Origin: Paenibacillus lutimineralis
GTDB lineage: Bacteria; Bacillota; Bacilli; Paenibacillales; Paenibacillaceae
Assembly (NCBI RefSeq): GCF_003991425.1
Contig: NZ_CP034346.1
Location: forward strand, 2,145,501 to 2,209,500
Length of the DNA stretch: 64,000 nucleotides
Direction of reading: 5' to 3'
In this document: positions 1 to 64,000 of the stretch, piece by piece
How positions within the stretch are numbered: position 1 is the first letter of the stretch
Layout of the letters: every line of letters begins with the position of its first letter
Translations under genes and position numbers: made by a program
Notes under the pieces: generated by a model
Database searches by the model: none
What the model was told of the DNA's origin: nothing
The model's input: the letters and a program-made list of their open reading frames with translations, nothing else

Positions 1-24
1 TTATTACTTGTCGCTATTTATTGT

Positions 25-98
<74 letters not shown>

Positions 99-123
99 TA
101 CTTATTTTAGTCATTTGTCGCAA

Positions 124-197
124 GGGCCCTTAGCTCAGTTGGTTAGAGCGGTCGGCTCATAACCGATTGGTCGGGGGTTCGAGTCCCTCAGGGCCCA
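124..197 (+). tRNA. tRNA with CAT anticodon, probably tRNA-Ile2 (lysidine-modified)
   Basis: It has a 7-bp GGGCCCT/AGGGCCC acceptor stem, a normal D-arm and T-arm, and anticodon CAT at 158-160 in a CTCATAA loop. It lacks the initiator features. The loop and D-arm resemble the Bacillus CAU-anticodon Ile2 tRNA, and it has the C4-G69 and C5-G68 pairs known to favour TilS. An elongator tRNA-Met is the alternative. It is 25 bp from the fMet gene and probably co-transcribed. Confidence 0.85.
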
Positions 198-206
198 TTA
201 TGCGAG

Positions 207-232
207 AAACCCTTGCTATGCAAGGGTTTTTT
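207..232 (+). terminator. Rho-independent terminator of the tRNA pair
   Basis: A 10-bp perfect stem (AAACCCTTGC / GCAAGGGTTT) with a 3-nt loop is followed by a run of T, directly after the second tRNA. Confidence 0.85.
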
Positions 233-493
233 GCTGTTTATAGGAGATAGAATCCTAGACTTCTAGGATTTGATAGCTTGTTGCTAACGCCTTTGCTAAC
301 GGCGGTAGTGCCTTATGTAACGGGTGGATATCTTGCAGTACAAGCATCACATAAAATAGACGATTTATGAGGGAAAGGTGTCCAATCTCTTCACAGAAAA
401 TAGAATAGGATAGTGTGTACTCTACATAAAAGTAGGAAATCACATATGAGTGAAGTAGTTGGTGGGGGATTATGGTATATTAATATGCGAACA
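233..493. other. Non-coding stretch, no gene seen
   Basis: No reading frame here has a credible ribosome binding site or recognisable protein. A short hairpin (ATCCTAG/CTAGGAT) lies near 251-270. Otherwise I see nothing. Confidence 0.5.
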
Positions 494-523
494 AAGCCAG
501 GCCTCCGAACGGAGACCTGGCTT
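494..523. terminator. Hairpin, possible bidirectional terminator
   Basis: AAGCCAGG pairs with CCTGGCTT, with an inner CTCCG/CGGAG stem. The T-tract on either side is weak. It lies about 100 bp beyond the stop of the leftward coat-protein gene and could end that transcript. Confidence 0.45.
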
Positions 524-620
524 ACTTATATGATTGGAATACAAGGGATTATTTGATGGAAGAAGGGAATATCGTATTTGGTATAGCTATTATTGTAGAA
601 TTTGCTGAATAAAGATGTGA

Positions 621-842
621 TTAACGGCCGCGCTTTTGGCCTCTCAGTTCAGGTCTGCCGCAAAACACATCTTTTACAGAATAGCAGAATTGATGCTTTG
701 GCACGGGTACACAATGATGTCGTCTGATGATCTCAACGGGATGCACTACGTTTACAACTTGTGGATGGAAGTAATCTTTATACACTGTAGTTGGCGGGTC
801 AAATACGGTTTGTTCTGGACATTTGTTATGGCATTCTGACAT
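621..842 (-). CDS. CotD-family spore coat protein
   Basis: A 73-residue His/Pro/Val-rich protein. A typical CotD-like core of the form PTTVYKDYFHPQVV then VVHPVEIIRRHHCVPV is followed by a short Cys-containing tail. CotD proteins are small inner-coat components laid down in the mother cell late in sporulation. An AAAGGAG ribosome binding site lies about 10 nt before the ATG. The gene is monocistronic and divergent from the ASCH gene. A sigma-K promoter would be expected, but I cannot assign one with confidence. The Arg/Gly-rich C-terminus is normal for such proteins. Confidence 0.75.
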   Translation of the reverse strand: MSECHNKCPEQTVFDPPTTVYKDYFHPQVVNVVHPVEIIRRHHCVPVPKHQFCYSVKDVFCGRPELRGQKRGR

Positions 843-972
843 TTTTCTTCAGCTCCTTTGTTTTAGGTTCACATCATTATACGCGTGTAACTATTGTATG
901 ACTGTATGTTTGTCTATCTATATCTACATCAATGAGTCCAGAATATCAGCAAATAACAGGGGGGAGTTCTTC

Positions 973-1446
973 ATGAAGATAATCACGATTAGGCAGCCAT
1001 GGGCAACCCTAGTGGCTCTGGGGGAGAAGCAGTTTGAGACCCGCAGCTGGAGGACGGCATACAGGGGCGAGCTGGCGATTCATGCAGGAAAAGCGATAGA
1101 TAAGACAACTTGTCAACAGGAGCCTTATCGTTCCGTTCTTCAAAGGCGTGGGTATACCTCGGATCAATTGCCACTTGGGGCAGTGATCGCGGTGGGGAGA
1201 CTGGAACAATGCTATTATGTTGGAACGGATCTAGGGACTGCGGCCATCCTAGGAGATGAAGGTTATATAGTGGAGGGAGCGGAATATGCCTTCGGGGATT
1301 ACACTGAAGGACGCTATGCCTGGAAAATAGGCCGTATAGGATTCTTGGAGAGACCGCTGCCTGCAACAGGGAGACTTGGGCTGTGGAACCTTCCAGATGA
1401 TCCGCTGTTGAAAATGGATGAAATGCAGCATACCTGGTCGAAATAG
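973..1446 (+). CDS. ASCH-domain (PUA-like) protein
   Basis: 157 residues, beginning MKIITIRQPWATLVALGEK. This is the classic ASCH opening: a beta strand, then the IRQPWA motif, then GEKxFETRSW. ASCH is a small PUA-like beta barrel thought to bind RNA or modified nucleotides; its cellular role is usually unknown. The start at 973 is chosen because a strong GGGGGAG site precedes it, whereas the frame open further upstream has none. The C-terminus (GLWNLPDD) is typical. It probably stands alone. Confidence 0.8.
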   Translation: MKIITIRQPWATLVALGEKQFETRSWRTAYRGELAIHAGKAIDKTTCQQEPYRSVLQRRGYTSDQLPLGAVIAVGRLEQCYYVGTDLGTAAILGDEGYIVEGAEYAFGDYTEGRYAWKIGRIGFLERPLPATGRLGLWNLPDDPLLKMDEMQHTWSK

Positions 1447-1477
1447 TCATTCAACCAGGTAATGCTCAAGGAACAGA

Positions 1478-1627
1478 TTAGTCCTCTTCATTCTTTTCGT
1501 AAGCAATTAAAGTGACTTCATGCCCGGTAATTTGGGTTAACTGATTTTCGGCCTCTTTAATAATTGTGATTGCAGTGGCTGTATCGTTGAGAGAGGCTAT
1601 ATTGTAATGATCGTCAGAATTCTTCAA
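1478..1627 (-). CDS. Small conserved-type protein, function unknown
   Basis: 49 residues: acidic, no Cys, no membrane segment, beginning KNSDDHYNIASLNDTATAI and ending YEKNEED. It is supported by a GGAGGG site 7 nt upstream of the second of two adjacent TTG codons (the first TTG would have only 4 nt spacing). The amphipathic central helix (ATAITIIKEAENQLTQI) and fully coding-like composition suggest a real gene. It converges with the ASCH gene. I do not recognise a family. Confidence 0.6.
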   Translation of the reverse strand: MKNSDDHYNIASLNDTATAITIIKEAENQLTQITGHEVTLIAYEKNEED

Positions 1628-1715
1628 CAAGGAACCCTCCAATGTATAATGTATAGAATTTTAAGCTTAAGCAGTTCTAAGTTTGCCCATGATAAAAGCT
1701 GCTTATGATAAAAAC

Positions 1716-1745
1716 TTGATTATCTCAGGAGTAGCATGTTATAAT
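1716..1745 (+). promoter_or_regulatory. Sigma-A promoter of tRNA-Leu
   Basis: TTGATT at 1716-1721 and TATAAT at 1740-1745 with an 18-bp spacer, about 90 bp upstream of the tRNA-Leu 5' end. Confidence 0.65.
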
Positions 1746-1833
1746 AACAAACGCAGGATTTTTCTTGTACATAGAGAAGCTGCCCTATAAGACGCATCGT
1801 ATATAGGACTAACCTATTTTGCGTCGACAGTAA

Positions 1834-1919
1834 GCCGGGATGGCGGAATCGGCAGACGCACAGGACTTAAAATCCTGGGGTGGGTGACCACCGTGCGGGT
1901 TCAAGTCCCGCTCTCGGCA
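1834..1919 (+). tRNA. tRNA-Leu (TAA)
   Basis: An 86-nt class II tRNA with a long variable arm. Acceptor stem GCCGGGA pairs with TCTCGGC (one G-U). The anticodon loop is CTTAAAA with TAA at 1868-1870. The CCA is not encoded. Confidence 0.93.
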
Positions 1920-1943
1920 TTCGTGCTTACAAGGTTGACGGAG

Positions 1944-1988
1944 GATCGCATGTCTTTCATTTCGATGAAGGGACCTGCGATCTTTTCT
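1944..1988 (+). terminator. Terminator after tRNA-Leu
   Basis: GATCGCA pairs with TGCGATC, with a further inner stem (TTTCAT/ATGAA), followed by TTTTC. It is 25 bp beyond the tRNA. Confidence 0.7.
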
Positions 1989-2025
1989 AATCCTTGACAA
2001 GCAGGGTTCAGGCTTCAAAAAGATG

Positions 2026-2054
2026 TTGCAAATCCTGAGTGACTATGTTATTAT
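2026..2054 (+). promoter_or_regulatory. Sigma-A promoter of tRNA-Lys copy 1
   Basis: TTGCAA at 2026-2031 and TATTAT at 2049-2054, with a 17-bp spacer. The same architecture recurs 223 bp downstream before the second copy. Confidence 0.75.
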
Positions 2055-2084
2055 ATAAAAGTTCTTTAATGACATTAACAATTT

Positions 2085-2157
2085 GGATCGTTAGCTCAGT
2101 TGGTAGAGCACGTGACTCTTAATCATGTGGTCCAGGGTTCGAGTCCCTGACGATCCA
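2085..2157 (+). tRNA. tRNA-Lys (CTT), copy 1
   Basis: A 73-nt cloverleaf: acceptor GGATCGT/ACGATCC, anticodon loop CTCTTAA with CTT. Its sequence is identical to the copy at 2307-2379. The CCA is not encoded. Confidence 0.93.
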
Positions 2158-2168
2158 TTCCTGTTAGA

Positions 2169-2190
2169 AACGGCATCGCTGCCGTTCCTT
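2169..2190 (+). terminator. Terminator after tRNA-Lys copy 1
   Basis: Stem AACGGCA/TGCCGTT with a TCGC loop, followed by CCTTTGTT. The T-run is short. Confidence 0.65.
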
Positions 2191-2248
2191 TGTTCCTTAT
2201 ATGACACTGAAAGATATTAGATGATTGCTGCCTGGCAGTAAATAATTA

Positions 2249-2277
2249 TTGCAACATTCTAGTCACTATGTTATTAT
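2249..2277 (+). promoter_or_regulatory. Sigma-A promoter of tRNA-Lys copy 2
   Basis: TTGCAA at 2249-2254 and TATTAT at 2272-2277, spacer 17 bp. The spacer is largely the same as in the copy 1 promoter. Confidence 0.75.
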
Positions 2278-2306
2278 ATAAGAGTTGATAGTGACATTCA
2301 TAATTT

Positions 2307-2379
2307 GGATCGTTAGCTCAGTTGGTAGAGCACGTGACTCTTAATCATGTGGTCCAGGGTTCGAGTCCCTGACGATCCA
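2307..2379 (+). tRNA. tRNA-Lys (CTT), copy 2
   Basis: Identical over the whole tRNA to copy 1, in the same orientation, 222 bp downstream. Promoter, tRNA and terminator are duplicated as one unit. Confidence 0.93.
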
Positions 2380-2386
2380 TCCTTTA

Positions 2387-2415
2387 GAAACGGCAGAGAT
2401 GCCGTTTCTTTGTTG
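2387..2415 (+). terminator. Terminator after tRNA-Lys copy 2
   Basis: GAAACGGC/GCCGTTTC stem followed by TTTG. It is a diverged copy of the hairpin after copy 1. Confidence 0.65.
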
Positions 2416-2587
2416 CTCAGAGTGCTGTATGGTAATCGGAATGGATTACTGTACAGCTCTTTTTATTTATAGGACAAAGGTATTATTTTCTGGTCTAGGG
2501 TAACGAAATTATTCCTGTATGTCGATATATTACCTATAGGCCTGAATATGGATTCCGGCAGACATGACAACCAAAGGAGAGAAATGA

Positions 2588-4807
2588 ATGACTGGAAAGA
2601 GGAAACTGACAGGATGGCTCCTTACAGTGGCGCTGCTCCTGGCTGTCGTATTTCCTACGGGTGCTTTTGCAGCCACAGGAGATGTCGTCTCGATTGATAT
2701 TGAAGGTTCCGGATCACCGATTGAGCTAACGGTAGGAAAGTCTACTAAGCAATTGAAGGTGTGGGGAACTGTAGAGGGTTCGTCGGTCAAACGCGACTTG
2801 ACCAGGGCAGTGGATTGGTCCTCCGACCACCCGGAGATCATTAGTGTTAACAACGGATTTGTAACGCCGCTGAAGAGCGGCAGTGCAATAATTACAGCTG
2901 TTTATAACAACTCCGCAGTGTCCACGATAGAAATCAAGGCGGTAGACACGTACAAAGAGCTGACGTTGGAATATTCGGCGAAAGGGAAGTACAAGCTGGG
3001 AACCAACGAGAAGAACTTGACGGTTACTGCTTTAGCGGCTATCGAGGGAAGTCAAGGGGAGACGAAGGACGTTACAGCTGATGCTGATTGGAGCAGTTCG
3101 AACTCCTTGGTCCTGACGATTGAGAAAGGGAAAATCACGCTGGTCGGCGAAGGGGACGCAACGATTACGGCCAAATACAAAGGGCTAACGGCTTCTTTTA
3201 AAGCGACTGTAAGCTCACCGTATTCTGAATTAAATATCCTTCGCGCAGGAACAAGCGTAACTGATGAAGATGTTGAGCTCTTGATTGGTGACGACGAGGT
3301 AGCACTAACAGCTCAATCAACATTGACCAGTGATAAATCAACCTTGGACGTTACTACGAAGGCGAAATGGACTTCTTCAGACAGCAATATAGCAACGATT
3401 GAAGAAGGCAAGCTGAAGGCTAAGGCTTCCGGTAAGGCGACGATTACAGCTGAATATCTCGGCGTCAAAGCCAAGATCGACGTATATGTGCGCGCTCCAT
3501 ATGAAGTAATTCTGCTTAAGCCTGCAGAGGATCAATTGATATTCATCGGCGAAAGGCTGCAGCTTGAAGCGGAGATGAGAAGCCGCGCGAATTCCACGGA
3601 TTCCGTAACAGGAGTTGCCGAGTGGAATTCATCGAGTCCGTTGTCGGCTACCGTATCTAAAGGCTTAGTTACAGGTATGACTGCTGGATCTTCGACGATT
3701 AAGGTTAGTCATCTTGGAGTCACTAAGAACATTAAAGTAACCGTTGCTCCAACAATTACGGATCTAACCGTAGAGAAGACTGAGCTGGAAATGTATAAGA
3801 ACGATAAGCTAAGTCTTCCTAAAGTGACGGCTACCAAGCTGGACGATGATAAGGTCGATTTCAGCGGCAATATGAAATGGACTTCGGATAATGAAGATAT
3901 CGCCAAGATTGAGGACGGTAAAATTATTGCCAAGGATTCAGGTAAAGTAACGCTAACCGCGAAGCTGCCTGATTCAGAAGTTAGTTCTCCGCTCAGCATT
4001 CGCGGGAAGAGCGTAAGCATTGAACTTACAGTAAAAGAGAAAGTCCTCACCTTTATTATGCCGGATGAAAAAATAAGTCTTGTAATTGGCGAAGAGATGC
4101 CGCTTCCTAAGGTTACGGCTGTATGGGAAGATGGCGGAGAAGGTGACGTATCCAATGATATTGAATGGACAGTTACCGGTGCCAATGCAGTGGTGAAGAC
4201 GACGCCTACAGGTAAAGTTGTAAAAGGTCTGAATAAAGGCTCAGCCACTTTGAAGGGGACTTATTCCAATAAAATGATCAGCGTTCCAATGACGATTGAA
4301 CCGAAGATTACGAAGATCGTCGTTGAGCCTACCAGCATCGAATTGAATGTGAAGAAGAGCAAATCGATTAAGGTTACAGGTTACTATACGGATGGCAAGA
4401 AGGTAACTCTGTCCAGCAAGGTAGGTTGGCAATCATCCAATGAACAGGTGGCAACGATCTCCTCTACCTCGGTAAAAGCTATCGCTGAAGGGACAGCGAC
4501 CTTGACAGGCTCCTATCAAGGACAAGCAATTAGTGTGAAGGTGAGCGTAGTTCCAAAGCTGACCAAGCTTACGGTCGACGAGAAGAGCCTGAAGCTCGCA
4601 CCTGGCTATGTGAAGACAGTGAAGCTTACTGCAGAATATGATACAGGTGCATCAGCATCTGTGAATGATAAAGCAGTATGGACGACTTCCAAAGCGTCCG
4701 TTGCGAAAGTAACGAACGGAAAGATTGAAGCGGTCGGCAAAGGTTCGGCTACAATCAAAGCGAAGTTCGGTGATAAGACAGTGTCCGTTCGGGTCACAGT
4801 AAAGTAA
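2588..4807 (+). CDS. Secreted protein built of bacterial Ig-like (BIG2) repeats
   Basis: 739 residues. A signal peptide (residues 1-28, ending GAFA|A) is followed by about eight tandem BIG2-type repeats of 75-90 residues. Each contains the motif W(S/T)SS...(V/I)ATI...G..A...G.A.ITA. No LPXTG, SLH or membrane anchor is visible, so it is probably released or held non-covalently in the envelope. BIG2 domains serve as adhesive or spacer modules in surface proteins; nothing here suggests an enzyme. The AAAGGAG site lies about 9 nt before the ATG. It is monocistronic, ended by the hairpin at 4821. High Lys/Ser/Thr content is normal for such proteins. Confidence 0.82.
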   Translation: MTGKRKLTGWLLTVALLLAVVFPTGAFAATGDVVSIDIEGSGSPIELTVGKSTKQLKVWGTVEGSSVKRDLTRAVDWSSDHPEIISVNNGFVTPLKSGSAIITAVYNNSAVSTIEIKAVDTYKELTLEYSAKGKYKLGTNEKNLTVTALAAIEGSQGETKDVTADADWSSSNSLVLTIEKGKITLVGEGDATITAKYKGLTASFKATVSSPYSELNILRAGTSVTDEDVELLIGDDEVALTAQSTLTSDKSTLDVTTKAKWTSSDSNIATIEEGKLKAKASGKATITAEYLGVKAKIDVYVRAPYEVILLKPAEDQLIFIGERLQLEAEMRSRANSTDSVTGVAEWNSSSPLSATVSKGLVTGMTAGSSTIKVSHLGVTKNIKVTVAPTITDLTVEKTELEMYKNDKLSLPKVTATKLDDDKVDFSGNMKWTSDNEDIAKIEDGKIIAKDSGKVTLTAKLPDSEVSSPLSIRGKSVSIELTVKEKVLTFIMPDEKISLVIGEEMPLPKVTAVWEDGGEGDVSNDIEWTVTGANAVVKTTPTGKVVKGLNKGSATLKGTYSNKMISVPMTIEPKITKIVVEPTSIELNVKKSKSIKVTGYYTDGKKVTLSSKVGWQSSNEQVATISSTSVKAIAEGTATLTGSYQGQAISVKVSVVPKLTKLTVDEKSLKLAPGYVKTVKLTAEYDTGASASVNDKAVWTTSKASVAKVTNGKIEAVGKGSATIKAKFGDKTVSVRVTVK

Positions 4808-4820
4808 TGATTTATTTCCA

Positions 4821-4855
4821 GAGCCGCCTTGGAGAATTCCATGGCGGTTCTTTTA
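4821..4855 (+). terminator. Terminator of the BIG2 gene
   Basis: GAGCCGCC...GGCGGTTC stem with inner GGA/TCC, followed by TTTT, 14 bp after the stop codon. Confidence 0.8.
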
Positions 4856-4965
4856 CATTCCTGGTTGATTCAGGTTTGGGCTTGGCATATAATTAAGGAA
4901 CAAGTGTTCTATCCCACGATATGAACCAAAATAAGAACTATGTAAAGCAAAGGAAATCTACAACA

Positions 4966-5907
4966 ATGGCAAAACGTACTACAAAAAGCAAGTCGAAAGG
5001 CAAGTCCAAAAGTAGCACATCAAAAAATAGCATCATCGTAGTTCTTCTAGCTGTCTTTATCGGGTTTTATTTGCTGGAGGGCGGCTGGCAGGATTGGCTT
5101 GGTCCGACGGACTCGTCTTCTGTAACGACGCAAGCAGGGGAGAATGAAGGGCGTCTGCGGGTCATATTCCTAGATGTAGGGCAGGGAGCTTCGCAGCTCC
5201 TGATTAGTCCAACTGGCAAGACAATGCTGATTGATGCGGGGAATAATGACCGTGAACAGCAAATGGTTGATAGCCTACATGCTTATGGGATTGATCGTCT
5301 GGATATCGTGATCGGAACGCATCCGGATGCGGATCATATTGGCGGCCTTGATCGAGTGATTGACAATTTCGAAGTTGGCGCCGTCTATATGCCGAAGATC
5401 CAGTCCAATACGAAAACCTATGAATCGCTTCTTAGATCGATCAAGAATAAGGGGCTGAAGGTGAAGACAGCCCAGGCTGGCGTTCGCCTCGACTGGGACG
5501 AAGAGGTAAGTAGCGAGATGGTGGCTCCTGTGACAATTAGTGATGATACGAACAACATGAGTGCAGTAGTTCGAATTACATATGGCAACAGCTCATACCT
5601 TCTTACTGGCGATGCTGAGCGAGAGAGTGAGCAGGCTATGCTGTCTTCCGGAAGAGAGCTACAGGCAGATGTAATGCTGGTTGGTCATCACGGTTCCAAG
5701 TCCTCGACGACACTGGCCTTCTTGAAACGGGTCAAGCCGAAGTATGCCGTAATCCAAGTAGGAGCGGACAACAGCTATGGCCATCCGAAGCAAGCGATAC
5801 TGGATCGTCTGGCGAAGCAGAAGGTAGAAGTATATCGCAACGATTTACAAGGGAATATCGAGATAGCCTCCGATGGAATGAAGTACTATATTACGGCGGA
5901 AAGGTGA
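4966..5907 (+). CDS. ComEC-like metallo-beta-lactamase-fold hydrolase, membrane-anchored
   Basis: 313 residues. A very basic Lys/Ser/Thr-rich N-terminus and one membrane segment (about residues 26-42) are followed by an extracytoplasmic MBL domain. Visible signatures are DVGQGASQLL, the metal motif THPDADHIGG, LLTGDAE and GHHGSKSSTT, all matching the C-terminal domain of the DNA-uptake protein ComEC. It lacks the competence channel, so it is the free-standing ComEC/Rec2-type hydrolase; its substrate (nucleic acid or nucleotide) is inferred only. The start at 4966 has an AAAGGAA site; the open ATG 45 bp upstream has none. It probably forms an operon with the DUF3006 gene 7 bp downstream. Confidence 0.82.
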   Translation: MAKRTTKSKSKGKSKSSTSKNSIIVVLLAVFIGFYLLEGGWQDWLGPTDSSSVTTQAGENEGRLRVIFLDVGQGASQLLISPTGKTMLIDAGNNDREQQMVDSLHAYGIDRLDIVIGTHPDADHIGGLDRVIDNFEVGAVYMPKIQSNTKTYESLLRSIKNKGLKVKTAQAGVRLDWDEEVSSEMVAPVTISDDTNNMSAVVRITYGNSSYLLTGDAERESEQAMLSSGRELQADVMLVGHHGSKSSTTLAFLKRVKPKYAVIQVGADNSYGHPKQAILDRLAKQKVEVYRNDLQGNIEIASDGMKYYITAER

Positions 5908-5914
5908 CACGGTC

Positions 5915-6127
5915 ATGGTTGGGATCGTTGAAGGCTTTGAGGAAGATATATGCCGAATTGAAGTAGAAGGCCAAATGAGGAATGTTCCACGCAGCCAGGT
6001 TGACAAGGAAGTTAGGCAGGGAGACATTGTAGAATGGAAGAGTGGCTTGTGGCTGACGAATCTGCAGAAGACCGAGGCGAGAAGCAAGGAAATCAAGAGA
6101 TTAATGGAAGATGTCTGGGAAGATTGA
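5915..6127 (+). CDS. DUF3006 domain protein
   Basis: 70 residues: V(G)IVEGFEEDICRIEVEG...VPRSQV...GDIVEW, the whole DUF3006 family. These small proteins are commonly encoded next to a ComEC-like MBL hydrolase, as here (7-bp gap), and are likely an accessory subunit or regulator. Function is unknown. The acidic C-terminal helix is normal. Confidence 0.8.
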   Translation: MVGIVEGFEEDICRIEVEGQMRNVPRSQVDKEVRQGDIVEWKSGLWLTNLQKTEARSKEIKRLMEDVWED

Positions 6128-6154
6128 AGAATGAACCAAAGGGAGGATTACTGT

Positions 6155-6670
6155 ATGCTGTCACGACCAAAATCCGAAGAATTTTTACCTCATTTTCAGG
6201 AGTATGTGAACCTGGTACCTGGAGGCAATCTATTGGAATTGTTAGAGGGACAGATCTCACAAATCGTAGATCGGCTTGCTTCCGTAACTGAGGAGCAGGG
6301 AACATACCGCTACGCTGAAGGCAAATGGAGTCTGAAGGAAGTCATCGGGCATATGGCAGATACAGAACGTATTATGAGCTATCGGCTGCTTCGTATCGCC
6401 AGAGGCGATACAACACCGCTACCAGGCTTTGAGGAGCAGCTCTTCGTAAGTAATGCGGGCTTCGACCGATTCACGTTAGGGGAACTGCTGAAGGACTTTC
6501 AGTGCGTCAGGGAGGATACCTTGTCGCTGATACGCAGGCTGGATGAGACAGCTTGGCAGCGCATGGGCCATTATGGTGGGGGAGAAGGCTCTGCACGCTC
6601 CCTAGGCTATATTATTGCCGGCCATGCGATCCATCATATGAATATCATTAATGAACGATATCTTGCTTAG
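6155..6670 (+). CDS. DinB-family (YfiT/BstA-like) putative metal-dependent protein
   Basis: 171 residues. The DinB four-helix fold is indicated by SLKEVIGHMADTER near the N-terminal third (first His ligand) and HAIHHMNIINERY at the end (two more His). The family includes bacillithiol- or mycothiol-linked S-transferases and many uncharacterised proteins; the substrate is unknown. The start at 6155 is chosen because GGGAGG sits 8 nt upstream; the open ATG at 6131 overlaps the upstream stop region and lacks a site. It could be translationally coupled to the DUF3006 gene. Confidence 0.75.
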   Translation: MLSRPKSEEFLPHFQEYVNLVPGGNLLELLEGQISQIVDRLASVTEEQGTYRYAEGKWSLKEVIGHMADTERIMSYRLLRIARGDTTPLPGFEEQLFVSNAGFDRFTLGELLKDFQCVREDTLSLIRRLDETAWQRMGHYGGGEGSARSLGYIIAGHAIHHMNIINERYLA

Positions 6671-6701
6671 AGATTCATAGATACCAACATACAGACAGAA
6701 T

Positions 6702-6745
6702 AACGGCCAAGCTTATCCGGGGACGGATCGCTTGGCCGTTTGTGA
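6702..6745. terminator. Convergent terminator between the DinB gene and manA
   Basis: An 11-bp stem (AACGGCCAAGC / GCTTGGCCGTT) with an inner ATCCG/CGGAT pairing. Weak T-tract, but it sits between convergent genes. Confidence 0.6.
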
Positions 6746-6782
6746 TATTTTAGAACAGAAGGGTAGGGCACCAGTGCCTAAA

Positions 6783-7727
6783 TTACTCGTGAGAGATAAT
6801 CAACTCAAGCTTGCCATTCAATTGGAAGTCACCTGAAGAGATAGGGAGAATGAAATGATCTCCTTTGGCCAAAGGATAACTTTGTCCGTCGATTGACAGC
6901 TCGCCATTACCATCGATTACACTGCAGATCGTATATTGCTTGGCTTCTGGGAAGCTGGCCTTGCCGTCAACATTCCATTTTTCTACGGTGAAAAATGAAT
7001 TAGAGACGAAGGTCGTAATGACGCCATTTTCGATTTCCTTGGTGTCATAGGATACGGCTTGATAAGCTTGTGGGACGCTAGTTACGTCGATAGCCTTCTT
7101 CAGATGAAGCTCGCGGGTATTGCCATCCTTATCTTTACGGTCATAGTCATAGACACGATAAGTCGTATCCGAGCTTTGCTGTGTCTCCAGTACGACAATG
7201 CCTTTGCCCAGTGCATGGATTGTACCGCTAGGTACATAGAAGAAGTCACCGGCTTTTACAGGAACCTTAGTTAAGAGAGAATCCCAGTTCCCCGCTGCGA
7301 TCATCGACTCCAACTCATGCTTCGTCTTCGCTTCATGACCGTAGATAATGCAGGCACCCGGCTCAGCAGCGACGATATACCAGCATTCTGTCTTGCCCAG
7401 CTCTCCATTCTCATGAGCACCTGCATAGGCATCGTTAGGGTGGACCTGAACGGATAGATCGTCAGAAGCGTCCAACAGTTTCGTCAACAGCGGGAAGACG
7501 GTGGAAGAGGAGTTGAACAGCTCCGGATGAGAGTTCCACAATTCGCCAAGCAGCATCCCTTGATATGGGCCGCTCTTCACGATACTCTGACCGTTAGGAT
7601 GGGCGGAGACTGCCCAGTATTCACCTGTGTGTTCATAAGGGATGTCATAGCCGAACAATTGCTTCAGCTTCTGGCCTCCCCAAATCCGTTCTTGAAATAC
7701 CGATTGAAGAAAAATAGGTTCGTTCAT
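6783..7727 (-). CDS. manA: Mannose-6-phosphate isomerase, class I
   Basis: 314 residues, the usual length for the short Bacillus-type class I enzyme. It interconverts mannose-6-P and fructose-6-P in the cytoplasm and needs zinc. Visible ligands and motifs: SVQVHPND (Gln and His), GKTECWY (Glu) and PSGTIHALG (His), in two cupin halves. The gene follows the ROK kinase 51 bp downstream on the same strand, suggesting a hexose-phosphorylation/isomerisation operon controlled by the divergent LacI gene. A GGAG site precedes the ATG. Confidence 0.93.
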   Translation of the reverse strand: MNEPIFLQSVFQERIWGGQKLKQLFGYDIPYEHTGEYWAVSAHPNGQSIVKSGPYQGMLLGELWNSHPELFNSSSTVFPLLTKLLDASDDLSVQVHPNDAYAGAHENGELGKTECWYIVAAEPGACIIYGHEAKTKHELESMIAAGNWDSLLTKVPVKAGDFFYVPSGTIHALGKGIVVLETQQSSDTTYRVYDYDRKDKDGNTRELHLKKAIDVTSVPQAYQAVSYDTKEIENGVITTFVSNSFFTVEKWNVDGKASFPEAKQYTICSVIDGNGELSIDGQSYPLAKGDHFILPISSGDFQLNGKLELIISHE

Positions 7728-7778
7728 CGTGTTATGTTCTCCTTTTTAGCTGTGATTAGAAGTTGTCAAGCAATGATA

Positions 7779-8696
7779 TTATTTATAATCAACATGAATC
7801 AGTGCTGCGGCTCCGATCAATCCGGCATCCTGCAACAAGGCCGCAGGAACGATTGGAGTATTACGTCCTGACGGGTTCAGCGCATATTTGGACACATATT
7901 CTCTAACGGTACTAAAGAGCGGCTCGCCGATTTGGGAGACACCTCCGCCGATGACGAGCTTCTCAGGATCGAGAGTGTTGATCAAGGTGACACAGCCGAT
8001 TCCGATATAACGGAATATTTGATCGACTAGCGCCTTCATCTCTTGATGTCCATCTGCAGCGAGCGCAAATACTTCCTTGGAAGTTACCTCGCGTCCTAAC
8101 AACTCTGAGGCTTGTCTGGCAATGGCTGTACCTGAGGCGACATATTCCCAGCAGCCTTGCTGGCCGCATACACATGTTCCAGCCGAGGGATCAATGACGA
8201 AGTGGCCGACATCACCAGCATTACCAGTGGCCCCGGTAATCAGTCTGCCATGGCTGAAGATACCCGCACCGATGCCTGTGCTAATCGTGATAAATACGAA
8301 ATGCTCAGCATCCTTAGCCGCACCGAGCCATTTCTCTGCTAGAGCTGCAGCAGTCGCATCATTCTCAAAAGCCATCTTGTAGCTAAAATGGCGCTGTAAA
8401 GATTCTACGATCGGGAAGTTCCACCAGCCCTTCAAATTAGGCGGAGCGGTAATTTCACCTTTTTGCGTATTCAAAGGGCCAGGGGCACCTATGCCAATTC
8501 CAAGAATGTTCGACTCTTCCACTTGATGCTCCATCAACATCTGCTTGATGGCTGCCGCCATTCTGTCAACCATGACATGAGGCGATACCGAATGATCGGT
8601 AGGAAGGGAAGTCTTTGCAAGAACCTGTCCTAACGGATCGATAATTCCGAGAGCGGTCTTGGTTCCACCAATGTCAATACCAATTGCGTAATCCAA
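7779..8696 (-). CDS. ROK-family sugar kinase (glucokinase/fructokinase type)
   Basis: 305 residues. The N-terminal phosphate-binding motif IGIDIGGTKT, the ROK zinc motif CVCGQQGCWE and GHFVIDP are all present, with a C-terminal GGGVSQ adenosine motif. It phosphorylates a hexose with ATP; glucose or mannose is plausible given manA downstream, but specificity cannot be read from sequence. The start is a TTG with GGAGG 7 nt upstream; the frame stays open for 88 more codons but crosses the promoter region and the divergent gene. First gene of a two-gene operon with manA. Confidence 0.85.
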   Translation of the reverse strand: MDYAIGIDIGGTKTALGIIDPLGQVLAKTSLPTDHSVSPHVMVDRMAAAIKQMLMEHQVEESNILGIGIGAPGPLNTQKGEITAPPNLKGWWNFPIVESLQRHFSYKMAFENDATAAALAEKWLGAAKDAEHFVFITISTGIGAGIFSHGRLITGATGNAGDVGHFVIDPSAGTCVCGQQGCWEYVASGTAIARQASELLGREVTSKEVFALAADGHQEMKALVDQIFRYIGIGCVTLINTLDPEKLVIGGGVSQIGEPLFSTVREYVSKYALNPSGRNTPIVPAALLQDAGLIGAAALIHVDYK

Positions 8697-8726
8697 AGCT
8701 ATTCCTCCATTTGATGAATTGATAAC

Positions 8727-8765
8727 TTGACAAACTTGACAAATAATAATTTTGTAAAGTATATT
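8727..8765 (+). promoter_or_regulatory. Promoter/operator region between the ROK kinase and LacI genes
   Basis: Two overlapping TTGACA boxes (8727 and 8736) and TATATT at 8760-8765 (18-bp spacer from the second) make a plausible rightward promoter. The interval 8736-8758 is a near-palindrome (TTGACAAA ... TTTGTAAA) overlapping the -35, a candidate LacI-family operator. Confidence 0.5.
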
Positions 8766-8804
8766 TAGGTTTAGTTTATCATGTTTCGAAAGGAATGAAA
8801 ACAA

Positions 8805-9842
8805 TTGGCCAGAAAAAAGAAAATATCGATGCAGGATATTGCGGATAAGCTTAATATATCCAAAAATGCAGTATCGCTGGCCTTGATGAATAAAAAGGGA
8901 ATCAGCGAAGCAACGCGCTATAAAGTACTGCAGGCGGCTAAAGAGCTCGGATACGGTCAATTTGCAGCCGAAGAGGCAGGCAATAATATATTAGTGCTTG
9001 TTCCCGAGCGGATTATGAGCTATCAGGATAACGATCATTTTCAATTTTTCCACGATATGATCTGGGGATTGGAGAAGAGCATCCGCAGCAGGGGATATAA
9101 TGCGATCGTGGTCCCGATCGACGAAGAGATGGAGGCCGGACTGAAGTTACCTAGGCTGGTATCGGAATTTTCATATCGTGGCATTATTTTATTCGGGATC
9201 GTGGACAAGAGTTATGCATGTCTCGTATGGGAGATGGAGGTCCCCTTAGTTATGCTGGACTCCTATTACCGGGATCTACCTTGTCCAACGGTCACGTCGG
9301 CCAATATCGAGGGGGCATATGAAGCAACCTCTGTGCTGATTGGCGCAGGGCATCGTGAGATTGGCTTCATTGGTCCGACCAATCTGACGACGAGTCATGA
9401 AGAACGGTGGTTCGGTTATTGGAAAGCGATGCAGGATCATGGGCTGCCAGTGGATAACGGATATTGTCTGACAGGGTCTCAGGGGTATGATGAGACGAGG
9501 CGCGAAATCGCAGAATGGCTGGATGGGCTGGACCAGCTGCCTAGCGGCTTCTTCTGCGGTAATGATCGGATCGCTTATATATTGGCGGGACTTCTACGGG
9601 AGCGGGGAATCTCAGTCCCTGAGCAGATCTCTATTGTCGGGTATGATGATCTGCAATACCCGGCGATGCCGGAGCTACAGGTGACGACAGTTCATGTGGA
9701 GAAGGAGAAGATGTGTCAAGCAGCAGCAGAACTTCTCTTATCTGTTTCCGGACGCAATCGAGAGATGATGCGAGTCTTCGTCCCGTCTACCCTTGTAATC
9801 CGGGAATCCGTAAAAGAGGTTGTTCAAAAAGTCCACTTTTGA
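8805..9842 (+). CDS. LacI-family transcriptional regulator
   Basis: 345 residues, TTG start with AAAGGAA about 10 nt upstream. The HTH is at residues 6-25 (ISMQDIADKLNISKNAVSLAL), then a hinge helix and a periplasmic-binding-protein-like sensor domain ending DDLQYPAMPELQVTTV. It presumably controls the divergent ROK kinase-manA operon and itself. The last residues (VVQKVHF) and the TGA stop are encoded by the dispersed repeat that begins at 9815, so the native C-terminus has been replaced or trimmed. The effector is unknown. Confidence 0.85.
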   Translation: MARKKKISMQDIADKLNISKNAVSLALMNKKGISEATRYKVLQAAKELGYGQFAAEEAGNNILVLVPERIMSYQDNDHFQFFHDMIWGLEKSIRSRGYNAIVVPIDEEMEAGLKLPRLVSEFSYRGIILFGIVDKSYACLVWEMEVPLVMLDSYYRDLPCPTVTSANIEGAYEATSVLIGAGHREIGFIGPTNLTTSHEERWFGYWKAMQDHGLPVDNGYCLTGSQGYDETRREIAEWLDGLDQLPSGFFCGNDRIAYILAGLLRERGISVPEQISIVGYDDLQYPAMPELQVTTVHVEKEKMCQAAAELLLSVSGRNREMMRVFVPSTLVIRESVKEVVQKVHF

Positions 9843-9980
9843 TAAGAAAACCAATCAATGTAATTCAAGGACGTACGCTGCGCTCCTTAGTCTCTAGCTT
9901 CATCCAACTGAAGCGTTTTGAAAAACGCACATCGGAAGCATAGGCTTCGATGTTGAAAACCGATCTTTTTGAACACGCAC
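9815..9980 (+). repeat. Dispersed intergenic repeat, copy A
   Basis: Starts AGAGGTTGTTCAAAAAGTCC and ends CCGATCTTTTTGAACACGCA, so the termini are inverted (GTTCAAAAAG / CTTTTTGAAC). It shares internal blocks (TAGCTTCATCCAAC, TACGCTGCGCTCCT) with copies at 42.5, 56.9 and 59.9 kb. It overlaps the 3' end of the LacI gene by 28 bp. No ORF of its own. MITE-like in structure. Confidence 0.8.
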
Positions 9981-9998
9981 TAAAAGAATTGAAATAAA

Positions 9999-10037
9999 AA
10001 TAACCGTCAGGAAAATTCCTCCTGACGGTTATTTTTT
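9999..10037. terminator. Strong bidirectional terminator
   Basis: A 14-bp perfect stem AATAACCGTCAGGA/TCCTGACGGTTATT, with TTTTTT on the + side and a T-rich tract on the - side. It serves the LacI gene and the decayed transporter. Confidence 0.85.
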
Positions 10038-10099
10038 CGTTCTAAGATAAGAAATGATTAATGAATGTATAAATTTTCACAAAGATAGAGACATGGCTA

Positions 10100-10650
10100 C
10101 TATTTAATACCTTTCATATAGCTTTGAATCTTAGGAGTCAGAACCATAAGCTGCCGAGAAGGCTACAGGCGCCAGCTTCGTTGTCGCGGACAGACCCACC
10201 GGTGACAAGCACAATTCGCCGATAACGACGACGAAGTAGCTAAGCACGAGCCACAATGGGTTTACCAAAGAATTGGCTCCGCCAAGGTAAGCCGGCAGTA
10301 AGATGATTAAGAACGATAAACCAGCGAACAGCAATCCAAGCGAAAATTTCTGTGGAATCGTTGGCTGACGATGACCGAGTTTCATCCAGATCCACGCGCA
10401 TACTGGAGCTAATGTAATGACAAAGAGTGGATTCAGCGATTGGAACCAAGCAGGTGAGATATGAATACCTGCAAAATCCAGCTGTGTACGCTTGTCTGCA
10501 TAATTTGCGAGGATCGTTGCCCCTTGCTCTTGAATTGCCCAGAACATGATCGCAGCAATAAACAATGGAATATAAGCAATGAGCCGCGAGCGCTCAACGG
10601 CTGTTGTCTTCGGACTACGATATGTCCGTGATCGGGTGAGCCTATTCTCC
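10100..10650 (-). pseudogene. Remnant of a POT/PTR-family peptide transporter
   Basis: Reading leftward, the frame gives SPKTTAVERSRLIAYIPLF, then FWAIQEQGATILANYAD and GELCLSPVGLSATTKLAPVAF, unmistakable C-terminal half of a DtpT-like proton-dependent oligopeptide MFS carrier. After APVAFSA the frame runs into a stop, and a shifted frame reads LTPKIQSYMKGIK-stop, the expected extreme C-terminus. The last transmembrane helices between these pieces are missing. The N-terminal ~300 residues are also gone (homology ends near 10650). Two deletions therefore inactivated it. Its original start codon is not in the window. Confidence 0.85.
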
Positions 10651-10678
10651 TTTTTTATGAAAAAAGGGGATAAGGAAA

Positions 10679-10717
10679 AGGGTGCCCTTAGTCAATTCTA
10701 TGACTTAAGGACACCCT
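10679..10717 (-). terminator. Terminator of sodA
   Basis: A long stem (AGGGTG / CACCCT with CCTTA/TAAGG and GTCA/TGAC inside), 33 bp beyond the sodA stop and followed on the minus strand by a pyrimidine-rich TTTTCC tract. Confidence 0.75.
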
Positions 10718-10750
10718 ATTATTGAATCTATATTATGGTGAAAGGATATA

Positions 10751-11365
10751 TTATTTGTTCAAAGCAGCTTCGTAACGTTTCTCAACTTCTGCCCAGTTGA
10801 TGACGTTGAAGAAAGCGGCGATGTAATCTGGACGTTTGTTCTGATATTTCAAATAGTAAGCATGCTCCCACACGTCAAGGCCAAGAATTGGAGTCTTGCC
10901 TTCCATGATTGGGGAGTCTTGGTTAGGCAAGCTGTATACGGACAATTTGCCGTTATCTACAGCAAGGAAAGCCCAGCCACTACCGAAACGAGTTGTAGCT
11001 GCTTTGGAGAAGTCTTCCTTGAATTTGTCGAAGCCGCCCAATTCGTTGTTGATTGCGTCAGCAAGCTTACCAGAAGGTTGGCCGCCGCCGTTAGGACCGA
11101 TTACTTCCCAGAACAGGGAGTGGTTAGCATGGCCGCCGCCGTTGTTACGAACTGCAGTACGGATGCTTTCAGGTACACTGTCCAGATCCGCGATCAATTC
11201 TTCAACGGATTTGGATTGAAGCTCAGGAGCAGATTCCAGAGCAGCGTTCAGGTTAGTTACATACGTATTATGGTGACGATCATGGTGAATCATCATAGTC
11301 TGTTCATCGATATTAGGCTCGAGTGCATTGTTTGCATAAGGAAGTGCAGGTAATTGATGTGCCAT
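10751..11365 (-). CDS. sodA: Superoxide dismutase, Mn/Fe family (probably Mn)
   Basis: 204 residues, full length. It dismutates superoxide in the cytoplasm. Metal ligands: His in MMIHHDRHH, His in NHSLFWEV, and Asp and His in LDVWEHAYY. The [11 protein letters not shown] motif and the late Gln/Gly pattern suggest manganese, but Mn versus Fe is not certain. A GAGAGGATG site precedes the ATG. Single gene with its own promoter (11423-11451) and terminator. Confidence 0.95.
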
Positions 11366-11422
11366 GGGTAAATCATCCTCTCTAGTTATTATGTAGCATC
11401 ATTGTCATTTCCGACAGTTATT

Positions 11423-11451
11423 ATTATATAGCTACTCAGACACTTAGTCAA
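11423..11451 (-). promoter_or_regulatory. Sigma-A promoter of sodA
   Basis: Reading leftward, TTGACT (11451-11446), a 17-bp spacer, TATAAT (11428-11423), about 58 bp upstream of the start codon. Confidence 0.8.
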
Positions 11452-11605
11452 CATATATGTATGGTAAGTATATTAATTCATCGTCTTCCATTGACAAAGA
11501 GGGATTCGTTCATCATAATGATTGGTCGAATAGCATTTTAACCGTAGTCGTTCATCTATGTATTATGCTCGATCAAGGTAATCTTATAAGCAGGGGTGAG
11601 AAAAA

Positions 11606-11860
11606 GTGGGAATGGGCATCGTTGTCGTAGAGGTATGCAGCAATAATCTGCTCAGTATGCTTGATTTGGAGCAGTTGGAGGAAGAGTATCCGGAGATCGC
11701 CGTTATGCGGACGGATTGCCTAAATTTCTGCGGAATGTGCCGGGCGAGACCTTATGCGATGGTAAATGGGAACAAGGTGTTTGCCAAGACATCGGAGGAA
11801 TGCCTCCTGCTGATCAAACAAGCGATAGAGGCGGAACTTAAAGAGTTCTATGAAATATAA
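11606..11860 (+). CDS. YuzB-like DUF1450 protein
   Basis: 84 residues. DUF1450 motif: VEVCSNNL near the start and DCLNFCGMCRARPYAMVNG in the middle, giving a Cys cluster (C-x3-C-x2-C) that may bind an iron-sulphur cluster or act in redox. Function unknown. GTG start at 11606 with GGGGTGAG upstream; ATG at 11612 is an alternative. It is followed by a good terminator. Confidence 0.78.
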   Translation: MGMGIVVVEVCSNNLLSMLDLEQLEEEYPEIAVMRTDCLNFCGMCRARPYAMVNGNKVFAKTSEECLLLIKQAIEAELKEFYEI

Positions 11861-11900
11861 GCTTGTGAATGACAAGGATAAAACACTTGCATAGATAGAT

Positions 11901-11942
11901 AAAAAGACTCCGAAAGGCATTTTGCTTTCGAAGTCTTTTTTG
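11901..11942. terminator. Terminator between the YuzB-like gene and the SufR-like gene
   Basis: AAAAGACT-CGAAAG / CTTTCG-AGTCTTTT stem followed by T-run. The A-rich other side makes it bidirectional. Confidence 0.85.
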
Positions 11943-11960
11943 TATAACAACTTATAGACA

Positions 11961-12590
11961 TTATTGTTTATGGATTACGTAGACACAGCGTTTGCCCTGT
12001 TGCACCAGGCATTCCGTTCTTTCGACCTTCGTATCTAGCAGAGTCTCGAACAGCTTCAGTTCACAGTCGCAGGCATGATTGTACTGATCGGCGATTTTTG
12101 AGATTGGACAATTATGTTCTTTTAATACGAAGCTGCCGTCCTCTTGAGCCGTGCATTCCGTCATATATCCGTTCTCGTTCTGAATTTCGGCCAAGCGTCG
12201 GACCTTCTCGTTGAAATCCTTCCCTTGCATTTCGGATTCATATCTGCCGGTCAGCTTCTCCTTACGGCGTTCGAATAGCTGATTAACCATGTCCTCGCCA
12301 GTCTCTTCAGCCAGGGCATTCAGCAGATCGAGCGTCAGGTTATGGTAGCTCTTGGGGAACATGCCTTCCGCTGTATCCGTCAGGCCGTAGACCGCGGTCG
12401 GGCGGCCCAGAGTCTGACGGATCATCTTCGATTCAATTAACCCGTCGCGTTCCATAGAGCTAAGATGTCTCCGAACGGCCATTTCCGTAATTTGCAGCTC
12501 ATTGGTAACTTCCTTGGCGCTGAGGGGACCAGCTGTTTTCATCATATGCAGAATCCGCTCTCGGGTGGATAAAGGTTGTATCTGATTCAT
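11961..12590 (-). CDS. SufR/DeoR-like winged-helix regulator with an Fe-S cysteine set
   Basis: 209 residues. N-terminal winged HTH (residues 8-60, TRERILHMMKTAGPLSAKEV...MAVRRHLSSMERDG). The C-terminal half carries Cys146, 161, 174, 176, 194 and 202 in the pattern NCPI...ACDCEL...ECL...RC, typical of SufR-type regulators that sense iron-sulphur or redox state. Targets are unknown; no suf operon is in the window. It lies 33 bp downstream of trhO on the same strand and may be co-transcribed. A GGAGGG site precedes the ATG. Confidence 0.75.
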   Translation of the reverse strand: MNQIQPLSTRERILHMMKTAGPLSAKEVTNELQITEMAVRRHLSSMERDGLIESKMIRQTLGRPTAVYGLTDTAEGMFPKSYHNLTLDLLNALAEETGEDMVNQLFERRKEKLTGRYESEMQGKDFNEKVRRLAEIQNENGYMTECTAQEDGSFVLKEHNCPISKIADQYNHACDCELKLFETLLDTKVERTECLVQQGKRCVYVIHKQ

Positions 12591-12623
12591 AACAGACCCT
12601 CCCTTGGGTGAGTAGTCGCCTTG

Positions 12624-13511
12624 TTATAGAACTTCCACGGCATCCTTGCAGGCATCAGAACAGAAACCGTGATGTATTTCTTCACAATCCTCACAGCAAA
12701 TATGTTGTAAGTTACATACCGGACAGTTTATATAACGATCATGAGTGGTTCTGCAGTGGTGGCATTTGCCGATGACAATATCCTCATCAGTCTGGTTGAT
12801 TGGAACGGAGATTCGTTCGTCAAACACATAGCATTTGCCATCCCATAACCGGCCCTGAACCTCGGGGTCCTTGCCATATGTGACGATGCCGCCTTCCAGT
12901 TGGGAGACGTCCTTGAAGCCTTCATTCAGCAGAAAGCCCGTCAGCTTCTCGCAGCGTATTCCACCAGTACAATAGGTAAGAATGGTCTTGTCCTTATAGT
13001 CGCTCAGATTGTCTCGAATCCATTCGGGGAACTCGCGGAAGGAACCGACCTCGGGACGGATCGCGCCACGGAAGTGTCCGATGTCATATTCGTAATCGTT
13101 ACGTCCATCAATGACCACGACATCATCGCTCTGCAGCTTCTCGTAGAACTCGGCAGGGGACAGGCGCTTGCCGCTCAGTTTATTAGGATCAAGCTCATTC
13201 TCATAGCGGAAGGTGACCAGTTCCTTCTTGTGCCGAACGAACATCTTCTTGAAAGCATGCTGGTCGGTTTCGTCGATCTTGAAGAAGGTGTCCTCAAACC
13301 CAGGGATTGCGCGGAGATCATTCATATATTTCTCTGTCTGCTCCACTGTGCCAGATACAGTCCCGTTAATACCCTCGCTCGCGATCAGAATACGCCCCTT
13401 CAGCCCAAGCTCTTTGCAATATTGCAGATGCTCTGTCGTAAAAATTTCAGGCGAATCGATCGTTGTGAATTTATAATATAGTAAGATGCGGTAGTTCGTT
13501 GTTTGACTCAT
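12624..13511 (-). CDS. trhO: tRNA uridine(34) hydroxylase, rhodanese-like (YceA/YbfQ family)
   Basis: 295 residues. Order: N-terminal acylphosphatase-like domain ([17 protein letters not shown]), rhodanese domain with active-site loop [10 protein letters not shown], and a C-terminal Cys-rich zinc-binding tail ([27 protein letters not shown]). It forms 5-hydroxyuridine at the tRNA wobble position. The start [10 protein letters not shown] at 13511 has AGGTGATG 8 nt upstream, better than the two ATGs a few codons earlier. Probably in an operon with the SufR-like gene. Confidence 0.88.
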
Positions 13512-13644
13512 ATATTTCATCACCTATTTAAGATTTTAGATTATAATTAAGATTCTACTGCATTGTAGAGAATTTTGCCGACTTAGTCAATATTAAAGTA
13601 TAGTAAGTATGTTAAGAGGTTTTTGATGTGGAGGAGGAATATGG

Positions 13645-14346
13645 ATGAACAGAAACGTTGGCTTCGTATATGCACATCCGGATGATGAAACTTTTGGCTG
13701 TTCCTTTCTGATCCGGCAAATTGCCGATGAGGGGGGGAATCCCGTGCTGCTCACGGCTACTCCTGGTAATGCGGGCAAGACAGGACGTCTTGGACCGATG
13801 ACTCAGGAGGAGCTGGCGGCGAAGCGTAGAATCGAGCTGCAGCAGGCTGCAGATATTCTTGGCATTACCGAAGTCGTTCATCTGGAGTTGGGGGACGGAA
13901 AATTGAAGGAAGTGGACCAGGATGTTCTAGCTGCCCATGTGGCAGACTTCCTGCGTAAGCATCAAATCGAGATAGTCATTACTTTCCCTGAGGATGGAAT
14001 GTCAGGACATGCTGACCATATCGCGATACATCATGCGGTAAATAAAGTTGTGTTTGCTGGTCAAGTCCCTTCTGTACAGAAGTTGTATTATAACTGTCTG
14101 CCCTCGAAGCATGATGCAAACGGTACAGCGAGTGTGCTAAGTGTGGGTGCGAATGGGAACTGGCAAATGAAGCGCGATGCGCTGGCGGCACATGAATCGC
14201 AAATCTGGTCGATTGAAAGAGTATTTGGGGATTTGCAACAAGTGGGGCCAGAGTCTTTTGGCGCGGAATACTTCCAGCTCGTCTGGGAACGGGGAGTACA
14301 TCATCCGCATAAGCAAGAACAATCGATCTTTGATGATTTAGCATAA
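13645..14346 (+). CDS. bshB2: PIG-L deacetylase, bacillithiol biosynthesis BshB2 type
   Basis: 233 residues. Zinc motif AHPDDE at residues 10-15 with the later HADHIAIHHA His pair. LmbE/PIG-L fold. Members of this branch deacetylate GlcNAc-malate in bacillithiol synthesis, or act as paralogous bacillithiol-conjugate hydrolases. The bacillithiol-linked ytxJ at 53.3 kb shows the host makes this thiol. GGAGGAGG precedes the ATG. Monocistronic with its own terminator. Confidence 0.82.
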   Translation: MNRNVGFVYAHPDDETFGCSFLIRQIADEGGNPVLLTATPGNAGKTGRLGPMTQEELAAKRRIELQQAADILGITEVVHLELGDGKLKEVDQDVLAAHVADFLRKHQIEIVITFPEDGMSGHADHIAIHHAVNKVVFAGQVPSVQKLYYNCLPSKHDANGTASVLSVGANGNWQMKRDALAAHESQIWSIERVFGDLQQVGPESFGAEYFQLVWERGVHHPHKQEQSIFDDLA

Positions 14347-14356
14347 GTGCCATGAC

Positions 14357-14390
14357 AAAGGCCAGCCTCCTGATTAGGAGGCTGGCCTTT
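14357..14390. terminator. Terminator between bshB2 and the DoxX gene
   Basis: A perfect 14-bp stem AAAGGCCAGCCTCC/GGAGGCTGGCCTTT with a 6-nt loop between convergent genes. Confidence 0.75.
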
Positions 14391-14412
14391 GTGCTGTATG
14401 CTAGAGGATCGA

Positions 14413-14955
14413 TTAATGGGCCAAATGTTTTACTTTCATCTTGTTGCTTGGAGCCTCATTGATTGTCTTGTCCTGATCCTTCTTGTGGAACAAGCCGCGC
14501 AAGTAAGGCATAAGGTAGTAGTCGAGTCCGATTTTGCCTGCATTAGCGGCAGCTACGACAACCAGTACTTCAAGCAGGAGCATTTGTGCGTTGGTGCTTA
14601 CGGTTCCCGAGAAGAGGAAGGCTGCGTTCATGACGAGTCCCATCAGGGCTGCGAAGGTTGTGAATGTACCGAGAATAAGTCCGAGACCAACTAGGAATTC
14701 GCCTAAAGGAATGACGATGTTGAAGGCGTTAACTCCTGGAAGAGCTACATGCTGCAGGAAGGTTGCCCACCAAGCTTGAACGGCGGGGTGGTCACCTGTG
14801 CTGTTCGCGATCGCCCCATTCAGGAAGCCAGCTGCATCGAAGCCGCCTGTAAGTTTATGATACCCGGCTGTAATCCATTGATAGCCGAGATAAATACGAA
14901 TTACGGTTAATAACCACATTGCCACTTTGTTTGTTCTCAAGAAATTGTTAAACAT
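14413..14955 (-). CDS. DoxX-family membrane protein
   Basis: 180 residues with four predicted membrane helices (about 13-32, 73-92, 98-116, 124-142). DoxX signature RIYLGYQWITAGYHKL in helix 1 and PLGEFLVGLGLILG in the middle. DoxX proteins belong to thiosulphate:quinone oxidoreductase or to superoxide-detoxifying complexes; the role here is inferred only. AAGGAG 8 nt before ATG at 14955 decides the start. Two CRP/FNR-type palindromes overlap its promoter, pointing to oxygen- or redox-dependent control. Confidence 0.8.
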   Translation of the reverse strand: MFNNFLRTNKVAMWLLTVIRIYLGYQWITAGYHKLTGGFDAAGFLNGAIANSTGDHPAVQAWWATFLQHVALPGVNAFNIVIPLGEFLVGLGLILGTFTTFAALMGLVMNAAFLFSGTVSTNAQMLLLEVLVVVAAANAGKIGLDYYLMPYLRGLFHKKDQDKTINEAPSNKMKVKHLAH

Positions 14956-15012
14956 AAGAACCACTCCTTATTTGTATGTGTCATTGTTTGGATGATCATC
15001 TTTGATGACTTT

Positions 15013-15055
15013 ATTATAAGTGATATTTTTCACAATACATGTGATTTAAATCACA
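15013..15055 (-). promoter_or_regulatory. DoxX promoter with two CRP/FNR-type boxes
   Basis: Leftward -10 TATAAT at 15018-15013. A perfect 16-bp palindrome TGTGATTTAAATCACA lies at 15040-15055, centred about 41.5 bp upstream of the predicted start site: the class II activator position. A second box GTGA-N6-TCAC at 15020-15033 lies exactly two helical turns closer, between -10 and -35. TGTGA-N6-TCACA is the consensus of Bacillus Fnr and CRP-like factors. Confidence 0.7.
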
Positions 15056-15108
15056 AATAATAAAATTTGAATAAATACATTTTAAAGTATTGTTTTAGGG
15101 TATTACAA

Positions 15109-15139
15109 AAGCCCGATGCTTGTGTTCGTCATCGGGCTT
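15109..15139 (-). terminator. Terminator of the polysaccharide deacetylase gene
   Basis: AAGCCCGATG/CATCGGGCTT stem; on the minus strand the stem is followed by TTTTG. It lies 68 bp beyond the stop codon. Confidence 0.75.
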
Positions 15140-15206
15140 GCTTAGAAATTAACAAGCGAACTATCTGGCCGCTACATCTGTGCGGACGACGCCGACATCG
15201 GAAGCG

Positions 15207-15965
15207 TTAATGGTTCACTTCGATATGCTGTTTAGGGGAAACTTTATGGGTGAGCAGCTCAGAGACAGTAACGAAGGAGAAGCCTCTCTTTTTCAACTCA
15301 GGTAAAATAGTCTCCAGCGCCTCAGGAGTCTGAGAACTGCGGTAGACAAAATCATGCATAAGCACAATATCTCCATTGCGGGCGTTATTTAGCACCTTGC
15401 GCACAATCTTGTTCACGCCGGGCGAGGACCAATCCCTCGTATCCTGATGCCAGGACCATAGAATTAATTGCATATTGTTCTGCTTTGCCAAGTTAATAAT
15501 GTTTTCGTTGTAGACACCACCAGGAGGGCGGAATAACACAGCTTTATGTCCGGTCGTTTGATAAATAACTTGCTGGGTCTGGTCCATTTCATTTTTAATG
15601 GTATTAACTGACAAAGTTTCAAAGGCTGGATGGCGGAACGAGTGATTGCCGATTTCATGGCCAGCGGCCAACTCTTTCTTGACGAGTTCAGGGTAACGTT
15701 TGACACGTTCGCCAACGACGAAGAAGGTCGCCTTTGCATCATATTTCTCCAGCAGCTCGAGAATTTTCGGCGTTAGCTTCGCATCTGGGCCGTCGTCGAA
15801 AGTCAGTGCAATAAACTTGTCTTGGGTAGGGACCTCCCATACGATGTCACCTCGGGACTCATAGTAAGCTCTGTCTTTGGGCACAGAGCGGGCTTCTGCT
15901 GAACCGGGAAGGTGGACTAATGCCGCGGACAAGATGAGCAGCAAGAGCAGTTTGGGCTTAAGCAT
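15207..15965 (-). CDS. Polysaccharide deacetylase (NodB-type), secreted
   Basis: 252 residues. A signal peptide or N-terminal anchor (LLLLLILSAALVHLPGSAEA) precedes a NodB domain with TFDDGPD (catalytic base and metal Asp), HEIGNHSFRHP (two metal His) and RPPGG. It removes acetyl groups from peptidoglycan or chitin-like sugars outside the cell, similar to PdaA/PdaB and spore-cortex enzymes. The start at 15965 has GAGGGAGG upstream; the open frame further up has none. Single gene. Confidence 0.87.
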   Translation of the reverse strand: MLKPKLLLLLILSAALVHLPGSAEARSVPKDRAYYESRGDIVWEVPTQDKFIALTFDDGPDAKLTPKILELLEKYDAKATFFVVGERVKRYPELVKKELAAGHEIGNHSFRHPAFETLSVNTIKNEMDQTQQVIYQTTGHKAVLFRPPGGVYNENIINLAKQNNMQLILWSWHQDTRDWSSPGVNKIVRKVLNNARNGDIVLMHDFVYRSSQTPEALETILPELKKRGFSFVTVSELLTHKVSPKQHIEVNH

Positions 15966-16097
15966 GATCGTAAAGTTCCTCCCTCTATATTTTTCACAGA
16001 TCTTATCGTACAGAACCAAGTGTGACATTCAATTATTGTGGATAATTTCATGAAAAAATATCCCTAATCTGAGCGAGGTCCGCTAAAAGGAGGATTC

Positions 16098-16751
16098 ATG
16101 ATGAGTTATACCTCTCCAAATTGGAGTCGGTCTGTGCTGTTAACGATCGATACGCAAAATGATTTTACGTTGCCAGAAGCAGTGGCAATGGTTCCAGGAA
16201 CCTTTGAAGTGTTGCCAAAAATGGAGCAGATGCTTGCCGTTTACCGGGCGCTGACCATGCCGATTATACATGTCGTCCGTCTGTATCAAGAGGATGGGTC
16301 CAATGTAGATCTATGCCGGAGAGAGTCGATTGAGAAGGGACTGCAAGTCGTTGCCCCGGAGACAGAGGGAGCGGAGTTGGTCCATTCGATTCGCCCGCTC
16401 AATTATAGCGGGCTGGATTCCAGACGACTGCTTCATGGAGAGTTTCAGGCGGTTGGTGACCAGGAATGGATCCTGTACAAGCCGCGTTGGGGCGCCTTTT
16501 ATAACACTTCACTTGAGCATTTTCTCAGGGAGCGAGGGATCGACACGATTCTTTTTGCAGGCTGTAATTTCCCCAATTGTCCGAGAACCTCCATGTATGA
16601 AGCTAGTGAACGAGATTTCCGTGTTGTTATGGTAAGTGACGCGATGTCCCAGGTGTATGAGCAGGGAATGAAGGAGATGAGGAATATCGGCGTACATGTA
16701 TGCAGCTTGGCCGAAGCAATAGTTGAAGTGGAACAGGCAGTAGGGAGATAA
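16098..16751 (+). CDS. Isochorismatase-family cysteine hydrolase
   Basis: 217 residues. Catalytic triad visible: Asp18 in LTIDTQNDF, Lys in YKPRWGAF, and Cys in FAGCNFPNCPRT. The family hydrolyses amide or vinyl-ether bonds (nicotinamidase, ureidoacrylate, N-carbamoyl substrates); the substrate cannot be named. AAAAGGAGG just before two adjacent ATGs. It converges with the glycosylase gene. Confidence 0.85.
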   Translation: MMSYTSPNWSRSVLLTIDTQNDFTLPEAVAMVPGTFEVLPKMEQMLAVYRALTMPIIHVVRLYQEDGSNVDLCRRESIEKGLQVVAPETEGAELVHSIRPLNYSGLDSRRLLHGEFQAVGDQEWILYKPRWGAFYNTSLEHFLRERGIDTILFAGCNFPNCPRTSMYEASERDFRVVMVSDAMSQVYEQGMKEMRNIGVHVCSLAEAIVEVEQAVGR

Positions 16752-16774
16752 GCACATAAGGATAATTGGGATCT

Positions 16775-16816
16775 AAAAAACACACCGTATCAAGAATCTT
16801 ATGATGATACGGTGTG
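16775..16816 (-). terminator. Terminator of the glycosylase gene
   Basis: CACACCGTATCA/TGATACGGTGTG 12-bp stem; the minus-strand product ends in TTTTTT. It begins 7 bp after the stop at 16823. Confidence 0.88.
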
Positions 16817-16822
16817 CCAAAA

Positions 16823-17497
16823 TTAGAGTCGATCCGATTGGCTGACTCGTTCTTCCAGCGTCTCACCCGAATCCACATGACCTGTATTGATCGCTTCCCA
16901 CAGATAGATCGAGGCGATGGAGCCATAAGGCTCCCACATATGTGCAACCTGCTGCAGGTATTTGCGGTCTGACCGTTCTTCCATATTATGCAGCCATCGG
17001 GCGGCACGCTGCAGCCCGGCATCTCCAATAGAGATAACATTCTCACGCCCGAGGCCGAAGATCAGGAACATTTCCGCCGTCCATTTGCCAATCCCTTTGA
17101 TCGAGACGAGCTTGGCTGTGGCATCTTCATCATTTAGCTCCTGAAGTCGCTCCAGGTCGACATCTCCGGATAGTACCTTATCGCATAGATCACGGATATA
17201 TGTGACTTTGGCGGTAGAGAGTCCGGCGGCACGAAGATCCTCAGCGCTCTGCGCTGAGAGGGCGGCCGGGGATAATTCCCCGGCCAATTCGATTACCCGG
17301 CCGCGGATTGATGCGGCCGCTTTGACGGAAATCTGCTGACTGATGATCGATCGTGCTATAGAAGCAAAATGCGGTTCCTGAGTGTTGGTTCTTACCTCGC
17401 CAATTAGTGAAATTAACGTCCCCATGCGGGGATCGGCAGCAGACAGTGAGTTGACCCGCGGGTCATCAGCATGTAAATGGAATGCAATTGAGCTCAT
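16823..17497 (-). CDS. DNA-3-methyladenine glycosylase, AlkA-like HhH-GPD
   Basis: 224 residues. The helix-hairpin-helix (LVSIKGIGKWTAEMFLIFGL) and the catalytic Asp in SIGDAGLQRA define the HhH-GPD superfamily, AlkA branch, without the N-terminal AlkA domain (short form). It excises alkylated purines in base-excision repair. Located 34 bp downstream of the ABC-F gene on the same strand, so the two may share a transcript. Confidence 0.87.
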   Translation of the reverse strand: MSSIAFHLHADDPRVNSLSAADPRMGTLISLIGEVRTNTQEPHFASIARSIISQQISVKAAASIRGRVIELAGELSPAALSAQSAEDLRAAGLSTAKVTYIRDLCDKVLSGDVDLERLQELNDEDATAKLVSIKGIGKWTAEMFLIFGLGRENVISIGDAGLQRAARWLHNMEERSDRKYLQQVAHMWEPYGSIASIYLWEAINTGHVDSGETLEERVSQSDRL

Positions 17498-17531
17498 TCG
17501 TATAACACCCTCTCAATGTTATTGATCTGAT

Positions 17532-19496
17532 TTATTGGTCATCGTCCTCAAGCATCTGAATATATTTCTCGATCAGACCGTCCAGTTGTAGCTGAACTTG
17601 ATTTTGCTGAGTCTGCAGTTCAGCTAGTCGGTCTGAATCGTATGCTGCTTCCGGTTCCAGCATCGCTGCCTGGATCAAATTCAATGTCTGCTCTAATTCG
17701 GCCATATCTCGCTCGAGCTTCTGGATCGTAGCTGGATTAGGTGTTGATGAAGTTTGCGGCGGTTTGGCCAGCTGCTTCGATTGCTGTGGTTTTGCTGTCG
17801 AATTCAAATTGTGTATAGAGCTAGAGACACTCGTTTCATTTGGGAAGCTGGTGGAGGATTTTCTCTTTTCCAGCTCGGCCCTAAAGTCCTCGAAGTTCCC
17901 CAACGTCACATTCATTTGTTCGTTCTCAAGTGCCCATACTTGTCTAGCGATCTTATTGATAAAATATCGGTCATGGGATACGGCCAGAACAGTTCCAGGG
18001 AACTCCTCCAGTGCATCCTCCAAGGCTTCCCTTGAGTCGATATCAAGATGGTTCGTCGGTTCATCGAGCAGCAGCAGGTTAGGCTTGCGGTACATCAGTA
18101 TAGTTAGCCGCAGCCGCGTCCACTCTCCGCCGGAGAGATTGCAAACTTGCTTGAATACATCGGCTCCGTAGAAGAGGAAGCGGGCCAGCTGGTTCCTGGC
18201 CTCGCCGGTCTCCATTCCGATCTCGGAGCGGAAGTATTCCAGTACAGTCAGATTCAGATCTGAAGGAGCGGATTCCTGGGCTAAATAACCTGTCTCGGTT
18301 CTTGAACCAAGGCGAATCTCACCTTTATCAGTAGTAGCCATGCCCAAAATACACTTAAGTAAAGTACTCTTGCCCGAACCATTTCCGCCGATGAGCGCCG
18401 CTGTCTCCCCATAGCGCAGCGTATGCGTTATTTCGCTGTACAACTGCCGGTCACCGATGGATTTACTCACTCCGGTTAATACGAGAGCATCCTTGCCAGA
18501 ACGATCGGATTGCTGCAGCTGCAGATCAATGCGTTTACGTTCCAGAACGGGTCTCTTCAGCTTGACCATCCGGTCCAACGCCTTCTGCATCGAAGCGGCC
18601 CGTCGGTGGAAGCCTGGATTTGGCGGATTGGAGCGGTTACCCCACTCAATTAACTGCTTGATCGCTTCCTTCATCTTCTGGATTTTCTTCTGTTGCTCCT
18701 GGTATTCTGCGAACTGCTGAAGCAGTCTAGCTTCTTTCTCTTCCTTATACTTGCTATAGTTGCAATGATAAGTGATAGCTTCGCCTTCCTCAATCTCGAT
18801 GATCTTGGCGGCAACCGCATCGAGAAAATAACGGTCGTGCGAAGTGATAATGGCAGTGCCGCTATAAGTGCCAAGGAATGATTCCAACCATTCGATCGCT
18901 GCCATATCCAGATGGTTGGTAGGTTCATCGAGCAGCAGAATATCCGGACTTTGCAGCAAGATTACGGCTAGACCCACCTTTGTCTTCTCGCCACCGGATA
19001 GGGTAGAGAAGGGGCGTTGGTATTGCTCTACCGGAATGCCAAGTCCACCGGCAACGCGATCGATGGAAGCTTCAATCTCGTAACCTCCGCCACGTTCGAA
19101 CTCATCCTGCATATGGCCATATTGCCTTAGCAATGCCTCAAGCATAGCGGGGTTCGTGGCTGTATCTGAAGGGGACATCTCGGCTTCCAGCCGCTGCATT
19201 TCTTCTCTTACTTCCAACAAGTTATGAAAAGCTGACTGAAGTACATGGTAGACCGTCTCGCCATTCCCGTAATCCGGGATTTGCGCCAAGGCGCCGATCC
19301 GGGCATTTCTTCGAATAGCCAGCGTGCCTTGGTCCGGCGTATCACTCCCAGAGATCAGCTTCATCAGCGTTGTCTTGCCGCTTCCGTTGCGGCCAATCAA
19401 GCCGACTTTCTCGCCTTCTTTGATCTCAAATGACACATCGATTAGTACCAATTCAGCACCGTAATACTTTTGAATATGTTGACTTTGAATCATCAT
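17532..19496 (-). CDS. ABC-F family ATPase (ribosome-associated)
   Basis: 654 residues, two ABC cassettes. Domain 1: GRNGSGKT, LSGGE, LLLDEPTNHLD. Domain 2: GGNGSGKS, LSGGE, LLLDEPTNHLD. They are joined by a charged linker, with a C-terminal coiled-coil extension after a low-complexity Ser/Thr/Pro/Gln stretch. There are no membrane segments. ABC-F proteins act on the ribosomal E-site, either in translation quality control (Uup/YdiF) or in antibiotic target protection. The leader (a short ORF with a strong SD, then a stable hairpin) resembles the attenuation leaders of resistance ABC-F genes. AAGGAG precedes the ATG pair. Confidence 0.9.
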   Translation of the reverse strand: MMIQSQHIQKYYGAELVLIDVSFEIKEGEKVGLIGRNGSGKTTLMKLISGSDTPDQGTLAIRRNARIGALAQIPDYGNGETVYHVLQSAFHNLLEVREEMQRLEAEMSPSDTATNPAMLEALLRQYGHMQDEFERGGGYEIEASIDRVAGGLGIPVEQYQRPFSTLSGGEKTKVGLAVILLQSPDILLLDEPTNHLDMAAIEWLESFLGTYSGTAIITSHDRYFLDAVAAKIIEIEEGEAITYHCNYSKYKEEKEARLLQQFAEYQEQQKKIQKMKEAIKQLIEWGNRSNPPNPGFHRRAASMQKALDRMVKLKRPVLERKRIDLQLQQSDRSGKDALVLTGVSKSIGDRQLYSEITHTLRYGETAALIGGNGSGKSTLLKCILGMATTDKGEIRLGSRTETGYLAQESAPSDLNLTVLEYFRSEIGMETGEARNQLARFLFYGADVFKQVCNLSGGEWTRLRLTILMYRKPNLLLLDEPTNHLDIDSREALEDALEEFPGTVLAVSHDRYFINKIARQVWALENEQMNVTLGNFEDFRAELEKRKSSTSFPNETSVSSSIHNLNSTAKPQQSKQLAKPPQTSSTPNPATIQKLERDMAELEQTLNLIQAAMLEPEAAYDSDRLAELQTQQNQVQLQLDGLIEKYIQMLEDDDQ

Positions 19497-19551
19497 GATT
19501 AAGTTCTCCTTCGACCAATGCCGCTGCTGCCTGCCGAAGATCTAAAGACAC

Positions 19552-19584
19552 AAGAAGGCTGCAGGAAAAACCTGCAGCCTTCTT
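19552..19584 (-). terminator. Stable hairpin in the ABC-F leader, possible attenuator
   Basis: A 14-bp perfect stem AAGAAGGCTGCAGG/CCTGCAGCCTTCTT with an A5 loop (T5 on the transcribed strand). It is 55 bp upstream of the ABC-F start codon and 31 bp after the leader ORF stop. No strong U-run follows, so it could act by attenuation, by sequestration or on mRNA stability. Confidence 0.5.
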
Positions 19585-19615
19585 ATGAACACACACGTAT
19601 TACAAGTCCGTGAGG

Positions 19616-19765
19616 TTAAGGGAGGAGCGGCATTTCGCAATTTGTAATGGATATCGAGTTTCTAAAAATGGACAGACCTATCCCGTAGTGAAATGATTCA
19701 TGAACAATGCCAAAAACTGCCATAGGCAGCAGGCTCACTCGATTCCACGCAAATTTGCGATCCAC
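19616..19765 (-). CDS. Short leader ORF upstream of the ABC-F gene
   Basis: 49 codons from GTG at 19765, preceded by a near-perfect GGAGGTGGGG ribosome binding site. The peptide has a hydrophobic middle (VSLLPMAVFGIVHESF) and ends NCEMPLLP. Its start lies just downstream of the promoter at 19800-19828, so it is the first thing translated on the ABC-F transcript. I do not recognise the peptide. It may be a regulatory leader peptide, or simply a small membrane protein. Confidence 0.5.
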   Translation of the reverse strand: MDRKFAWNRVSLLPMAVFGIVHESFHYGIGLSIFRNSISITNCEMPLLP

Positions 19766-19799
19766 TCTCCCCACCTCCTTCAAAAACATAATTATTGTA

Positions 19800-19828
19800 A
19801 GTATATGATGAGGGAATGGAAAAATCAA
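19800..19828 (-). promoter_or_regulatory. Sigma-A promoter of the ABC-F transcript
   Basis: Leftward TTGATT (19828-19823), 17-bp spacer, TATACT (19805-19800). It predicts a leader of about 300 nt before the ABC-F start. Confidence 0.7.
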
Positions 19829-19988
19829 GTAGTAGCCCCTAGTTACCCGACCAAGCCCAATAGTGGAGGGTATAACTTGTAGTACAAGCGCCTGAAAAAT
19901 AGGCCAAGGATAGTGATGTATACCTAATCAGCGCAGGGGGGAGTTGAATAAGATGCATTGAAACATATAACAAAGGAGGTTTAATTAG

Positions 19989-20111
19989 ATGGGTGAAATT
20001 GGTGGTATTGGTTGTTGTGGTCCTGGAGTCGGAGGTTTATGGACTTCAACTGGCGTGATTTTGGTTCTCTTCATTCTACTTGTTATTGTCCTAAGAACAT
20101 TTTGCTTTTAA
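19989..20111 (+). CDS. YjcZ-family small sporulation protein
   Basis: 40 residues: a Gly/Cys-rich N-terminus (GEIGGIGCCGPGVGG) and one hydrophobic helix (VILVLFILLVIVL) ending RTFCF. This is the architecture of the YjcZ/YrrI-type short membrane proteins made during sporulation; the function is unknown. AAAGGAGG lies 10-12 nt before the ATG. Monocistronic, followed by the hairpin at 20187. Confidence 0.75.
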   Translation: MGEIGGIGCCGPGVGGLWTSTGVILVLFILLVIVLRTFCF

Positions 20112-20186
20112 TTCCCCTTGATGGGTTCTGAAAATGGGATACATTACGTTAGCGGAAACACCGCAGCATAATCCAAAAACATTGGA

Positions 20187-20224
20187 AAAGAGCCCCGCTG
20201 CTTCATGCTGGCGGAGCTTTTTTT
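20187..20224 (+). terminator. Terminator of the YjcZ-type gene
   Basis: GAGC-CCCGC...GCGG-AGCT imperfect stem followed by T8. The 148 bp from here to the TetR stop hold nothing I can support. Confidence 0.75.
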
Positions 20225-20372
20225 ATACAATAAATTTAGAAAATACCGGATCACATAAAATGCCTGCTTTGTTTTTGACCTTGGTCCATGTTCAATGATT
20301 CCTGTCGGGTGTAGCTTTGTATATGGTGGACCTCCGTCATACAAAGCCACATCGCGTGCTGAGAGCTTCCCG

Positions 20373-20951
20373 TTAGCTTAACGAACTTACAGAAGAACGA
20401 AACCCATTAACTACTAACAATGCGACCTTCTTGGCAATTTCCTCTTTATCCAAAGCTATATTCCCCGTGGCCCATTGAAAGGCACTTTCATGGATCATTT
20501 GCGCAAAGATAGGTGTATAAAGAGCTATTTCATTCTTTGAACAGAGGGATTCTAACCCCTTTAACAAATAAGCATTCAACTCTTTTATCGCTTTGTCTTT
20601 CAATTGCGGTACGACTAATGCTACATAGCTCCTGCGGCAATTAATGTTGGGTTGTTGATAGAAATCGCATAAAGCCAAAACAAGTTGAGCAATACCCTCT
20701 TGATCGAATTTTACTTCCCCTTTCGTTCGATTCACGATAGCAGTCGAGGCAGAGTCCCCCACGATATAGTCCAATAATTCGTACTTATCATTAAAGTGCG
20801 CATAGAAGGTCGCTCGATTCACTTGAGCCCCTTCTGTTAAATCTGCAATTGTAATTTTCTCAAAATCCTTTTCATTCACTAAATTAACAAAAGCTTTAAT
20901 CAAAGACCGCTTAGTTTGAGTCATCCGTAGATTCCTTACTTTTGTCCCCAC
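20373..20951 (-). CDS. TetR/AcrR-family repressor
   Basis: 192 residues. HTH near residues 20-60 (LVNEKDFEKITIADLTEGAQ then VNRATFYAHFNDKYELLDYI), with an all-helical ligand domain lacking close known relatives. GTG start at 20951 with AAAAGGAG 8 nt upstream; the first in-frame ATG (20975) lacks a site. Divergent from the two SDR genes, with a perfect palindrome between them, so it probably represses them. Lower G+C than the flanks suggests acquisition of the TetR-SDR group. Confidence 0.82.
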   Translation of the reverse strand: MGTKVRNLRMTQTKRSLIKAFVNLVNEKDFEKITIADLTEGAQVNRATFYAHFNDKYELLDYIVGDSASTAIVNRTKGEVKFDQEGIAQLVLALCDFYQQPNINCRRSYVALVVPQLKDKAIKELNAYLLKGLESLCSKNEIALYTPIFAQMIHESAFQWATGNIALDKEEIAKKVALLVVNGFRSSVSSLS

Positions 20952-21021
20952 TTCATTTACTCCTTTTATGTGCATTTTGAGCGAAGCTTAAATCTCTTCT
21001 GACTTGACAATTTTTCAATTC

Positions 21022-21037
21022 TGTTGCTATAGCAACA
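21022..21037. promoter_or_regulatory. Candidate TetR operator
   Basis: Perfect 16-bp palindrome TGTTGCTATAGCAACA in the divergent interval. A related half-site (AAAGCAACATG) recurs near 21090. Confidence 0.65.
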
Positions 21038-21206
21038 TTCCCCACCTCATTGTTGGTTGTTCTACTTAGAGAATAGTTGTACTTTTATTAAAGCAACATG
21101 TGTTTGTTTAATATATCACTTTTAAGAAGTTCATAAAAGACGAAAGGTCTAGTCGCTTTTATCTAGCTGTATTCGTTGCGATTAGTCGCTTTTAGGGGGA
21201 TAGAAA

Positions 21207-22055
21207 ATGAAAACATTACTGGTGACAGGTGGAACAGATGGAATCGGAAAAGGGATTGCTACTCACTACTTGAAAAAAGGCGATCGCGTCATCGTTATAG
21301 GTAGCTCGGTTGCTAAAGGCAATCTATATTTAAGCGAGTCTAAACAATTAGGAGCAGAAGAAAGAGCAATTTTTCTTCAAGCAGATTTGAGTTCGGTTAA
21401 AGAGAACAAGCGCATTATTGAAGAAGTAAAAAGCAGGTTTGATTCTCTGGATATGGTTGTTTTCTCTGCGGCCAGTCACAAGATTAAAAAAGAATATACG
21501 GAAACGCAAGAGGGATTTGAATTTAATTTCGGATTGTCTTATCTAAGCAGATTTGTTCTTAGTTTCGGCTTTAAAGAGCTCATGGAAAAGTCGGATGCTC
21601 CCATTATCGTTAACATTTGCGCGCCAGGCATGAACGGGACGGTTGATCTAAATGATATCCAAAACAAGAACAATTATAACGGATCAAAAGCCCGGTATCA
21701 CGGCAGCCGGTTGAATGATTTGCTCGGCGTTGCTTTTGCCGACACGGATACGGTCAAAAAGATCAAGTATGTTCTCTTCAACCCATGGGCTGTACAGACC
21801 ACGGGTATGTTGGAAACGATTGAAAACCCAATGAAAAAGCTGTTCACGAAGCTCATTTTCAAAATAATAGGTAAACCGGTCGATCAAGCCATCATTCCAA
21901 TTATTGAGTAGTTGGACAAGCCGCCAAAGCCTAATTTAATGGCTTATATCCAACGAAAAGAAGTAAGTCTGACAAAGAAAACTTTCGACAGAGAAAATGC
22001 TCAGCGACTTTACAAAAATACTGTTCAATTATTGGAAGGGGTTATGGAGAAATGA
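21207..22055 (+). pseudogene. SDR-family oxidoreductase interrupted by an in-frame amber codon
   Basis: Rossmann SDR starting MKTLLVTGGTDGIGKG (TGxxxGIG cofactor motif). Codons run without a break to TAG at 21909-21911 (residue 235), then continue in the same frame for 47 more codons that read as a normal SDR C-terminus (LDKPPKPNLMAYIQRKEVSL, then TFDRENAQRLY) to a TGA at 22053. That TGA overlaps the next start (ATGA), the expected operon junction. The usual Tyr-x3-Lys appears as YNGSKARYHGSRL, so the catalytic pair is also unusual. A truncated 234-residue product may or may not be active. Confidence 0.75.
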
Positions 22056-22732
22056 AAACAATTGCAATTATTGGTGCGGGACCTGGGTTGGGATTGTCAC
22101 TTGCAAAAAAGTTCGGTGAGAAAGGCTTTAAGGTAGCTGCCATTGCACGTAACCCTGAGAAATTGGGGATGATCATAAGTGAACTGAACAAGCTAAATAT
22201 TGAAGCGAAGTCTTATGTCGCAGATGTTACGGATTTGCCAGCTCTTAAGCAAGCTTTACAAGCTGCTAAACAAGATTTTGGCCATATTGATGTGCTCGAA
22301 TATAGCCCTTATTCAGGACCGGGTATTTTTAGACATGTGTTGGAAACAACACCTGAAAACGTCTTAGAACAAGTAAATGGCCATATACTGCCTGCCATTC
22401 TTGCTGTCAACGAAGTATTACCCGACATGATAAAGAATCGTTCGGGAGCAATTCTTTTTACAACAGGCTTATCTGCAATGTTTCCATTGCCGTCTATAGG
22501 AAATGTCGGAATCGTCATGTCCGGTCTTCGTAATTATGCAACGAACCTTTACAATGAATTAAAAGAAAAAGGAATTTATGTCGGACATCTATCAATCGGA
22601 ACATTCATACAGGCAGGGACTGCTGGAGATCCAGATCATATTGCAGAAGCTTGGTACGACTTATACGAAAAGAAGAATTGCTTTGAAGAAACATTCCCGC
22701 AAGGAATTGATCCAACTAGACTGTCAGATTAA
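22052..22732 (+). CDS. SDR-family NAD(P)-dependent oxidoreductase
   Basis: 226 residues. Cofactor motif GAGPGLGLSLAKKFGEKG at residues 8-25, then a typical VADVTD and a Ser-containing strand FTTGLSAM. The canonical YxxxK appears absent (VGIVMSGLRNYA at that place), as in atypical SDRs. Its start overlaps the stop of the preceding SDR (ATGA), so the pair is an operon under the TetR-type regulator. Substrate unknown. Confidence 0.78.
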   Translation: MKTIAIIGAGPGLGLSLAKKFGEKGFKVAAIARNPEKLGMIISELNKLNIEAKSYVADVTDLPALKQALQAAKQDFGHIDVLEYSPYSGPGIFRHVLETTPENVLEQVNGHILPAILAVNEVLPDMIKNRSGAILFTTGLSAMFPLPSIGNVGIVMSGLRNYATNLYNELKEKGIYVGHLSIGTFIQAGTAGDPDHIAEAWYDLYEKKNCFEETFPQGIDPTRLSD

Positions 22733-22794
22733 GTAGGGACTTAGCCCCCATTCAGACCCCAATACCTATAAATAGATAAAATCCGAAAGAAAAC

Positions 22795-22830
22795 AAAAAA
22801 CCCCTGAAGCTATATGCTTCAAGGGTTTTT
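22795..22830. terminator. Terminator; original 3' terminator of the tRNA-Val locus
   Basis: AACCC-TGAAGC/GCTTCA-GGGTT stem with T-runs on both sides. Rightward it serves the SDR operon. Leftward it lies just outside attL and would have been the terminator of tRNA-Val before the element inserted. Confidence 0.75.
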
Positions 22831-22835
22831 ATCAG

Positions 22836-22878
22836 ATGATCTGTAGTGGGCTCGAACCACTGACCCCTACCCTGTCAA
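22836..22878. repeat. attL (43-bp core repeat)
   Basis: Identical over 43 bp to 35264-35306. It contains the 3' 42 nt of tRNA-Val (anticodon region to discriminator base) without the 5' half. Confidence 0.92.
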
Positions 22879-22991
22879 AGTAACAAGGTACTTATTAAGA
22901 ATTATCAACGTTTGCTGTATACCGCAGTATATCAAGGTTTTTTAAAATATCGTTATTATGGTTTACCATGTTTTTATATGATTTTGCGGCA

Positions 22992-23015
22992 TTTTTTGCG
23001 TCAATTTTGCGTCAA
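22992..23015. repeat. Integrase arm-type repeat, left
   Basis: A 24-bp sequence containing two GCGTCAA units 11 bp apart, repeated in the same orientation at 35169-35192. A degenerate third unit (GCGGCA) precedes it. Located at the 3' edge of int, as expected for arm sites. Confidence 0.75.
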
Positions 23016-23018
23016 TAA

Positions 23019-24326
23019 TTATTCTGTAGTATCGGGAGATGGTTCAGGAGAAACAATGTTTTTACGTGAAAATTTCTCGAATTTCGCTGTAGTCTTTTTT
23101 CTTACTTTCTTTGTGACATGGACATAAATATCTGAAGTGGTTGATAACCTAGAATGCCCAAGTCTTTTTTGTATGGCAATTAAAAGGGGATCTATCATTG
23201 ATTCGTCTTCATCTTCAATAAGAAGAGTCCCCATACTGTGCCTAAGTCCATGGAACTTTATGTATCGTAAATTGTGACGTTTACAAAAACGCTCCCACCA
23301 ACGGGAAGGATGCTTATAATAATAGGCTTCTCCCTTTCCATTGTGGAAGACAAATCTTCGGTCTTCTCCGGCCCATTTATCCCCTAGTAACTCCTTTTCT
23401 TCTTCCCATTCTTGAAGGTAGAGCTGCATTTCCTCCATATACCATTCTGGCATGTCTACAGATCGAATAGAGCTTAATGATTTAGGGTCTTTTTCAATAG
23501 CCTTCCCTTTTTTAGTTAAAGGGATATTATTTTCAATCGAAAAGCTATTTTCTTCAAAAGATACTTGTGGCCATTCTAATGCAACAAGTTCACCCCTTCG
23601 AAAACCTCCAAGCATAGATCCAAGAATAAACAAGCGCCACTTAAGTGACTCACTATAGAGAGCTTCTACAACGTCTTGCGCTTCCTTTTCATTATAGTAC
23701 TGCGGATTGTTCTTCTGCTCAAGTTGTTTTTGTTTTCTAATCTCAATAGGAGCTGTAGGTTTTTTTATCCCCTCCATAGGATTGGAAAGGATCATTTTCC
23801 AGTCTGTAGCTCTTGAGAATATATTTTTAAGAACGCGATAGATGTATCCAATAGTTTCAAAGTCTAAAGCAGATACTTCAACCGGTGACTCTTCATTTTC
23901 ATTATTATGTTTAGGCTTGTTTAGTCGTGCTTCAGGACTTTCTAATTGTTTTAGAAAATCTAGGATATGTCCAGGCTTTATTTGATCGAGTTGCATATAA
24001 CCGAAGGCTGGAATTAATCTGGAATTTATATGAGCTTCATATGTCTCTAAAGTTGTCGGAGAAAGTTTGGAAATAGCATAATGTGTTTTCCACATTGGAA
24101 TAAACTCTTCAAATGTCTTTTTGCTCGGCTTAATATAATTACCGCTTTTCACTTCTTCTTTAAACTTTGCGTATTCATATTCAAGATACTCTTGTAACTT
24201 TTTTGGACTCATTTTCTCGGTAACTTCTATAGTTGTAGTCTCTCGTCCATACTTATTATTCGGCCCTTTTCCAGTACTTACAGTAAATTCATACGAGTTT
24301 TTTCCACGCTGTCTTATATTAGCCAT
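23019..24326 (-). CDS. Tyrosine recombinase (phage-type integrase)
   Basis: 435 residues. Order: AP2-like/arm-binding N-terminus (ANIRQRGKNSYEFTVSTGKG), SAM-like core-binding domain (FEEFIPMWKTHYAISKLSPT), and catalytic domain with Arg in GGFRRGEL, HGLRHSMG (His-x2-Arg), GHSRLSTT and the nucleophile Tyr in SDIYVHVT. It catalyses integration and excision at tRNA-Val. AAAGGAG 8 nt before ATG 24326 sets the start. It reads toward attL, the standard layout. Confidence 0.93.
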   Translation of the reverse strand: MANIRQRGKNSYEFTVSTGKGPNNKYGRETTTIEVTEKMSPKKLQEYLEYEYAKFKEEVKSGNYIKPSKKTFEEFIPMWKTHYAISKLSPTTLETYEAHINSRLIPAFGYMQLDQIKPGHILDFLKQLESPEARLNKPKHNNENEESPVEVSALDFETIGYIYRVLKNIFSRATDWKMILSNPMEGIKKPTAPIEIRKQKQLEQKNNPQYYNEKEAQDVVEALYSESLKWRLFILGSMLGGFRRGELVALEWPQVSFEENSFSIENNIPLTKKGKAIEKDPKSLSSIRSVDMPEWYMEEMQLYLQEWEEEKELLGDKWAGEDRRFVFHNGKGEAYYYKHPSRWWERFCKRHNLRYIKFHGLRHSMGTLLIEDEDESMIDPLLIAIQKRLGHSRLSTTSDIYVHVTKKVRKKTTAKFEKFSRKNIVSPEPSPDTTE

Positions 24327-24380
24327 TTCATTCACTCCTTTACTTTGTACTATGTATACGCAACAAACGAATTTACGAAA

Positions 24381-24719
24381 TTATTTTGTAATACCCTCTT
24401 TTATTTTCCCCTCAATGTAACGGTCAAGATCGCATTTTTTTATGAATCTACGTTGACCCATTTTATAACTAGGAATTTCTTTGGATTTAGTCATTCTGAA
24501 AACTGTTGATTTAGATGTCTTTAGATACAAGACTGCTTGATCCACATTCATGATTTCATCGTATTGTTGATCTAATTCCATTGAATCAGCCTTTAAATCC
24601 CTAATAATTTCATTCTTAATAGATGCTCTTAACTCAGCCCTCAGTTCCCTTTTTACTTCCTCTTTTATGTTCTTTTTAATTTCTTCAATTAGTACATAAA
24701 TCAAGTCGATTGAACTCAT
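24381..24719 (-). CDS. Excisionase-like HTH protein with coiled-coil N-terminus
   Basis: 112 residues. The N-terminal ~55 residues form a highly charged coiled coil (EEIKKNIKEEVKRELRAELR). The rest is a MerR/Xis-type winged helix (MNVDQAVLYLKTSKSTVFRM then KEIPSYKMGQRRFIKKCDLD). Probably a recombination directionality factor working with the integrase immediately downstream (54 bp gap). GGAG upstream of the ATG. Confidence 0.72.
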   Translation of the reverse strand: MSSIDLIYVLIEEIKKNIKEEVKRELRAELRASIKNEIIRDLKADSMELDQQYDEIMNVDQAVLYLKTSKSTVFRMTKSKEIPSYKMGQRRFIKKCDLDRYIEGKIKEGITK

Positions 24720-24746
24720 ATCAAATCCATTCTCCTTAGATAGCGG

Positions 24747-24863
24747 TTATTTATATACCTCTGAAAAAGGGGATAAAGGGGAATTATCAAGTAATCCCTT
24801 GATACATAAGGCTTCTTAGGCGTTTCTTTTTCCTAAACTTAATCTGATTAAGTAGGGGATTAA
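24747..24863. repeat. 117-bp perfect inverted repeat, left arm
   Basis: The exact reverse complement of 28769-28885, base for base over 117 bp; homology stops abruptly at both edges. It contains a near-palindrome (ACTTAATC-T-GATTAAGT) and a small CCTT...AAGG hairpin. Lies between the HTH gene and the repressor stop codon (4 bp away). Confidence 0.95.
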
Positions 24864-24866
24864 ACA

Positions 24867-25487
24867 CTAAGATTGTTCTAAAAATTCGTCTATTTCTCCA
24901 TCCTGAGAAATAATAAAATCCCTTATTTCTTTTTTTATAAAATCATCATCTAAAAATTTAATTCCAACAGAGTTTTTTTCTATCTTAATCGGAAGATCGT
25001 ATGAAACATTTATTTCGTTGAATGCGATGTCAATTATATCGTTGAATATTTCTTGTCTGAAAATTAAGGGGATCTTCTCGAGACGGGCTTTATCTTTAAC
25101 TGAGAAAACAACATGTGTGAATCTGGGATAAGTGTCTGTATTTAATAGTCCTTGCATTTTAATTACTGTTTCGTTATAGAAAATTTCTACTTCGTAAAAC
25201 CCTGAATATTTAACGATATTTAATAATCCATGAGAATCATAATGGATCTGTTTTTTATTAGGGTGTGTAAAAATACCATTAAACCCTACATCGGCATATG
25301 TAAATAATTCGCAATGGGTGATATCTAAAAATTTGCAAATCGAATCCATTGTGTCGAATTGAATTCCTTTCCCTGTATTGTTTTGGAGAGCACTTAGCGT
25401 ATTTCTAGAAAGCCCGGTTCTTTCAGACAATTCGGAAATGTTCATTCCTCTTTCAGCTAACAAAACTGCCAGGTTACACTTTATCAT
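24867..25487 (-). CDS. CI-like XRE-family repressor
   Basis: 206 residues. N-terminal HTH_3 (NLAVLLAERGMNISELSERT then GLSRNTLSALQN) and a long C-terminal region without a LexA-type Ser-Lys peptidase motif that I can see, so induction may be by an antirepressor rather than RecA. Its stop is 4 bp from the left inverted repeat. Divergent from the rightward operon across repeated operator-like boxes, as in phage and satellite lysogeny switches. Confidence 0.8.
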   Translation of the reverse strand: MIKCNLAVLLAERGMNISELSERTGLSRNTLSALQNNTGKGIQFDTMDSICKFLDITHCELFTYADVGFNGIFTHPNKKQIHYDSHGLLNIVKYSGFYEVEIFYNETVIKMQGLLNTDTYPRFTHVVFSVKDKARLEKIPLIFRQEIFNDIIDIAFNEINVSYDLPIKIEKNSVGIKFLDDDFIKKEIRDFIISQDGEIDEFLEQS

Positions 25488-25522
25488 ATTTTATCACCCA
25501 TTCACTCTATTTTGCTTTAAAG

Positions 25523-25623
25523 TATATACAATTTGCTCAATATATACAACATATTATCTTGACACATTATTTTCCTTCTGGTATCTTATAGATATCAAAA
25601 TGATCAGATGTCTGAGCAAATTG
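25523..25623. promoter_or_regulatory. Divergent lysogeny-switch control region
   Basis: Two direct TATATACAA boxes (about 25524 and 25541) and an inverted pair CAATTTGCTCA (about 25530) / TGAGCAAATTG (about 25613) are candidate operators. A rightward promoter TTGACA (25559-25564), 17 bp, TATCTT (25582-25587) lies between them. Confidence 0.65.
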
Positions 25624-25661
25624 ATAAGAGTATTTATCTTATTTGGAAGGGCGGTTAATCA

Positions 25662-26066
25662 ATGGGAATCGAAAAAATGACTTATGCGGAGTACCTACAG
25701 GAGAATTTGGGTGTATTACCAATTCGCGAATGCCTGGATGTACTGGACAAGGCCGAACAAGGGAAATTGACAGACTTTGATGTAGAACAGGAGCTTACAC
25801 CAGTTGTGGGAACAATTCTTTCAAACCTATTCAATCATGACATGGAAACGTTTGATAATGTTCTTGGAAAAATAAAAAACGCAGCCAAGGCGATCCGGGA
25901 ACGGGAAGAAGACATTAAGTTCAGATTAGATCCGTGCAATGACAGTGTGGAGTTAGTTCTTGAATTTGATACGATCTTAAATCATATCAGAGACGGATAT
26001 GGTCTAAAGGATCATTGGTTAGATGAAGACGGCGAATGGATCGTTATATTAGGCAAGTCGGAATAA
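25662..26066 (+). CDS. Element protein of unknown function, first gene of rightward operon
   Basis: 134 residues, acidic, largely helical (TYAEYLQENLGVLPIRECLD, then ETFDNVLGKIKNAAKAIRE). No membrane segment or known motif recognised. Its position directly downstream of the switch promoter makes it an early gene. GGAAGG-type site before the ATG. Confidence 0.6.
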   Translation: MGIEKMTYAEYLQENLGVLPIRECLDVLDKAEQGKLTDFDVEQELTPVVGTILSNLFNHDMETFDNVLGKIKNAAKAIREREEDIKFRLDPCNDSVELVLEFDTILNHIRDGYGLKDHWLDEDGEWIVILGKSE

Positions 26067-26087
26067 CGAATAACGGGGGCGATTCAC

Positions 26088-26333
26088 ATGTATCAAATCA
26101 CATTGAAAATGGCTCGTTTAAATCGCGGATTATCTTTGAAGGAAGCTGCTGAACTTGGTGGCATTACTCCGAAGACTTTGAAAAAGTACGAGAAGGACAG
26201 CGGAAAGGCAAAATTTGATCCATTCATTAGACTCTTAAAAGCTTATGGCGTGTCCATGGATCATATCGCTATCGGTAAAGAGGACGAAATCATTGGGAAT
26301 CTATTAAAAACCATTAACAAGGTGGTGGCGTAA
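26088..26333 (+). CDS. Small XRE-family HTH protein (Cro-like)
   Basis: 81 residues. HTH: KMARLNRGLSLKEAAELGGI then TPKTLKKYEKDSG, with a short C-terminal tail. Likely the Cro/antirepressor-like partner of the divergent repressor. The next gene starts at the base after its stop codon. Confidence 0.75.
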   Translation: MYQITLKMARLNRGLSLKEAAELGGITPKTLKKYEKDSGKAKFDPFIRLLKAYGVSMDHIAIGKEDEIIGNLLKTINKVVA

Positions 26334-26519
26334 ATGCAACGTATCACATTAACAGTAAGTGAAGCTGCTCAACTAATCGGCGTATCGCAAACTACGGTTT
26401 ATGCAATGGCTAGGGAGGGACAGATTCCACATGCTCGAGTACGGAACCGGATCTTGTTTCACCGAGATGTTATTGAAGCTTGGCTACGTGGTGAACATTT
26501 ACAAGCGAAACAGGCATAG
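26334..26519 (+). CDS. Excisionase-family (HTH_17) DNA-binding protein
   Basis: 61 residues, essentially one HTH_17 domain: LTVSEAAQLIGVSQTTVYAM then REGQIPHARVRNRILFHRD. It binds DNA as an Xis or AlpA-type regulator. Immediately adjacent to the XRE gene and 11 bp from the primase start. Confidence 0.78.
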   Translation: MQRITLTVSEAAQLIGVSQTTVYAMAREGQIPHARVRNRILFHRDVIEAWLRGEHLQAKQA

Positions 26520-26530
26520 GTGGTGGTTAA

Positions 26531-28762
26531 GTGCTAGTAAATAACATACCAGTTGAGCTCAAGCAACGTAAACAATGGGTATTGTGGAAACTTGAACAGC
26601 GCAGAGAAGGTGATAAAGCGACTAAAGTTCCATACAACTTAGATGGTGAACGAGCTTCTACCACTAATCCAGAACATTGGTCAACATTTGAAGAAGCCAT
26701 GGAAGCCTATAAGCAAAAGTCGGAGGTTATGTCTGGAATCGGCTACGTATTCGCAGCTAACGATCCATTCACTGGCATTGATATTGACCATTGTGTTGTT
26801 AAGGGAAAAATAAAAGAAGATGTAAAGGAAATCATTCTTAATTTTAATAGCTATACTGAACGGAGCCAGAGCAAGAATGGTATTCACGTAATTATCAAAG
26901 GAAGAGTACCAGGGGAAAGAAATCGAACGGGGATATTTGAAATGTACGATCAGGAGCGTTTCTTTGTTGTTACTGGTGATCATGTGAAAGGTTCACCGTT
27001 AACAATAGAAGAACGTCAACAGGAATTAAACATGTTGTATGATCGTTTATTCCCTAAACAAAATGACCTAATTAAGAATAATTCAGAATTACCAGTTCAA
27101 GATGATGAAGTCATTATAGAGCTTGCTAGGAAGGCAAAAAACGGTGATAGATTTGAAAGGTTATATTCTGGCAAGTGGAGTTCTTACAACAGTCAGAGCG
27201 AAGCAGAACAAGCCTTATGTAACATGCTTGCCTTCTACACAAAAAATCCTGAACAAATTGACCGTTTGTTCAGGAACAGCGGTTTGATGCGTGACAAATG
27301 GGAACGCGAAGACTACTGTCAACGAACGATAAGTAAAGCGTTAGAGGGTGTTGTAGTGGCTTACAAACAACCCATTAATAAAACTCAATTTAATAACAAT
27401 ATATCACAGCGAAATGAGTTTGACGAGTCCGATTTTGATTTTATTTTTGATCCTAAACCGGAATTTGATGGAAAGTTAGGTGAACCAGCTTTACATGGAT
27501 TAGCTGGCGATATTGTAAGGTTCATTGATCCGCATACTGAAGCTGATCCGGCTGCAGTACTTATCAATTTCATAACAATGTTCGGAAACATGGTTGGTGA
27601 TGGGCCACACTTTGTTGTATCAGGCGGTAAACATCGTATGAGACTGTTTGCTGTGCTGGTTGGAGCAACCTTTCGAGGGAAGAAGGGAACGTCACTTGAT
27701 CCAGTTCTAAAGCTCATGAATGCCGCTGATGTAGAGTTCAATACCCGTAAGAAGTCAGGATTATCAAGCGGAGAAGGACTTATATATTCTGTTAGGGATC
27801 AAGTAATTGAATCAAGGCCAGTTGTAGAGGGCAAAGGCAAGGATAAAAAGTCAACAGGTGAATATGAGGAAGTTATCACAGATTCAGGTGTTGAGGACAA
27901 GCGTTTGCTAGTCGTTGAAAGTGAGTTCGGTTCAGTCCTTAACGTATTGCGCAGGGATGGTAATACATTGTCAGCAATAATCCGTAACGCTTGGGATGGC
28001 AACGGTGAGATAAGGACATTAACCAAGAACCCAATGCAAGCTTCAAACTCTCATATATCCATTCTAGGGCATATCACACCTGAGGAGCTTAGGAAGCTAT
28101 TGACTGGGAATGAGATTCATAACGGGTTTGTGAACCGTTTCCTGTGGCTGTATGTTCAGCAATCAAAATCATTACCAAGCGGTGGCGAGTTCCACAAGTT
28201 AGACGTTGGGCCGATCGTTGACAGAATAAAGGAAGCTTGTGATTATGCCATGAATGAAATGCCGGTTGATAATAATGGCGATCCACTGCCCATGGAACGT
28301 AATGAAGCAGCAAATAAGCTATGGGAACGTATCTATGAGCCTCTACAACGTGATGCATCTGGTATTATTGGAGCTTCAACAAGTCGGGTTATTCCTTACG
28401 TAATGCGCTTGGCTTGCATATACGCCTTGCTGGACATGTCAAACGTTGTCCGAGTGGAGCATCTAAAGGCTGCATTAGCTGTATGGGATTACTGTTATAA
28501 ATCGGTGGCGTTCATCTTTGGAGAACAGGAACTTACTAATGATCCTATCATCAGCAAGATATTGAGTAGGCTTAAGGAGAAGTCAGAAGGGCTTACTTTG
28601 ACTGATATTAACGATCTATTCAAAGGGACTGTTAAAAGTGACGAGCTTCAAGGGGCTATAAAGAAGATGCAAGATAACGGCCTTATTACTGTGAAGACCA
28701 TACCAGGCAGAGGAAGACCTAAGAGATTGATCGAGCTTAGTCAATCTAGTGAAATAGCGTGA
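26531..28762 (+). CDS. Primase-polymerase / DUF3987 replication protein
   Basis: 743 residues, GTG start. N-terminal primase-like domain (residues 1-170) with the acidic motif GIDIDH (Asp84, Asp86), SKNGIHVIIKG and FFVVTGDH. Then DUF3987 (about 300-680) with a divergent P-loop VGATFRGKKGTS, VESEFGSVL, RDGNTLSAIIRNAWDG and ISILGHITPEEL. The C-terminus is a small winged-helix segment. Such fusions initiate replication of satellites and small phages. Its stop lies 6 bp from the right inverted repeat. Confidence 0.82.
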   Translation: MLVNNIPVELKQRKQWVLWKLEQRREGDKATKVPYNLDGERASTTNPEHWSTFEEAMEAYKQKSEVMSGIGYVFAANDPFTGIDIDHCVVKGKIKEDVKEIILNFNSYTERSQSKNGIHVIIKGRVPGERNRTGIFEMYDQERFFVVTGDHVKGSPLTIEERQQELNMLYDRLFPKQNDLIKNNSELPVQDDEVIIELARKAKNGDRFERLYSGKWSSYNSQSEAEQALCNMLAFYTKNPEQIDRLFRNSGLMRDKWEREDYCQRTISKALEGVVVAYKQPINKTQFNNNISQRNEFDESDFDFIFDPKPEFDGKLGEPALHGLAGDIVRFIDPHTEADPAAVLINFITMFGNMVGDGPHFVVSGGKHRMRLFAVLVGATFRGKKGTSLDPVLKLMNAADVEFNTRKKSGLSSGEGLIYSVRDQVIESRPVVEGKGKDKKSTGEYEEVITDSGVEDKRLLVVESEFGSVLNVLRRDGNTLSAIIRNAWDGNGEIRTLTKNPMQASNSHISILGHITPEELRKLLTGNEIHNGFVNRFLWLYVQQSKSLPSGGEFHKLDVGPIVDRIKEACDYAMNEMPVDNNGDPLPMERNEAANKLWERIYEPLQRDASGIIGASTSRVIPYVMRLACIYALLDMSNVVRVEHLKAALAVWDYCYKSVAFIFGEQELTNDPIISKILSRLKEKSEGLTLTDINDLFKGTVKSDELQGAIKKMQDNGLITVKTIPGRGRPKRLIELSQSSEIA

Positions 28763-28768
28763 TCTCAA

Positions 28769-28885
28769 TTAATCCCCTACTTAATCAGATTAAGTTTAGG
28801 AAAAAGAAACGCCTAAGAAGCCTTATGTATCAAGGGATTACTTGATAATTCCCCTTTATCCCCTTTTTCAGAGGTATATAAATAA
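28769..28885. repeat. 117-bp perfect inverted repeat, right arm
   Basis: Reverse complement of 24747-24863 without a mismatch. It lies between the primase stop and the next gene and contains the same hairpin potential. Twenty of its bases recur in the terminator at the right end of the element (near 35234-35253). Confidence 0.95.
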
Positions 28886-28908
28886 AAGTTTCAGAGAGGA
28901 AGGTAATC

Positions 28909-29205
28909 ATGCCAACAGCAAATGAAATAATTCGTTTAAACGAGATAGAGCAAATGGATAAAAGGGCTAAGAAGGCAGGATTCCTCCCTCTTATCTCCGG
29001 TGAAGCATATGAAGCACAGTACAACAGTAACAGCCATGTCTTCATCATGATGAATGGTAGTAAGTGGAGCGCATGGCGCGAAACTTGGCAACCAGGTAAG
29101 GAACGATCTATTTCACTTAAATCAATTGTGGACAATGTTCCCTTTGATATTGCAGTTCAGCAAGCAAATAAGTACATGGCATTCATCATAAAGAAAAGAG
29201 GTTAG
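28909..29205 (+). CDS. Element protein, unknown
   Basis: 98 residues (PTANEIIRLNEIEQMDKRAK then KAGFLPLISGEAYEAQYNSN). Mixed alpha/beta, no motif recognised. GAGAGGAAGG site upstream. Translationally linked to the next ORF (TAG/GTG share one base). Confidence 0.6.
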   Translation: MPTANEIIRLNEIEQMDKRAKKAGFLPLISGEAYEAQYNSNSHVFIMMNGSKWSAWRETWQPGKERSISLKSIVDNVPFDIAVQQANKYMAFIIKKRG

Positions 29206-29387
29206 TGAAAACGGACCATTGTAAACTCCTAACTTTGATTATGGTTATTTCGCTGAAGAAGGAACTATTAGACCTAGTTCTAACGATCAAGGGTGAGAAT
29301 GAAAGTACTTTTTCAAGAGAAGAGATTATTAAAGACTTAATGGAGAAGGTGAAATGTTGCTCAGAGATTGAAGAGCTGTTCTTATAA
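29205..29387 (+). CDS. Small element protein, unknown
   Basis: 60 residues from GTG, overlapping the preceding stop by one base. Predicted helical, ends CCSEIEELFL. No family recognised. Confidence 0.45.
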   Translation: MKTDHCKLLTLIMVISLKKELLDLVLTIKGENESTFSREEIIKDLMEKVKCCSEIEELFL

Positions 29388-29414
29388 ATAACATGGTAAA
29401 GACGGTGAATACGA

Positions 29415-29696
29415 TTGAAAAAGAAAGTAAAGCGCTTTGAGATCCGTTATGAAGGTAATGTTCTTTATCTGTCAACAGATGGAACAAAGTTCGGAACACT
29501 TGAAACGTTGCTTAGGCTCATATTTAACGAGTATAGCAAGAAGAAACCTGAGCAGTTGGATATGTTTATGTCAAGATTAAATTTGCGATATGACATTATC
29601 AGGAACAGGGTGCAGCCTCAGGAGGAAATTGAACCGCTAAATGATTTTGATTTTTGGAAAGAGCTAATGGAAAGAAATCCACATGATAGAGGGTGA
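29415..29696 (+). CDS. Small element protein, unknown
   Basis: 93 residues from TTG with a GGTGA site. Basic N-terminus (KKKVKRFEIRYEGNVLYL), acidic C-terminus (DFDFWKELMERNPHDRG). Its TGA overlaps the GTG of the protease-like gene, so the two are translationally coupled. No family recognised. Confidence 0.55.
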   Translation: MKKKVKRFEIRYEGNVLYLSTDGTKFGTLETLLRLIFNEYSKKKPEQLDMFMSRLNLRYDIIRNRVQPQEEIEPLNDFDFWKELMERNPHDRG

Positions 29697-30340
29697 AAAA
29701 AATTCAAAAAGCGATATATGGAATGGCTATGCCGTTCAATGACTGCTATATCGATGTCAATTCGGACGACTCGTTTACTGCTCAAAAAACAAATCGGGAG
29801 TCGGTACGCTTTGATAAATTGGTTGGCATGACTCTATTTCATGACTTCACCAAGACATTCGGATCAACAAACGACAATCTCTTTATTCAGGTGACCGACA
29901 CAGGAATATATTTCAAACTCATTCCAAACACTCCGTTTGGTTGGAGCGTGTACAAAAAGGTAAAGCGTGCGGCGTTACGACATTGTTCCCTTTCTTTCAC
30001 CAATATAAAGAAAGAGCGAAACGTAGTACAAGAGAAGAATTTGACTGAGTCGTTCCGATCCCTGGGACTTAGTGACTCTATCGTTATCGAGGATTACAGG
30101 AAAATCAGGGTTTATGAAATCTGCCTGACAAACGGTCCTGCTAACAAGCTGACGTTCTGTACAACGGACGCAAAGGATCCGCGATTGGCGGACTTAAATT
30201 GGGATAACATCGAGCCCCTTCCACCGTTATTGATTCAATGCGGTGATAAGCATGAGGTCAGGATTGCCGATGAGATAGAAATATTGGCAAAGGATGTAGA
30301 GGAATATAGAAAACAATTTCAGGAGGTTTATGGAAAATGA
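29693..30340 (+). CDS. HK97-type prohead protease-like protein
   Basis: 215 residues, GTG start coupled to the preceding gene. The layout matches peptidase U35: GMAMPFND near the start, FDKLVGMTLFHDF (His50), a middle strand TGIYFKLIPNTPFG, RHCSLSFTNI (Ser99 or Ser101 as nucleophile) and the late segment YEICLTNGPAN resembling the VSLV.PAN motif. In phages it cleaves scaffold and capsid N-termini. No capsid gene accompanies it, so if active it may act on a helper phage capsid or the coiled-coil protein encoded next. Assignment is by motif pattern only. Confidence 0.6.
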   Translation: MKKIQKAIYGMAMPFNDCYIDVNSDDSFTAQKTNRESVRFDKLVGMTLFHDFTKTFGSTNDNLFIQVTDTGIYFKLIPNTPFGWSVYKKVKRAALRHCSLSFTNIKKERNVVQEKNLTESFRSLGLSDSIVIEDYRKIRVYEICLTNGPANKLTFCTTDAKDPRLADLNWDNIEPLPPLLIQCGDKHEVRIADEIEILAKDVEEYRKQFQEVYGK

Positions 30341-30897
30341 AAACTATGAACTTGAGCGAGAAAATTAATATAGAACAACAGGCGGTAGCTAAAAGGTTAT
30401 CTGAATTAAGAGAACAACAAAAGCAGGACAACAAGATCATGGATACACTGAAGCAACAGTATATTGAAGCGATAACCAGTACAACTGGTAATGAGATCGA
30501 TAGCATTAATGATCAGATTAAGGAAGTAGCTGAAAGAATACAGAGACGCAAAGACATAATCGAAGCTTTATCAGACCATAACAATCCTGTCATTCAATCA
30601 ATGATTACAGAAGAGATCGAGGGGCAATTAGAACGGCTTAATGATATTGAGTCGAAAACAAAGTCGTTGTATAAGGCGCTAGAAAGACAGAGAACGGAAA
30701 TGATGAAAGGCTTGGCTGCTCTAGAAGAACTGAACAAGAAAAATAAAAGTATCCAGTCATATGTTAGTACATGGTCAAATCGCCTCAATGATACGAATAA
30801 AGAAAAACTAGGATTAAAGGGAATCACTAGAGCAGGAATTGATGTTTTTGACTTTATTAATAAACTGCTTATTGAACGTGTTCATGTATACAAGTAA
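30337..30897 (+). CDS. Coiled-coil protein, candidate scaffold / capsid-morphogenesis factor
   Basis: 186 residues, almost entirely helical and charged (residues 5-145 predicted coiled coil: QQAVAKRLSELREQQKQDNK, then IESKTKSLYKALERQRTEMM), with a short C-terminal non-helical part. Its start overlaps the protease-like gene's stop (ATGA). A helical protein coupled to a prohead protease is what phage scaffolds look like, but no sequence match is claimed. Confidence 0.5.
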   Translation: MKTMNLSEKINIEQQAVAKRLSELREQQKQDNKIMDTLKQQYIEAITSTTGNEIDSINDQIKEVAERIQRRKDIIEALSDHNNPVIQSMITEEIEGQLERLNDIESKTKSLYKALERQRTEMMKGLAALEELNKKNKSIQSYVSTWSNRLNDTNKEKLGLKGITRAGIDVFDFINKLLIERVHVYK

Positions 30898-30911
30898 GGG
30901 AGGTTCCCAAA

Positions 30912-31175
30912 ATGTTAAATTGTAAATTGGTGTACGCAGGTGGCGATTTCAGTTTTGTGACACCGACAAGTTCGAACCATAAGGGAGCTTTAAAGATAGC
31001 TAAGGATCATATGATCGAAGAGTTTGTATTGAATGCTAAATTACTGATTAATGGCAAAGAACACTACGCTATTAATCATGAGTTTAAGAATAATGAAACT
31101 AAAGCAACAGGCATTTTAGAAGATTGTATCTCTCTCACTGTGAAGTTAGATGAAAATTTCTTTGCAAGTGGCTAG
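30912..31175 (+). CDS. Small element protein, unknown
   Basis: 87 residues, beta-rich (CKLVYAGGDFSFVTPTSSNH, then LINGKEHYAINHEFKNN). AGGGAGG site upstream. The stop codon abuts the GC-rich cos-like block. Confidence 0.55.
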   Translation: MLNCKLVYAGGDFSFVTPTSSNHKGALKIAKDHMIEEFVLNAKLLINGKEHYAINHEFKNNETKATGILEDCISLTVKLDENFFASG

Positions 31176-31310
31176 GGGGGAGCCCCCCCTCCCTTCGAGA
31201 TCAGATTTTTTTCGGCCAGGGACCGGCGTGGGTCCATCGTTCACACCGCGGATAAAATTTTCATGAAAGGGGGGTAACCCGAAAATGGCCGCTTTTGCAG
31301 TGATTGCTTA
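31175..31310 (+). other. GC-rich cos-like packaging site with a truncated terS-like leader
   Basis: A sudden GC-rich block in AT-rich DNA: a G6-AG-C7 hairpin (31175-31189), a T7 tract, GGACC-N-GGTCC dyad (about 31219-31234), then a strong AAAGGGGGG site followed by ATG at 31285 and only ten codons (MAAFAVIAYR) before a stop. This order resembles the cos/small-terminase junction of many Firmicute phages. If so, the element carries the packaging site of a helper phage plus the beginning of its terS. Confidence 0.5.
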
Positions 31311-31428
31311 TAGATAATCCTAGTCGTCGGCAAATGCCAGCAAACAATAAGAAATAAGTAGAGATTATTAGGCTGTTAATTTAACTAAAAAAGATAAATT
31401 ATTTAAATGGAAAGGAAGATTAAATCAT

Positions 31429-32145
31429 ATGAATAAGTGGTTGTGTTATACCAGATCTATTGAATATGGTGGATCAATAATTAAAGCTACAGAAGATGGC
31501 GGGGCTTCTGTTCCTACTACGCTAAACGGAAATGGTTATAGTATTGATGGGAATGGTGCCATTGTGCAAAATGGTCATCTTGTTGCTGGTGGAATGATTT
31601 TGAGCGGTAATGTGGTTCGGGGCATGGCTACATCTGGTGGGGGAGGAACATACCCAACTTCTGAAGGGGGAAGCCATGATCACGGTGGAACCGCAGGAAG
31701 TCACAATCACGGAAATGAAGCCAACAAAAACTACGCTCCACCAATTACCCGGGATGGTCAGCATTTGCATTCAGTAACAATTCCACCACATGAACATGAT
31801 GTTTTATCACATTCTCATTTCATTGATCATACTCATGAAGTTGTAATTCCTAAACATTCACACCTAGTAAATATTCCTCCCCATACACACGATATGGTGT
31901 TTGGTATTTTCAAAGGACCAACGCCTTCTAAAGTTGAGGTTAGAGTAGATGGAAATCTCATTCCTGGCCTCACTACGAGCGTAGATGGATTTGATATTAT
32001 TCCGTATTTGTCTAAGGATGATAGCGGGAAAGTGCAGCGCGGGTGGCATGAAATAGAGATAACACCAGTTAATTCACTGGGGCGCATTGTTGCATCTGTT
32101 TTTAGTCAAGTTTTTGCTACTAGCCGTGGAGGAGGTAACTATTAA
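31429..32145 (+). CDS. His-rich phage tail-fibre/tip-like protein
   Basis: 238 residues. The N-terminal half is Gly-rich and beta-like. Residues ~80-160 carry eight H-x-H pairs (SHDHGG, SHNHGN, PPHEHD, LSHSHF, DHTHEV, PKHSHL, PPHTHD). Then comes FGIFKGPTPSKVEVRVDGN and a beta C-terminus ending IEITPVNSLGRIVASVF. Such H-x-H triple-helical stalks binding metal, with GI(F/Y)xGxTP segments, occur at the C-termini of phage tail proteins. It lacks the large N-terminal tail-attachment part. Overlaps the next start (TAATG). Confidence 0.65.
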   Translation: MNKWLCYTRSIEYGGSIIKATEDGGASVPTTLNGNGYSIDGNGAIVQNGHLVAGGMILSGNVVRGMATSGGGGTYPTSEGGSHDHGGTAGSHNHGNEANKNYAPPITRDGQHLHSVTIPPHEHDVLSHSHFIDHTHEVVIPKHSHLVNIPPHTHDMVFGIFKGPTPSKVEVRVDGNLIPGLTTSVDGFDIIPYLSKDDSGKVQRGWHEIEITPVNSLGRIVASVFSQVFATSRGGGNY

Positions 32146-32750
32146 TGACATTGGTAGCGGCATTTGCCTCCCCTAATTTTGCTGTAATGGTGGCTGATCG
32201 ACGGAGGTCACAGTTAGAAACTGGAGTACAGATTGATGATGTAAAAAAAATATACCAGGTAAACAACAATGTAATGGTGGGGTTCTCTGGAGTTTACTTA
32301 CCAGACGGATTAGGTAATTTCCGAGGAATGGCGGAAAAGATTATTAACGATTGCAGCTTTTTGATTCATGATGACATGTCTGTAGAGAGTATCATAAATG
32401 TTTTCAGAAGACATATTATAACTCTCCTTGATGATGGCATATCTAAGGATCAATTAGAAGTTACCTACCATATTGCCGGTCTTTTACAAGATGGACATTT
32501 TGGATTAGGTCGAATAAGCTGTTTTGAAGATTTTGAACCGGTTATCACAAAACCGCCTGAAGCAGGAATAACTTGGGGGTTAAGTAGGGCTGTTTATGCC
32601 CCTAGCATGTGGCTAGAATCCCGTATAGCATCTTTAGGAGAAATGACACTGGGGAACGTTCAGAAATTGGCTGTAGAGCTTGTAGAACACACAGCACAGC
32701 GTGATAGTTATATAAGTGATACTTACGATATGTTGACTCTTTCTTTTTAG
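32145..32750 (+). CDS. Proteasome/HslV-like Ntn hydrolase 1
   Basis: 201 residues. After removal of Met the first residue is Thr, and numbering from it puts Asp at 17 (VADRR) and Lys at 33 (DDVKKIYQV), exactly the proteasome/HslV catalytic positions. The strand order TLVAAFASPNFAVMVADRR ... VKKIYQVNNNVMVGFSG parallels the HslV N-terminus. A later WGLSRAVYA may be the oxyanion-side loop. No propeptide is needed because Met-Thr is a methionine-aminopeptidase substrate. No HslU-like ATPase is present. Substrate unknown. Confidence 0.6.
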   Translation: MTLVAAFASPNFAVMVADRRRSQLETGVQIDDVKKIYQVNNNVMVGFSGVYLPDGLGNFRGMAEKIINDCSFLIHDDMSVESIINVFRRHIITLLDDGISKDQLEVTYHIAGLLQDGHFGLGRISCFEDFEPVITKPPEAGITWGLSRAVYAPSMWLESRIASLGEMTLGNVQKLAVELVEHTAQRDSYISDTYDMLTLSF

Positions 32751-32776
32751 TAAATATAGCATGTGGAGATGATATT

Positions 32777-33874
32777 ATGAGTCTTTGTGTTTGTTTTCAA
32801 AATAACGATTGCTTAATGATTGCTGCTGATACAGCGGTTGTAAAACAAATTAACGGACGGATGTATAGATTGATAGAGCCATTTAGAAAATTGGTTAGAA
32901 TTGGAGATCTCTTAGTGTTTATGAGTGGTAGCCTTGGTGTGGCCAATATCACTATGGAAAGATTCCGAACAGCTAAAAATAAGACAATACAAGAGCTTCA
33001 AAAGGTGGTTATTGAAAGCTGCAATTATTTTTCGAAAATGCATCCTGATATAGTAAACGGTTTAGATCCAAAAACTAGAGATGTAGCGGTTCTAGCTGCT
33101 GAATACAAGGACGGAGCTGTTCAAGTTCATATCGTTCAACCGAGCGATAATTTTCAAATTCACACATACAAGGCATCGCCTACCGAAACAATACCTCATA
33201 CTGGAGGAGTTTATGCAGACGAAGCACAAGACTTAATAAGACCTATGTTGGATGCTGGAAATAAAACCGCAGGAGAAATGATAAGACATGTGTTTGATAA
33301 TCTATCTGGAGTAGAGATTGGTGGAAACTTGATTGTTGCGAAAATAGATCAAAACGGCATCTCCTTCGGCCCGGATCAACCGATACCGGAACATGTCCGT
33401 ATCCCTTATTATGAAGATTTGCTGAGTTCTGCCTTCCTAACTGGTTCGCTCATTCAGACATCAGCATCTGGGAATTATCCCCGTGCGGAAATGAGCAGTT
33501 CGGACAGAATGTTTAAGGTTGGTTCATCTTCCTCTAATTCAATCGAAATGAGGTCGCTAGGATATCCAAATTCAATTCCGGACTTATATTTCAAAACAGG
33601 ATCGTCCACGGCTTCTATAAGCCTTCCAAGTTCTTCATCCGGCTTGTATATGAGTGGCGACAGATTAACCGCTGAATTTTCAGAAATTAGACTAAGAGGA
33701 TACGGCAGCGTTTCTGTCTTAAGTTGGGATCAGCTAAAATCAGAAGGATCTGGAAGATCCCTACAGGGTGAATTGGATTATACGGCATATAACATGACAT
33801 TCGATCCTGGAACAAGGAACTTGAAACTGTGGAGTAGATCAGGACAGTTATTAGCACAAGTGAATATTCCGTAG
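32777..33874 (+). CDS. Proteasome-like Ntn hydrolase 2 fused to a beta-rich C-terminal domain
   Basis: 365 residues. Met-Ser start (SLCVCFQNNDCLMIAADTA) puts Ser at position 1 and Asp at 17; Lys lies in EPFRKLVRI; HTGGVYADEA resembles the GSGGPYA loop. The first ~210 residues are thus a second Ntn-hydrolase domain, paralogous to the preceding gene. Residues ~215-365 are Ser/Gly/Tyr-rich, beta-predicted and tail-fibre-like (SGNYPRAEMSSSDRMFKVGS). GGAGATG site upstream. The pairing with the fibre-like gene suggests a virion or surface role (inference). Confidence 0.55.
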   Translation: MSLCVCFQNNDCLMIAADTAVVKQINGRMYRLIEPFRKLVRIGDLLVFMSGSLGVANITMERFRTAKNKTIQELQKVVIESCNYFSKMHPDIVNGLDPKTRDVAVLAAEYKDGAVQVHIVQPSDNFQIHTYKASPTETIPHTGGVYADEAQDLIRPMLDAGNKTAGEMIRHVFDNLSGVEIGGNLIVAKIDQNGISFGPDQPIPEHVRIPYYEDLLSSAFLTGSLIQTSASGNYPRAEMSSSDRMFKVGSSSSNSIEMRSLGYPNSIPDLYFKTGSSTASISLPSSSSGLYMSGDRLTAEFSEIRLRGYGSVSVLSWDQLKSEGSGRSLQGELDYTAYNMTFDPGTRNLKLWSRSGQLLAQVNIP

Positions 33875-33943
33875 AATTATTTAAATTTTGTCGATAGTGG
33901 ACGATAATAGGAAGTAGAAATTATTTCCTAAGGAGTGTTCACT

Positions 33944-34492
33944 TTGAAAAAATTCGTTGTTGGTTTTATAGCAGGTGCTCTTATATTTTCCACTATGCCA
34001 GCGTTTGCAGATTCAATTCAAAGTATTTTTGGGGCGAAGGTTACAGGAGTTTATACTATTCAAAATCAGGATGGGAAAAAGATCGCTGAAGGTGCGATTT
34101 TAAACGGATCAACTTATGTACCTGTCCGGGCAATGTCTAAAGCTACGGGAACGCCCCTAACTGTTGACACTAAAAAGAAGGTGATTACATTGGGTACAGA
34201 AACAACAACGTCAAGCAATATAGCTATTGACGAACTTAATATCAAGAAGGAAGCCGCTGAAAGAAAAATCACTTCACTACAAGGATCTATAAAGTTGTAT
34301 GAATCTGATATCATTCCTAACGCCCAAAAAGACGCCGACAATACAAAAGGCACGGAATCAGAAGCGACTTACAAGAGTCGACTTGATAGCAGAAACGAAG
34401 AGCTAGCCAAATACAAGGCTGATCTAGCAGAAGCCCAACGGCAGCTTGCTGAGATCGAATTACAAATTACAGAAGCAACTAATATGAAATAA
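33944..34492 (+). CDS. Secreted stalk-domain (copper-amine-oxidase N-like) protein with coiled coil
   Basis: 182 residues, TTG start with AAGGAG 8 nt upstream (an upstream GTG overlaps that site). Signal peptide (KKFVVGFIAGALIFSTMPAFA|D), then a stalk domain recognised by GAILNGSTYVPVRAMSKATG and KKKVITLGTE, then a C-terminal coiled coil (ELAKYKADLAEAQRQLAEIE). Probably exported cargo that changes the host envelope. Terminated by the hairpin at 34507. Confidence 0.72.
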   Translation: MKKFVVGFIAGALIFSTMPAFADSIQSIFGAKVTGVYTIQNQDGKKIAEGAILNGSTYVPVRAMSKATGTPLTVDTKKKVITLGTETTTSSNIAIDELNIKKEAAERKITSLQGSIKLYESDIIPNAQKDADNTKGTESEATYKSRLDSRNEELAKYKADLAEAQRQLAEIELQITEATNMK

Positions 34493-34506
34493 ACTGAATG
34501 AATGAA

Positions 34507-34538
34507 GAGTCTCACCAAGAGGTGGGACTTTTTTTTTG
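34507..34538 (+). terminator. Terminator of the fibre/Ntn/stalk operon
   Basis: AGTCTCACC/GGTGGGACT stem with AAGA loop followed by T9. Confidence 0.88.
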
Positions 34539-34640
34539 TTAGAATCAATGTCTCTGTAGGAGGTAGGGCCTGTGTTTCGTATAATATAAAGTTGAATTGC
34601 CAATAAAAATGAGTAAAACTTGTAAAATGGAGTGAGTGGA

Positions 34641-35012
34641 ATGGAAAGTATTCCGCATATCATGAGTCTAAAACAAACAGCTAAATTCTTGGGCATAAGT
34701 GAACCTACCTTAAAACGCCGAATAAATGCCAAGCAAATAAGAGCATATAAAGACGGAGGTTACTGGAAGATAAAAAGAGAATGGGTTGAGGAATATCAGA
34801 ACAATTTAATTAAAGAACAAGAGCCAATCCCCAAAATACATATCAACCAGTTCTCACAAGAAACACAGGTCTTCATACATCAACTTATTGCAAATGCGAT
34901 TAAAAGGGCCATAAAAAACGGGACTTATAAGGGGGATCAAACGGAAGGTGAAGATGGTGAGGAAATACCGGAAACAATTAAGAGTGGTTGCACATTACAT
35001 GAAGGACGGTGA
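34641..35012 (+). CDS. HTH_17 (excisionase/MerR-like) DNA-binding protein
   Basis: 123 residues. HTH: SLKQTAKFLGISEPTLKRRI then NAKQIRAYKDGGYWKIKREW, followed by an acidic C-terminal tail. GGAG 8 nt before the ATG at 34641. Probably a regulator or a second directionality factor at the right end of the element. Confidence 0.68.
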   Translation: MESIPHIMSLKQTAKFLGISEPTLKRRINAKQIRAYKDGGYWKIKREWVEEYQNNLIKEQEPIPKIHINQFSQETQVFIHQLIANAIKRAIKNGTYKGDQTEGEDGEEIPETIKSGCTLHEGR

Positions 35013-35112
35013 CAAGAGGGTGTTGATTGACCCATATAAAACCGATTTGCCCGATCGATGTAAACTAGCCATCACTGAAATAATAACCGGAAAGAAGTAT
35101 GAATTGATGTGA
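34954..35112 (+). CDS. Small basic protein overlapping the HTH gene
   Basis: 52 residues from ATG (or the next codon, GTG), overlapping the previous gene by 59 bp in another frame. It reads VRKYRKQLRVVAHYMKDGDK then RVLIDPYKTDLPDRCKLAIT. A GGAAGGTG site precedes it. No family recognised; the overlap lowers confidence. Confidence 0.42.
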   Translation: MVRKYRKQLRVVAHYMKDGDKRVLIDPYKTDLPDRCKLAITEIITGKKYELM

Positions 35113-35129
35113 GTTGTATTTGACATTTA

Positions 35130-35174
35130 AAGTCGGCACTTATGAATATTTATCATAAGCTATCGGCTTTTTTT
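35130..35174 (+). terminator. Terminator at the right end of the element
   Basis: AAGTCG...CTTATGA/TCATAAG...CGGCTT stem followed by T7, just before the right arm repeat. Confidence 0.72.
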
Positions 35175-35192
35175 GCGTCAATTTTGCGTCAA
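35169..35192. repeat. Integrase arm-type repeat, right
   Basis: 24 bp identical to 22992-23015, same orientation, 72 bp inside attR. Confidence 0.75.
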
Positions 35193-35222
35193 CTCATTTG
35201 TTTTGTGATTAAATCACAATGG

Positions 35223-35258
35223 ATAAAAATAAAAGAAGCCTTATGTATCAAGGCTTCT
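35223..35258 (-). terminator. Element-supplied terminator for tRNA-Val
   Basis: AGAAGCCTT/AAGGCTTCT hairpin, followed leftward by TTTTATTTTTAT, immediately downstream of the tRNA-Val 3' end. It replaces the host terminator now stranded beyond attL. Confidence 0.8.
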
Positions 35259-35263
35259 CAGCA

Positions 35264-35306
35264 ATGATCTGTAGTGGGCTCGAACCACTGACCCCTACCC
35301 TGTCAA
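35264..35306. repeat. attR (43-bp core repeat)
   Basis: Identical to 22836-22878 and part of the intact tRNA-Val gene, so the tRNA is regenerated on this side. Confidence 0.92.
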
Positions 35307-35337
35307 GATAGTGCTCTCCCAGCTGAGCTAACAGATC
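35265..35337 (-). tRNA. tRNA-Val (GAC)
   Basis: 73-nt cloverleaf on the minus strand: acceptor GATCTGT/ACAGATC, anticodon loop TTGACAG with GAC. The CCA is not encoded. Its 3' 42 nt are also present at 22837-22878. Integration target of the element. Confidence 0.93.
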
Positions 35338-35361
35338 AGAATATAAGTGAAGACAAAATTC

Positions 35362-35390
35362 ATCATATCAGGGAGAGCCAATTATGTCAA
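35362..35390 (-). promoter_or_regulatory. Sigma-A promoter of tRNA-Val
   Basis: Leftward TTGACA (35390-35385), 17 bp, TATGAT (35367-35362), 25 bp upstream of the tRNA. Host DNA, so the tRNA keeps its own promoter. Confidence 0.82.
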
Positions 35391-35518
35391 ACTTTTTTTA
35401 TACAAATCATGAAGAAAAGCTCTACATTTTCCAACTAGAATTAGTTAATCATTATACAATCTCCATTTATTGGAGATTATGAGGATATGACTATAATCCG
35501 AACGGGGGTAGACACAAA

Positions 35519-35740
35519 ATGAAATTCGATCAAACGCGGTTTAAGTTTCGTTGGAGTAAAGTACTTATGATGGTCATGTTGACCGTAACTATGCTGTTTA
35601 CTATAACGGGCTGCAGCCTGTCGACTAGCCAGAAGACGATGGATAGACAAGCCAAGGTTCCATGGTGGTCTAGCCCCTCTATATCTAACGGTGTCTACGC
35701 TCCAGCTGTCCAGAAAAAGGTATACTCCACGGAATCCTGA
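35519..35740 (+). CDS. Small putative lipoprotein
   Basis: 73 residues. Basic N-terminus, hydrophobic core (VLMMVMLTVTMLF) and lipobox ITGC, so Cys would be acylated and the rest displayed outside the membrane. The ~40-residue mature part has no recognised motif. A GGGGG-type site lies about 10 nt upstream. Confidence 0.6.
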   Translation: MKFDQTRFKFRWSKVLMMVMLTVTMLFTITGCSLSTSQKTMDRQAKVPWWSSPSISNGVYAPAVQKKVYSTES

Positions 35741-35751
35741 CTTGGAACTGC

Positions 35752-35859
35752 TTACTCATCTTCCCATTTACGGGAATACCCTTTCTTAGTGACATAGAAC
35801 ATCGGGACAATCAGAAGAACGGAAATGATAATTGCCGCACCAATCGTTAGTCCGTACAC
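35752..35859 (-). CDS. Short single-pass membrane protein, unknown
   Basis: 35 residues from GTG at 35859 with AGAAGGAG upstream: one hydrophobic helix (IGAAIIISVLLIVPMFYV) and a charged tail KKGYSRKWEDE. An ATG at 35904 in the same frame would give 50 residues but has no ribosome binding site. Tail-to-tail with the lipoprotein gene. Too short for a family call. Confidence 0.5.
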   Translation of the reverse strand: MYGLTIGAAIIISVLLIVPMFYVTKKGYSRKWEDE

Positions 35860-35986
35860 CGGTTTAACAGCTCCTTCTCTCCAAGTATTACCCCAACTAT
35901 ACATTAAAATAAAATTTTTGTATAATGATGCAAGTTTTTATTTTTAATGCGCAGTATATAGATTTATGAATATGGGAGGGATAGGA

Positions 35987-36436
35987 ATGGCTGCTGTAAT
36001 TGTACCTGTAAAGACAGAGGAACAGTTGGAAGAAGCGTGCAACATTCGAAAAGAGGTATTTGTGCAGGAGCAAAAGGTTCCGGAGGAACTCGAAATCGAT
36101 GAATATGATGTGATTGGACCGGACGCCCATCACATTCTTATCGAGGTTGATGGAAGGTATGCTGCCACAGGTCGTCTAATATACTACAAGGATAATGCGG
36201 CGAAAATGCAGCGGATCGCTGTCCGCAAAGACTTCCGTTCACAAGGCATTGGCAAGGTACTGCTGCTTGCTATGGAGGAGCTGGCTCGTGAGCTGGGATT
36301 GACGAAATCTGTGCTGGATGCACAGTGTCAGGCAGAGGCCTTCTACCAGAAGCTAGGCTATGTAACGACCTCCACGGAGACGTTCCTCGATGCTAATATA
36401 CCTCATGTCAGAATGGAGAAATCGCTGGAGCTCTAA
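35987..36436 (+). CDS. GNAT-family N-acetyltransferase (ElaA/YjcF-like)
   Basis: 149 residues. Acetyl-CoA motif A: MQRIAVRKDFRSQGIGKVLL; N-terminal CNIRKEVFVQEQKVPEE typical of the ElaA/YjcF branch. Cytoplasmic; the acceptor is unknown. GGGAGG 8 nt before ATG 35987 sets the start. Single gene. Confidence 0.85.
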   Translation: MAAVIVPVKTEEQLEEACNIRKEVFVQEQKVPEELEIDEYDVIGPDAHHILIEVDGRYAATGRLIYYKDNAAKMQRIAVRKDFRSQGIGKVLLLAMEELARELGLTKSVLDAQCQAEAFYQKLGYVTTSTETFLDANIPHVRMEKSLEL

Positions 36437-36506
36437 TTCTCATACATTCCGCAATTTGGGACAAACTATACACATCCCTCTCACGGGAGCCCTGTGAAGG
36501 GAAACA

Positions 36507-36770
36507 ATGAAGAGGAGATGTGATAGTCAGATGGAAATGAATACACGTGAGACCTTTATCGCAGTCCAGAAAAATGGAGACGGTGATCTTACCGCGTTCA
36601 AAACCTCCAGCGGCCGGGTTCTTGATTATGAGCAGGCTTTGCAGGAAGTGAAAGCCGGAGCTATTGCAGGGGTCAATGTATTCAAGGGAAGGGACGGAGA
36701 AATGTACATCCGTGGAGACGCGGATGGCGACCCGACCAACAATTTGGACGCATTGCCAAGGTTCGAATAA
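36507..36770 (+). CDS. DUF3892 domain protein
   Basis: 87 residues (79 if the ATG at 36531 is used, which better matches the domain start). DUF3892 features: FIAVQKNGDGDLTAFKTSSG and GAIAGVNVFKGRDG...IRGDADGDP. Function unknown. Followed by a hairpin, convergent with the MBL gene. Confidence 0.72.
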   Translation: MKRRCDSQMEMNTRETFIAVQKNGDGDLTAFKTSSGRVLDYEQALQEVKAGAIAGVNVFKGRDGEMYIRGDADGDPTNNLDALPRFE

Positions 36771-36795
36771 ATCAATTTCCACGATGTAACGTTGA

Positions 36796-36822
36796 CAGCC
36801 GCAGGCACCTTGCCTGCGGCTG
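36796..36822. terminator. Convergent terminator
   Basis: AGCCGCAGGCA/TGCCTGCGGCT 11-bp stem with 3-nt loop; short T-tract. Confidence 0.65.
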
Positions 36823-36829
36823 CTTATAT

Positions 36830-37564
36830 TTATAATGAATAGATCTCATGTTGACGTAAGAATTGCATTGGACCTGTTTTGCCAATGTAGTTCTCCATAT
36901 CATCCGCATAATGCATCAGATACATCATTTGCTGAATGTCCTCAGGCAGGCTGCGCAGTTCATCCAGTGTCGTATGCACCGCCCCAGGCGAGATAAACTG
37001 TACTTCATGCAGAATGGTACGGCAGCCCCGCTCGCGAACAAGCTTCATTAATAACTCAGGTTGGAAGGTCATATCCGCACTATAGAAAACCTCTTGATTG
37101 ATGTATAGCGAATAACTATCTTTTCCGGGGATGTGTGGAGTTTGAATTAATTCAACAGTGAGATTTGGTGACAGAGAATACGGAATTCCTTCTTTCAACG
37201 TATGAACCTCAAAGGCATCCTCCAGCGAAGAGATTCCTTCCTGAGTTAATCCACCTTTGAGTGTATTTTCCCATAGTGGTTGGACTAGCTTCTCACTAAT
37301 ATATAGGACCGGCTTACGCCCGTATTGAAATTTCATCCGGAAGGCGAATTCCTCCAGGCCACCGACATGATCTCCATGGATATGGGTGATTAGAATCGCA
37401 TCGATCTCATCTGGTGTCCTACCTATTTGATGCGAAGAGATGGGAGCGGTAATTCCGCAATCGATCAGCAGTGTGAAATTTTCAACACTGAGAAGCGCAT
37501 TATTGTTGAAATATTGCTTGGCAAAGGCACCGCCTGTTCCTAGCATTTGCAAGCTTAATGACAT
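36830..37564 (-). CDS. MBL-fold metal hydrolase, RNase Z-like branch
   Basis: 244 residues. Metal motif [10 protein letters not shown], then HIPG, SADMTF (bridging Asp) and MHYADDM. The N-terminus [20 protein letters not shown] resembles the RNase Z/AtsA-like subfamily, but the RNase Z exosite arm is absent. Substrate unknown; phosphodiester hydrolysis is possible. Confidence 0.8.
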
Positions 37565-37736
37565 ATTTATTCACCTCTTCTTTTTGATGCTGCACTACGT
37601 ATTAATATATCATTTTCCAATGCTGGCCCGAAATTATTTCAAAAAAATAATAACCTTTCATGAAAACAGCGCAACTTGGTTCAATATTTGGAGTATAAAT
37701 TTACATCAACATGAATCTTATGGAGGGGTATCATTT

Positions 37737-38297
37737 ATGAAATGGAGAAGAGTTGCAATACTCGTTACTATATTCTCCCTGATGGGAGGTTCACTGCTAT
37801 TCGCTGACTCGGCTTCCCAGAAAGTCCGTCTGCTGATGAATGGCCGAGAGCTTGATGATGGCAGTTATATCATTGATGGGAAGACGTATATTCCTGTTCG
37901 TGAACTTGAAGGGTTGATTTATTATGATGACTCTACGAAGACGGTATATTATTATAAACCGAATGTACATATCTCTCTGATCCAATCGTCCGATGGCAAA
38001 GTCTTCGGCGATATCAACAAGAGCGGGAAGCTGAAGTTCAATGTATTCACGCAGGTCGACAATTTAAAGACCGATATATCCGCAGTTAGGGTATCTATCA
38101 CTTCTCCAGACGGCAACACAACTGTAATTCAGACGAGTGATATTCCTAATAATAAGGATAATTTCTGGTTCCGGACTGAGGATTTCAACTATGATTTCAA
38201 GAATGCTGGGAAATATAAAATCGGCTTCTACATGAAACCAGCAGGTGGAGGGGATTTCACCTTAGTCTCAGAGAAGAACGTTAATGTGCTCAAATAA
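37737..38297 (+). CDS. Secreted stalk-domain (copper-amine-oxidase N-like) protein
   Basis: 186 residues. Signal peptide (RVAILVTIFSLMGGSLLFA|D), stalk domain (LLMNGRELDDGSYIIDGKTY then IPVRELEGLIYYDDSTK) and an Ig-like C-terminal part (VRVSITSPDGNTTVIQTSDI). GGAGGGG before ATG 37737; the frame open further upstream overlaps the divergent MBL gene and has no start signal. Envelope protein of unknown role. Confidence 0.75.
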   Translation: MKWRRVAILVTIFSLMGGSLLFADSASQKVRLLMNGRELDDGSYIIDGKTYIPVRELEGLIYYDDSTKTVYYYKPNVHISLIQSSDGKVFGDINKSGKLKFNVFTQVDNLKTDISAVRVSITSPDGNTTVIQTSDIPNNKDNFWFRTEDFNYDFKNAGKYKIGFYMKPAGGGDFTLVSEKNVNVLK

Positions 38298-38388
38298 CTA
38301 GCCCTAGTAATCTAAATTGACCTGTCCGTTGTAAAGTGTTACGATACCACAAGGTTGATAACTTTAAACTAAAAGCGAGGTATTTTGA

Positions 38389-38712
38389 ATGAGCGAGCAT
38401 AATCACGAGCACGGCGAAGCATGCGGTTGCGGACATGATCATGATCATGACCACGAGCATGAAGAGTTCGTGTTGACTCTAACGGATGAGAATGGAAATG
38501 ACGTGGACATGGTTCTCGTTGAGACATTTGACGTAGGCGAGAAGCTGTATGCATTGCTGCTTGAACGCAACAATCCGGGAGCCGACGGCATCATTCTACG
38601 CATGGAAGAAGAGAATGAAGAAATGGTGCTGTACAATATCGAGGACGAAGATGAGTGGAGTCAAGTAGAAGAAGCTTACAATCAGCTCGTATCCGAATTG
38701 GACGAAGCATAA
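38389..38712 (+). CDS. DUF1292 (YrzB-like) protein with a His-rich N-terminus
   Basis: 107 residues. The N-terminus (about 1-27) is a run of His, Asp and Glu with a CGCG pair, likely metal-binding. The rest is DUF1292: EFVLTLTDENGNDVDMVLVE ... YALLLERN ... ILRMEEE. Function unknown; in Bacillus the family member lies near alaS/yrrK. GCGAGG-type site. Confidence 0.8.
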   Translation: MSEHNHEHGEACGCGHDHDHDHEHEEFVLTLTDENGNDVDMVLVETFDVGEKLYALLLERNNPGADGIILRMEEENEEMVLYNIEDEDEWSQVEEAYNQLVSELDEA

Positions 38713-38728
38713 ATTTTTCGATAAATAA

Positions 38729-38772
38729 GAGTTGTCTTTGGCATTTATGTTGCCTGGGGCAGCTCTTTTTTT
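38729..38772 (+). terminator. Terminator of the DUF1292 gene
   Basis: GAGTTGTC-TTGGCA / TGCC-GGGCAGCTC stem followed by T7. Confidence 0.85.
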
Positions 38773-38775
38773 GAA

Positions 38776-38820
38776 TAAAAAAAGGACCTTGAAGACTGTA
38801 TATACAGCCTTCAAGTCCTG
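38776..38820 (-). terminator. Terminator of speA
   Basis: GGACTTGAAG-CTGTATATACAG-CTTCAAGGTCC stem; leftward product ends in T7. Confidence 0.85.
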
Positions 38821-38833
38821 TCTCAAGTTTTTA

Positions 38834-40309
38834 TTAGAAGATCGGATCAGCTTCGACAATAACTTTAACGTTCTTGATGTAACGGTCTTCAGGTCCTTTT
38901 ACAGGTAATCCGACCGAGACATGATCCTGAATATAATCGATATTGTCCTGGGAGATAACCTCACCAGGCAAGAGGATCGGAATTCCAGGAGGATAGACAT
39001 ATATGAATTCGGCAATAATTCGGCCAGCTGAATCCGCGAACGGAACCACCTCGGTATCAGCATAGAAGGCGTCACGAGGAATAAGCGATAATTGCGGAAT
39101 TTCCGGTATTTTAACGATCAGTTCGTTGGCGTTGCCTTCTTTATAATACAAACTGGACAGCTCTCGTAGAGCGGTTAGTAACGTATCCACTGTCTCCTGA
39201 TTATCTCCAGGCGTGATCAGACACAGAATATTGTACATATCGCTGAGCTCGACTTCGATCTTGTAATGTTCTCTGAGCCAGTTCTCCGTCTCGTAGCCGG
39301 TGATGCCCAAATGGCGGACATGAATCGTCACCTTGGTAGGATCGAGATCGTAGGTGGCTTCGCTGCCGAGGATTTCACGACCGAAGCTGTACAAGCCTTC
39401 AATGTCGTTCACGCTGCGGCGAACATAATCAGCTAATCGAATCGATTCCTCGGCCAATTCATGGCCATGAAGAGCCAGAGTTCTTCGCGCAGTGTCCAGT
39501 GAGGCCAGCAGCACGTAAGAAGTGGAGGTCGTCGTCAGCATACTCATAATCGTCTGGACACGCTGAGGATTCACATAGCCATTCTTCGTATTCAGATTGA
39601 GCACAGAGCTCTGCGTCATTGAACCGCCCAGCTTGTGAACGCTGGTTGCCGCCATATCCGCTCCAGCTTGCATCGCAGACATAGGCAGATTTTCATGGAA
39701 ATGAATATGAACGCCATGCGCTTCATCCACAAGTACAGGAACATGATAGCTATGAGCCAGGTCAACAATTTCCTTCAGATGAGCGCAGACCCCATAGTAG
39801 GTCGGATTGATAACCAATACCGCCTTGGCGTCAGGGTGCTTCTGCAGCGCTCTGCGTACCGAAGAGGTCGTAATTCCGTGATCGATTCCGAGATTGGCAT
39901 CCTGAGCCGGGGATACGAAGACAGGCTTCGCTCCGGAGAAAATAATCGCCGACATGATCGATTTATGGATGTTCCTTGGTACGATAATCTTATCCCCAGG
40001 AGAGCAAACAGACAAAATCATGGTCATGATAGCTCCACTGGTACCTTGCACCGAGAAAAAGGTATAATCCGCCCCAAAGGCATCGGCTGCAAGGTTTTGG
40101 GCTTCTTCAATTACGCCCGACGGCTGATGGAGGTCATCAAGCGGGGCGATATTGATCAAGTCAATAGACAGAGCATTATCGCCAATAAAATCATGAAACT
40201 CTTTATCCATACCCTGGCCTTTCTTATGTCCGGGAATATGGAATTGTACAGGGTTAGTGGCCGCGTGCTGCTTAAGTGCAGTAAATAACGGCGTACGTTG
40301 ATGATCCAT
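38834..40309 (-). CDS. speA: Arginine decarboxylase, PLP-dependent (fold type I)
   Basis: 491 residues, the length of Bacillus SpeA. PLP Lys in TSVHKLGGSMTQSS; DEAHGVHIHFHE; N-terminal PVQFHIPGHKKGQGMD; C-terminal Orn/Lys/Arg decarboxylase domain with VYPPGIPILLPGE. It converts arginine to agmatine for polyamine synthesis. Lysine decarboxylase paralogues (YaaO) are closely related, so specificity is probable, not proven. Divergent from the MFS gene, which starts 186 bp away. Confidence 0.85.
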   Translation of the reverse strand: MDHQRTPLFTALKQHAATNPVQFHIPGHKKGQGMDKEFHDFIGDNALSIDLINIAPLDDLHQPSGVIEEAQNLAADAFGADYTFFSVQGTSGAIMTMILSVCSPGDKIIVPRNIHKSIMSAIIFSGAKPVFVSPAQDANLGIDHGITTSSVRRALQKHPDAKAVLVINPTYYGVCAHLKEIVDLAHSYHVPVLVDEAHGVHIHFHENLPMSAMQAGADMAATSVHKLGGSMTQSSVLNLNTKNGYVNPQRVQTIMSMLTTTSTSYVLLASLDTARRTLALHGHELAEESIRLADYVRRSVNDIEGLYSFGREILGSEATYDLDPTKVTIHVRHLGITGYETENWLREHYKIEVELSDMYNILCLITPGDNQETVDTLLTALRELSSLYYKEGNANELIVKIPEIPQLSLIPRDAFYADTEVVPFADSAGRIIAEFIYVYPPGIPILLPGEVISQDNIDYIQDHVSVGLPVKGPEDRYIKNVKVIVEADPIF

Positions 40310-40494
40310 TTAGTCGTCTTCCGCCTTTCTTAAAAAATTAACAAGCTTGAGTATAGCAAAAAGCGACCGGAATGCAAGAAAAGATTCAGTCGTATGATGA
40401 ATTCTGTTGTTCTGCAGGTAAAAGGGAGCCAAAAAATGGGCAAACTGATATCAATGAAGAAGGGGAGATCATCTTCCCGGGGAGGGGTGAGCAG

Positions 40495-41745
40495 ATGAAA
40501 ATGACATCAAAGCTTGTTAACAAATCGTTGTTAACTCCGACCTTTGTGTGTCTGTGGATCATTATGTTTCTGGTCGAGTTCGTCAAAGGTTCTTTGCTGG
40601 TATCGGTGCTGCCGGTCTATATGGGAGATGTGCTGAAGCTTAGCGCTTTCCTGATCGGACTTTCCTTCTCGCTCCAGTATATCGGGGACAACCTGTTTCG
40701 AAGCCCGGCGGGCTGGCTTGTAGAACGGCTCGGGTTCCGTATGACGATGGCGGTTGGACTATTGATCACACTAGGAGCGGTGCTGATCCTCAGCTTCATT
40801 AAGACCGTAGGATTTATTGTGCTTGGCTGCGCACTGCTTGGCATTGGAACGGCGCCTTTATGGCCCTGTGTAATGATGGGGATCTCCGCAGTGACGAAGG
40901 AGAAGAAAAACTTCGGCACAGCGATGGGAGTCATCCAGATTTCCAGTCTTGGTGGAACAGGGCTTGGGCCGATTATTATTAACTTTCTCGTCAGTAAGTC
41001 TTATACGCTGGTATTCTGGTTCTTACTTGCCTGCATGGTCGTTGTTGTGATCATCTCACTATTCTTGCCCGGTAAAGGAAATAAGCAGGTGTACGCCGCA
41101 TCTAGAAGTGAGGGGCAGAAGGGCAGATTGCGCGCACTGCTGCAGAACATCCGTCATACGTTGCACCATATTCGGCATAATTTGAAGGTAAGTCCTTTTC
41201 TATACCCGGCGCTCTTCCTTCAGACATTTGCGATCGGGTTATTGACACCGGTTATAACTCTATATGTTAGAACAGAACTAGGGCTGTCACCTGAAGCCTA
41301 CAGCGCCATGTTAATAGCTGGTGGGGGGATTGCTGTCGCTGGATTAATTCCGGTCGGTAAATTAGTAGATCGTTACGGGACAAGATTGTTTCTAAACGTC
41401 GGCTTTGCCTCGGCCGCTATCTCGGTCTGCCTATTTGCGCTTACCCGCTCAATTCCAATCGTGTGGATTCTAGTTATCCTGATCGGGCTTAGCTATTCCT
41501 GCATTCTGCCAACCTGGGATACGATGCTGTCGCATTTGATTCCGGAGAGGGAGAAGGGGACGGTCTGGGGATTCTTCTTGACGATCCAGGGCTTCGGTAT
41601 GATTATCGGACCAATCGTCTCCGGGAAATTATGGGATTGGCTTGGTCCATCGGCCCCATTTCTGGCCAGTGGCTGTTCTATGGGCTTGCTGTTCTTCGTG
41701 CATCTCATCCTCTCCCGGCCAAGCTATCGTCTGAGTACCGAATAA
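40495..41745 (+). CDS. MFS transporter
   Basis: 416 residues with 12 predicted membrane helices and the loop 2-3 motif GWLVERLGFR; duplicated half motif GKLVDRYGTR after helix 8. Proton-coupled efflux or uptake of a small molecule; the substrate is unknown. The GGGGAGGGG site at 40479-40487 fixes the ATG at 40495 (the frame is open 40 codons further up without a site). Confidence 0.85.
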   Translation: MKMTSKLVNKSLLTPTFVCLWIIMFLVEFVKGSLLVSVLPVYMGDVLKLSAFLIGLSFSLQYIGDNLFRSPAGWLVERLGFRMTMAVGLLITLGAVLILSFIKTVGFIVLGCALLGIGTAPLWPCVMMGISAVTKEKKNFGTAMGVIQISSLGGTGLGPIIINFLVSKSYTLVFWFLLACMVVVVIISLFLPGKGNKQVYAASRSEGQKGRLRALLQNIRHTLHHIRHNLKVSPFLYPALFLQTFAIGLLTPVITLYVRTELGLSPEAYSAMLIAGGGIAVAGLIPVGKLVDRYGTRLFLNVGFASAAISVCLFALTRSIPIVWILVILIGLSYSCILPTWDTMLSHLIPEREKGTVWGFFLTIQGFGMIIGPIVSGKLWDWLGPSAPFLASGCSMGLLFFVHLILSRPSYRLSTE

Positions 41746-41816
41746 GTACGGAGGTGATAGGCGGATACCACCGATGGGTAGTCCGGGAGAAGGAGGACAG
41801 GCACAATGATATCTTT

Positions 41817-42446
41817 TTAAAAAGAGGCTTTGTACAGAGGCTGCAGGGTTGCAAAAGTCTCTTCGATCTTAGCAAGCAGCTTTTCGCCATCGAGCAGAAT
41901 GGGGTCATCGCGCTCAATTCGCAAACCGCACATCATTTCCGCCTTCTTGACGTTTTTGAGCCGCTCAGCCATCACCTTTAATTCAGTGGAATTGACTTCT
42001 GCATGTGGGGTTCCAACCGGATTGAAGTGATCCATGGACCAAAAGAAATGCTCAGGTACCATCTTCTTCACTTTGGCCGCATGCTTGTCCAGGAAATCGG
42101 CGAATACAAGCTTGTTTGGGCTCTCATAAATAACCGCAAAAATAATGAACAGATGCGTAGAGAACAGTCCTACTTCGAAATGCGGCAAAGCCTTATAACC
42201 GCGTTTGGCGCTTGCCAGGGCCACCCAGGTATCAATTGGCGGATTGACAGTCCGTCTAGCATGCTTGGCGACATGGGGGTACATCTCCTCTCCGCAAAGT
42301 GCGGACAGATAGGTGGACAGTGTCTGGCCCAGATCCTCCAGCTTCGGTCTGACCTGAGCGATAATCGCTTCCATTCTGCCCTCTAGGCCAGGTACTGTGA
42401 ATACATCGAAATCCTGCGCGGTGAAACCGTTGAAATTCGTCATCAT
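41817..42446 (-). CDS. yktB: DUF1054 protein, YktB family
   Basis: 209 residues. YktB/DUF1054: FNGFTAQDFDVFTVPGLEGR, HVAKHARRTVNPP, FEVGLFSTHLFIIFAVIYES, HFFWSMDHFNPVGTP. Structure known in Bacillus but function unknown. GGAGG before the first ATG pair. Converges with the MFS gene. Confidence 0.88.
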   Translation of the reverse strand: MMTNFNGFTAQDFDVFTVPGLEGRMEAIIAQVRPKLEDLGQTLSTYLSALCGEEMYPHVAKHARRTVNPPIDTWVALASAKRGYKALPHFEVGLFSTHLFIIFAVIYESPNKLVFADFLDKHAAKVKKMVPEHFFWSMDHFNPVGTPHAEVNSTELKVMAERLKNVKKAEMMCGLRIERDDPILLDGEKLLAKIEETFATLQPLYKASF

Positions 42447-42504
42447 GATTAACCTCCATATTCAGTGCTTCAATCAAGCACATCATGTCACAATTTAACT
42501 ATTC

Positions 42505-42682
42505 TAGAAGTAGTTCAAAAAGTCCGCTTTTGATCACGAAGTGAATCAAGGAGTAACTCGGCATCGAATCTTGAATTCAGCCCGGGTCTTCCGGTGCTCA
42601 CGTACCCCAAATGTACGCTCCGCTCCTCAGACCCTAGCTTCATCCAACCTTCTCGGTGCTGAAAACCGTACTTTTTGAACAC
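42505..42682 (+). repeat. Dispersed intergenic repeat, copy D
   Basis: Starts TAGAAGTAGTTCAAAAAGTCC, ends with GCTGAAAACCGTACTTTTTG and a short AT tail. Nearly the same as copy E over its full length (GGGTCTTCCGGTGCTCACGT, then TAGCTTCATCCAACCTTCTC). Upstream of yktB. Confidence 0.85.
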
Positions 42683-42945
42683 ATATTTTTTAGTATAGCA
42701 TAAACATTGTTATAGTTAGGTTGTACAGCTAATAGCGAAAATAGGCGTGATCTTGCCTGCCGGGCCTTTCCTGCCCTTTTGTCGCAGATCGGGCTTAGAG
42801 ATGGGGAAAATTAATCAATAATCCAAGTTCCGTTACATAATATGAAGTATAAGATAGGGTAAGCCGCAATCGGGAGATGAAGGTGAGAGCTAAATCCAGA
42901 CAGCATCGGCTTTTTAGCACTCACAAATGATGAGGAGGGAGTGCC
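42683..42945. other. Non-coding stretch before the 42.9-kb gene
   Basis: 263 bp with several GC-rich dyads (GCCTGCCGGGC region near 42756) but no assignable promoter, riboswitch or ORF. A leader RNA is possible but not supported. Confidence 0.4.
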
Positions 42946-43542
42946 GTGAATAAAAGTTATGAAGTGGAATACTGCAACCTGGAACTCCGATTCGACCGTC
43001 GGCACATTCAGCAATTGATCCGTGATTTGATCCAAGACGGGTATTCTCTATACTGGAGCGAGAATGAGACGACTTTCATTATCTCAGTCCGTACAGGCCG
43101 CAAGCTGACGAAGCTGCGTTTTCAGCGTATAGCGAATGGATACAAGCTGGTTGGCGATTATGTTATCAAGGATGCCAAACTGGCCGAGTGGCTGGAGAAA
43201 TTAATCGGTGATCTACGCGGGCATGCTGTCGTAAAACGGTTCAAAGATCGGCAGATCGTGGTCGAGAACATTCTGTTCGGAGAACTAATCCGACAGGTAG
43301 AAATCAACGGAGTAGAACATAAGGTTATTTATCAAAAAGGGCCAGTGGTTGATGTGAAGAAAATGGCTGAATTATATATGGCTCAACTCGCGGAGAAGCA
43401 GCTTGAGCAGCTGCGGAAGGAGCTTGATGCAGAACTTGAGAAACTGTATGACGCTCTGCAAGAGGGAGATCAAGAGAGCGCCGAGGCTTGCAAGGAGAAA
43501 CTTCGTAAGATCAGGCTCGAATTAATCCGCCTGGAGTGGTAA
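42946..43542 (+). CDS. Hypothetical protein with C-terminal coiled coil
   Basis: 198 residues, GTG start with GGAGGGAG upstream. The N-terminal two-thirds are alpha/beta (EVEYCNLELRFDRRHIQQLI, then TTFIISVRTGRKLTKLRFQR). The last 60 residues are a charged coiled coil (EKQLEQLRKELDAELEKLYD). No membrane segment or known motif. Followed by the hairpin at 43637. Confidence 0.65.
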   Translation: MNKSYEVEYCNLELRFDRRHIQQLIRDLIQDGYSLYWSENETTFIISVRTGRKLTKLRFQRIANGYKLVGDYVIKDAKLAEWLEKLIGDLRGHAVVKRFKDRQIVVENILFGELIRQVEINGVEHKVIYQKGPVVDVKKMAELYMAQLAEKQLEQLRKELDAELEKLYDALQEGDQESAEACKEKLRKIRLELIRLEW

Positions 43543-43636
43543 ATTAATAGCCTTTAGCAAGGATAAATGATCGCCTTTTTGAAAATGAACTAAATACGAA
43601 CAATATAATTTTTGCAATCTGTGCAAAATATTATTG

Positions 43637-43668
43637 CAGGCCCCCTGAGAACCTGGGGCTTGTTTTAT
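43637..43668 (+). terminator. Terminator
   Basis: AGGCCCC/GGGGCTT stem followed by GTTTTA. Confidence 0.7.
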
Positions 43669-43758
43669 GAGGATATGATGAAGGTATTCACTTCTATTCA
43701 CAAAAGAGTTAAAATGATAGTATTGAAAAAAATAAACAGTGAGTAAAGGATGGAGACC

Positions 43759-45168
43759 ATGTCAAAACAACAAATTGGCGTTATTGGCCTTGCCGTTATG
43801 GGCAAGAATTTAGCCCTGAATATTGAAAGCAGAGGTTTTACCGTATCGGTGTTTAACCGTTCTCCGCAAAAAACTCATGATTTGCTCGAAAATGAAGGCA
43901 AAGGCAAAAACCTTGTCGGCACCTTCTCCATTGAAGAGTTCGTTCAATCTCTTGAAACTCCACGTAAAATTTTAATTATGGTACAAGCCGGTGCAGCTAC
44001 TGACGCAACGATTGAGAGCTTGCTTCCTCATCTGGATCAAGGTGATATTATTATCGATGGCGGCAATGCTTACTTCCCGGATACTCAGCGTCGCAGCAAA
44101 GACCTCGAAGCCAAAGGATTCCGCTTCATCGGTACTGGCGTATCCGGCGGGGAAGAGGGCGCGCTTAAGGGGCCTTCCATTATGCCAGGCGGACCGGAAA
44201 GTGCTTATAAACTTGTAGAACCTATTCTGACTGCAATTTCTGCAAAAGTAAACGGTGACCCATGCTGTACATATATTGGACCGGACGGCGCCGGGCACTA
44301 TGTGAAGATGGTGCACAACGGTATCGAATACGGAGATATGCAGCTTATTGGCGAAGCTTATCATTTGCTGAAGGATGTCCTCGGCACGGATGCCAAGGAA
44401 TTGCATGAAATTTTTAGCGAGTGGAACAAAGGTGAGCTCGACAGCTACCTGATCGAAATTACAGCTGACATCTTCTCACAATACGATGAAGAAACCGGAA
44501 AACCTATGGTTGACGTCATTCTTGACGCAGCTGGCCAGAAGGGTACTGGTAAATGGACAAGCCAAAGCGCACTCGATCTTGGAGTTCCATTGTCTATGAT
44601 CACTGAATCCGTGTTCTCCCGCTTCTTGTCTGCGATGAAGGAAGAGCGCGTGGCTGCAAGCAAGATTCTGAACGGCCCGGCTAAGAAGGAATTCAAAGGC
44701 GACAAGCAAGAATTCATTGAAAATGTACGTAAAGCTCTGTTCGCCAGCAAAATCGTATCCTATGCTCAAGGATTTGCACAAATGCGTTCGGCTTCCGATG
44801 AGTATGGTTGGGATTTGAAATATGGCAATATCGCTATGATCTTCCGCGGTGGCTGCATCATCCGTTCGCAGTTCCTGCAAAATATCAAGGATGCTTATGA
44901 TCGCGATGCTGCGCTTAAGAACTTACTGCTCGATCCTTACTTCAAGAACATCGTTGAGAGCTATCAAGATGCTTGGCGTAAAGTGATTGCCGCAGCAGTA
45001 GAGAACGGTATTCCAGTACCAGGCTTCTCTAGTGCCTTGGCTTACTACGACAGCTACCGTACAGATCGCTTGCCAGCGAACCTGCTTCAAGCGCAACGTG
45101 ATTACTTCGGCGCTCACACCTTCAAGCGTGTAGACAAAGAAGGCGTATTCCATCATCAATGGTTCTAA
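43759..45168 (+). CDS. gndA: 6-phosphogluconate dehydrogenase, NADP-dependent, decarboxylating
   Basis: 469 residues, full length. Cofactor motif [16 protein letters not shown] near the N-terminus; substrate motifs [16 protein letters not shown] and the catalytic Lys/Asn in [22 protein letters not shown]. Oxidises 6-phosphogluconate to ribulose-5-P with NADPH (pentose phosphate pathway). ATG at 43759 is preferred because AAAGG is 9 nt before it; the ATG 9 bp earlier sits on that site. Confidence 0.95.
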
Positions 45169-45229
45169 GCCTGAGTAACTGGGCAGAGAAGCCCGTATCT
45201 CAGCAGAGCTCTATTATATAGAGCAAGAA

Positions 45230-45277
45230 TAAGACGTCGCACCCAGCGGATTTCCGCTTGCTGCGGCGTCTTTTTGG
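45230..45277 (+). terminator. Terminator of gndA
   Basis: AGACGTCGCA/TGCGGCGTCT stem with an inner AGCGGA/TCCGCT hairpin, then TTTTT. Confidence 0.85.
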
Positions 45278-45389
45278 AATCATTAGTGTATTTCCTGAGG
45301 GACTGAAGGATAGGCAGTGCCACATCAGCGTGCTCTTGTGTTATGATATGAAAAAAGTTTGCTGTCAAGCTGGAATTAAAGTAGGTGAG

Positions 45390-45905
45390 ATGTTGAGTAG
45401 TCATAAGGATAATATTATACTTGTCGGCATGATGGGGACTGGTAAATCAACAGTAGGGGCGCATTTGGCTGATAAGCTTGGCTACCGTCTGATTGATCTT
45501 GACCAGCAGATCGTGCAGCAGGCCGGCTGCTCTATTCCGGAGATCTTCGCTGAGAAGGGTGAAGCTTATTTCCGCGATCTAGAGTCGGATGTGCTTGATC
45601 GGGTCCTGCAAGAGGGTGGTATCGTTCTGGCCACCGGTGGAGGGGCTGTGCTGCGGGAGAGCAATTGCAAGTGCATGCTCGGGCATGGACAAGTTGTGGC
45701 CCTTGCTGCGACAGTAGAGGAGATTCTAAGCCGTGTTGGCGAAGATAAGAATCGACCCTTACTGGCCGGGGGCGCGAAGCAGCGGATAGAGACCTTGCTG
45801 GATGAACGAAAGCACGCTTATTTGTTCGCACATCATCATGTGAATACGACAGGTAAGAGTGTTGAACAAGTGTCAGATGAAATTTTAATGCTTTGCCGCG
45901 GTTAA
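45390..45905 (+). CDS. aroK: Shikimate kinase
   Basis: 171 residues. P-loop GMMGTGKST at residues 13-21, DLDQQIV (Mg/shikimate Asp), FRDLESDVL, TGGGAV, and the lid KNRPLL. Phosphorylates shikimate with ATP in chorismate synthesis. Several in-frame starts exist; ATG 45390 (or TTG 45393) follows AGGTGAG closely and gives the normal length. Upstream of aroA by 29 bp, so an aro pair. Confidence 0.9.
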   Translation: MLSSHKDNIILVGMMGTGKSTVGAHLADKLGYRLIDLDQQIVQQAGCSIPEIFAEKGEAYFRDLESDVLDRVLQEGGIVLATGGGAVLRESNCKCMLGHGQVVALAATVEEILSRVGEDKNRPLLAGGAKQRIETLLDERKHAYLFAHHHVNTTGKSVEQVSDEILMLCRG

Positions 45906-45934
45906 TCATCAATTCATAAAGGAGAACTTATAGT

Positions 45935-47239
45935 ATGGATGTTATCGTTAGACCAACGCCTGAGTTAAGGGGAGAGATCGGAGCGTTATCGTCAAAGAAT
46001 TATACAACACGTTATTTGTTGGTTGCCGCGCTGGCTGAGGGTACAAGCACGATTTATTATCCAGCCCACAGCGAGGACAGCGATGCGATGCGTCGTTGTA
46101 TTGCTGATCTTGGCGCTGTATTGGAAGAGGATGAAGAGAAAATCGTCATCACAGGCTTCGGGCGGCATCCGAAGGATATCAAGGAATTGAACGTAGGCAA
46201 TGCAGGCGCTGTGCTGCGCTTTCTATTAGCGATTGCGGCCCTGTCCCCGGATATTACCTTTGTGAATACGTATCCTGATTCATTGGGCAAGCGTCCGCAT
46301 GATGACTTGATCGAATCATTGCAGAGCATGGGTGTTGAAATCGAGCATCGGGATGGCAAGCTCCCAATTACTGTTCGTGGCGGTGCACCGAAGGGCGGCA
46401 AGATAAGAGTATCCGGTGCGGTCAGTTCGCAGTTCCTTAGCGCTCTACTGTTCCTCACACCATTGCTTGAAGAGGACAGTGAGATTGAGGTTGTCAATGA
46501 TCTGAAATCGAAGGTCGTTATCGGACAAACGCTAGAGGTGCTGGAACAGGCGGAAATTGTCATCCATGCCAGCGAGGATTTGATGAATTATAAAGTGCCT
46601 GGTCGTCAATCCTACCAAGCGAGGGATTATACGGTGCAGGGAGACTATCCAGGCTCAGCAGCAATTCTGGCTGCTGCGGCTGTGACGAATTCAGATGTGA
46701 AGGTGCATCGTCTGATGGAACAGAGCAAGCAAGGCGAGCGGGCAATCGTTGACGTACTGCGCATGATGGAAGTTCCACTAACCCATGAGAACGGAGTCGT
46801 TCACGTCCTCGGCAATGGTCACTTGAAGCCAATTGAGTTCGATGGCGATGCAGCGACAGATGCCGTACTCGCTATGGTAGCTGCTGCGGTCTTCGCCGAT
46901 GGCACATCCCGTTTTTATAATGTAGAGAATTTGCGGTACAAGGAGTGCGACCGCATTACTGATTACTTGAACGAGCTCCGCAAAGCCGGTGCCGATGTCG
47001 AAGAGCGCCAGGCGGAGATCATCGTGCACGGTCGTCCAGGTGAGTTGCCAGGCGGCGTCACAATCAATGCGCATTACGATCATCGGGTTATCATGGCTCT
47101 AACTGTTGTAGGTCTTCGTTGCCAGCAGCCGCTAGTCATCAAGGATGCGCATCATGTCGCCAAATCGTATCCAGGATTCTTCGACCATATTACTGCACTT
47201 GGGGGTAATGTGGAGTGGGTTGAAAACGGGACTTTGTGA
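45935..47239 (+). CDS. aroA: 3-phosphoshikimate 1-carboxyvinyltransferase (EPSP synthase)
   Basis: 434 residues. EPSP synthase signature parts: GNAGAVLRFLLA (in place of GNAGTAxR), SLGKRPHDDLI, SGAVSSQFLSALL, LRYKECDRI (in place of KESDRI) and DHRVIMAL. Condenses PEP with shikimate-3-P. Motifs differ from both textbook class I and class II enzymes, so it belongs to a divergent branch. AAAGGAG upstream. Co-oriented with aroK. Confidence 0.9.
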   Translation: MDVIVRPTPELRGEIGALSSKNYTTRYLLVAALAEGTSTIYYPAHSEDSDAMRRCIADLGAVLEEDEEKIVITGFGRHPKDIKELNVGNAGAVLRFLLAIAALSPDITFVNTYPDSLGKRPHDDLIESLQSMGVEIEHRDGKLPITVRGGAPKGGKIRVSGAVSSQFLSALLFLTPLLEEDSEIEVVNDLKSKVVIGQTLEVLEQAEIVIHASEDLMNYKVPGRQSYQARDYTVQGDYPGSAAILAAAAVTNSDVKVHRLMEQSKQGERAIVDVLRMMEVPLTHENGVVHVLGNGHLKPIEFDGDAATDAVLAMVAAAVFADGTSRFYNVENLRYKECDRITDYLNELRKAGADVEERQAEIIVHGRPGELPGGVTINAHYDHRVIMALTVVGLRCQQPLVIKDAHHVAKSYPGFFDHITALGGNVEWVENGTL

Positions 47240-47266
47240 ACATACATTTAGAGAGGAGTAAGCAAA

Positions 47267-47698
47267 ATGGCATTTGAAAATCCAAGCAGAGAGAAAATCA
47301 AAGAAATTCTAGAGAAGGCCGGAAATATTGCGATTGTCGGTTTGTCTGATAAGCCGGATCGTACTTCTCATATGATTGCTGAGGCATTGCAGAGCAATGG
47401 ATACCGGATTATCCCGGTCAACCCTGTCGTCTCGGGTGAAATTCTCGGCGAGAAGGTCTATCCATCGCTTAAGGATATTCCTGAGCCTATAGACATTGTT
47501 GATGTCTTCCGCCGCAGCGAATATACACCTGAGATCGCCAAGGAGGCGGTTGAGATCGGCGCTAACGTATTGTGGCTGCAGCAGGGCATCATTAACGAGG
47601 AAGCGGCTGACACCGCCGTTAAAGGCGGGCTCACCGTCATTATGGACCGCTGTATTAAGGTGGAGGACAGCCTCCTGATCGGCAAACGCCACGGTTAA
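47267..47698 (+). CDS. CoA-binding (YccU-like Rossmann) protein
   Basis: 143 residues. CoA_binding domain: IAIVGLSDKPDRTSHMIAEA near the N-terminus, IIPVNPVVSG, VDVFRRSEYTPEIA, VLWLQQGIIN and MDRCIKVE. Stand-alone form of the succinyl-CoA synthetase alpha N-domain; role unknown. 27 bp after aroA, GAGAGGAG site, likely in the aro operon. Ends before the hairpin at 47732. Confidence 0.85.
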   Translation: MAFENPSREKIKEILEKAGNIAIVGLSDKPDRTSHMIAEALQSNGYRIIPVNPVVSGEILGEKVYPSLKDIPEPIDIVDVFRRSEYTPEIAKEAVEIGANVLWLQQGIINEEAADTAVKGGLTVIMDRCIKVEDSLLIGKRHG

Positions 47699-47731
47699 GA
47701 GAATCAATCCAGAGCTAATAGGACCTTGAAT

Positions 47732-47764
47732 ATCGTCCGGTATAATCTATGCCGGGCGATTTTC
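47732..47764 (+). terminator. Terminator of the aro operon
   Basis: ATCGTCCGGTATA/TATGCCGGGCGAT stem (one G-U) followed by TTTC. Confidence 0.8.
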
Positions 47765-47841
47765 ACTTGTCTGCACTATTTCCTTTGACAAAAGAATGAG
47801 GCTGGGCTTACCATTAAGAAATAGAGAGAGACTATCCTATA

Positions 47842-47893
47842 AATGCGTGTTCAATAGTCAGAGTTCAGTACTGGCTTGTTGAACAACCTCTAT
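47842..47893 (-). repeat. Dispersed repeat, copy H (decayed, 52 bp)
   Basis: Keeps both termini (TGCGTGTTCAA ... TTGTTGAACAACCTCTAT) but almost no interior. Lies just upstream of ptsI. Confidence 0.6.
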
Positions 47894-47924
47894 AAGGGTT
47901 TAAATAGGTTTAGGGGGTCGAAAC

Positions 47925-49652
47925 ATGATACAAGGTATTGGTGCAGCGGCTGGTGTTGCTATCGGCAAGGCATTTGTGCTGCCCACCTGGGAATGGGATG
48001 TTCCGGATCGGCGAATGGAAAGTGTGGATTTGGCCAAGGAGTTCGAAAGGCTGTATGAAGGCATTAGAACGTCCAAGACTGAAATCGAGTTCATGAAGAA
48101 CGAGATTAAAGAGACGGTTGGAGTAGCAGAATCTAACATTTTTGATGCACATATCGCCATACTGGAAGATCCTGTTTTTATGAGTGAAATTCGCGGGATT
48201 ATAGAGCGTCAATACAAAGCGGCCGAAGTGGCTGTTAAAGAGGCGATTGATCATTTTGTAACGATGTTTGATCTGTTGGATGATGAGTATATGAAGGAGC
48301 GGGCGCTTGATATTAAGGATGTTGGTAACCGATTGCTTAAGCATTTGCTCGGAACCCCAGATATTACACTGCCTTCCGATACACAGCCCTATATCCTGGT
48401 AGCCCGGGAATTGTCCCCCTCACAGCTTGTCCATTTGAATCCACAGCGTGTGCTGGGGATGGTAACGATAGCTGGGGGCAAGACTTCGCATTCGGCAATT
48501 ATGGCACGAGCGCTTGGAATTCCACTCGTCTCAGGCCTGGAGGATTCCTTGACAGAGATATTTAAGACAGGCGATCTTCTGGTGATTGACGGGGATGAAG
48601 GAGCTATTTTCCTGAACCCGGATCATGTCATTATCGATCAATATACAGCGATTGCCGAGAGACAGCGGCGGAGGAAGGAACAACTGCAGCTACTCGCTAC
48701 GGTGGACCCTGTAACGAAGGATAATGTGCGGATGAAGCTGGCTGGCAATATTAGCTCGGTGAAGGATCTGGAGCTGACCTTCAAATATGGAGCGGAGGGA
48801 GTTGGGCTGTTCCGGACAGAATTTCTGTATATGGATCGGCTGGGCTTCCCAAGCGAAGAGGAGCAGTTTGAGGTCTACCGTCAGATCGCCGAGAGAATGG
48901 GAGAGCATTCGGTCGTGATCCGAACATTGGATATCGGCGGTGATAAGCAGCTGGAATACTTTACGATCCCTGAAGAAGAGAACCCAGTGCTGGGATTCCG
49001 GGCCATTCGTATAAGCCTTGATAATAAAGAAATTTTCAAAACGCAGTTAATGGCTATTCTGCGGGCAAGTGCTTACGGTAATGTTAAAATTCTCTATCCG
49101 ATGATCTCCTCGCTGGAGGAGGTTCGCAAAGCGAAAGAAATTTTGCAGGAAGCCAAGCAAGAACTTACCGCTAGAGGAATTGCCTATGACGACAATGTAC
49201 CGATCGGGGCGATGATTGAGGTCCCAGCAGCCGTAGCGATTGCAGATCTTCTGGCTCAGGAAGTAGATTTCTTCAGCATAGGCACGAATGATCTGGTCCA
49301 GTACGTGCTTGCTGTAGACCGGATGAATGAGAAGATTGCCCATATGTATCACCCTTTTCATCCGGCGGTACTACGTATGCTTCGACAGACCGTTATAGCG
49401 GCGAAGGAAGCGGGAATTCCGATCAGTGTATGCGGCGAGCTGGCCAGCGATGAGAGGGCACTTCCGATTTGGCTCTATCTCGGGGTAAGCAACCTGAGCA
49501 TGTCGTCGCAATCCCTTCTTCGCGTCAAGCACCGGATACTGAATATTTACGCTAGTGAGAGTCGTGAATTAGGCGCCCATTGCTACCGTCTATCGACGAG
49601 CACTGAGGTGGAAGCGGAACTGGTTCGTTACTTAGGAACCGAAGTACGTTAA
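47925..49652 (+). CDS. ptsI: Phosphoenolpyruvate-protein phosphotransferase (PTS enzyme I)
   Basis: 575 residues. Phosphorylated His in GGKTSHSAIMARALGIP, then VIDGDEGAIFLNP, PEP-binding GLFRTEFLYMDR, TLDIGGDKQLEYF, FFSIGTNDLVQY and the active Cys in SVCGELASD. Transfers phosphate from PEP to HPr. No ptsH lies beside it, unlike the usual ptsHI pair, so this locus is a stand-alone ptsI. ATG with AGGGGG-type site. Confidence 0.95.
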   Translation: MIQGIGAAAGVAIGKAFVLPTWEWDVPDRRMESVDLAKEFERLYEGIRTSKTEIEFMKNEIKETVGVAESNIFDAHIAILEDPVFMSEIRGIIERQYKAAEVAVKEAIDHFVTMFDLLDDEYMKERALDIKDVGNRLLKHLLGTPDITLPSDTQPYILVARELSPSQLVHLNPQRVLGMVTIAGGKTSHSAIMARALGIPLVSGLEDSLTEIFKTGDLLVIDGDEGAIFLNPDHVIIDQYTAIAERQRRRKEQLQLLATVDPVTKDNVRMKLAGNISSVKDLELTFKYGAEGVGLFRTEFLYMDRLGFPSEEEQFEVYRQIAERMGEHSVVIRTLDIGGDKQLEYFTIPEEENPVLGFRAIRISLDNKEIFKTQLMAILRASAYGNVKILYPMISSLEEVRKAKEILQEAKQELTARGIAYDDNVPIGAMIEVPAAVAIADLLAQEVDFFSIGTNDLVQYVLAVDRMNEKIAHMYHPFHPAVLRMLRQTVIAAKEAGIPISVCGELASDERALPIWLYLGVSNLSMSSQSLLRVKHRILNIYASESRELGAHCYRLSTSTEVEAELVRYLGTEVR

Positions 49653-50079
49653 ATCTTATTGATATAGAACGGACTATGAAAAGCAACGGGGCTGTCCAAT
49701 AAGTCCCTAAAATGAAAGCAGAACGGAAAAATGAGTTGTTTTTCCGTCCTGCTTTTCTTGTGCGTCTTTTTCTACTTAGCAGTTTAACCAATAGTGAAAG
49801 AGCAGTGTTTACGAATAAAGCGATTTATCTGTTACAGAAAAAAATGTTCAGGAAGCTTAAGATCGACCGACTGAGTTGGACGGACCCGCTTTAATTTGAA
49901 GCTGCACAGAGTTATTCAAATGAATTAAGTATAAGATTAAATGGACACCCAGTAAGCCAGTGTTTCCCTGATTTTGAGAAGACAAAGTACAGTAAGGCGA
50001 TTTTAAAAACAAACTATGAGATGATTCAGGCAGCGCAATTCATTATGAACAGGCCAGCCTATCACAAGGAGGAAAAAAG
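49653..50079. other. Long intergenic stretch without a recognised gene
   Basis: Contains a strong hairpin at 49715-49759 (AAAGCAG-ACGGAAAAA / TTTTTCCGT-TGCTTT), probably the ptsI terminator, preceded by a GGGGCTGTCCAATAAGTCC segment of the kind that borders transposon remnants. The 300 bp after it contain short frames with no ribosome binding sites. Possibly the scar of a lost mobile element. Confidence 0.5.
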
Positions 50080-51396
50080 ATGACACAACAGCGAGAAGAG
50101 TTAGCGATGGAGTGGCGGCAGGAGGGTAAACGGTATGCTGTGGATGTGAATGAGTTTGTAAGGATTGGAATGGAGAGCAACTGGCAGCAGAAACAGGCGG
50201 ATCCGGAAGAAGACAAGCGCCATCGACTGGTCGGCAAAGTACTGAAAGAAATCAAGGCAGCCAACGAGACTGGAAACATCGCGGAGCTGCGCTCCCAATT
50301 TCCACCTGCCACCTGGCCTTTTTCCGATATATATCAGGACAAAATGCAAGGCGTAGAGCCTATCACAATCATGCTTAATGGAGGCATCCTCTTCCAAACC
50401 AGCGATTCCGCGCAGCCGCAAATCTATGTAGCGGATGCGACTAGCATAGAGGCCTTTGCTAATATATACAGTGCAGGCGTCTCTCCTGATCGAAAATATG
50501 TAGCGCTGGCAGACGACAAAGAAATTCGTGTTCTAGCCGAGCCGGATTGTAAGCTCCAAGGTACTGTAGCCGCTCGTTATAAGTGGGCTGCGCTGCAGCG
50601 GCAAATAAAAGATATTTTACCTCAATACGAGTCACTCGCCGATGATGAAATACCTGCAAGAAGCCTTATAAAAATGGTTCCTTTCGAAAACGGACAGTCT
50701 CTCTTGCTCGTATCGAGCGGGGGAACCTTTCTTGTGGAGCAGGAGCATGTGACTCTACTCCACCCCGATCCGGCTACATATGGAGATGACGAGGACGAGG
50801 AAGACCGCTATATCGGTGATGCCATGATGCATGGGGCGGTATCGCCGGACAATCGCTGGATCGCCTTCGGCGGCCAGTGCAGTGAGCATTTGCTGCTCGA
50901 TACCAAGGAACGGGTCATTCATGAGATCGCACCTGTATCCAGTTACCCGCATTATTGCACCTTCTCTCTGGATAGCCGGGAGGTCTGGTTCAATGCCTGC
51001 CATTTCTATAACGGGGAGACAATTAAAGTTCCAATCGCCGAGTTGACAGACAATGCAGCTACTGTTGACAAGGAATGGCCCAGCATGGATGGAGACATGC
51101 GAGTATACGCCGCGGCTACAGTATCGAATGGCCAAATTCTCGGCGATGCTTACGGTTACCTGCGCCTTATTAACAGCGAAGGTGAGGAGATTTGGCGCTA
51201 TTTTGTCGGCAGTACGATTAGCGGTCTTGCCGTGTCGGCTGATGAAGCGCTGCTTGCCGTGGGAACGTACGGCGGTATGCTGCATTTTATTGATTTACAG
51301 AGCGGAGAAAGAGATATGTATACGATCGGCAATGCACCGATCCAGGAGATGGCCAGATGGATCATCTGGAAGGACGAGGCGCCGCTGCGCTGGTAG
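50080..51396 (+). CDS. Cytoplasmic beta-propeller-like (WD40-type) protein
   Basis: 438 residues, ATG with AAGGAGG 10 nt upstream. A short helical N-terminus (to ~85) is followed by repeating beta segments of about 45 residues with patterns such as GVSPDRKYVALADDKEIRVL, GAVSPDNRWIAFGGQ, CTFSLDSREVWF and GLAVSADEALLAVGTYGGML, as in bacterial propeller proteins. No signal peptide. Scaffold or sensor role is possible; function unknown. Confidence 0.65.
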   Translation: MTQQREELAMEWRQEGKRYAVDVNEFVRIGMESNWQQKQADPEEDKRHRLVGKVLKEIKAANETGNIAELRSQFPPATWPFSDIYQDKMQGVEPITIMLNGGILFQTSDSAQPQIYVADATSIEAFANIYSAGVSPDRKYVALADDKEIRVLAEPDCKLQGTVAARYKWAALQRQIKDILPQYESLADDEIPARSLIKMVPFENGQSLLLVSSGGTFLVEQEHVTLLHPDPATYGDDEDEEDRYIGDAMMHGAVSPDNRWIAFGGQCSEHLLLDTKERVIHEIAPVSSYPHYCTFSLDSREVWFNACHFYNGETIKVPIAELTDNAATVDKEWPSMDGDMRVYAAATVSNGQILGDAYGYLRLINSEGEEIWRYFVGSTISGLAVSADEALLAVGTYGGMLHFIDLQSGERDMYTIGNAPIQEMARWIIWKDEAPLRW

Positions 51397-51522
51397 CTGG
51401 AAATGTTGTATCATGCTGCGGAAAAACACCGCTGCAGGATACAGAAGTCCTGCCATATGCACCCCTGCTCAGCTAAGCATGGCATGCCATTGCTATCGGG
51501 TTTGTAAGATCTTATGATGAAT

Positions 51523-51570
51523 AAGGGCTTCCCTCTAGGTTTAAAAACCAAGGGATGGCCCTTTCTTTAT
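51523..51570 (+). terminator. Terminator of the propeller gene
   Basis: AAGGGC-CCCT-GGTTT / AAACC-AGGG-GCCCTT stem followed by CTTTATT. Confidence 0.75.
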
Positions 51571-51640
51571 TCTATAAATTAAGATTATTACTTTAGTAGT
51601 ACTTCACACGCCCCTTTTGCGTTTGACCTGATCACTCGGA

Positions 51641-51819
51641 CGGACATAATTGACCGTTAGCGTTGTTCCTTTGGTACTCTGCTCTTTTAACGGACAATTA
51701 TGTCCATTAAAAAGGGGAAATGTCGCGTAAAACCGCATTTTTGTTTCTAATGGTCGAAAGTGTCCGTTAGAAGAGCTTAGTTGTTTTTTTCTTGCTCTAA
51801 CGGACATTTTTGACCGCTT
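51641..51819. repeat. Array of four TAACGGACA/TGTCCGTTA palindromic units
   Basis: Units at about 51641-51660, 51688-51709, 51747-51770 and 51797-51819, each a 20-24 bp imperfect palindrome of the form TAACGGACA-N-TG(T/A)CCGTTA, spaced 48-60 bp. REP-like. The rest of 51397-52010 has no gene. Confidence 0.7.
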
Positions 51820-52010
51820 GATAAGTCCTATCACACTGTTTTTTAGGATTCCTATGCCTCATATCAGGGGAGAATACTGACCATTTTGTCTATTGCGCTT
51901 TGCGAGCTCCAATGGTTTTAGTGGTACAAAAATGTGGATATTTCCATATTTTTAGTTCCGTATTCCCGCTGTTTTGTCCTTTCTGAACAACCCCGTTGCT
52001 TTCTCTCAAG

Positions 52011-52535
52011 TTATTTAGCTGCAAGTGCGTCGACATAAGCTTTGCCGTAAGGCGGCAAATCCGGTGGACGGCGTGCAGAGATGATATGTCCATCGACAAC
52101 GACGGGCTCATCCTTCCAAATCGCCCCGGCATTCTCCATGTCGTCGCGAATGCCTGGCGTTGAGGTGACCGTGACGCCTTTCAGAATTCCGGCTGAGATC
52201 AGTACCCAACCGGCGTGGCAGATCTGTCCGATCGGTTTCTGGGCCGCATGCAGCTGGCGGATCATCTCCAGTACCTTGGGATAGCGGCGGAGCTTGTCAG
52301 GAGCCCAGCCTCCGGGTACAAGAATGCCATCATATTGATTTGCAGAGATTTCCTCAAAGGAGAATTCAGCTTCTGCAGGAACCCCATATTTGCCGATGTA
52401 TATTTTGCCTTTCTCCGGGCCGACGAGATGAACTTCGGCCCCCTCTTCGCGGACGCGGTAAATCGGATACCATAGCTCCAAATCCTCGAACTCCTCATCT
52501 ACCAACGCGATCACTTTTTTTCCAGTTAGTCTCAA
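52011..52535 (-). CDS. DJ-1/PfpI-family protein
   Basis: 174 residues. Nucleophile elbow GQICHAGWVL with the Glu in DEEFEDLELWYP; ends PPYGKAYVDALAAK. The PfpI/YhbO branch includes proteases, glyoxalases and stress chaperones; activity cannot be told. TTG start at 52535 chosen for GGGGGAG 5 nt upstream. Confidence 0.85.
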   Translation of the reverse strand: MRLTGKKVIALVDEEFEDLELWYPIYRVREEGAEVHLVGPEKGKIYIGKYGVPAEAEFSFEEISANQYDGILVPGGWAPDKLRRYPKVLEMIRQLHAAQKPIGQICHAGWVLISAGILKGVTVTSTPGIRDDMENAGAIWKDEPVVVDGHIISARRPPDLPPYGKAYVDALAAK

Positions 52536-52650
52536 TATAGTCTCCCCCTGTCTGAAATGAGTCTTGACGAAAATCGATTTCAATATTTTAATTGTATCAA
52601 ATGTGAATCAAAGATTACATACAGCACAGATGTGATTATGAGGTGATACC

Positions 52651-53097
52651 GTGCTTTTATTCTGCCGTTGCGGCCAGGCAATGACTCTTAGCTTTCGGAT
52701 GCTAGTTTTCGAAAATATGTATCAAATCGACTTAGTTCCTATTCTGGAATGCGAGGATTGCTCTTCTTATGAATTAATTCCGTCATTTAAGCAGGATGTA
52801 ACAAAGCTGTTAGCTGAGCTAAAGGAACAGCGCCAGGAAGGAAGAGTTGTTTTTACGAGTGTGAATGAGCTTGCTTCGGTATTGTATGACATTTATAAGT
52901 CCGGGCAGGAACTATTGGAGGTGTCCTCATTTGATGCATTCTTGGTAGAAAAATGCGAGGAACGCATTAATCTACTACTGGATTTGTACGGGTATGCGAG
53001 TAAAGCTGGGGACGCTGACTGGATGGAGACAATATCATTTCGCTTATCCAGCTTATCTTCATTTGTGAAAAAACGCCAATTTCTAGAAACGAAGTAA
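52651..53097 (+). CDS. Hypothetical protein with N-terminal zinc-ribbon-like Cys pairs
   Basis: 148 residues, GTG start with AGGTGA upstream. CRCGQAM near residue 5 and ECEDCSSYE near 33 give two Cys pairs (C-x-C, C-x2-C) likely to bind zinc; the rest is helical (KQDVTKLLAELKEQRQEGRV). No family recognised. Confidence 0.65.
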   Translation: MLLFCRCGQAMTLSFRMLVFENMYQIDLVPILECEDCSSYELIPSFKQDVTKLLAELKEQRQEGRVVFTSVNELASVLYDIYKSGQELLEVSSFDAFLVEKCEERINLLLDLYGYASKAGDADWMETISFRLSSLSSFVKKRQFLETK

Positions 53098-53182
53098 ATC
53101 AATTTAAAAGAAATGACGAATAAAGTTGTTTTTAAGGGGCGCATTTTGTTAATATAACATATGGCAAGGTACAGATCCTTAA

Positions 53183-53259
53183 AGTGCGTGTTCAAAAAGA
53201 CCGGTTTTCAGACCCAAGATTGGACGAAGCTAGGGAGTGGACTTTTTGAATTACCTCTA
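53183..53259 (-). repeat. Dispersed repeat, copy G (short, 77 bp)
   Basis: Termini GTGCGTGTTCAAAAAG ... GACTTTTTGAATTACCTCT with the core GAAGCTAGGG retained. An internally deleted member, between the zinc-ribbon gene and ytxJ. Confidence 0.75.
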
Positions 53260-53282
53260 AATGAAGAAGGGATGGATATGTC

Positions 53283-53624
53283 ATGTATAATTTGCTAAGA
53301 ATAACATCCATAGAAGACCTTCATAGCGCTTTGCAGCAATCCACTAGTCAACCGCTTTTGTTGTTCAAACACAGTACTCGTTGCCCAATCAGTTCCGGGG
53401 CGCATCGAGAGTTTACAGCATATTTGAATGCGGCTCCCAATGAGGGAGTTATATATGGTTTGATTTATGTGATTGAAGATCGAGAGGTATCTAATGCTGC
53501 TGCCGAGTTGCTTGGCGTGAAGCATGAATCCCCTCAGGCAATACTCGTCAAGAATGGGCAAGCAGTATGGAATACTTCCCATTCACAGATTACTTCCGGA
53601 GCTCTACAAGGAATTCTGGGATAA
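53283..53624 (+). CDS. ytxJ: Bacilliredoxin-like protein YtxJ
   Basis: 113 residues, thioredoxin fold with a single active Cys (HSTRCPISS, Cys34). Known as a monothiol bacilliredoxin that removes bacillithiol from protein thiols. The bacillithiol deacetylase homologue at 13.6 kb fits. Upstream of ccpA, as in Bacillus. Confidence 0.88.
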   Translation: MYNLLRITSIEDLHSALQQSTSQPLLLFKHSTRCPISSGAHREFTAYLNAAPNEGVIYGLIYVIEDREVSNAAAELLGVKHESPQAILVKNGQAVWNTSHSQITSGALQGILG

Positions 53625-53736
53625 GTGAAGCGTTATCATTGCACAAAGTAATATTTTGTCGTATCATTAAACTAATTGGGGTACTGGACCTTACCGGATG
53701 AACGAGTGAAAATCTATTGGCAATGGAGAGAAGAAT

Positions 53737-54741
53737 GTGACGGTTACCATTTACGATGTGGCACGTGAAGCGGGCGTTTCGATGGCGACGGTTTCTCGGG
53801 TTGTAAACAACAATCCGAATGTCAAGCCGCAGACCAGGAAGAAAGTATACGAAGCGATTGAACGTTTGGGATATCGTCCAAATGCGGTGGCAAGAGGTCT
53901 TGCCAGCAAGAAGACGACCACGGTCGGAGTGGTCATCCCAGACATCTCGAATTCAATTTTTGCAGAGATTGCGCGAGGTATCGAAGACATCGCCAACATG
54001 TACCACTATAACATTATCCTATGTAACGCAGACAAGAAGAAGGAGAAGGAGATTCGTGTCGTAAATACCTTGCTTGAGAAGCAGGTTGACGGACTTCTTT
54101 TCATGGGCGGAGTAGTAACAGAAGAGCATGTTCAAGCATTCCAGACTTCGTCTGTTCCAATCGTACTCTGTGCGACGAGCGACGAGAAGGGTATGTTCCC
54201 ATCCGTGGATATTGACCACGAAGCTGCTGCATTCGATGCAGTGAGTACGCTGATTCGTCACGGTCATCGCAATATTGCTATGATCAGCGGCACTTTGCAG
54301 GACCCGGCGAACGGTTATGCACGTTTTCAGGGCTATAAACGCGCTCTCGAGACGGCTGGAATCGAGTATCAAGAGGATTTGGTGCGGATTGGCAACTACC
54401 GCTACGAATCCGGTGTCGAGGCTATGAAGTATTTCCTCGGTCTCAAGAAACGGCCGACAGCGATATTCTCAGCTACCGACGAAATGGCCATTGGAGCTAT
54501 TCACAGTATTCAGGATGAAGGTCTTAAAGTGCCTGACGACTTCTCCATTATCAGCGTAGACAATATTCGCATGGCATCGATGGTACGTCCGCAATTGACG
54601 ACGGTTGCCCAGCCGATGTACGACCTTGGTGCGGTCGCTATGCGCTTGTTGACGAAGCTGATGAAGAAGGAAGCGGTGGACAACCCGCATGTGATTTTGC
54701 CTCATGAGACGATTCTGCGACTCTCTGTCAGTCATGTGTAA
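53737..54741 (+). CDS. ccpA: Catabolite control protein A
   Basis: 334 residues, GTG start. LacI-type [23 protein letters not shown], hinge [13 protein letters not shown], then the sensor domain with HPr-contact region and [19 protein letters not shown]. Binds cre sites with HPr-Ser46-P. Neighbourhood (ytxJ upstream; mtnN, acuC, acuA and acsA downstream) matches the Bacillus ccpA-acu region. Terminated at 54823. Confidence 0.93.
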
Positions 54742-54822
54742 TGCTTAACGGGGCCTTAGCTTTGCTGGTGGCCATCAGATAGAAGATAGACACAGAACAA
54801 ATATATGAAAAAGGTTATCGGG

Positions 54823-54854
54823 AAAAAAGCTCCTTCTCTTGAAGGGGCTTTTTT
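54823..54854 (+). terminator. Terminator of ccpA
   Basis: AAAAAGCTCCTTC/GAAGGGGCTTTTT stem with TCTT loop. Confidence 0.88.
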
Positions 54855-54905
54855 AGGGTTTAATTTTAAGCTGTATACAATATGAAGTGAAGGAGTCGCG
54901 GAACT

Positions 54906-55607
54906 ATGAGTAGAATTGGTCTTATCGGAGCGATGGATGAAGAAATCGCCCTACTCCTGCAAGGGATGGATGACAAGGAGGAAGTGAAGCGGGCTGGTAT
55001 TTCTTTCGTTCAAGGTCTGCTCCATGGCAAGAACGTTGTCGTGTGCAAATCGGGAGTTGGTAAAGTGAATGCGGCGATGACAACGCAGGTGCTAATCGAT
55101 TATTTTCGAGTGGAAATGATCTGGTTCACCGGAGTGGCCGGAGCTGTTAATCCAACGCTTGATATTGGCGATATCGTCATTTCTTCGTCCTGCCAGCAGC
55201 ATGATATGGATGTAACGCCGCTCGGATATGAGCGCGGGATCATACCTTATCAAGAGATTTCCGATTTTCCTGCGAATGAAGATCTGATCCAACTGGCTGA
55301 GGAAGCATGTGACAAGCTGTGTACAGACCACAATTTTATCGTAGGCAAAGTGCTCTCAGGGGATCAATTCGTCGCCGATCGTGTTCTCGTCAGTGAGTTA
55401 TATGAGACCATGGCCGGGGCCTGCGTAGAAATGGAGGGCTCCGCTGTCGCCCAGGTTTGTTATATGAATGAGATTCCATATGTGGTACTTCGTTCAATGT
55501 CTGATAAGGCAGATGGAACAGCGGATGTGAATTTTGCCGAGTTCACAGAGAAGGCTGCTAGCCGCTCATTTGAGATTGTGAATGATATGCTGCAGAGAAT
55601 CGTCTGA
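54906..55607 (+). CDS. mtnN: 5'-methylthioadenosine/S-adenosylhomocysteine nucleosidase
   Basis: 233 residues. GLIGAMDEEIALLLQGM (Glu), SGDQFVAD, VEMEGSAVAQVCY and SDKADG (catalytic Asp). Cleaves MTA and SAH to adenine plus the thioribose product, recycling methionine and supplying AI-2 precursor. GGAG upstream. Convergent with acuC: their stop codons are only 2 bp apart. Confidence 0.93.
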   Translation: MSRIGLIGAMDEEIALLLQGMDDKEEVKRAGISFVQGLLHGKNVVVCKSGVGKVNAAMTTQVLIDYFRVEMIWFTGVAGAVNPTLDIGDIVISSSCQQHDMDVTPLGYERGIIPYQEISDFPANEDLIQLAEEACDKLCTDHNFIVGKVLSGDQFVADRVLVSELYETMAGACVEMEGSAVAQVCYMNEIPYVVLRSMSDKADGTADVNFAEFTEKAASRSFEIVNDMLQRIV

Positions 55608-55609
55608 AC

Positions 55610-56794
55610 TCAAACTTCAGGATAGTCCTGTAAGGCGACCGCGAGAATATCGCGGTTTTTTGCTGTGATCTCTTCCCGGCGCGGAATTCCTTCCCAATGT
55701 GACATATCATCCAGCCAGGTCGTAGGCAGACGAACTTCAGCCTGATCCTGCCAGCGATCGATCCAGTCTTGCGGGAGGTGAAGGGAGGGATCTGCATCAA
55801 GCTCCCGCTTCAGCGGGTGATCGCTCATCTCCAACCAGAGCAGGCTCCATGCCCGGGGAACGACACGCCATAGATCATACCCGCCGCCTCCAACAGCAAC
55901 CCAGCGTCCTTCGCAATACATATGGGCCAACTCGTGCAGAATTGCAGGCATTTCGTGATAGATTCTCATGCTGCATTGCATGTGGGATAAAGGATCGAGG
56001 GCGTGGGCATCGCAGCCGTGGAGACTAAAGATCATATCTGGCTTGTAATAAGCAATCAGTCTACGAACCGATGCTTCGAAGCATTCCATCCAGGAATCGT
56101 CCTCCGTATAAGGCTGCAGCGGGATATTCATACTTGCTCCATATCCGTGATGCTCTCCACGTTCGTGGACGAAGCCTGTACCAGGGAACAAATATTTACC
56201 TGTCTCATGGATGGAATAGGTGCATACTTCTGGTTCTGAATAGAAGCTCCATTGTACTCCATCTCCGTGATGGACGTCTGTATCAATATAGAGCACACGG
56301 GCACCATACTGGCGCCTGGCATATTCAATAGCGACCGCAGCATCATTATATACGCAGAATCCGGCAGCTCTGCCTGAGAGTGCATGGTGCAATCCGCCGC
56401 CTAAGTGCAGGGCATGTGTTGTCTGCCCGGACAAGACGGCTTCAACCGCTGTAATAGAACCGCCGACAACATAGGTTGCCGCATCATGCATTCCGCTAAA
56501 AAAAGGTGTATCCTCATCCATCAATCCATACTGTTCTGCGCGCTTCGTCCAAGCGGGATCAGGTGGGTTCTTGCTTAATTGTTGAACAGCCTCTACATAC
56601 GCGGGCTGGTGGACCCATTCCAGTTCGCCGGGGACGGCAGGACGTGATTGCAGCATATGCTCGGGCGTAAGAGCGTGAATCTCTTTCAATAGATCGAGTG
56701 TCGATTGCAGACGAATCGGATGAAAGGGATGATTGTTATGAAAACAATAATTGGACAGCTCGTCATGATGAACAAATAAAGCGTTTCCAGACAT
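55610..56794 (-). CDS. acuC: Acetoin utilisation protein AcuC, class I-type deacetylase
   Basis: 394 residues. HDAC fold: GGGLHHALSGRAAGFCVYND, TDVHHGDGVQ (metal Asp and His), GGGGYD near the C-terminus. In Bacillus AcuC removes the acetyl group that AcuA puts on acetyl-CoA synthetase. Same strand as acuA (with repeat copy F between), no acuB visible. GGAGGG upstream of the ATG. Confidence 0.93.
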   Translation of the reverse strand: MSGNALFVHHDELSNYCFHNNHPFHPIRLQSTLDLLKEIHALTPEHMLQSRPAVPGELEWVHQPAYVEAVQQLSKNPPDPAWTKRAEQYGLMDEDTPFFSGMHDAATYVVGGSITAVEAVLSGQTTHALHLGGGLHHALSGRAAGFCVYNDAAVAIEYARRQYGARVLYIDTDVHHGDGVQWSFYSEPEVCTYSIHETGKYLFPGTGFVHERGEHHGYGASMNIPLQPYTEDDSWMECFEASVRRLIAYYKPDMIFSLHGCDAHALDPLSHMQCSMRIYHEMPAILHELAHMYCEGRWVAVGGGGYDLWRVVPRAWSLLWLEMSDHPLKRELDADPSLHLPQDWIDRWQDQAEVRLPTTWLDDMSHWEGIPRREEITAKNRDILAVALQDYPEV

Positions 56795-56851
56795 AGCCTC
56801 ACTTTCCCTCCTTATGGCCCTTAGTTGCAGCTAGCAGTCCATATTAATAAT

Positions 56852-57220
56852 GTGTGTTCAAAAGGCCGGTTTTCAGCACCGAGGCTTATGCTTCCGTTGT
56901 GCGTTTTTTCGAAACGCTTCAGTTGGATGAAGCTAGGGACGTAAGGAGCGTAGCGTACGTGGTTTGTACGTGAGCACCTGAGATGTTTCCGAAGGAAACA
57001 TGACTTCGTAAGCATTCTCTTAGCCCCGGCTGAATTCAAGATTTGAAGTCGAATATGCTCCCTTGGTTTGCGTCGTGTTAGATATAGAATTTATTAGTTA
57101 TCAGCTATGCTGATGAAATTCTATATCGCAAGAAAACCTACCTTTGAACCGCGGTCGCTCATCCATGAATTGGCCTCGATTGGTTTTCTTATCAAAAGCG
57201 GACTTTTTGAACTTCCTCTA
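56852..57220 (-). repeat. Dispersed repeat, copy F (long, 369 bp)
   Basis: Starts TGTGTTCAAAAGGCCGG and ends GGACTTTTTGAACTTCCTCT; shares the core GTTGGATGAAGCTAGGG. Longer than the others because further sequence, including a separate palindrome at 57081-57127, sits inside. Its right end forms the acuA stop (TAG). It splits the acuA-acuC interval. Confidence 0.8.
57081..57127. repeat. Nested palindrome inside copy F
   Basis: GATATAGAATTT / AAATTCTATATC arms with an inner TCAGC/GCTGA pair, about 47 bp; looks like a second small repeat inserted in the first. Confidence 0.65.
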
Positions 57221-57850
57221 ATACATGAAGCGCTGCTGGAAACGGATCCGATCAAACTGCTCTTCCGATTCAATAGGCACCTCTTTGCCGATACGTACCA
57301 TCAAGCAGTTGGCCGGATGAGAGCAAATCTCCGGATCATCGGTCGCATACCAGACCATATCCACGGTTTGCATCAGCCGCTCCATCATTTTGCGGTAGTC
57401 CCAGACGCTGAGTCCACTGCTCTTTAAATCCCAGTGCCAATAATATTCGGTCGTGAACACAATGTATTTCTCCATCTGACTGTCTTCAAATGCGGTATTG
57501 ATCATTCTTGATCCTAGCTTCATCGAACGATAGGCATTGGCAACTTCAATTGCGCCAAGCTCGATCAAATCGGGCATTCGCCCTTGTGACCAGCGCTCCA
57601 TTTCATCCGGATAGTGGAAGGTCACATAACCGACAATCACTTCGTTCTCTCTAGCCAGAATAATTCGCCCTTCCGGCAAGCCGGCAATTTCAATCAGAGC
57701 CTCATGCTGATCCTTCGGCCTGCGGAAGGCATCTAGCTCGGGATGCATCTGCAAGGTCTGTAGGTGGGAAGGCGAGACAGGACCTTCGATGACGATCTCA
57801 TTATCCTGATAGGGTATCGTATGGCGGATATACGTTTTACGGTGTTCCAT
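57218..57850 (-). CDS. acuA: Acetyl-CoA synthetase-modifying N-acetyltransferase AcuA
   Basis: 210 residues. Begins MEHRKTYIRHTIPYQDNEIV; GNAT motifs VIVGYVTFHYPDEMERWSQG and NAYRSMKLGSRMIN. Acetylates a Lys near the C-terminus of AcsA to switch it off. Divergent from acsA across 306 bp that contain a cre-like site. GGAGGCGG site before the ATG. Its TAG stop falls on the edge of repeat copy F. Confidence 0.92.
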   Translation of the reverse strand: MEHRKTYIRHTIPYQDNEIVIEGPVSPSHLQTLQMHPELDAFRRPKDQHEALIEIAGLPEGRIILARENEVIVGYVTFHYPDEMERWSQGRMPDLIELGAIEVANAYRSMKLGSRMINTAFEDSQMEKYIVFTTEYYWHWDLKSSGLSVWDYRKMMERLMQTVDMVWYATDDPEICSHPANCLMVRIGKEVPIESEEQFDRIRFQQRFMY

Positions 57851-58156
57851 GGGACCGCCTCCTTAACTCGTTCCTCTCACTTATAACAGAAAAATGAAAA
57901 TTTGAAAAGTATAGCCGTGTCGTAATAACGTGTGCTATAATGATATCCGACACAAAAAGATCACAATTATACATTGACAATGTGATATTATTTACAAACT
58001 TCTCTCCCCTTTTTGCTTCTTCATAGAACGGATACCATCCTACTCGTTGTCGAACCAATTTAGCCTTTCTATTCATCCCATTTTTGTATCCGTTTTCATA
58101 TCTTCATCTTTTATTTTCATTATTTTCAATCTTACAGATTCAAGGAGGATGGAACA
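57851..58156. other. acuA-acsA divergent control region
   Basis: 306 bp, AT-rich. A TATAAT occurs rightward at 57935-57940 and TTGACA at 57974, but neither has a well-placed partner. The cre-like site at 58085 is the clearest element. Confidence 0.5.
58085..58098. promoter_or_regulatory. Candidate CcpA-binding cre site
   Basis: TGTATCCGTTTTCA matches the cre consensus TGWAANCGNTNWCA at all but one fixed position and lies 59 bp upstream of acsA. Catabolite repression of acsA/acuABC is established in Bacillus. Confidence 0.55.
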
Positions 58157-59881
58157 ATGAGTCAACTGCAAGGAGAAATTATTTGGGCGGAGGCCGCCTC
58201 ATCCCATCTGGGCAGCTATGAAGAAGCGTATGCGAATTTTAATTGGGAGGAAGTAGAGAAGCAATTTTCCTGGTATGAAACAGGCAAGGTGAATATGGCC
58301 TATGAGGCGATAGATCGCCATGTCGATGCCGGCAAAGGGGATCGTGTTGCGCTACGCTTCAGTGATGCAAGCCGTAATGAATCGTACACCTTCCAAGATC
58401 TGAAGGACCTGACCAACCGCTTCGCCAATGTGCTGCGCAGCCGTGGAATAGCTAAAGGGGACCGTGTATTCATTTTCATGCCACGCAGTCCTGAGCTATA
58501 TATTACACTTCTCGGTACACTTAAGGTTGGTGCGGTCGTCGGACCGCTGTTCGAAGCATTCATGGAGACGGCAGTCAAAGATAGACTTGAGGATAGCGGA
58601 GCAACCGCGATTATTACGACTCCGGCGCTGCTACCGCGAGTGAAGCGAGATGAGCTACCGCTGCTGAAGACGGTATTCGTCGTTGGCGAGAATGTTGATA
58701 CGGATGAGAATACGCTTGACTACCATGCGGAGATGAAGCAGGCATCCTCTGAAGCGGAAATGGAGTGGCTTAACCGTGAGGATGGAATGATCCTTCATTA
58801 TACTTCCGGTTCAACGGGGAGACCGAAGGGAGTGTACCATGTCCACAATGCAATGATTCAGCATTATCATACGGGCAGAGTCGTCCTTGATTTACGCGAA
58901 GGGGATGTGTACTGGTGCACGGCTGACCCTGGCTGGGTAACGGGAACCTCATACGGGATATTCGCGCCTTGGCTGCATGGGGTTACCAACGTAGTCCGTG
59001 GGGGCAGATTCGGCCCTGGCGACTGGTATGAGACGATAGCTAACAACCAGGTGACAATATGGTACAGTGCACCAACGGCATTCCGTATGCTCATGGGAGC
59101 CGGTGAAGATATCGTGAAGCAGTATGATCTCTCCTCGTTAAGGCATGTCCTATCCGTTGGCGAGCCGCTTAACCCGGAGGTTGTACGCTGGGGACATAGA
59201 GTCTATGGCCATAGAATTCATGATACATGGTGGATGACGGAGACAGGCGGGCAATTGATCTGCAACTATCCGTCGATGCCGATCAAGCCGGGCTCTATGG
59301 GCAAGCCGGTGCCAGGCATAGAAGCGGCGATTATCGATGATAATGGGAAAGAGCTCCCACCCAACCGGATGGGTAATCTGGCGATTCGTACGCCATGGCC
59401 GTCAATGATGCGCCTAATCTGGAACAATGCGCCGAAGTATGAGGAGTACTTCCGTATCCCAGGCTGGTATATTTCTGGTGATACGGCTTATATGGATGAG
59501 GACGGCTACTTCTGGTTCCAAGGCCGGATCGATGACGTGATCAACTCTTCAGGCGAGCGCATAGGGCCGTTCGAAGTCGAGAGCAAGCTGGTTGAGCACC
59601 CAGCTGTAGCCGAGGCGGGAGTTATCGGCAAGCCTGATCCGGTTCGCGGTGAGATTATCAAGGCCTTTATCTCTCTGCGGGAAGGGTATGTAGCTACAGA
59701 TGAGCTTAAGGCGGAGATTTCACGTTTCGTCAAAGAAGGCTTGTCTGCGCACGCTGCTCCACGCGAGATCGAATTCAAGGATAAGCTGCCCAAGACCCGT
59801 TCCGGCAAAATCATGCGCCGGGTACTGAAAGCTTGGGAGTTGAATCTTCCAACCGGTGATCTATCCACAATCGAAGACTAG
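58157..59881 (+). CDS. acsA: Acetyl-CoA synthetase
   Basis: 574 residues. Adenylate-forming signature YTSGSTGRPKGVYH, DTWWMTETGGQ, GRIDDVINSSGERIGPFEVE and the C-terminal LPKTRSGKIMRRVLKAW, whose Lys is the acetylation target of AcuA. Activates acetate with ATP and CoA. AAGGAGG 10 nt before the ATG. Its TAG stop is shared with the start of repeat copy E. Confidence 0.95.
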   Translation: MSQLQGEIIWAEAASSHLGSYEEAYANFNWEEVEKQFSWYETGKVNMAYEAIDRHVDAGKGDRVALRFSDASRNESYTFQDLKDLTNRFANVLRSRGIAKGDRVFIFMPRSPELYITLLGTLKVGAVVGPLFEAFMETAVKDRLEDSGATAIITTPALLPRVKRDELPLLKTVFVVGENVDTDENTLDYHAEMKQASSEAEMEWLNREDGMILHYTSGSTGRPKGVYHVHNAMIQHYHTGRVVLDLREGDVYWCTADPGWVTGTSYGIFAPWLHGVTNVVRGGRFGPGDWYETIANNQVTIWYSAPTAFRMLMGAGEDIVKQYDLSSLRHVLSVGEPLNPEVVRWGHRVYGHRIHDTWWMTETGGQLICNYPSMPIKPGSMGKPVPGIEAAIIDDNGKELPPNRMGNLAIRTPWPSMMRLIWNNAPKYEEYFRIPGWYISGDTAYMDEDGYFWFQGRIDDVINSSGERIGPFEVESKLVEHPAVAEAGVIGKPDPVRGEIIKAFISLREGYVATDELKAEISRFVKEGLSAHAAPREIEFKDKLPKTRSGKIMRRVLKAWELNLPTGDLSTIED

Positions 59882-60055
59882 AGGAAGTTCAAAAAGTCCG
59901 CTTTTGATCACGAAGTTAATCAGGAAGCGGATCCGGCATCGAATCTTGAATTCACCCGGGTCTTCCGGTGCTCACGTACCCACTACGTACGCTGCGCTCC
60001 TCAGACCCTAGCTTCATCCAACCTTCTCGGTGCTGAAAACCAAACTTTTTGAACA
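59880..60055 (+). repeat. Dispersed repeat, copy E
   Basis: AGAGGAAGTTCAAAAAGTCC ... CCAAACTTTTTGAACA, near-identical to copy D across about 175 bp. Its first bases overlap the acsA stop codon. Confidence 0.88.
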
Positions 60056-60078
60056 AATATCTAAATGTTTATAAATAA

Positions 60079-60112
60079 AGAGGGTTCCAGGAAGATCTTC
60101 CTGGAACCCTCT
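60079..60112. terminator. Terminator of the PBP gene
   Basis: A perfect 34-bp palindrome (AGAGGGTTCCAGGAAGA and its complement) followed leftward by CTTTATTTAT; convergent with acsA/copy E. Confidence 0.8.
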
Positions 60113-60130
60113 GTTTGTGTTATATCAGCT

Positions 60131-63100
60131 TCAGCCGCCGAACTTTACTGGTGATGATGGGATCGATTCCCCTTTGCTGTTAAAGGCGGTAACCTTGATC
60201 CAGCCACTTGAGGCATCGCTCTGGAAGCTGAACTGCGTTCCTTGCGTAGAGCCTATATTGGAGTAGGAACCGTCCGAGTGATCAGAGAAGTAAATGCTGT
60301 AGCTTGTTACATAGTCATCGTGTGCATTGGCAGCCCAACTAACCGTGTACTGTCCATTATCCCCTTGAATATTCACTTGAACGGGAGCCGCTGGCAGTAC
60401 CTGACCATTGGACGGGTCGTCCGGATCGCTTGGCCATGGAAGTTCCTCTCCGGGTAGAGGCTGTTCGGGAGCCCAGGCGCTGCTGACGATGGCACTTGGC
60501 TCGGATTCCTTGCCAGCAACATCGACCGCCGTCACATAATAACTGAACGCTGATCCGCCTGAGTCAGTGAACTGCGTTGCCTCGCCGGCGAGTGCAGCCT
60601 TTCCAGTATTCTGATAATTTATGCCGTCCGTAGAACGATACAAGCGATAGCCTACAACATCGCTTTCACTATTTTTATTGAAGGTAATGCTGCCTTCGCC
60701 AGTCAGTCTGACATTAGTTGGCGCCGCTGGAGCTGCCCCGTCATCAACCCGCGGGTCGATCTTGTTCGGAGCGTCTTCACCCGCATCTTTCGGCATATAG
60801 TAATCGAGAGAGCGATGGCTGCCCTTCATAACCGAGAAGGCATGCTGCAATTCTTCAACCAACTCTTTGATCGGCTTGGCCCGCTTTACGACGACCTTCT
60901 CCCGAACCATATCGGAAGGAGTCGCTTCCTGCGGAATGTAGTTGACGCCGTTATAAGTGATATATTTCATTCTTACCAATACGTCATCAGGTCCGGTAGG
61001 GACATATTTAGCATTGAAAATATCGGTAACCAGCTTACCAGCCTCTCTCGTCAAGTCTGTCGGTAGCTTGCCGCTATAACCGGAGACGGTCTTGGAGACG
61101 ATACCGTCAGGCTTCGTAAACTTCGGTGTGACGAACAGCTCTTTCTCGTTCTCGCTTACCTCGTTCATGACAGAGGCCCAGATTGAGCGAGCCCGGGATT
61201 TACCGGCATCGGATAGCGTATTGGCGGGTTCCTTGTACCCGATCCATATTCCTAGTGTTACATCTGGGGTATATCCCATAAACCACACGTCGGCATAATT
61301 TTGCGTTGTACCGGTCTTGCCGACAATTGGAATCTTGCCATAATTCTTGAATGAAGACTTGAGCGATTTACCGGTACCGTCTGTAATAACGGTGCGCAGC
61401 ATATCGGTCATCAGATAAGCGGTTTGCTCTGAGAATACTCGCTCCGGCTTAACCTCATGCTTATAGACGATCTTGCCTTTGGAATCGGTGATCTTCTCAA
61501 TCATGTAGGCGTCCGTAAAATTGCCGCCGTTAGCGATGGAACTATAAGCATTCGTTAGTTCTTCAACGGTCACCCCGCGTGTAAGTCCACCCAGTACACC
61601 TGTTGTTGCTCCGTTATCTTTTTCATCCAGGGTAGTGATTCCAAGCTTTCGGGAGAAGTCCCAGGCCTTCTCGATGCCAACCACATCGTTAAACACTCTT
61701 AGCGCCGGAATATTGCGAGACTCATTCAAGGCGGTACGAGCTGTAACCAGACCTTTATAGCCGCCACTGGAGTTGACCGGAATATGGTAGCCCTTCTGAT
61801 AGTCACGCAGGATGATCGGCGAATCATCAATAATGCTGGCTGGCTGGATTAACCCAGCTTCCATGGCTGGCAAATAGGCGGCGATCGGTTTCATGGTTGA
61901 ACCTGGCTGCCGAACCATTTGCGTTGCATAGTTCATTTGCTCGGTGTAGAAATCGCGACCTTCGATCATGCCGAGAATAGCGCCTGTACGATTATCAAGC
62001 ATCATTCCGGCAACTTGCTCAAGCCCTTTGGTCTTGCTGAGAGGCGAGAAATTATCGGCATTTTCGGATACCTTATGCATCGAGTTGTATACTTTCTTGT
62101 CAATCGTCGTATAGACCCGATAACCTCCGGTTAACAATTCCTGACGAGCTTCCTCAATCATTTGCGGATTTTTGGAAACTTCCTCTTTGGTCATGTTCGG
62201 GTTATTCAACATCGCAATAACGATGGCTGCTTGCCGCTCGGTTTCCAGCATAAGATAAGGGAAAGTCTCATAGGCTTTCTTCGTCTGCGGAGCGAGCGCG
62301 CCCTTGATATCGAACGCCAGTGCCTCCTGATATTGCTCATTCGTGATTTTGCTCTCTTCAAGCATTCTCTGCAGCACGAGACGCTGTCTCTTCAGTGCTC
62401 GTTCGAATGCATCTGCGTTAAACTCCCCTTTGCCGTTGTATGCAGAGTAAGAGGAAGGGAGCTGCGGCAATCCTGCCAGATAGGCCGATTCAGCGATATT
62501 CAGATCACTCAGATTAGAAATATTGAAAATGCCCTTTGCTGCAGCCTTAATTCCATACACTTGATAGCCGTTGGAACCATTGCCGAACGGAACCTTATTA
62601 AGATAAGCGGTTAAAATTTCCGGCTTGGACAGAAAGCGTTCCAGCCGCAAAGCGAGCAGCATTTCCTTGATTTTGCGGTCGCTTGTACGATCCAGATTCA
62701 AGAAGACGCGGCGTGCCAACTGCTGGGTCAGCGTACTGCCGCCAGTCTGCACGTCTTCATTTAGCAATTTCTGTTTGACGGCGCGAAGCGTACCTTTGAA
62801 ATCGATCCCTTTATGATCGTAGAAATGGTTGTCCTCGATTGCGAGTAACGCATCGACTACGGAATCGGGGACCTCCTCGGTACTGATTGGCCGTCGATCT
62901 TCTTCAGTCCGAAGCTGACCGATAGGATCACCGTTGCGGAAATATGCAAATCCGGTAATTTCGTTATATGCGATTTTCTGCTCAATATCTTCCCGTGAAC
63001 GTACAGGGTCATCTTTAACGATAGAGGTTACATAGCCGAAGACGGCCCCTCCTGCAAAGAGAACTCCGGCAATAATAAGCATTATGAGGACGCTGAAGGA

Positions 63101-63241
63101 CGTCCAGACCCAACGCCACTTGCTGCGTTTACGGGGAGGTTTCTTGCTTTTCTCGCTCTTCTCGCTTTTCTCGCTTTTATTGCTCCGGGAGATTCCTTGA
63201 CCTGACGGCCGTCCGGAGCTTTTATCGTTCTCATGAACCAT
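60131..63241 (-). CDS. Class A penicillin-binding protein (PBP1A type) with two FN3 domains
   Basis: 1036 residues. Basic low-complexity cytoplasmic tail with SEK repeats (21-33), membrane helix (45-70), GT51 glycosyltransferase (~85-270; EDNHFYDHKG, Glu136), transpeptidase with STMK (nucleophile Ser), SRN and KTGTT, then two fibronectin type III domains (~840-930 and ~950-1036) separated by a Pro/Glu-rich linker. Polymerises and cross-links peptidoglycan. Similar to Bacillus PonA but with one more FN3. AAAGGAGG and an extended -10 precede the start. Confidence 0.93.
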   Translation of the reverse strand: MVHENDKSSGRPSGQGISRSNKSEKSEKSEKSKKPPRKRSKWRWVWTSFSVLIMLIIAGVLFAGGAVFGYVTSIVKDDPVRSREDIEQKIAYNEITGFAYFRNGDPIGQLRTEEDRRPISTEEVPDSVVDALLAIEDNHFYDHKGIDFKGTLRAVKQKLLNEDVQTGGSTLTQQLARRVFLNLDRTSDRKIKEMLLALRLERFLSKPEILTAYLNKVPFGNGSNGYQVYGIKAAAKGIFNISNLSDLNIAESAYLAGLPQLPSSYSAYNGKGEFNADAFERALKRQRLVLQRMLEESKITNEQYQEALAFDIKGALAPQTKKAYETFPYLMLETERQAAIVIAMLNNPNMTKEEVSKNPQMIEEARQELLTGGYRVYTTIDKKVYNSMHKVSENADNFSPLSKTKGLEQVAGMMLDNRTGAILGMIEGRDFYTEQMNYATQMVRQPGSTMKPIAAYLPAMEAGLIQPASIIDDSPIILRDYQKGYHIPVNSSGGYKGLVTARTALNESRNIPALRVFNDVVGIEKAWDFSRKLGITTLDEKDNGATTGVLGGLTRGVTVEELTNAYSSIANGGNFTDAYMIEKITDSKGKIVYKHEVKPERVFSEQTAYLMTDMLRTVITDGTGKSLKSSFKNYGKIPIVGKTGTTQNYADVWFMGYTPDVTLGIWIGYKEPANTLSDAGKSRARSIWASVMNEVSENEKELFVTPKFTKPDGIVSKTVSGYSGKLPTDLTREAGKLVTDIFNAKYVPTGPDDVLVRMKYITYNGVNYIPQEATPSDMVREKVVVKRAKPIKELVEELQHAFSVMKGSHRSLDYYMPKDAGEDAPNKIDPRVDDGAAPAAPTNVRLTGEGSITFNKNSESDVVGYRLYRSTDGINYQNTGKAALAGEATQFTDSGGSAFSYYVTAVDVAGKESEPSAIVSSAWAPEQPLPGEELPWPSDPDDPSNGQVLPAAPVQVNIQGDNGQYTVSWAANAHDDYVTSYSIYFSDHSDGSYSNIGSTQGTQFSFQSDASSGWIKVTAFNSKGESIPSSPVKFGG

Positions 63242-63268
63242 GCAGTATCCTCCTTTATAACAAGCAAC

Positions 63269-63274
63269 ATTATA
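63269..63274 (-). promoter_or_regulatory. Extended -10 promoter of the PBP gene
   Basis: Leftward TGC-TATAAT, 28 bp upstream of the start codon; no convincing -35. Nothing else is seen between 63275 and 63474. Confidence 0.55.
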
Positions 63275-63474
63275 GCATAAAAATGAGGAAAATGACCGTT
63301 TTTTCGCCTTTATTGCCGATTTTGGATCATAGGATTTAATCAGCTTGGAGATTTATGTTAATCAGAAGAGAAATCTTTGAATAATCCCTATTATATACAA
63401 AATGAAATGGGGGGATGAGTTACCGGAAGGGAGGAAATAAAGGGCAGGATCTGAACAAGGGCTATCCCATCATG

Positions 63475-63515
63475 AAAAAAGCTGCCCCAAGGCCCTAAAG
63501 GCCTTGGAAGCAGCT
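63475..63515 (-). terminator. Terminator of rpsD
   Basis: AGCTGC-CCAAGGCC / GGCCTTGG-GCAGCT stem; leftward product ends in T6. 18 bp beyond the rpsD stop. Confidence 0.9.
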
Positions 63516-63532
63516 CGATCAGCGAACAGATA

Positions 63533-64000
63533 TTAACGGTTGTAGAACTCGACGATTTGCTTCTCGTCGATATCTTGGGACAACTCAGCGCGTTCTGGCA
63601 AACGAATGAATTTGCCTTCCATAGCGTTGTCGTTGTATTCAAGATATGCCGGAAGATGCGAGCGGTTTTCCAAAGCTTCTTTAACAGAAGACTGGCCGCG
63701 GCTTCTTTCGCGAAGGCTGATAACATCACCCAAGCTCACGCGGAAGGATGGAATGTTTACCTTCTTGCCGTTAACAGTGATATGTCCATGAGATACCAAT
63801 TGACGTGCGCCTGCACGGGAATTAGCAAAACCAAGACGATATACGAGGTTGTCCAAACGGCTTTCCAGCAAGATCATGAAGTTTTCACCAGCAATACCTT
63901 GCATTTTTTGTGCTTTTTCAAACAATGTACGGAATTGTTTTTCGCCCAAGCCGTACATATGACGCAGTTTTTGCTTCTCCATCAACTGCATACCGTAGTT
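63533..64000 (-). CDS. rpsD: 30S ribosomal protein S4 (5' end outside the window)
   Basis: The last 156 or so residues of S4: NYGMQLMEKQKLRHMYGLGE, then the S4 RNA-binding domain RLDNLVYRLGFANSRAGARQ and HITVNGKKVNIPS. About 45 N-terminal residues are missing because the window ends. S4 binds 16S rRNA early in 30S assembly and often autoregulates. Free-standing rpsD is normal for Bacillales. Confidence 0.95.
   Translation of the reverse strand, partial: NYGMQLMEKQKLRHMYGLGEKQFRTLFEKAQKMQGIAGENFMILLESRLDNLVYRLGFANSRAGARQLVSHGHITVNGKKVNIPSFRVSLGDVISLRERSRGQSSVKEALENRSHLPAYLEYNDNAMEGKFIRLPERAELSQDIDEKQIVEFYNR

Follow-up and report, generated by a model that had tools for sequence, protein, structure and literature searches.

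P4 needs two separated cis sites, ori and crr, and alpha binds both of them via its C-terminal winged helix. This layout comes close to the two candidate iteron units of an element found in a 64,000-nucleotide stretch of Paenibacillus lutimineralis DNA, analysed as a whole and called the window hereafter (contig NZ_CP034346.1, positions 2,145,501 to 2,209,500). PICI and SaPI origins are described as lying directly 3′ of rep, made of iterons and recognised by the Rep C-terminal domain (excerpts of PMC6092414 and PMC7581432); in SaPI Rep this domain recognises the downstream iterons (PMC7581432, excerpt). P4 alpha, a Toprim-type primase, binds repeats at the P4 origin, and pRN1 encodes an AEP primase, a helicase and a winged helix in one protein, ORF904, the origin directly downstream of its gene being described as a stem-loop of ~100 nt without iterons (both from excerpts of PMC4234260). 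For phage NrS-1, an 8-nt recognition sequence is reported twice at the genome centre, once per strand, as possibly the origin, and it serves as template for primer synthesis (PMC7102993, excerpt).

The window element is satellite-like, ~12.4 kb long and integrated in tRNA-Val (Table 1). Like PICIs and SaPIs, it is an integrated element with int, a divergent repressor and a primase-helicase, with repeats that follow the replication gene on its 3′ side and a predicted C-terminal DNA-binding domain on the replication protein. The integrase and the 43-bp att duplication provide the site-specific integration feature of PICIs, and the divergent module is laid out as in PICIs, with the repressor on the minus strand and the HTH genes and primase on the plus strand. 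PICI origins follow rep as two sets of iterons on either side of AT-rich DNA; the window has a repeat unit at that place, with a periodicity that does not stand out. PICIs also have genes for packaging or interference such as TerS. The scan of window proteins did not find TerS; minor-head and prohead-protease-like proteins are among those scanned. The P. vini relative has TerS and a tape-measure protein. The excerpted papers describe one origin behind rep, whereas the window element has a second, inverted and homogenised copy, and relatives have a third; moreover, neither its motif nor its primase is that of PICI/SaPI. The primase shares N-terminal PrimPol and HBD domains with NrS-1 polymerase (PF22763, the HBD, E = 3.6e-21; NrS-1 chains match at a profile E of about 1e-40, and also by structure), and is thus of the AEP/NrS-1 type, unlike the Toprim (DnaG-type) domain of P4 alpha. 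The alpha DNA-binding domain was not among the 50 chains listed as matches, which excludes nothing. At ~115 bp, the units differ from the 8-nt NrS-1 site, and they lack the large stem-loop of pRN1, their best hairpin having a non-significant 7-bp stem (p = 0.14; fold z = −1.67). A PICI-type replicon differing by a second inverted copy fits best. A search of open-licence papers on DUF3987 with iterons or origins, satellites with inverted repeats, and two-origin SaPI did not find this arrangement; given that restriction to open-licence papers, its absence does not show that the arrangement is unpublished.

Table 1. Features of the window element, in positions of the window
Feature	Position	Strand	Remark
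att core, left element end (43 bp of tRNA-Val 3′ end)	22836..22878	.	exact 43-bp match to 35264-35306
Tyrosine integrase	23019..24335	-	PF00589, PF14659
Excisionase-like HTH_17 protein	24381..24719	-	PF12728; PHROG excisionase/HTH families
Unit A, candidate origin unit	24747..24863	- (read outward)	identical to unit B; TWWTYCCC motifs at 24769, 24779, 24855
C1-type repressor	24867..25487	-	HTH_26, HTH_3; PHROG transcriptional regulators
134-aa protein	25662..26066	+	tblastn 69-80% identity in G004, G010, P. vini; no Pfam or PHROG match
Small HTH_3 protein	26088..26333	+	Pfam
Small HTH_17 protein, directly upstream of primase	26334..26519	+	HTH_17
NrS-1-type primase-polymerase / AAA+ helicase	26531..28762	+	PF22763, DUF3987
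Primase C-terminal winged-helix domain (residues 672-736)	28544..28738	+	
Unit B, candidate origin	28769..28885	+ (outward)	117/117 match to unit A; motif copies TTAATCCCC 28769-28777, TAATTCCCC 28846-28854, TTTATCCCC 28855-28863
98-aa protein, first gene outside unit B, function not assigned	28909..29205	+	phrog_20734
Right-end genes: HTH_17 protein + 54-aa ORF	34632..35112	+	
att core, right element end, inside intact tRNA-Val (35264-35338)	35264..35306	.	

Units A and B are exact reverse complements over 117 bp, 3905 nt apart, when the longest match expected by chance from base composition in a sequence the size of the window is ~16 nt; the repeat occurs only twice in the genome (one contig of 6,497,679 bases). 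A sequence-only reading of this DNA had reported this perfect inverted repeat, and it was right in outline about what lies inside, since Pfam domains identify the repressor, the small HTH genes and the primase. Of the two gaps that it gave between the repeat and the enclosed stop codons, the 6 bp on the primase side holds, and the 4 bp on the repressor side becomes 3 bp. Outside the repeat, unit A ends 27 bp upstream of the xis-like gene and unit B 23 bp upstream of the 98-aa ORF, both transcribed outward. These outward genes at both ends, and the conservation of the repeat in related elements, had not been mentioned in that reading.

Units of the window type, with their places and orientation conserved, were found in G004, G010 and P. 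vini (L010), each of which has A, B and a unit C. The latter, frequent in relatives near the right end, is absent from the window; relatives of one or both right-end genes lie beyond it in G004, G031 and P. vini. The 98-aa protein is conserved in four relatives (60-91% identity). In G189, a different sequence occupies the A and B places, likewise inverted (86% over a 130-column alignment, 72 bp identical), with TTAATMCGTA-like motifs in place of TWATYCCCC. In two elements with more distant primases (60-61%), G361 and G483, repeats of the TTCGTAA type follow immediately on the primase stop; no inverted copy was seen at the A site of G483. The best-conserved portion of the unit is its outer part, CCCCTTTATCCCCTTTTTC, and beyond the conserved core the sequence differs from copy to copy.

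Identity between copies reaches 117/117 for A and B in the window element, and 113/113 for A and C across 14.6 kb in G010. Copies within an element have diverged in G004 (65-81%) and P. vini (61-69%), and so have the arms of G189. Unit B of the window is a mosaic: it is 68% identical to the B units of relatives, where the flanks are 78-82% identical, and 77-82% identical to their A units. The two perfect pairs and the mosaic bear out the proposal that perfect identity reflects recent or maintained homology, and gene conversion, a route suggested by these comparisons, would best explain the perfect arms.

The sequence-only reading had gone further and proposed an invertible phase switch, in which recombination between the arms would flip the module, so that the early operon and the repressor would trade the flanking genes that lie downstream of them. 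Long, perfect, inverted arms are what such a switch would use, and homogenisation shows that the copies do recombine. Nevertheless, the module is oriented alike in five of five elements (window, G004, G010, P. vini L010 and G189), including G010, where the perfect pair is A-C, and the switch is therefore not supported. It also fits poorly with the diverged arms of G004, P. vini and G189, divergence in relatives being an outcome which that reading had itself named as counting against the switch. The scan of module genes recognised nothing of the invertase type; the only recombinase recognised among the genes scanned is the tRNA-targeting tyrosine integrase, which has its own 43-bp att sites. 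We consider a switch very improbable.

In one relative, a change of motif goes with a change in the primase. Identity to the window primase in G004, G010, P. vini and G189 is 60, 60, 61 and 59% in the PrimPol part, 90, 90, 91 and 79% in the helicase part, and 95, 90, 92 and 45% in the winged helix (residues 666-743). Thus the four elements sharing the window motif have winged helices 90-95% identical, and G189, with another motif in both units, stands at 45%. Between the window and G189, DNA similarity is lost part-way through the winged-helix code and returns at the 98-aa ORF, so that the domain differs together with unit B as one block. Among further primases, P0006 and P0007 combine a winged helix like that of the window with a G189-like body, and P0002 is mixed the other way round. 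A formal test of whether the repeats covary with the winged helix was dropped: the partial Mantel test gave r = 0.34 and its control window r = 0.33, and a control as strong as the test means that the test shows nothing.

Repeats behind the primase were also found in viruses. Among viral relatives of the helicase/C-terminal half, the lag-9 score was at least 14 in 11 of 28 loci, against 10 of 1098 control windows, which follow any stop-to-stop frame of at least 120 codons, real gene or not (p = 7e-7). Only lags 9 and 18 were raised among the 17 tested. The 9-bp period had been suggested by an initial repeat-count statistic (30 loci, pooled controls), significant but chosen after viewing the sequences, and was then tested over the 17 lags. 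Single loci scored 17 (L120 and L123), 13 (L124) and 7 (L133). With loci found by N-terminal patterns, the signal appeared in 1 of 55. Eligibility asked for a stop and 150 bp downstream, which kept 28 of 30 and 55 of 60 loci, respectively, and left out L108 and L134, and L022, L033, L046, L051 and L060. In the Paenibacillaceae set, whose six loci are not independent, lags 8, 10 and 11 were raised besides 9. The window unit itself scores 11, below a value of 12 found at another place in the element. Of the element's 14 TWWTYCCC sites, 8 lie outside the units.

We consider it probable, from these comparisons of sequence, that the repeat acts in cis as a unit of ~115 bp, most likely an iteron-type origin recognised by the primase winged helix, with copies kept similar by gene conversion. 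Unit B, directly behind the primase gene, is in the usual place of a PICI origin and is a candidate origin; it would be recognised by the winged helix at the C-terminus of the primase-helicase that the element itself encodes. Unit A, on the far side of the repressor, is its second copy and inverted; the pair brackets the replication module, and relatives often add the third copy. Recombination between copies would keep the arms similar, and would recently have made A and B identical in the window element. Paired replication origins had been listed as an alternative in the earlier reading; the position behind the primase, the joint change of motif and winged helix, and the viral repeats make them the best-supported explanation. 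The sequences show the unit, its conserved places and orientation, the mosaic at B and, in G189, the joint change of motif and winged helix; binding by the primase, activity as an origin and the route by gene conversion are putative. Against an origin count the unremarkable hairpin and periodicity of the window unit, the latter not exceptional despite its PICI origin place, the motif sites outside the units, the further lags raised in the Paenibacillaceae set, the A site of G483 and the case of G031. This element keeps units A and C without such a primase or winged helix, its module having instead a DnaB-type helicase and a Phg_2220_C protein. Its unit A is degenerate, and its unit C, 92% like that of P. 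vini, is no better kept than the flank; these units are either relics or bound by something else.

That G031 keeps A and C without the primase would be accounted for if each copy served as operator/promoter for the operon transcribed outward from it (xis-int at A, the 98-aa ORF at B, the right-end genes at C), with one element-encoded regulator in common. The spacing of A and B from the outward genes, and the outer part being best conserved, agree with such a regulatory role. On the other hand, a promoter scan left both units empty (its 14 sites in the region compare with 15.7 expected by chance), and the sequence past the conserved core differs between copies. A common regulator is also hard to reconcile with the small HTH_17 protein beside the primase, nearly unchanged among elements with different units, including when the G189 motif changes, or with the viral C-terminal-half relatives, which have repeats at the same place and no shared regulator identified. 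We find purely regulatory units unlikely, though worth keeping in mind.

Some boundaries of similarity fall at the units: that between G031 and G004 (80%) stops at the inner end of A, and that between G010 and G004 drops from 97% inside C to 38% outside. The units might thus be no more than short shared homologies at which elements swap their modules (int, replication, right-end), or else a small mobile repeat. This leaves unexplained the directional motifs, a place behind the primase that stays fixed, the second type of motif in both G189 arms and the viral downstream repeats, and the sequence read shows no target-site duplication; we hold it to be improbable. That the units end the repressor and primase transcripts as a terminator, or form a structured RNA at their 3′ ends, is hardly credible, even though the unit lies directly behind both stop codons and contains a CCTT-N7-AAGG element resembling tRNA-Val and other terminators. 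This reading was discarded on the grounds that no Rfam family matched, that the consensus fold is weak (−2.1 kcal/mol only, 7 pairs), as is the single-strand fold (z above), and that a site scan gave no terminator-like site in either unit.

If paired origins are the right explanation, position alone, through 9-bp-period repeats directly behind the stop codon, would allow origin prediction in many phages and satellites that have NrS-1/DUF3987-type replicases and are still uncharacterised. The elements would also offer naturally matched pairs of winged helix and DNA motif in which initiator specificity can be studied. It could then be asked why a satellite of ~12 kb needs several inverted origins, possible reasons being replication rate, recombination-dependent replication or regulation of outward genes. 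A broader proposal, possible and put forward tentatively, is a satellite family with two to three inverted, homogenised origins round one primase-helicase, a single initiator acting at several facing sites. Winged helix and unit would form an exchangeable specificity cassette, recombination during replication would rewrite the copies, and the 9-bp array would be general for DUF3987-type primase-helicases. Were the units only regulatory, the finding would fall back to an ordinary duplicated operator.

Profile matches to the unit occur in 27 of 394 genomes, four of them strong. The weak matches (E 1e-5 to 0.01) of the 23 further genomes have an element gene nearby in one case (an integrase, L152), and the 8 weak-match loci read were mostly terminator-like or coding. 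A viral scan with the core pattern of the unit gave one match, unrelated, and in phage and plasmid records no relative of the primase reached 60% identity. A conserved hairpin in the unit, plausible by eye, was rejected, with p < 0.05 in only 4 of 31 sequences (G189, L114, L116 and L117), the window not among them. In support of the origin reading, two units of iteron-hairpin-iteron form occur in L114, the first immediately after its primase and the other 1.3 kb upstream of it.

The two 117-bp arms are identical at all 117 positions, as the sequence-only reading had claimed; they are inverted, 3905 nt apart, and are the only two copies in the whole genome, a single contig of 6.5 Mb. The surrounding element measures about 12.4 kb, its two ends being marked by a duplicated 43-bp stretch of the tRNA-Val 3′ end, and the gene content between the arms also agrees in outline with that reading. 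Of the two gaps given to the terminal stop codons, 6 bp was found at the primase stop (before arm B), and the other, at the repressor, measures 3 bp instead of 4. Outside the module, 27 bp separate arm A from the xis-like gene and 23 bp separate arm B from a 98-aa ORF.

Features of the element and of related loci
Feature	Position	Strand	Remark
Unit A (arm A)	24747-24863		
Unit B (arm B)	28769-28885		
att duplication, tRNA-Val 3′ end	22836-22878 and 35264-35306		element bounds
C1-type repressor		minus	enclosed by arms
134-aa protein, HTH_3 protein, HTH_17 protein, 743-aa primase-helicase		divergent from repressor	enclosed by arms
TTTTGCGTCAA direct repeats	22981-23015 and 35172-35192		just within both element ends; probably arm-type integrase sites
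Terminator-like hairpin	35235-35257		behind tRNA-Val, supplied by the element itself
Host DNA, 20 bases	22724-22743		just outside left att site; 85% like inverted-repeat end
Cargo gene	32145-32750		proteasome/HslV-type peptidase domain
Neighbouring gene	32777-33874		weak match to HslV PHROG
Viral contig L114, iteron-hairpin-inverted-iteron units	1252-1351 and 5090-5165		one upstream of primase, one directly behind
P. vini element	L010:14581-17256		small terminase and complete tape-measure-type protein

A primase of the window type (E <= 1e-100) was found in 5 of 394 family genomes, the window's own included, and a search of genome contigs added a relative in Paenibacillus vini (79%). The elements of P. 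vini and of two family genomes, G004 and G010, each carry three copies of the unit, all reading outward: copy A follows the repressor gene, copy B follows the primase gene, and copy C is close to the right end of the element. No unit C was detected in the window at profile E <= 10. Strong profile matches (E < 1e-20) occurred in 4 of the 394 genomes (own, G004, G010 and G031). In all five elements compared (those of the window, G004, G010, P. vini and a further family genome, G189), the module faces the same way with respect to int and the 98-aa ORF, which speaks against the invertible phase switch initially favoured.

The copies appear to have been homogenised, consistent with the recent or maintained homology proposed earlier. 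Units A and B of the window are 100% identical (117/117), and so are A and C of G010 (113/113), 14.6 kb apart, with A-B and B-C at 72% each; the copies of G004 share 65-81% with one another, and those of P. vini 61-69%. Since these perfect pairs are of different kinds, in two assemblies and each within a single contig, an assembly error as the source of one arm is unlikely. Window unit B is only 68% identical to the B units of these three relatives, against 78-82% for its flanks, and is closer to their A units (77-82%). Judged from these identities, the B site is apparently overwritten by an A-type unit, a pattern that gene conversion between copies would leave; inversion by crossing-over, in contrast, would alter orientation. 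Such between-copy recombination would keep the units alike.

Unit B is best read as a candidate replication origin, on the grounds of its position, its repeats, the primase winged helix and their joint change in G189. In PICI/SaPI replicons an iteron origin lies directly 3′ of the replication gene, the place of unit B, and is recognised by the Rep C-terminal domain (PMC6092414 and PMC7581432); PMC4234260 places the pRN1 origin likewise, but as a stem-loop. Unit A, identical and inverted, would then either be another origin or bind the initiator for a different purpose, for instance the control of xis-int.

Viral relatives of the helicase/C-terminal half point the same way. For 28 of 30 viral-contig loci, 150 bp of sequence past the stop were available, and 11 of these 28 had a lag-9 score (9-bp-period repeats) of at least 14, versus 10 of 1098 control windows of the same loci (p = 7e-7; 11/27 and p = 2e-6 without near-duplicates), in a test that is exploratory, the period having first been spotted by eye. 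Among 17 lags, only 9 and its double, 18, were raised. Loci found with N-terminal patterns (60, of which 55 eligible) gave a single such score, therefore the repeats go with the C-terminal half. Four viral loci added later were similar (lag-9 scores of 17, 17, 13 and 7). A second array-like stretch was present in 8 of 24 loci; in 7 it is inverted and either adjoins the array or sits in the 3′ half of the gene. In L114 the second stretch is found 1.3 kb upstream of the primase, which is thereby bracketed by two iteron-hairpin-iteron units.

In G189 the matching A and B places also hold an inverted pair, but of another sequence; the pair aligns at 86% over 130 columns (72 bp identical), and its repeats are of the TTAATMCGTA type versus TWATYCCCC in the window. 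Its primase matches the window's at 67%. Compared with the window, the winged-helix end (residues 666-743) is 45% identical in G189, against 95, 90 and 92% in G004, G010 and P. vini. For G004, G010, P. vini and G189 in turn, the figures are 90, 90, 91 and 79% over the helicase part (318-664) and 60, 60, 61 and 59% over the PrimPol part (1-280). DNA similarity between window and G189 breaks off inside the winged-helix code and returns at the 98-aa ORF; the HTH_17 protein adjoining the primase is almost unchanged. In genomes G361 and G483, repeats of the TTCGTAA type immediately follow the primase stop. With three motif types spread over few lineages, it is suggestive, but not proven, that unit type and winged helix vary together; in a partial Mantel test the control window scored about as high as the test itself.

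Some results weigh against an origin. The window's lag-9 score, 11, is unexceptional (12 is reached elsewhere in the element), its motif also occurs outside the units, these contain no significant hairpin, and at six Paenibacillaceae loci neighbouring lags were raised as well as lag 9. A regulatory role for the units instead, which we consider improbable, has its main ground in G031, which keeps A and C beside another replication module, one with a DnaB-type helicase and a Phg_2220_C protein, and gave no winged-helix match. In G031 the motif of unit A is partly gone, and unit C is conserved relative to P. vini no better than flanking DNA, which suggests that both may be relics.

Satellites with an iteron origin following the primase gene are a kind of system already known. 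New, as far as our search of the open-licence literature reached, are the inverted, multiplied and homogenised units around the module, and the 9-bp repeat signature that follows genes for DUF3987-type primase-helicases.

The hairpin behind tRNA-Val has 18 identical bases in common with the inverted repeats, and a single further genome match at up to 2 mismatches; the likeness of the host DNA beyond the left att site is perhaps due to chance. In the G010 element (L087/L008), some 2.4 kb of additional sequence relative to G004 split the integrase gene, and the terminase and tape-measure-type genes of the P. vini element are an unusual cargo at this element size.
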